DNA from: Pseudomonadota bacterium
GTDB lineage: Bacteria; CALINM01
Reading direction: 5' to 3'
Assembly: GCA_026415985.1 (NCBI GenBank)
Contig: JAOAGA010000048.1
Location: forward strand, 1-13,433
Length of the DNA: 13,433 nucleotides
The first letter of the stretch is position 1; each line of letters begins with the position of its first letter. Position numbers and translations under genes: made by a program. Below, in pieces: positions 1 to 13,433 of the stretch. Below the pieces are notes generated by a model. The model did no database searches. It worked only from the letters and a program-made list of their open reading frames with translations, and was not told where the DNA came from.

Positions 1-669
1 TATCTTGATTGTTATTTAACTAAAAGAGATATTAACTCAACCTTAAATTTGTTCGGTAAAAACGCCACAATTTTCGGGTCAGGTATAGATGAAATTGCCT
101 ATGATTTTGATGTGTTAGATATGCTTTATCGTAGAGATATCTCTCAGGCACCGGATAAAGTTAATTATACTATTGACAAAATTTCTTTTAAGATTCCCGC
201 CGATAATGTGGGAATCGTTAGTTGTGAGATTAGTTTCCAGACATATATTCTCAATCAGGAGGTCAAATTAAACGGACTAAGGCTTAGTCTTGTTTTTGTT
301 AAAACTGATGATAAGTGGCTTATAGAACATATGCATATATCGTTACCTACAACTGCCCATGAAGCAGGTGAAGCATATCCCATCAAAGAACTCGAAGAAA
401 GAAATAAGGTGCTTGAAAGACTTGTGGAAGAAAAAACTGAGGAACTAAAAAAGGCAAATGAGGAGCTGAAGAAGAAAATAGAAGAAATACAAACTCTTAA
501 AGGACTTCTGCCTATTTGTGCCTCCTGTAAAAAGATAAAGGATGAGGAAGGAAAATGGGAGCAGGTAGAGGCGTACATTACTAAAAAGACGAAAGCAATG
601 TTCTCCCATGGGTTATGCCCTGAATGTGCCGAGAAACTCTACGGTGAGTATTTGAATAAAAAGAAATAG
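1..669 (+). CDS. SnoaL-like domain protein with coiled coil and C-terminal double-CxxC motif (5' partial)
   Basis: The reading frame is open from base 1 to a TAG at 667-669, so the gene begins upstream; the TTG at 49 is internal to a conserved-looking domain and is not the likely start. Residues about 1-110 (window numbering) resemble a SnoaL/NTF2-type fold as found fused to bacterial signalling proteins (YLTKRDIN...GSGIDEI, ending KWLIEHMHISLP). Residues about 125-168 are a Glu/Lys/Leu-rich coiled coil. The C-terminus carries LLPICASCKKIKDEEGKW and FSHGLCPEC, with cysteines at 173/176 and 206/209; this cassette is known at the end of many PAS, histidine-kinase and response-regulator proteins and probably binds a metal. 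No kinase or cyclase domain is present in the visible part. The role is unknown; sensing or signal relay is inferred from the domain mix. It is separated from panB by a promoter and terminator, so it is not in that operon. Confidence 0.75.
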   Translation, partial: YLDCYLTKRDINSTLNLFGKNATIFGSGIDEIAYDFDVLDMLYRRDISQAPDKVNYTIDKISFKIPADNVGIVSCEISFQTYILNQEVKLNGLRLSLVFVKTDDKWLIEHMHISLPTTAHEAGEAYPIKELEERNKVLERLVEEKTEELKKANEELKKKIEEIQTLKGLLPICASCKKIKDEEGKWEQVEAYITKKTKAMFSHGLCPECAEKLYGEYLNKKK

Positions 670-693
670 GATTTAAGTCTGACAGATATTCAG

Positions 694-741
694 ATCACAT
701 AAAATAAAACATTGTTAAATTATTGAAAAAATCACATAAAA
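694..741 (+). repeat. Pair of 11-base direct repeats upstream of the panB promoter
   Basis: ATCACATAAAA occurs perfectly at 694-704 and again at 731-741, 37 bases start to start. The pair lies 30-77 bases upstream of the -35 box at 771. That is a plausible place for an activator or repressor site, but the sequence is AT-rich and chance recurrence is possible. The rest of 670-770 shows nothing else I can name. Confidence 0.35.
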
Positions 742-770
742 CAGACTCACAAATTAATTTAAAAAATTAG

Positions 771-799
771 TTGACAGTTTGATGATTGTTTTATAACAT
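771..799 (+). promoter_or_regulatory. Sigma-70-type promoter for the panB leader
   Basis: A perfect TTGACA -35 box (771-776) is followed by a 17-base spacer and TAACAT (794-799), which matches the TATAAT consensus at four of six positions. Transcription should start near 805-807, placing about 105 bases of leader before the panB start codon. The promoter lies downstream of the stop of the previous gene and is the only clear one between it and panB. Confidence 0.7.
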
Positions 800-808
800 T
801 TTTATATT

Positions 809-854
809 ACCGCTTGGATCCGGCAGGACCGAGACGGAAAGGGGATGAGCTAAG
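809..854 (+). ncRNA. Candidate structured leader RNA (riboswitch-like) of the pan operon
   Basis: This GC-richer island in AT-rich surroundings lies between the predicted transcription start and a terminator. One fold pairs 812-815 (GCTT) with 847-850 (GAGC) and 818-821 (ATCC) with 843-846 (GGAT), leaving a two-base GG bulge at 816-817; inside, CCG 829-831 can pair with CGG 835-837. A competing fold pairs TCCG 819-822 with CGGA 835-838. The layout promoter, compact RNA, terminator, ribosome binding site is that of a transcription-attenuating riboswitch. I could not match it to TPP, cobalamin, SAM, fluoride, ZTP, c-di-GMP or guanidine classes from memory. A 'pan' RNA motif is known ahead of pantothenate genes in other phyla, but I cannot confirm that this is one. 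It could instead be a short independent sRNA. Confidence 0.45.
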
Positions 855-863
855 TTTATAATA

Positions 864-902
864 AGCCTTCAGGACTCTTTTCGTCTTGAGGGCTTTTTTT
901 TT
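864..902 (+). terminator. Intrinsic terminator/attenuator immediately before panB
   Basis: AGCCTTCAGGAC (864-875) pairs with GTCTTGAGGGCT (883-894) in an uninterrupted 12-bp stem with two G-U wobbles, a seven-base loop and a run of T to 902. The panB Shine-Dalgarno GGAG begins at 903, directly after the U-tract. A terminator between a promoter and the gene it serves suggests conditional termination. I did not find an obvious antiterminator sequence by eye. Confidence 0.85.
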
Positions 903-912
903 GGAGAAAATT

Positions 913-1707
913 ATGAAGATTACCGTTCCTTCGATATTGGAAAAGAAGCAAAGGAAAGAGAAGATAACAATGCTTACCTGCTATGACTACTCGACTGCAC
1001 TTATTCTTGACAGAGCGGGTATTGATATGATGCTTGTCGGGGACTCAGCAGGTGTTGTTTTTTCCGGTTACGAGAATACCTTACCTGTTTCTGTTGATGA
1101 GATTTTGTATCATACAAGGGCGGTTTCACGGGGAAGAAAGAATGCCCTTGTTGTTGCCGATATGCCCTTTTTGTCCTATCAAGTCTCTGTGGAAGAGGCG
1201 GTTAAAAATTGCGGTCTTATGCTTAAGGCGGGTGCAGAGGCGGTTAAGTTGGAAGGCGGGGTTGAGATATGCGATCTTGTTAATAAGCTGTTTCTGTCCG
1301 GCATACCTGTTATGGGTCATATTGGTTTGACACCCCAATCTGTTAATGTTTTAGGTGGTTATAAAGTTCAGGGCAAAACAGAAGAGACCAGAAAAAAACT
1401 CATTGAAAGCGCCAGGGCATTAGAGTCAGCGGGAGCATTTTCTGTTGTTCTTGAGTGTGTTCCTGAGGAGCTTTCGAAAGAGATAACAGAAATTATTGAC
1501 ATTCCTACTATCGGTATTGGTGCAGGAAGGTTCACCGATGGTCAGGTACTTGTAATAAATGATATTTTAGGGCTCTTTGAAGGTTTCAGACCCAAGTTTG
1601 TAAAAAGATACATTGATTTGGCACCTGTCATAGAAAAGGCTGTTAAGGATTATATAGACGAGGTAAAGGAAGGAAAGTTCCCCGCTGAAGAAAATATTTT
1701 TAAGTAA
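913..1707 (+). CDS. panB: 3-methyl-2-oxobutanoate hydroxymethyltransferase (ketopantoate synthase)
   Basis: PanB transfers a hydroxymethyl group from 5,10-methylene-tetrahydrofolate to 2-oxoisovalerate, giving ketopantoate, the first committed step to pantothenate and coenzyme A; it is cytosolic. The 264-residue length is normal. The Mg-binding residues known from E. coli PanB are present at D44 (VGDSAG), D83 (VADMPF) and E114 (VKLEGG), and the catalytic glutamate at E181 (VLECVP). GHIGLTPQS (135-143) and IGIGAG are also conserved. I chose the ATG at 913, with GGAG six bases upstream; a TTG at 886 in the same frame lies inside the terminator stem and would add nine unconserved residues. It is the first gene of the pan cluster and follows the structured leader, so it is probably regulated by transcription attenuation. 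Identification is secure. Confidence 0.97.
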   Translation: MKITVPSILEKKQRKEKITMLTCYDYSTALILDRAGIDMMLVGDSAGVVFSGYENTLPVSVDEILYHTRAVSRGRKNALVVADMPFLSYQVSVEEAVKNCGLMLKAGAEAVKLEGGVEICDLVNKLFLSGIPVMGHIGLTPQSVNVLGGYKVQGKTEETRKKLIESARALESAGAFSVVLECVPEELSKEITEIIDIPTIGIGAGRFTDGQVLVINDILGLFEGFRPKFVKRYIDLAPVIEKAVKDYIDEVKEGKFPAEENIFK

Positions 1708-1772
1708 AGATTGGGCAAGTGATATTTGATTATTGATTTTAAAGAGAGGCTATCAGACTAATTGGAGAAAAA

Positions 1773-2624
1773 ATGAGAGTTATAAAGACAATAAAAGAGA
1801 TGCAAAGTATTGCCAAAGGCCACAAAAAAGAAGGTCTGACCATTGGTTTTGTACCTACAATGGGGTTTCTTCACGAAGGGCATCTCACCCTTGTAAGAGA
1901 GGCAAAAAAAATATGCAATGTAGTTGTAGTAAGTATTTTTGTTAATCCCTTACAGTTTGGACCTAAAGAGGATTTTGCCAAGTATCCAAGAGATTTTGAA
2001 AGAGATAGTGCTATGTTACAGAAAGAAGGGGTTGAGTATATTTTTCATCCCGATGGAGAAGAGATGTATGGAAAGGGTTATCAAACCTATGTGGAGGTTA
2101 CAGAGGTTACAAAAAACCTCTGTGGTGCATCAAGACCGGGGCATTTTAAAGGGGTAACAACGGTAGTTTCCAAGTTATTTAATGCGGTTATGCCCGATTA
2201 TGCCTTCTTTGGTGAAAAGGACTACCAGCAACTTGCTACTATAAAAAGGATGGTTGCTGATTTAAATATGGACATTAATGTTATAGGGGTGCCGATAGTA
2301 AGAGAGGCCGATGGACTTGCTATGAGTTCCAGAAATACTTATCTTTCAGAGGAGGAGAGAAAGTCTGCCCTTTGCCTTTACAGGGCTATAAATTTGGCTA
2401 AAGAACTGATTAATAACGGAGAAAGGTCTGCAGAAAAGATACTTTCTGAGGTGGTTAATCTGATTTCAAATACCGCCTTAACTCGCATCGACTATGTGAA
2501 GCTTTGTGATCCCGAAACCCTCGATTATATTGAGACGGGTCTCTTAAAGGGTAAAACTCTTCTGGCATTAGCGGTTTTTGTCGGTAATACAAGGCTAATT
2601 GATAACGCAATACTGGAGGTTTAA
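1773..2624 (+). CDS. panC: Pantothenate synthetase (pantoate-beta-alanine ligase)
   Basis: PanC condenses pantoate with beta-alanine using ATP through a pantoyl-adenylate intermediate. The 283-residue product has the nucleotidyl-transferase HxGH motif in TMGFLHEGH (H34-H37), the FVNPLQFGPKEDFAKYPR pantoate/ATP region, FFGEKDYQQL, and the KMSKS-equivalent loop GLAMSSRN (about 181-188). The ATG at 1773 is preceded by GGAG. It lies 65 bases after panB and three bases before panD, consistent with one operon. No separate ketopantoate reductase (panE) gene is seen in the window; another reductase elsewhere must supply pantoate. Confidence 0.97.
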   Translation: MRVIKTIKEMQSIAKGHKKEGLTIGFVPTMGFLHEGHLTLVREAKKICNVVVVSIFVNPLQFGPKEDFAKYPRDFERDSAMLQKEGVEYIFHPDGEEMYGKGYQTYVEVTEVTKNLCGASRPGHFKGVTTVVSKLFNAVMPDYAFFGEKDYQQLATIKRMVADLNMDINVIGVPIVREADGLAMSSRNTYLSEEERKSALCLYRAINLAKELINNGERSAEKILSEVVNLISNTALTRIDYVKLCDPETLDYIETGLLKGKTLLALAVFVGNTRLIDNAILEV

Positions 2625-2627
2625 TGT

Positions 2628-2984
2628 ATGTTTTACACAATGCTTAAGTCAAAGATACACAGGGCTACTGTAACGGATGCAAGCCTTCATTATGAAGGGA
2701 GTATCACCATAGATGAAGATTATATGGAAAAGGCAAAGATACTGCCCTATGAGCAGGTTCATATCTATAATGTTACAAATGGTAACAGATTCATTACCTA
2801 TGCCATACCCGGTAGGAGAGGTTCAAGGGTCTTCTGTGTTAACGGTGCGGCAGTTCACAAGGCAAACAAAGGCGATATTATAATTATCGCAAGTTATGGA
2901 ATTTATTCGGAAGAAGAGTTGAAATCAGGTTATAAGCCTACAAATATCTATATGGATGAGAATAATCAGGAAATTATTAAGTGA
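2628..2984 (+). CDS. panD: Aspartate 1-decarboxylase precursor
   Basis: PanD makes beta-alanine from L-aspartate for the PanC reaction. It is a pyruvoyl enzyme formed by self-cleavage between Gly24 and Ser25; both are present in HYEGSITID, giving beta and alpha chains of 24 and 94 residues. [26 protein letters not shown] and [13 protein letters not shown] are family signatures. The total of 118 residues is usual. GGAGG at 2615-2619 sits eight bases before the ATG at 2628; an out-of-frame ATG at 2624 opens only a very short ORF. The last codons overlap the next gene by four bases (GTGA). With panB and panC it completes the aspartate-dependent pantothenate branch in one cluster. Confidence 0.97.
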
Positions 2985-3916
2985 GAGAAAAAGCTCCCTT
3001 AGTAAACGCCCATACACACTTAGAGCTTACAGAAGAGCAATCATTAGTTAATGATAATCTTGATAAAAAGGAGCTCTGGGACTGGATAATCGAGATTGTT
3101 AGGAATAAAAGGACGTTAAAGGAAGAAGATTTTATCAGAAATATCAGAAGGGCGGAAAGATTTTTAATAGAAAATAATAATCTTTTTATCGGTGAGATAA
3201 GAAGTGTTTTACCAGAAGGACCATTGTTTTATGATGATAGACTTAAAGGGGTAGTTTTTTTTGAGGTTTTAGGTTACGAAGAAGAGGTTTTTAATAGAAA
3301 ATGGCTTGATTTTCAGAGATTTTTCAATAAATATAAAGCATCAGACAAGATAGGTCTGTCTATCCACTCCTTATACACAACCCCACCGGACAAGGCTAAA
3401 GAATTGGTAAGTTTTGCAAGAAAAAACAGATTGAAAGTTGCCATTCATATAGCTGAAAAAAGGGAAGAGAGTGAGTTTTTGTTTAACAAAAATATCTCTG
3501 GATTCAGGAAGATTTTTAAAAATGCAGAGATCAGGGATTATGGTTTTAAGTCCTACGCTGATATAATAGAATATCTTAATCTGGGAGCAGATACGATACT
3601 TATTCACTGTACTCAGTTTGAAAAAAGTGACTGGAATATTGTTAAGAATAAAGATATTCCTGTGGTTATTTGTCCGAGAAGCAATTTATATTTTACCGGT
3701 AAACTGCCCGATATTGAAACGGTTATTAACCTTGATATAAGATGGGCTTTGGGCACCGATAGTTTATATACGAACAGAGATATTAATGTCTCAGAAGAAG
3801 GCAGTTTCATTGAAAAACATTTTTCACATATTAAGGATATTGAAAAAAAAGTTGCCTATGCATTAACTGAGAACGGACTGGAGATTTTGGGGGTGAAGGG
3901 TAAGGAGTGGTTATAA
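2981..3916 (+). CDS. Compact amidohydrolase-superfamily deaminase, aminodeoxyfutalosine-deaminase-like
   Basis: This 311-residue protein has the ordered metal-site motifs of the cytosine/adenosine deaminase-type amidohydrolases: HTH at H11/H13, IHSLYTTP (H129), IHIAE (H156, E159), IHCTQF (H209) and LGTDS (D260). The layout, including [34 protein letters not shown] and LGTDSLYTN, recalls Helicobacter HP0267, which deaminates 6-aminodeoxyfutalosine in menaquinone synthesis; that substrate is inference. It starts almost directly at the first metal motif, so the N-terminal part of the small beta-sandwich domain typical of HP0267 and of chlorohydrolase-type relatives is absent, and the C-terminus also ends soon after the barrel. 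The start is GTG at 2981, overlapping the panD stop by four bases with AGGA at 2968-2971. The position next to panD may only reflect operon packing. Other aminohydrolase substrates, such as S-adenosylhomocysteine, remain possible. Confidence 0.7.
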
Positions 3917-3947
3917 AAAAGTTAAGCTTTGATTTTAAGGGGTTTAA

Positions 3948-4571
3948 ATGTCTTTCTGGATTAATCTGAAAAATAATATTAAGAGATACTTTTTCTTTGG
4001 GCTTGCCACATTTATCCCTGCCTATATCACGATTATTATTGTTATAAAAATAATCAGATTTTTTGACGGGATTATTGCTCAGCTTATCTCTGTTTTTAAA
4101 TTATCTGAGAATTTTAAAATACTTAGCTTCCCCTTTGTGGGGGCGGTTATCAGCTTTATCTTTTTAATTGCTGTAGGTTTTTTTTCACGGCAGTTTTTTG
4201 GTAAGAAGGTTATGGCTATAATAGACAAAATATTTACGGTAATTCCCATCTCAAGGCCCGTTTACTCTGCTATAAAGAAGATGACCGAGACCTTCATAGA
4301 TGATGATAAATCAAAGTTTAAAAGGGTTGTCCTTGTTCCTTTTCCTCATCAGGAGGTTTATGCCATAGGTTTTCTGACAAACAGGGCACCAACAATAACA
4401 GAGGGAGTAAATCATTATTATGTATATGTTCCTACTGCCATTAACCCTACCGCAGGGTTTTTGATTAATGTCAGGGAAGATCAGATTATAGAAAGTGATA
4501 TGAAGGTTGATGAGGCCTTTTCACTAATTCTTTCAGGTGGGATGCTGGGTAAAAGCGAGAACAAATCATAG
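3948..4571 (+). CDS. DUF502 family inner-membrane protein
   Basis: The 207-residue product matches the DUF502 pattern: two hydrophobic membrane segments at about residues 14-40 and 58-84, then a soluble domain with IPISRPVYSAIKKMTETF, VVLVPFPHQEVYAIGFLTN, YVYVPTAINPTAGFL and a C-terminal DEAFSLILSGGML. The family is widespread in bacteria and its biochemical role is not established. The start ATG at 3948 follows AAGGGG at 3937-3942. It lies 31 bases after the deaminase gene and 29 before hemW, consistent with co-transcription. Nothing is missing or truncated. Confidence 0.85.
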   Translation: MSFWINLKNNIKRYFFFGLATFIPAYITIIIVIKIIRFFDGIIAQLISVFKLSENFKILSFPFVGAVISFIFLIAVGFFSRQFFGKKVMAIIDKIFTVIPISRPVYSAIKKMTETFIDDDKSKFKRVVLVPFPHQEVYAIGFLTNRAPTITEGVNHYYVYVPTAINPTAGFLINVREDQIIESDMKVDEAFSLILSGGMLGKSENKS

Positions 4572-4600
4572 GGCATTTTTATCAGCTATTCAGGAAGTCA

Positions 4601-5803
4601 ATGTTAAACGGTAATTATGTAAGAAAAAGTGCTGAAATCAAAAATCACGGTCAAAAGCTGAGAGGTGTTTATATTCACATCCCCTTTTGTAAAAGAAGGT
4701 GCAATTACTGTGGCTTTTACTCAAATACCGATACCTCATTAATTAAAGGTTATACCCAAGCATTAATGGAAGAGTTTGAGAATAAAAAAAGACAATATGC
4801 AGATTTCTTTAAAGCAAAGGAAGCAACTCTTTTTATCGGTGGGGGTAACCCCGCCTTATTAAGCCTGAAGGATTTGGAAAAGATACTTAAAACAATCTAT
4901 TCATCTGATCTTGCCTTTGATGAGATAACCATTGAAGCAAACCCAGATAGTCTTGGGGAAGAGAAGATAAGTAGTTATAAAAATTTAGGCATTAACAGGA
5001 TCTCTCTTGGTATTCAGTCTTTTGATGATTCGGTACTTAATCTGCTGGGAAGAAATCATTCGAGCTTACAGGCGTTAAAGAGTCTTGAGATTGTTAAAAA
5101 GCACTTTGATAATTTTTCCGTCGATATTATAGGTGGTATTTATGGTGAGTTCAGAAACAGTAAAGTCAAAAGAGATATCTCTCATGATTTAAAGTTCTTG
5201 GCGAAGTTTTCACCGCCTCACATATCCTTTTACCTGCTATCAATAGAAGAGGGCTCATTCTTTTTTAATAAATTTGTTATTGATGAAGCTAAACAGGCAG
5301 AAGAGTACAATATCTTCTGTGAGTTTGCAAGAGATAAGGGCTATACTCACTATGAGGTATCAAATTTTGCTAAAAAGGGTTATGAATGTAAACATAATAA
5401 AATTTACTGGGAAGGTGGCGAGTTTATAGGATTAGGCCCCTCAGCGGTATCTTTTTTAAAAGAAAATAAAGGTATTAAAAATGGATGGGGTATAAGGTTA
5501 AAAAACGTCTCTGATATTAAGGAATATATAAAAAATGTAAATCTTACTGAAATGGAGTATTTAGACAGACAGTCTGCCTTTTGTGAAGCGGTGTTTCTGC
5601 CATTAAGAACATCAGAGGGACTAAATTTATCAATGCTTAAGCTAAAATTTCCCGAAGAGACCGAAAAAATTTATGGGGTCCTTGAAAATCTTAAAAAGGC
5701 TGGGTTTGTTGAACAGAAAAAAGGTCAGTGGATAATTCCTGAAAAGCATTTTATAATAGGTAATGAGATTGTTGCAAAAATACTCAAAGGAGCAGGTTTA
5801 TGA
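4601..5803 (+). CDS. hemW: HemW-like radical SAM protein (coproporphyrinogen-oxidase-related)
   Basis: HemW proteins are radical SAM enzymes related to oxygen-independent coproporphyrinogen III oxidase HemN and are implicated in haem handling. The 400-residue product has IHIPFCKRRCNYCGFYS, with cluster cysteines C30, C34 and C37 (CX3CX2C) followed by GF; HemN has a further cysteine there, so HemW fits better. TIEANPDSL, GINRISLGIQSF, LGRNH and HYEVSNFAKKGYECKHNKIYW are family signatures, and the C-terminal winged-helix-type region is present. The glycine motif usually written GGGTPS/T reads GGGNPALL here. About 20 extra residues precede the conserved IHIPFC block; no later ATG, GTG or TTG occurs in that stretch and AGGA lies at 4592-4595, so ATG 4601 stands. 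The stop overlaps the MoxR gene start (ATGA). Confidence 0.88.
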   Translation: MLNGNYVRKSAEIKNHGQKLRGVYIHIPFCKRRCNYCGFYSNTDTSLIKGYTQALMEEFENKKRQYADFFKAKEATLFIGGGNPALLSLKDLEKILKTIYSSDLAFDEITIEANPDSLGEEKISSYKNLGINRISLGIQSFDDSVLNLLGRNHSSLQALKSLEIVKKHFDNFSVDIIGGIYGEFRNSKVKRDISHDLKFLAKFSPPHISFYLLSIEEGSFFFNKFVIDEAKQAEEYNIFCEFARDKGYTHYEVSNFAKKGYECKHNKIYWEGGEFIGLGPSAVSFLKENKGIKNGWGIRLKNVSDIKEYIKNVNLTEMEYLDRQSAFCEAVFLPLRTSEGLNLSMLKLKFPEETEKIYGVLENLKKAGFVEQKKGQWIIPEKHFIIGNEIVAKILKGAGL

Positions 5804-6612
5804 TTTATAGAGGTAGTAGCGGATATGTAGCGGGAAAGGATCTTATTGAGGCAGTGAATGTGGCCATTACATTAGAAAAGCCGTTGATAATAAAAGGAGA
5901 ACCCGGAACAGGCAAAACAATGCTTGCCAAAAGTATAGCAGAATCACTAAATATGAAGCTTCTGGTCTGGAATATCAAATCCACTACCAAGGCAAAGGAT
6001 GGGCTTTATTTTTATGATACGGTCCAGAGGCTTAATGATGCTCGTTTTCATGACAGGGACATATCGGACATTAAGCAGTATATTAAACTTGGTAAACTTG
6101 CCGAGGCCTTTATCTCAGAAGAAAGGACGGTTCTGTTAATAGACGAGATTGATAAGGCAGATATTGAGTTTCCCAATGATTTGCTCAATGAGCTTGATGA
6201 GATGAGTTTTTATATTCCTGAAACCAAGGAGACAATTGTTGCCAGACATAGACCGGTTGTTATAATTACAAGTAACAGCGAGAAAGATTTGCCGGACCCT
6301 TTCCTGAGGAGATGCGTATTTCACTATATAGAGTTTCCCGATTATGAGCTGATGAAAGAGATAGTGAGAGTCCATTATCCAGATGTTCACAAAGAGCTTC
6401 TTGAAAGGGCACTTAAAATTTTTTATGAGATCAGAAAAGTTGGTGAGCTTAGAAAGAAACCTTCAACGAGCGAGCTGATTGACTGGATAAGGGTGCTTAT
6501 GGTCTCTGCCATTGATATTGACAGTATATCTCTTAAAAATATTCCCTTTATCGGGACACTGATAAAAAAGGAACAGGATTTAGAATATCTTCAAAGAGCC
6601 TATCTAAGGTAG
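5800..6612 (+). CDS. MoxR-type AAA+ ATPase
   Basis: This 270-residue AAA+ ATPase has Walker A GEPGTGKT (33-40), Walker B LLIDEID (D115, E116), a sensor-1 ITSNSEKDLP near residues 156-165 and an arginine pair in PFLRRC, as in MoxR-family ATPases. These are usually chaperones that insert metals or activate target enzymes together with a von Willebrand A partner, as in NorQ/NorD, CoxD/CoxE and RavA/ViaA. The partner is encoded three bases downstream, supporting such a pair. The start ATG overlaps the hemW stop by four bases, implying translational coupling. The target is not apparent: no nitric oxide reductase, CO dehydrogenase or methanol dehydrogenase gene lies in the window. Confidence 0.92.
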   Translation: MIYRGSSGYVAGKDLIEAVNVAITLEKPLIIKGEPGTGKTMLAKSIAESLNMKLLVWNIKSTTKAKDGLYFYDTVQRLNDARFHDRDISDIKQYIKLGKLAEAFISEERTVLLIDEIDKADIEFPNDLLNELDEMSFYIPETKETIVARHRPVVIITSNSEKDLPDPFLRRCVFHYIEFPDYELMKEIVRVHYPDVHKELLERALKIFYEIRKVGELRKKPSTSELIDWIRVLMVSAIDIDSISLKNIPFIGTLIKKEQDLEYLQRAYLR

Positions 6613-6615
6613 TAT

Positions 6616-7773
6616 ATGTCGTTACTTGCCTTTTTTTATATCCTGAGGTCAGAGGGGATAAAGATTACTTTCAAGGAATGGAAGGATCTTTATAACCTTA
6701 TGAGGTCTGGCTTTATAAAGGATATTTCTGATTTATATTTTTATGGAAGATATGTTCTTGTAAAAACAGAAAAATTATATGATGCCTACGACAGAGCCTA
6801 TTTACAGTTTGTTAATGGTGGCGGTGATATAAAAGAAAGAATTGATGATCTCCTAAAATTTTTAGATGAAGAGTTTAAGGGAAAGATTCACAGGGAGTTT
6901 GAGGAAATATCTCTTGATGAGATTATAAAAAGATTTAACGAAAGATTGAGAAATCAGAAAGAGAAACATACAGGCGGTGGCAAACATATAGGTCAGAGAG
7001 GTTATTCTCCCTTCGGCAGTTATGGCACAGCAAGGGACGGCATCAGGTTTGGCGGGGAAGGAGTAAATAACAGAGCCTTTTATGTTGCGTCAGAAAGACA
7101 TTTTAAAAATCTCAGAGAAGACGTTTTGCTTGATACGAGAAATATAACTATTGCCTTAAAAAAACTAAGATCATTTAAAGAAGATGGTCTTGAGGAAGAG
7201 GTGGATATAGACGAAACCATTGATAAAACAGCAAAAAACTTCGGAGATATAGATATCGCCTTTAAAAAAGAGAGAAGGAATAATATCAAACTGTTATTAC
7301 TGATAGATAACGGTGGCTCTATGGAGCCCTACAGGGATAAAGTGGAAAAACTTTTTTCTTCGGCAAAAAACCTCAGATACTTTAAAGATTTTAAATATTT
7401 TTATTTCCATAACTGCATTTACGATTTTATTTATGAGGATATAGAAAACTGGAAAAAATTCCCCACGGCAAAATTAATAAGGGAGTTTAATCCTTCCTGG
7501 AAGGTAGTTTTAATTGGCGATGCTCTGATGTCTCCCTATGAACTTTTCAACTCATATCAGTTTATATATCTTCTGGAGCGAAAGGGAAAATCTGGTTATG
7601 AATGGTTTAATATTGTAAGAAGGCATTTCAGACACTCTGTGTGGTTAAACCCCATTCAGGGGATACAATGGCAACATCAAACGCTTAAGGCTATATCTTC
7701 AATCTTTCCTATGTTTCCTTTAACCATTGATGGTATTGAAAGGGCTGTAAGAGAGTTATTGAAAAACAACTAA
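6616..7773 (+). CDS. von Willebrand factor A domain protein, CoxE-like, MoxR partner
   Basis: The 385-residue product has an alpha-helical N-terminal half, a Gly-rich linker (TGGGKHIGQRGYSPFGSYG, about residues 119-137), the block VLLDTRNITIALKKLRSF, and a C-terminal VWA domain with LLLIDNGGSM (231-236), KYFYFHNCIYDFIYED and VLIGDALMSPYE (D302). It ends PLTIDGIERAVRELL. I recognise this order from a broadly distributed family of CoxE-like VWA proteins encoded beside a MoxR ATPase; their client is unknown. The usual metal-site DxSxS is altered to DNGGS, so the first serine is a glycine; D231, S235 and D302 remain. The gene is three bases after the MoxR gene and ends the first operon; no convincing terminator follows, only a weak 5-bp hairpin at 7771-7784 without a U-tract. 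Confidence 0.88.
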   Translation: MSLLAFFYILRSEGIKITFKEWKDLYNLMRSGFIKDISDLYFYGRYVLVKTEKLYDAYDRAYLQFVNGGGDIKERIDDLLKFLDEEFKGKIHREFEEISLDEIIKRFNERLRNQKEKHTGGGKHIGQRGYSPFGSYGTARDGIRFGGEGVNNRAFYVASERHFKNLREDVLLDTRNITIALKKLRSFKEDGLEEEVDIDETIDKTAKNFGDIDIAFKKERRNNIKLLLLIDNGGSMEPYRDKVEKLFSSAKNLRYFKDFKYFYFHNCIYDFIYEDIENWKKFPTAKLIREFNPSWKVVLIGDALMSPYELFNSYQFIYLLERKGKSGYEWFNIVRRHFRHSVWLNPIQGIQWQHQTLKAISSIFPMFPLTIDGIERAVRELLKNN

Positions 7774-7802
7774 CCGTTAGGTTAATATATTAAGCCATAG
7801 AT

Positions 7803-7831
7803 TAAACTTAGGCTAAACCGGGTTTTATAAT
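7803..7831 (+). promoter_or_regulatory. Possible promoter for the TPR protein gene
   Basis: A perfect TATAAT lies at 7826-7831 in the 83-base gap after the VWA gene, about 25 bases before the next start codon. The -35 region is poor: TAAACT at 7803-7808 at a 17-base spacing matches TTGACA at only three positions. An imperfect inverted repeat (TTAAGCC and GGCTAA, about 7790-7816) overlaps the -35 area and could be a weak hairpin or operator. The support is mostly the -10 box and its location. Confidence 0.4.
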
Positions 7832-7856
7832 GTAAATATGAGTTTAATAAGACGAA

Positions 7857-8801
7857 ATGAAAAAAATATTTTCTTCAATAATAGTGATTTTTTTATTTTT
7901 TCTGTCTTTTCAGAAAGATAGCTATGCCTGGGAAAAGGTCTATAAAGTCAGTTTCCCGGAAGAAAGAGATATTGAAAAAGGTCTTTTAATCCGTTACTAT
8001 AAAATTCTTGCCTGCTATCATACGATATCAGAGCTTAAAGAAGAGATTGATGATTTTGCATTTGTTGCAATTGAAGATGTTAAATACGAAGGATTCGATG
8101 GCAAGCATATTTTTTCGGTGTATGTAAATACAGAGAGCTATAATGATAAAAACTCATTGCTCGATGATGAAATTGTTGAGATATTTGAAATATTTTTACA
8201 AGAGTGGAAAAACCTGTCAGATCTTCAGATAAATTCGGTTACAGAAAATATAATCAGAAAATATGAGAAAGAGCTTGCTTTAATCGATATAATAAAAGGA
8301 TACTCTCTTTATACAAAAACAGGCAGGGCCTTCGTTAAGCAAAGAATTAATGAAATAGAATCAAAAATTGCAACTACACTTGATATTAATGAGCCAAAAA
8401 CGATTTTATTGCGAACCTATATTAGCCTTAAATCAGGTTATGGCATAAAGGCAGAGGAGATACTAAAATCAGGTGCCAAAATGTATCCTGATAATTTTAT
8501 TATACAAAACAGATATGGCATCCTTCTGAAAGAGATGGGTAAGTTTGATGAGGCAATAAAGGAGTTTCAGAGTCAGTTTGATAAATTTAATAACCCCCTG
8601 AGCCTTTATTATTTAGGCATGACCTATAAAAACAATGAAGACTGTAAAATGGCCGTTGAAAATCTGAACAGGTTTATAAAACTGACAAGAAATAATAATA
8701 ATAAAGAAAAGATTGTTGCCAGAAATGCCATTAATGAGTGTGAAGAGGGTTTTAGGAAAAAAAATTACAAAAACAAAAAAAATATAAGGAGGAAAAGGTG
8801 A
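7857..8801 (+). CDS. Exported TPR-repeat protein of unknown function
   Basis: The 314-residue product starts with a classical signal peptide: KK, a hydrophobic stretch at residues 4-18 and a likely cleavage at SYA/W (after 24), so the mature protein is periplasmic or surface-exposed. Residues about 25-175 are an acidic region I cannot assign. Residues about 180-280 form helical repeats of TPR type: [22 protein letters not shown], then [23 protein letters not shown], then [23 protein letters not shown]. The tail is strongly basic ([14 protein letters not shown]) and is encoded by A-rich DNA that also carries the ribosome binding site of the next gene. The stop overlaps the following GTG start (GTGA). 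A scaffold role in envelope assembly is inferred only from TPR repeats, export and its foldase neighbour. Confidence 0.7.
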
Positions 8802-9367
8802 AAAAGTTACTATTCTGCATTATGTTTGTTATGCTACTCGTCAGTTATTCCTTTGGACAGTCGAAGAATCCGGTAGTTTTAATTGAAACCTCAATGGGCA
8901 ATATAAAGGTTGAGTTATATCCCGATAAGGCACCGATAACAGTAAAGAATTTTTTAGACTATGTAAACAGCGGGTTTTATGAAGGGACAATTTTCCATCG
9001 GGTAATAGCAAATTTTATGATTCAGGGGGGTGGGTTTACTCAGGATTTTAAAATGAAAAAGACAAACCCGCCCATAAAAAACGAGGCTTATAACGGGCTG
9101 AAGAATAAAAGAGGCACTATCGCTATGGCAAGGACAATGTATGTTGATTCCGCTACTGCTCAGTTTTTTATAAATGTTTCTGATAATGAATTTCTCGATC
9201 ACAGGGATAAAACTATGCAAGGCTTTGGGTATGCAGTTTTTGGTAAAGTAGTTGAAGGTATGGATGTGGCTGATAAGATATCGAAAGTTAAGACCGGCAA
9301 CTACAAAGGTTTTGACGATGTGCCGTTAACACCGGTAGTTATTAAGTCTGTGAAAGTAGTAAATTAA
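8798..9367 (+). CDS. Periplasmic cyclophilin-type peptidyl-prolyl cis-trans isomerase
   Basis: Cyclophilins catalyse cis-trans isomerisation of prolyl bonds during protein folding. The 189-residue product has an N-terminal signal peptide (KK, hydrophobic residues 4-15, probable cleavage at SFG/Q after residue 20), so it acts outside the cytoplasm, like PpiA. The domain shows [20 protein letters not shown], the catalytic FHR (F66-H67-R68), [28 protein letters not shown] and [13 protein letters not shown]. The start is GTG at 8798 with a near-perfect AAGGAGG at 8786-8792, overlapping the TPR gene stop. The coupling suggests that the two exported proteins are needed together. Confidence 0.93.
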
Positions 9368-9389
9368 AATAGTTATAAAAAATCGGGAT

Positions 9390-10517
9390 ATGAGTAATGT
9401 TGAGATTGGTCCCATAAGACCACCAAGCGAGTCGAGAAGTTTATTAATAAGGCTTTCAAGAAACTGCCCGTGGAACAGGTGTCTCTTCTGCCCAGTTTAT
9501 AAAGGTGAGAATTTTTCCCTGAGAAAAAAGGAAGATATTTTAAGAGAGATTGACTATTTAAAAGAGATTTTTCATAGCATTAAGGAGCTTTTAAAAAAAA
9601 GAAGCCTCTATGAGCTATCTCAGGAGATAGAGAGTTATTTTGAGTTTTCCCGGATAGAAGACGTAAGGAGACTTCTTCACTGGATCTATCACAATGAGTT
9701 TACCGTCTTTCTTCAGGATGCAGATCCGCTTTTCAGAAAAAAGGAAGAACTAATTGAGATAATAGGATATCTGAAAAGTTCTTTTCCTGAAATCAAGAGG
9801 ATAACAACCTATGGCAGAGGTTCAACAATTGCCAAGTATAGCTTGGATGAGCTGATAAAGCTAAAGGAAGCGGGGTTAAACAGGGTTCATACAGGACTCG
9901 AGTCCGGCAGTGATGAAGTTCTTGATCTGGTATGTAAGGGGGTTAAATCTGAAGATATAATTATCGCCGGCAAGAAACTGAAGACCGCAGGCATAGAGTA
10001 TTCCCTCTACTTTATGCCCGGTCTTGGCGGGAGAAGGTTAAGCAAAAAACATGTGGCTGAAACATTGTATGTCATTAATAATGCCGAACCGGATTTTGTC
10101 AGATTAAGAACCTTGGGACTAAATGAAGGAATACCTCTTTTTGAGCTGGTTAAAGATGGCAGTTTTGAGGTTCAATCAGAAGAAGAGCTTGTTTCAGAAA
10201 TTAAAAGTCTAATTGAAGGTATAAATATTAATACCTGTCTTACCTCAGACCATAGCCTTAACCTTCTTATGGAAATAAATGGCAGACTCCCTCAGGATAA
10301 AGAAAGTATGCTGAAAAAAATAGATAAATTTCTGAATTTACCTGCCGAGACAAGGCTAAAATTTATATTGGCAAGAAGACATTACGAAGTTTTTGAGTTG
10401 AATGAGTTTTTAAGTTTTAAAAACTACAAGACCGATTTCGAATATGAAAAAATAAAATGCCTTTCTGAACAAGAAAGGGATCTCCTTTTTCTAAGCTTAA
10501 GATCTCAAAACCTTTGA
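9390..10517 (+). CDS. Radical SAM protein with CX4CX2C cluster motif, function unknown
   Basis: The 375-residue product has a radical SAM cluster motif near the N-terminus, RNCPWNRCLFCPVYKG, with C26, C31 and C34; the spacing is CX4CX2C, not the usual CX3CX2C. Other radical SAM elements follow: ITTYGRGSTIAKYS, LKEAGLNRVHTGLESGSDEVLDLV and YSLYFMPGLGGRRLSKKH. A helical insert of about 70 residues (40-110) separates the cysteines from the barrel core. I remember similar RPPSE...CPWNRCxFC...YKG proteins in anaerobes, but know no established reaction. The C-terminal region (about 240-375) is not recognisable. The gene lies 22 bases after the isomerase gene; the start ATG 9390 has only a weak Shine-Dalgarno, so it may rely on upstream translation. 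Confidence 0.8.
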   Translation: MSNVEIGPIRPPSESRSLLIRLSRNCPWNRCLFCPVYKGENFSLRKKEDILREIDYLKEIFHSIKELLKKRSLYELSQEIESYFEFSRIEDVRRLLHWIYHNEFTVFLQDADPLFRKKEELIEIIGYLKSSFPEIKRITTYGRGSTIAKYSLDELIKLKEAGLNRVHTGLESGSDEVLDLVCKGVKSEDIIIAGKKLKTAGIEYSLYFMPGLGGRRLSKKHVAETLYVINNAEPDFVRLRTLGLNEGIPLFELVKDGSFEVQSEEELVSEIKSLIEGININTCLTSDHSLNLLMEINGRLPQDKESMLKKIDKFLNLPAETRLKFILARRHYEVFELNEFLSFKNYKTDFEYEKIKCLSEQERDLLFLSLRSQNL

Positions 10518-10602
10518 TCTGTTTATTCATTTATAAACTTAATTCACTATAGACATAAAATACTAAAAAAGTTAAAATTTTAGAAAAAAATAGGGAGGTA
10601 CT

Positions 10603-11607
10603 ATGGCAGATCCCCAAAAAAATAAGGCATTGGAAATTGCTATATCTCAGATAGAGAAGCAGTTTGGAAAAGGTTCTATAATGAAGTTAGGTAGTGAGTC
10701 CCTTGAGAAGGATATAGAAGCTATATCGACAGGTTCCCTGTCTCTTGACATAGCTTTAGGGGTTGGCGGAGTTCCCAGAGGTAGAGTAATAGAGATTTTT
10801 GGTCCTGAATCATCGGGAAAAACTACAATTTGTCTGCATATTATTGCAGAGGCACAAAAAAACGGTGGCTCTGCTGCCTTTATTGATGCAGAACATGCCC
10901 TTGATGTTAACTATGCAAAATTACTGGGTGTTAAAACAGATGATCTGCTTATATCACAGCCTGACACAGGAGAGCAGGCTCTTGAGATAGCAGAGGTTTT
11001 AATCAGGAGCGGTGCTATTGATGTGCTTGTTATTGACTCAGTCGCAGCATTGGTTCCAAAGGCTGAGATAGAAGGAGAGATGGGAGATGCCCATATGGGG
11101 CTTCAGGCAAGACTTATGTCTCAGGCACTCAGAAAACTAACAGCTGCAATTTCCAAATCAAAAACAACGGTAATTTTTACCAACCAGATAAGGTCGAAGA
11201 TAGGTGTCTTTTTCGGTAATCCGGAAACGACAACCGGTGGCTATGCCCTCAAGTTTTACGCCTCTGTTAGAATGGATATAAGACCTGTAGGACCCATAAA
11301 AGAGGGTAACGATAAGATTGGCACGAGAACAAGAGTAAAGGTAGTTAAAAACAAGGTTGCACCACCATTTAAAGAGGCAGAGTTTGATATTCTCTATGGT
11401 GTCGGGATATCAAAGGAAGGAGATGTTCTTGATCTGGCGGTTCAGGATAATCTTTTGGAAAAGAGTGGTGCATGGTATTCCTTTAAAGGTGAAAGAATAG
11501 GTCAGGGCAGAGAAAATGCCAAACAGTACCTGAAAGATCATCCAGATATGCTCAAAGAGCTGGAAAATGAGATCAGGAAAAAATATAATCTGCCGGTGAT
11601 TCAGTAA
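10603..11607 (+). CDS. recA: RecA recombinase
   Basis: RecA forms ATP-dependent filaments on single-stranded DNA, catalyses strand exchange and stimulates LexA-type self-cleavage. The 334-residue product has Walker A GPESSGKT (67-74), the [15 protein letters not shown] Walker B region, the [16 protein letters not shown] block, [20 protein letters not shown] including the L2 DNA-binding loop, and the C-terminal [19 protein letters not shown]. The C-terminal tail is short and not strongly acidic. The ATG at 10603 follows GGGAGG at 10593-10598. The 85-base upstream gap contains AT-rich sequence with TAAAAT at 10556-10561 as a possible -10, but no convincing -35 and no SOS box that I could see. 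The stop overlaps the pilT start by one base (TAATG). Confidence 0.98.
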
Positions 11608-12760
11608 TGCCAGACGAGAGATTAGATCAAATACTTAAGTATGCAGTAAAAATGGAAGCCTCAGATATTCATCTGAAGCCGGGTAGCCCTCCTATTTTCA
11701 GAAAAAATGAGGCACTGATAAGGCCTGCCAATGCCCCTGTATTAAAGGCAGATGATATTACAGAGATGCTTTTCAGCATTATAACCGAGAGGCAGAAGGA
11801 AGAGTTCGACAGGAAGCTCGAGATTGATCTTGCTTACGGAATACCGGGAGTGGGAAGGTTTAGGGTTAACATCTTTAGACAAAGGGGTAGTTTGGGGGCG
11901 GTAATCAGAACGATACCAATAAAAATCAAGTCAATAAAAGAGCTTGAGTTGCCTCAGATAATTGAAAAGATAGCACAGGAAAAAAGAGGTCTCATACTCG
12001 TTACAGGAACAACCGGTAGCGGTAAATCAACGACACTGGCTTCAATCATTGATTATATAAATCAGAACTTTACCTCAAATATTATTACAATTGAGGACCC
12101 CATAGAGTTTCTTTTCCGTGATGCCAATAGTATTATTGTTCAGCGAGAGGTTGGTTTTGATACCTTAAGCTTTGCCAATGCCCTTCGCTCTGCCTTGAGA
12201 CAGGATCCCGATGTAATTCTTGTAGGTGAGATGAGAGATATAGAAACCATTGAAATAGCCCTTACTGCAGCGGAAACAGGACATCTTGTCCTTTCAACCC
12301 TTCATACCCTCGATGCAACGGAGACGATAAACAGAATTGTAGGCATATTCCCCCCCCATCAGCAACAGCAGATTCGTTACCAGTTGGGGGCTACCATAAA
12401 GGCGGTCATATCTCAAAGACTCATTCCGAGGGCTGATGGTCAGGGTAGAGTTCCCGCCGTTGAGGTAATGCTCGGAACTGCAAGAATCAGAGAGTATATA
12501 GAGGATCCCGCAAAAACGAAGATGATTAGAGATGCCATTCAGGAAGGCAGAGCCCATTACGGGATGCAGACCTTTGACCAGAGTCTTCTCTATCTTGTTA
12601 AAAAAGGTCTTATTAAATATGAAGATGCCCTTAAAAATGCGTCAAATCCATCTGATTTTGCTCTCAAATTTAGTGGTATCGATTCTTCCCAGGAGTCTGC
12701 ACAACAGGAAATTAATAAAAGCACAGGAGGTAGCGGAGAATCAAAGATAGAGAGGTTTTA

Positions 12761-12761
<1 letters not shown>
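11607..12761 (+). CDS. pilT: PilT/PilU-family type IV pilus retraction ATPase
   Basis: PilT-family hexameric ATPases sit at the cytoplasmic base of type IV pili and drive pilus retraction and twitching. The 384-residue product has the N-terminal KMEASDIHLKPGSPP block, Walker A GTTGSGKST (134-142, K140), the Asp-box ITIEDPIEFL, Walker B DPDVILVGEMRD (E208) and the His-box GHLVLSTLHT. In place of the classical PilT signature AIRNLIRE it has ARIREYIED, followed by GMQTFDQSL as in PilU and PilT-like paralogues, so it may be an accessory rather than the main motor; the symbol is therefore provisional. The start overlaps the recA stop by one base and has only a weak Shine-Dalgarno, so reinitiation after recA is likely. 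No other pilus gene is in the window. Confidence 0.88.

Positions 12762-12763
<2 letters not shown>
12752..12763 (+). promoter_or_regulatory. Ribosome binding site supporting an ATA start for recX
   Basis: GAGG at 12752-12755 is followed after five bases by ATA at 12761-12763, which overlaps the pilT stop as TAATA. The geometry copies the TAATG junction between recA and pilT. It is the best-placed initiation signal ahead of the conserved recX N-terminus. Confidence 0.5.

Positions 12764-13433
<670 letters not shown>

Follow-up and report, generated by a model that had tools for sequence, protein, structure and literature searches.

A single pan-family hairpin as the putative anti-antiterminator of a panBCD leader

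The leader of the panBCD operon considered here carries an intrinsic terminator between a promoter and the first gene, and this arrangement poses a question: is termination conditional, and if it is, which element of the leader decides whether panBCD is transcribed? The whole stretch of DNA that was analysed, 13,433 nucleotides long, is referred to below as the window. Its relevant features, all on the plus strand, are the following.

771-799, plus strand: sigma-70 type promoter TTGACA-17-TAACAT, matching the consensus at 10 of 12 positions; transcription start predicted near 806
810-837, plus strand: pan hairpin (5' arm 810-821, loop 822-825, 3' arm 826-837; bulged A818 and A834), the proposed anti-antiterminator
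831-843, plus strand: first strand of the predicted antiterminator helix (pan 3' arm and tail AAAGGG), pairing with 875-887 according to nascent folding and duplex statistics
846-871, plus strand: inner helix of the predicted antiterminator state, 846-851 with 864-866/869-871 (nascent folding)
863-895, plus strand: intrinsic terminator stem-loop, 863-875/883-895, loop 876-882
875-887, plus strand: second strand of the predicted antiterminator helix, comprising the terminator loop and part of its 3' arm (nascent folding)
894-902, plus strand: U-run of the terminator (sequence)
903-906, plus strand: Shine-Dalgarno sequence of panB, GGAG (sequence)
913-1707, plus strand: panB, 3-methyl-2-oxobutanoate hydroxymethyltransferase, ATG at 913 (TIGR00222, NCBIfam)
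1773-2624, plus strand: panC, pantoate--beta-alanine ligase (TIGR00018, NCBIfam)
2628-2984, plus strand: panD, aspartate 1-decarboxylase (TIGR00223, NCBIfam)

The order given in the original prediction, that is, a promoter, a GC-rich segment, a terminator with a U-tract and a panB Shine-Dalgarno sequence abutting it, is real. The terminator was also borne out, although with 13 pairs and not the claimed 12 bp; six of the pairs are G-C, the loop comprises 7 nt, and no other site in the window is as strongly terminator-like. The mechanically called open reading frame begins at TTG 886 (886-1707), within the terminator, and the true start of panB is the ATG at 913.

Identity and conservation of the hairpin

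The covariance model of the Rfam pan motif (RF01749) reaches 39.4 bits at positions 747-841 and thus passes its gathering score of 36.2, in agreement with the earlier suspicion that the known 'pan' motif might be present. The convincing part of this match is its second hairpin, which occupies 28 nt at 810-837 (CCGCUUGGAUCC-GGCA-GGACCGAGACGG) and whose arms, CCG-CUUGG-A-UCC and GGA-CCGAG-A-CGG, enclose five pairs between the two bulged adenines. The predicted fold of this hairpin, -15.3 kcal/mol (z -2.67), was equalled in 3 of 200 shuffles, and a scan of the window for hairpins with two bulged A yielded exactly one match, on the plus strand; the minus strand gave no match.

The first stem of the model maps to 747-779, where it contains the -35 box and precedes both the -10 box and the predicted start. 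Since this stem sits upstream of the -10 box, the transcript should contain one pan hairpin only, and we rejected the stem, overlapping the promoter as it does, as an artefact of a two-hairpin model. The promoter keeps its spacing to the hairpin in both family relatives (loci L021 and L020 of genomes G001 and G002), where it reads TTGACA-17-TACTAT and TTGACA-17-TAATAT with the -10 box ending 10-11 nt upstream of the hairpin. Because of this fixed distance, transcription should begin near 806 and include a single hairpin; with the promoter at 771-799 conserved in these relatives, nothing points to transcription starting downstream of 864, the outcome that had been named as speaking against a leader of this kind.

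The features that define membership in the family (a score above the gathering score, two bulged A and a location upstream of panBCD at 913-2984) are present, and the tandem arrangement, typical of pan RNAs and not required, is absent, as there is a single hairpin. Judged by its sequence, the leader is a member of the known pan family RF01749. Other Rfam matches within the window (BsrG and others) remained below their own gathering scores, and the rest of the genome gave four weak pan matches of 15.7-19.9 bits; all of them were attributed to chance.

According to the passage on pan in the main text of Weinberg et al. (2010, PMC2864571), the motif contains two conserved bulged A and precedes operons of panB, panC or panD, most of the RNAs are tandem, and from this arrangement the authors guessed that a dimeric protein binds; the same passage makes no mention of a terminator, an antiterminator or a mechanism. 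The hairpin in the window is similar to these RNAs in its bulged A, gene context and score, and differs from them in that a single hairpin can be transcribed, a form that does not need a dimeric protein. No experimental study of the pan RNA mechanism was found in the literature searched; such studies may exist outside it. The family is already known; the switch model and the wider regulon described below appear to be new.

How far does the hairpin extend beyond this genome? Its pattern occurred in 23 of 386 genomes sampled around the source genome (reversed control pattern, 0), and a scan of a species-level genome collection gave at least 119 loci. Among the matches listed, the record titles name Deferribacteraceae, Nitrospinota, Nitrospirae, Acidobacteria, deltaproteobacterial lines, Myxococcota and Binatia, as well as Dadabacteria, Methylomirabilis, Chloroflexi, Dormiibacterota, Armatimonadetes, Firmicutes and Spirochaetes. 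The near-invariance of the hairpin sequence is partly due to the search pattern, which fixes bases, and it holds also in pattern-free leaders; among 70 panB leaders picked irrespective of the motif, the structural hairpin was found in 22 on the sense strand and in 4 on the opposite strand. Within the segment 809-854, whose conservation had been proposed as a test, positions 810-837 are conserved: the two outer pairs left unconstrained by the search pattern are standard pairs, of several pair types, in 130 and 119 of 136 loci, and pairing drops to 39 of 136 one step beyond them, the counts excluding a MAFFT alignment that mixed first and second hairpins (first-hairpin types misaligned). The stems proposed originally (812-815/847-850 and 818-821/843-846) can pair, but they occur in no predicted state and are not conserved. 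The compact GC-rich segment to which they were assigned does exist; its true structure is the hairpin at 810-837, and its tail (838-850) would serve as the toehold of the antiterminator helix.

Complementarity between the hairpin and the terminator

Is the terminator a regular companion of the hairpin, and do the two match in sequence? A detected terminator separates the pan hairpin from the gene in 78 of 106 leaders versus 77 of 515 shuffles (p = 3e-32; this and the other p-values are optimistic, since the leaders share ancestry), the scan detecting none in the other 28 leaders. The 5' arm of the terminator is often GCCUUC(C/U)G, which is complementary to CGGAAGG, the last bases of the pan hairpin plus its tail. 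In a duplex test, the pan 3' arm with 8 nt of tail was paired with the terminator behind it. The mean energy was -19.1 kcal/mol with the own terminator (n = 76), compared with -14.8 kcal/mol for 687 other same-locus terminators and -15.1 kcal/mol for reverse complements of the own terminators, 61 of 75 comparisons favouring the true strand (p = 4e-8). When terminators were swapped between leaders, the observed mean was reached in 0 of 5000 swaps.

In 55 non-redundant leaders, the excess was found for the 3' arm with its tail (p = 3e-12) and for the 3' arm alone (p = 6e-8), and neither the 5' arm (p = 0.57) nor the upstream flank (p = 0.61) exhibited excess complementarity to the terminator. 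The tail alone did not exceed control terminators (p = 0.23); pairing of the tail only (GAAGG with CCUUC) was therefore rejected as the whole explanation, the 3' arm being required. Such specificity for the 3' arm is what an antiterminator built from the pan 3' arm predicts.

These results also bear on another reading, in which the terminator serves the upstream gene (49-669), which ends approximately 190 nt ahead of it, panB is transcribed from an unseen promoter behind it, and the complementarity is a by-product of similar hairpin composition. We consider this very improbable: the complementarity, which is specific to the 3' arm, is greater than hundreds of other terminators show, a conserved promoter lies upstream of the hairpin, and the U-run abuts the panB Shine-Dalgarno sequence, leaving no room for a promoter.

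Nascent folding and the proposed switch

Another important point is when such pairing could occur. The RNA of the window was folded stepwise, base by base, from 806. The pan hairpin remains intact up to 882; for RNA ends at 883-890, the minimum is the state with the helix 831-843/875-887 at its fullest, in which the pan hairpin has come open starting at its base and the inner helix 846-851/864-871 retains part of the terminator 5' arm; from 891, the terminator prevails and the pan hairpin is restored. As computed, neither the sensor hairpin nor the terminator can coexist with the helix 831-843/875-887, which is unable to grow if the pan hairpin is locked. When G-U pairs are allowed, the duplex extends to 14 contiguous pairs (830-843/875-888), a length reached by 0 of 687 control terminators and, when the downstream region was shuffled, in 14 of 2000 trials. 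Disruption of the pan hairpin followed by its restoration was observed in 42 of 76 leaders versus 73 of 228 constructs with control terminators (p = 4e-4), which means that control terminators also yield a switch in approximately one third of constructs. This course is clear in the window and in L016, L020, L021 and L028, and not clear in L037.

In the full-length RNA, the off state (-36.6) is favoured by a wide margin over the on state (-24.5), and antitermination must therefore be kinetic; in the window, the antiterminator gains little free energy over the locked pan hairpin, at most 3.1 kcal/mol, at 887. Approximately 14 nt of RNA are held inside the polymerase. With RNA exposed to ~888 when the polymerase leaves the U-run, the decision falls at 883-890.

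On the basis of these comparisons and folding models, we consider it likely that the panBCD leader is a transcription attenuator, in which the mRNA begins with a single pan hairpin that is the sensor and acts as an anti-antiterminator. As the polymerase passes the U-run, only the RNA up to ~888 would have emerged, and the toehold tail AAAGGG (838-843) would pair with CUCUUU at the terminator loop and invade the pan hairpin (831-843/875-887). This invasion would block the terminator, and panBCD would be transcribed. If a factor held the pan hairpin shut, the invasion would be stopped, the terminator would form and transcription would end. The attenuator that had been suggested from the sequence thus stands in that a conditional terminator most likely governs the pan operon, whereas the stems proposed for it were wrong.

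The sign of the switch could in principle be reversed: termination would be the default, with a stable pan hairpin and a stable terminator, and under pantothenate shortage an activator would open the hairpin. In favour of this, the full-length RNA has the off state as its thermodynamic minimum; against it, no factor is needed for the antiterminator to be the minimum within the decision window, and we regard the opposite sign as improbable.

In the attenuator with an anti-antiterminator, the pan hairpin would play the role that the PyrR binding loop has in pyr leaders. PyrR attenuators of pyr operons consist of a small anti-antiterminator hairpin, an alternative antiterminator and a terminator just upstream of the gene; the logic is the same as in the window leader, and the sequence and the pathway differ. 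To our knowledge, there is no PyrR-like regulator of pan genes. Small size and attenuation logic are also found in preQ1-I and other small riboswitches, and both are shared by the window leader, whose hairpin is without a recognisable pseudoknot or pocket. A weak resemblance to the His operon leader (RF00514) in the leader of the relative L007, 35 bits versus a gathering score of 49, was rejected as a chance match to the terminator, and RF00514 was not found in the window by the Rfam search.

Gene context, regulon and signal

What could such a sensor report? Among the matches listed, the hairpin is immediately upstream of panB, panC or panD in the majority of loci. In 16 loci among these matches, the gene of a DUF2520/Rossmann protein, a candidate ketopantoate reductase, lies behind the hairpin and ahead of panB or panC (L051, L053, L055, L058, L067-L069, L085, L087, L105, L116, L134, L140, L149, L150 and L155). 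All five spirochaete loci listed (L065, L086, L098, L123 and L159) have an ECF transporter ATPase gene directly after the hairpin, followed in L065 by an S component and the type III pantothenate kinase CoaX. In the clostridial locus L052, the hairpin and a terminator are followed by genes for a BioY-like protein, an ECF S component and CoaX (oriented position 1767, downstream of the hairpin). This S component, whose family match is to ECF S components generally, is a candidate pantothenate transporter, and it is from its neighbour genes that we infer pantothenate as its cargo. As pantothenate and CoA are common to the synthesis, uptake and phosphorylation genes, the signal is probably one of the two.

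Pan-like hairpins were also noted before an OPT transporter, phosphonate-type and peptide-type binding proteins and a SIS-domain gene (L113, L093, L127 and L045), some of them maybe by chance.

If the attenuator model is accepted, the factor that holds the hairpin shut is somewhat more probably an RNA-binding protein reporting pantothenate or CoA status than the metabolite itself; a protein, as in the PyrR case, is the likelier choice. The metabolite riboswitch would be the same switch with no protein, the 28-nt hairpin itself binding pantothenate, CoA or a precursor and blocking the antiterminator. It would agree with a sequence that is near-invariant over many phyla, more than a stem requires, and with a regulon spanning pantothenate synthesis, uptake and phosphorylation. 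However, 28 nt folded into one hairpin, with two bulged A and a variable loop, make a very small RNA to house a metabolite pocket, the pan passage of Weinberg et al. (2010, PMC2864571) proposed protein binding, and no CoA riboswitch is known according to a 2022 review (PMC9971707); this possibility is thus rather unlikely, though one to be kept in mind.

In four of the five spirochaete loci, a Shine-Dalgarno sequence lies within a few bases of the hairpin. Together with short leaders such as L023, with the Shine-Dalgarno sequence right behind the hairpin, these loci suggest a translational version of the switch. They are likewise relevant to the idea that the product is a small RNA (806-902) acting in trans. 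A terminated leader with two strong hairpins would be stable, but the hairpin is mostly found in cis before pantothenate genes, and in the spirochaete loci it stands beside a Shine-Dalgarno sequence in place of a terminator, which makes a trans-acting product hardly credible.

Whether all these loci form one system is, in our estimate, an evenly balanced matter: the pan hairpin may be the anti-antiterminator, or the translational switch beside the Shine-Dalgarno sequence, of a pantothenate/CoA regulon in more than 10 phyla, which would comprise synthesis genes, ECF uptake and CoaX and would depend on a widespread sensor, either an RNA-binding protein or, as the first natural case, an RNA that itself senses pantothenate/CoA. 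A regulon uniting pantothenate synthesis, uptake and phosphorylation narrows the signal to pantothenate or CoA, and a testable switch, specified as to which strands pair, when and with which sign, shows which positions to mutate and which binding partner to look for in experiments.

Two further observations concern the position of the hairpin. In L023, L119 and L129, the distance from the hairpin to the panB start is 22-26 nt, and the conserved tail AAGG seemingly is the Shine-Dalgarno sequence. In L025, L026, L029-L033 and L036, the hairpin starts at, or a few bases from, the apparent end of an upstream open reading frame and would therefore be intercistronic.
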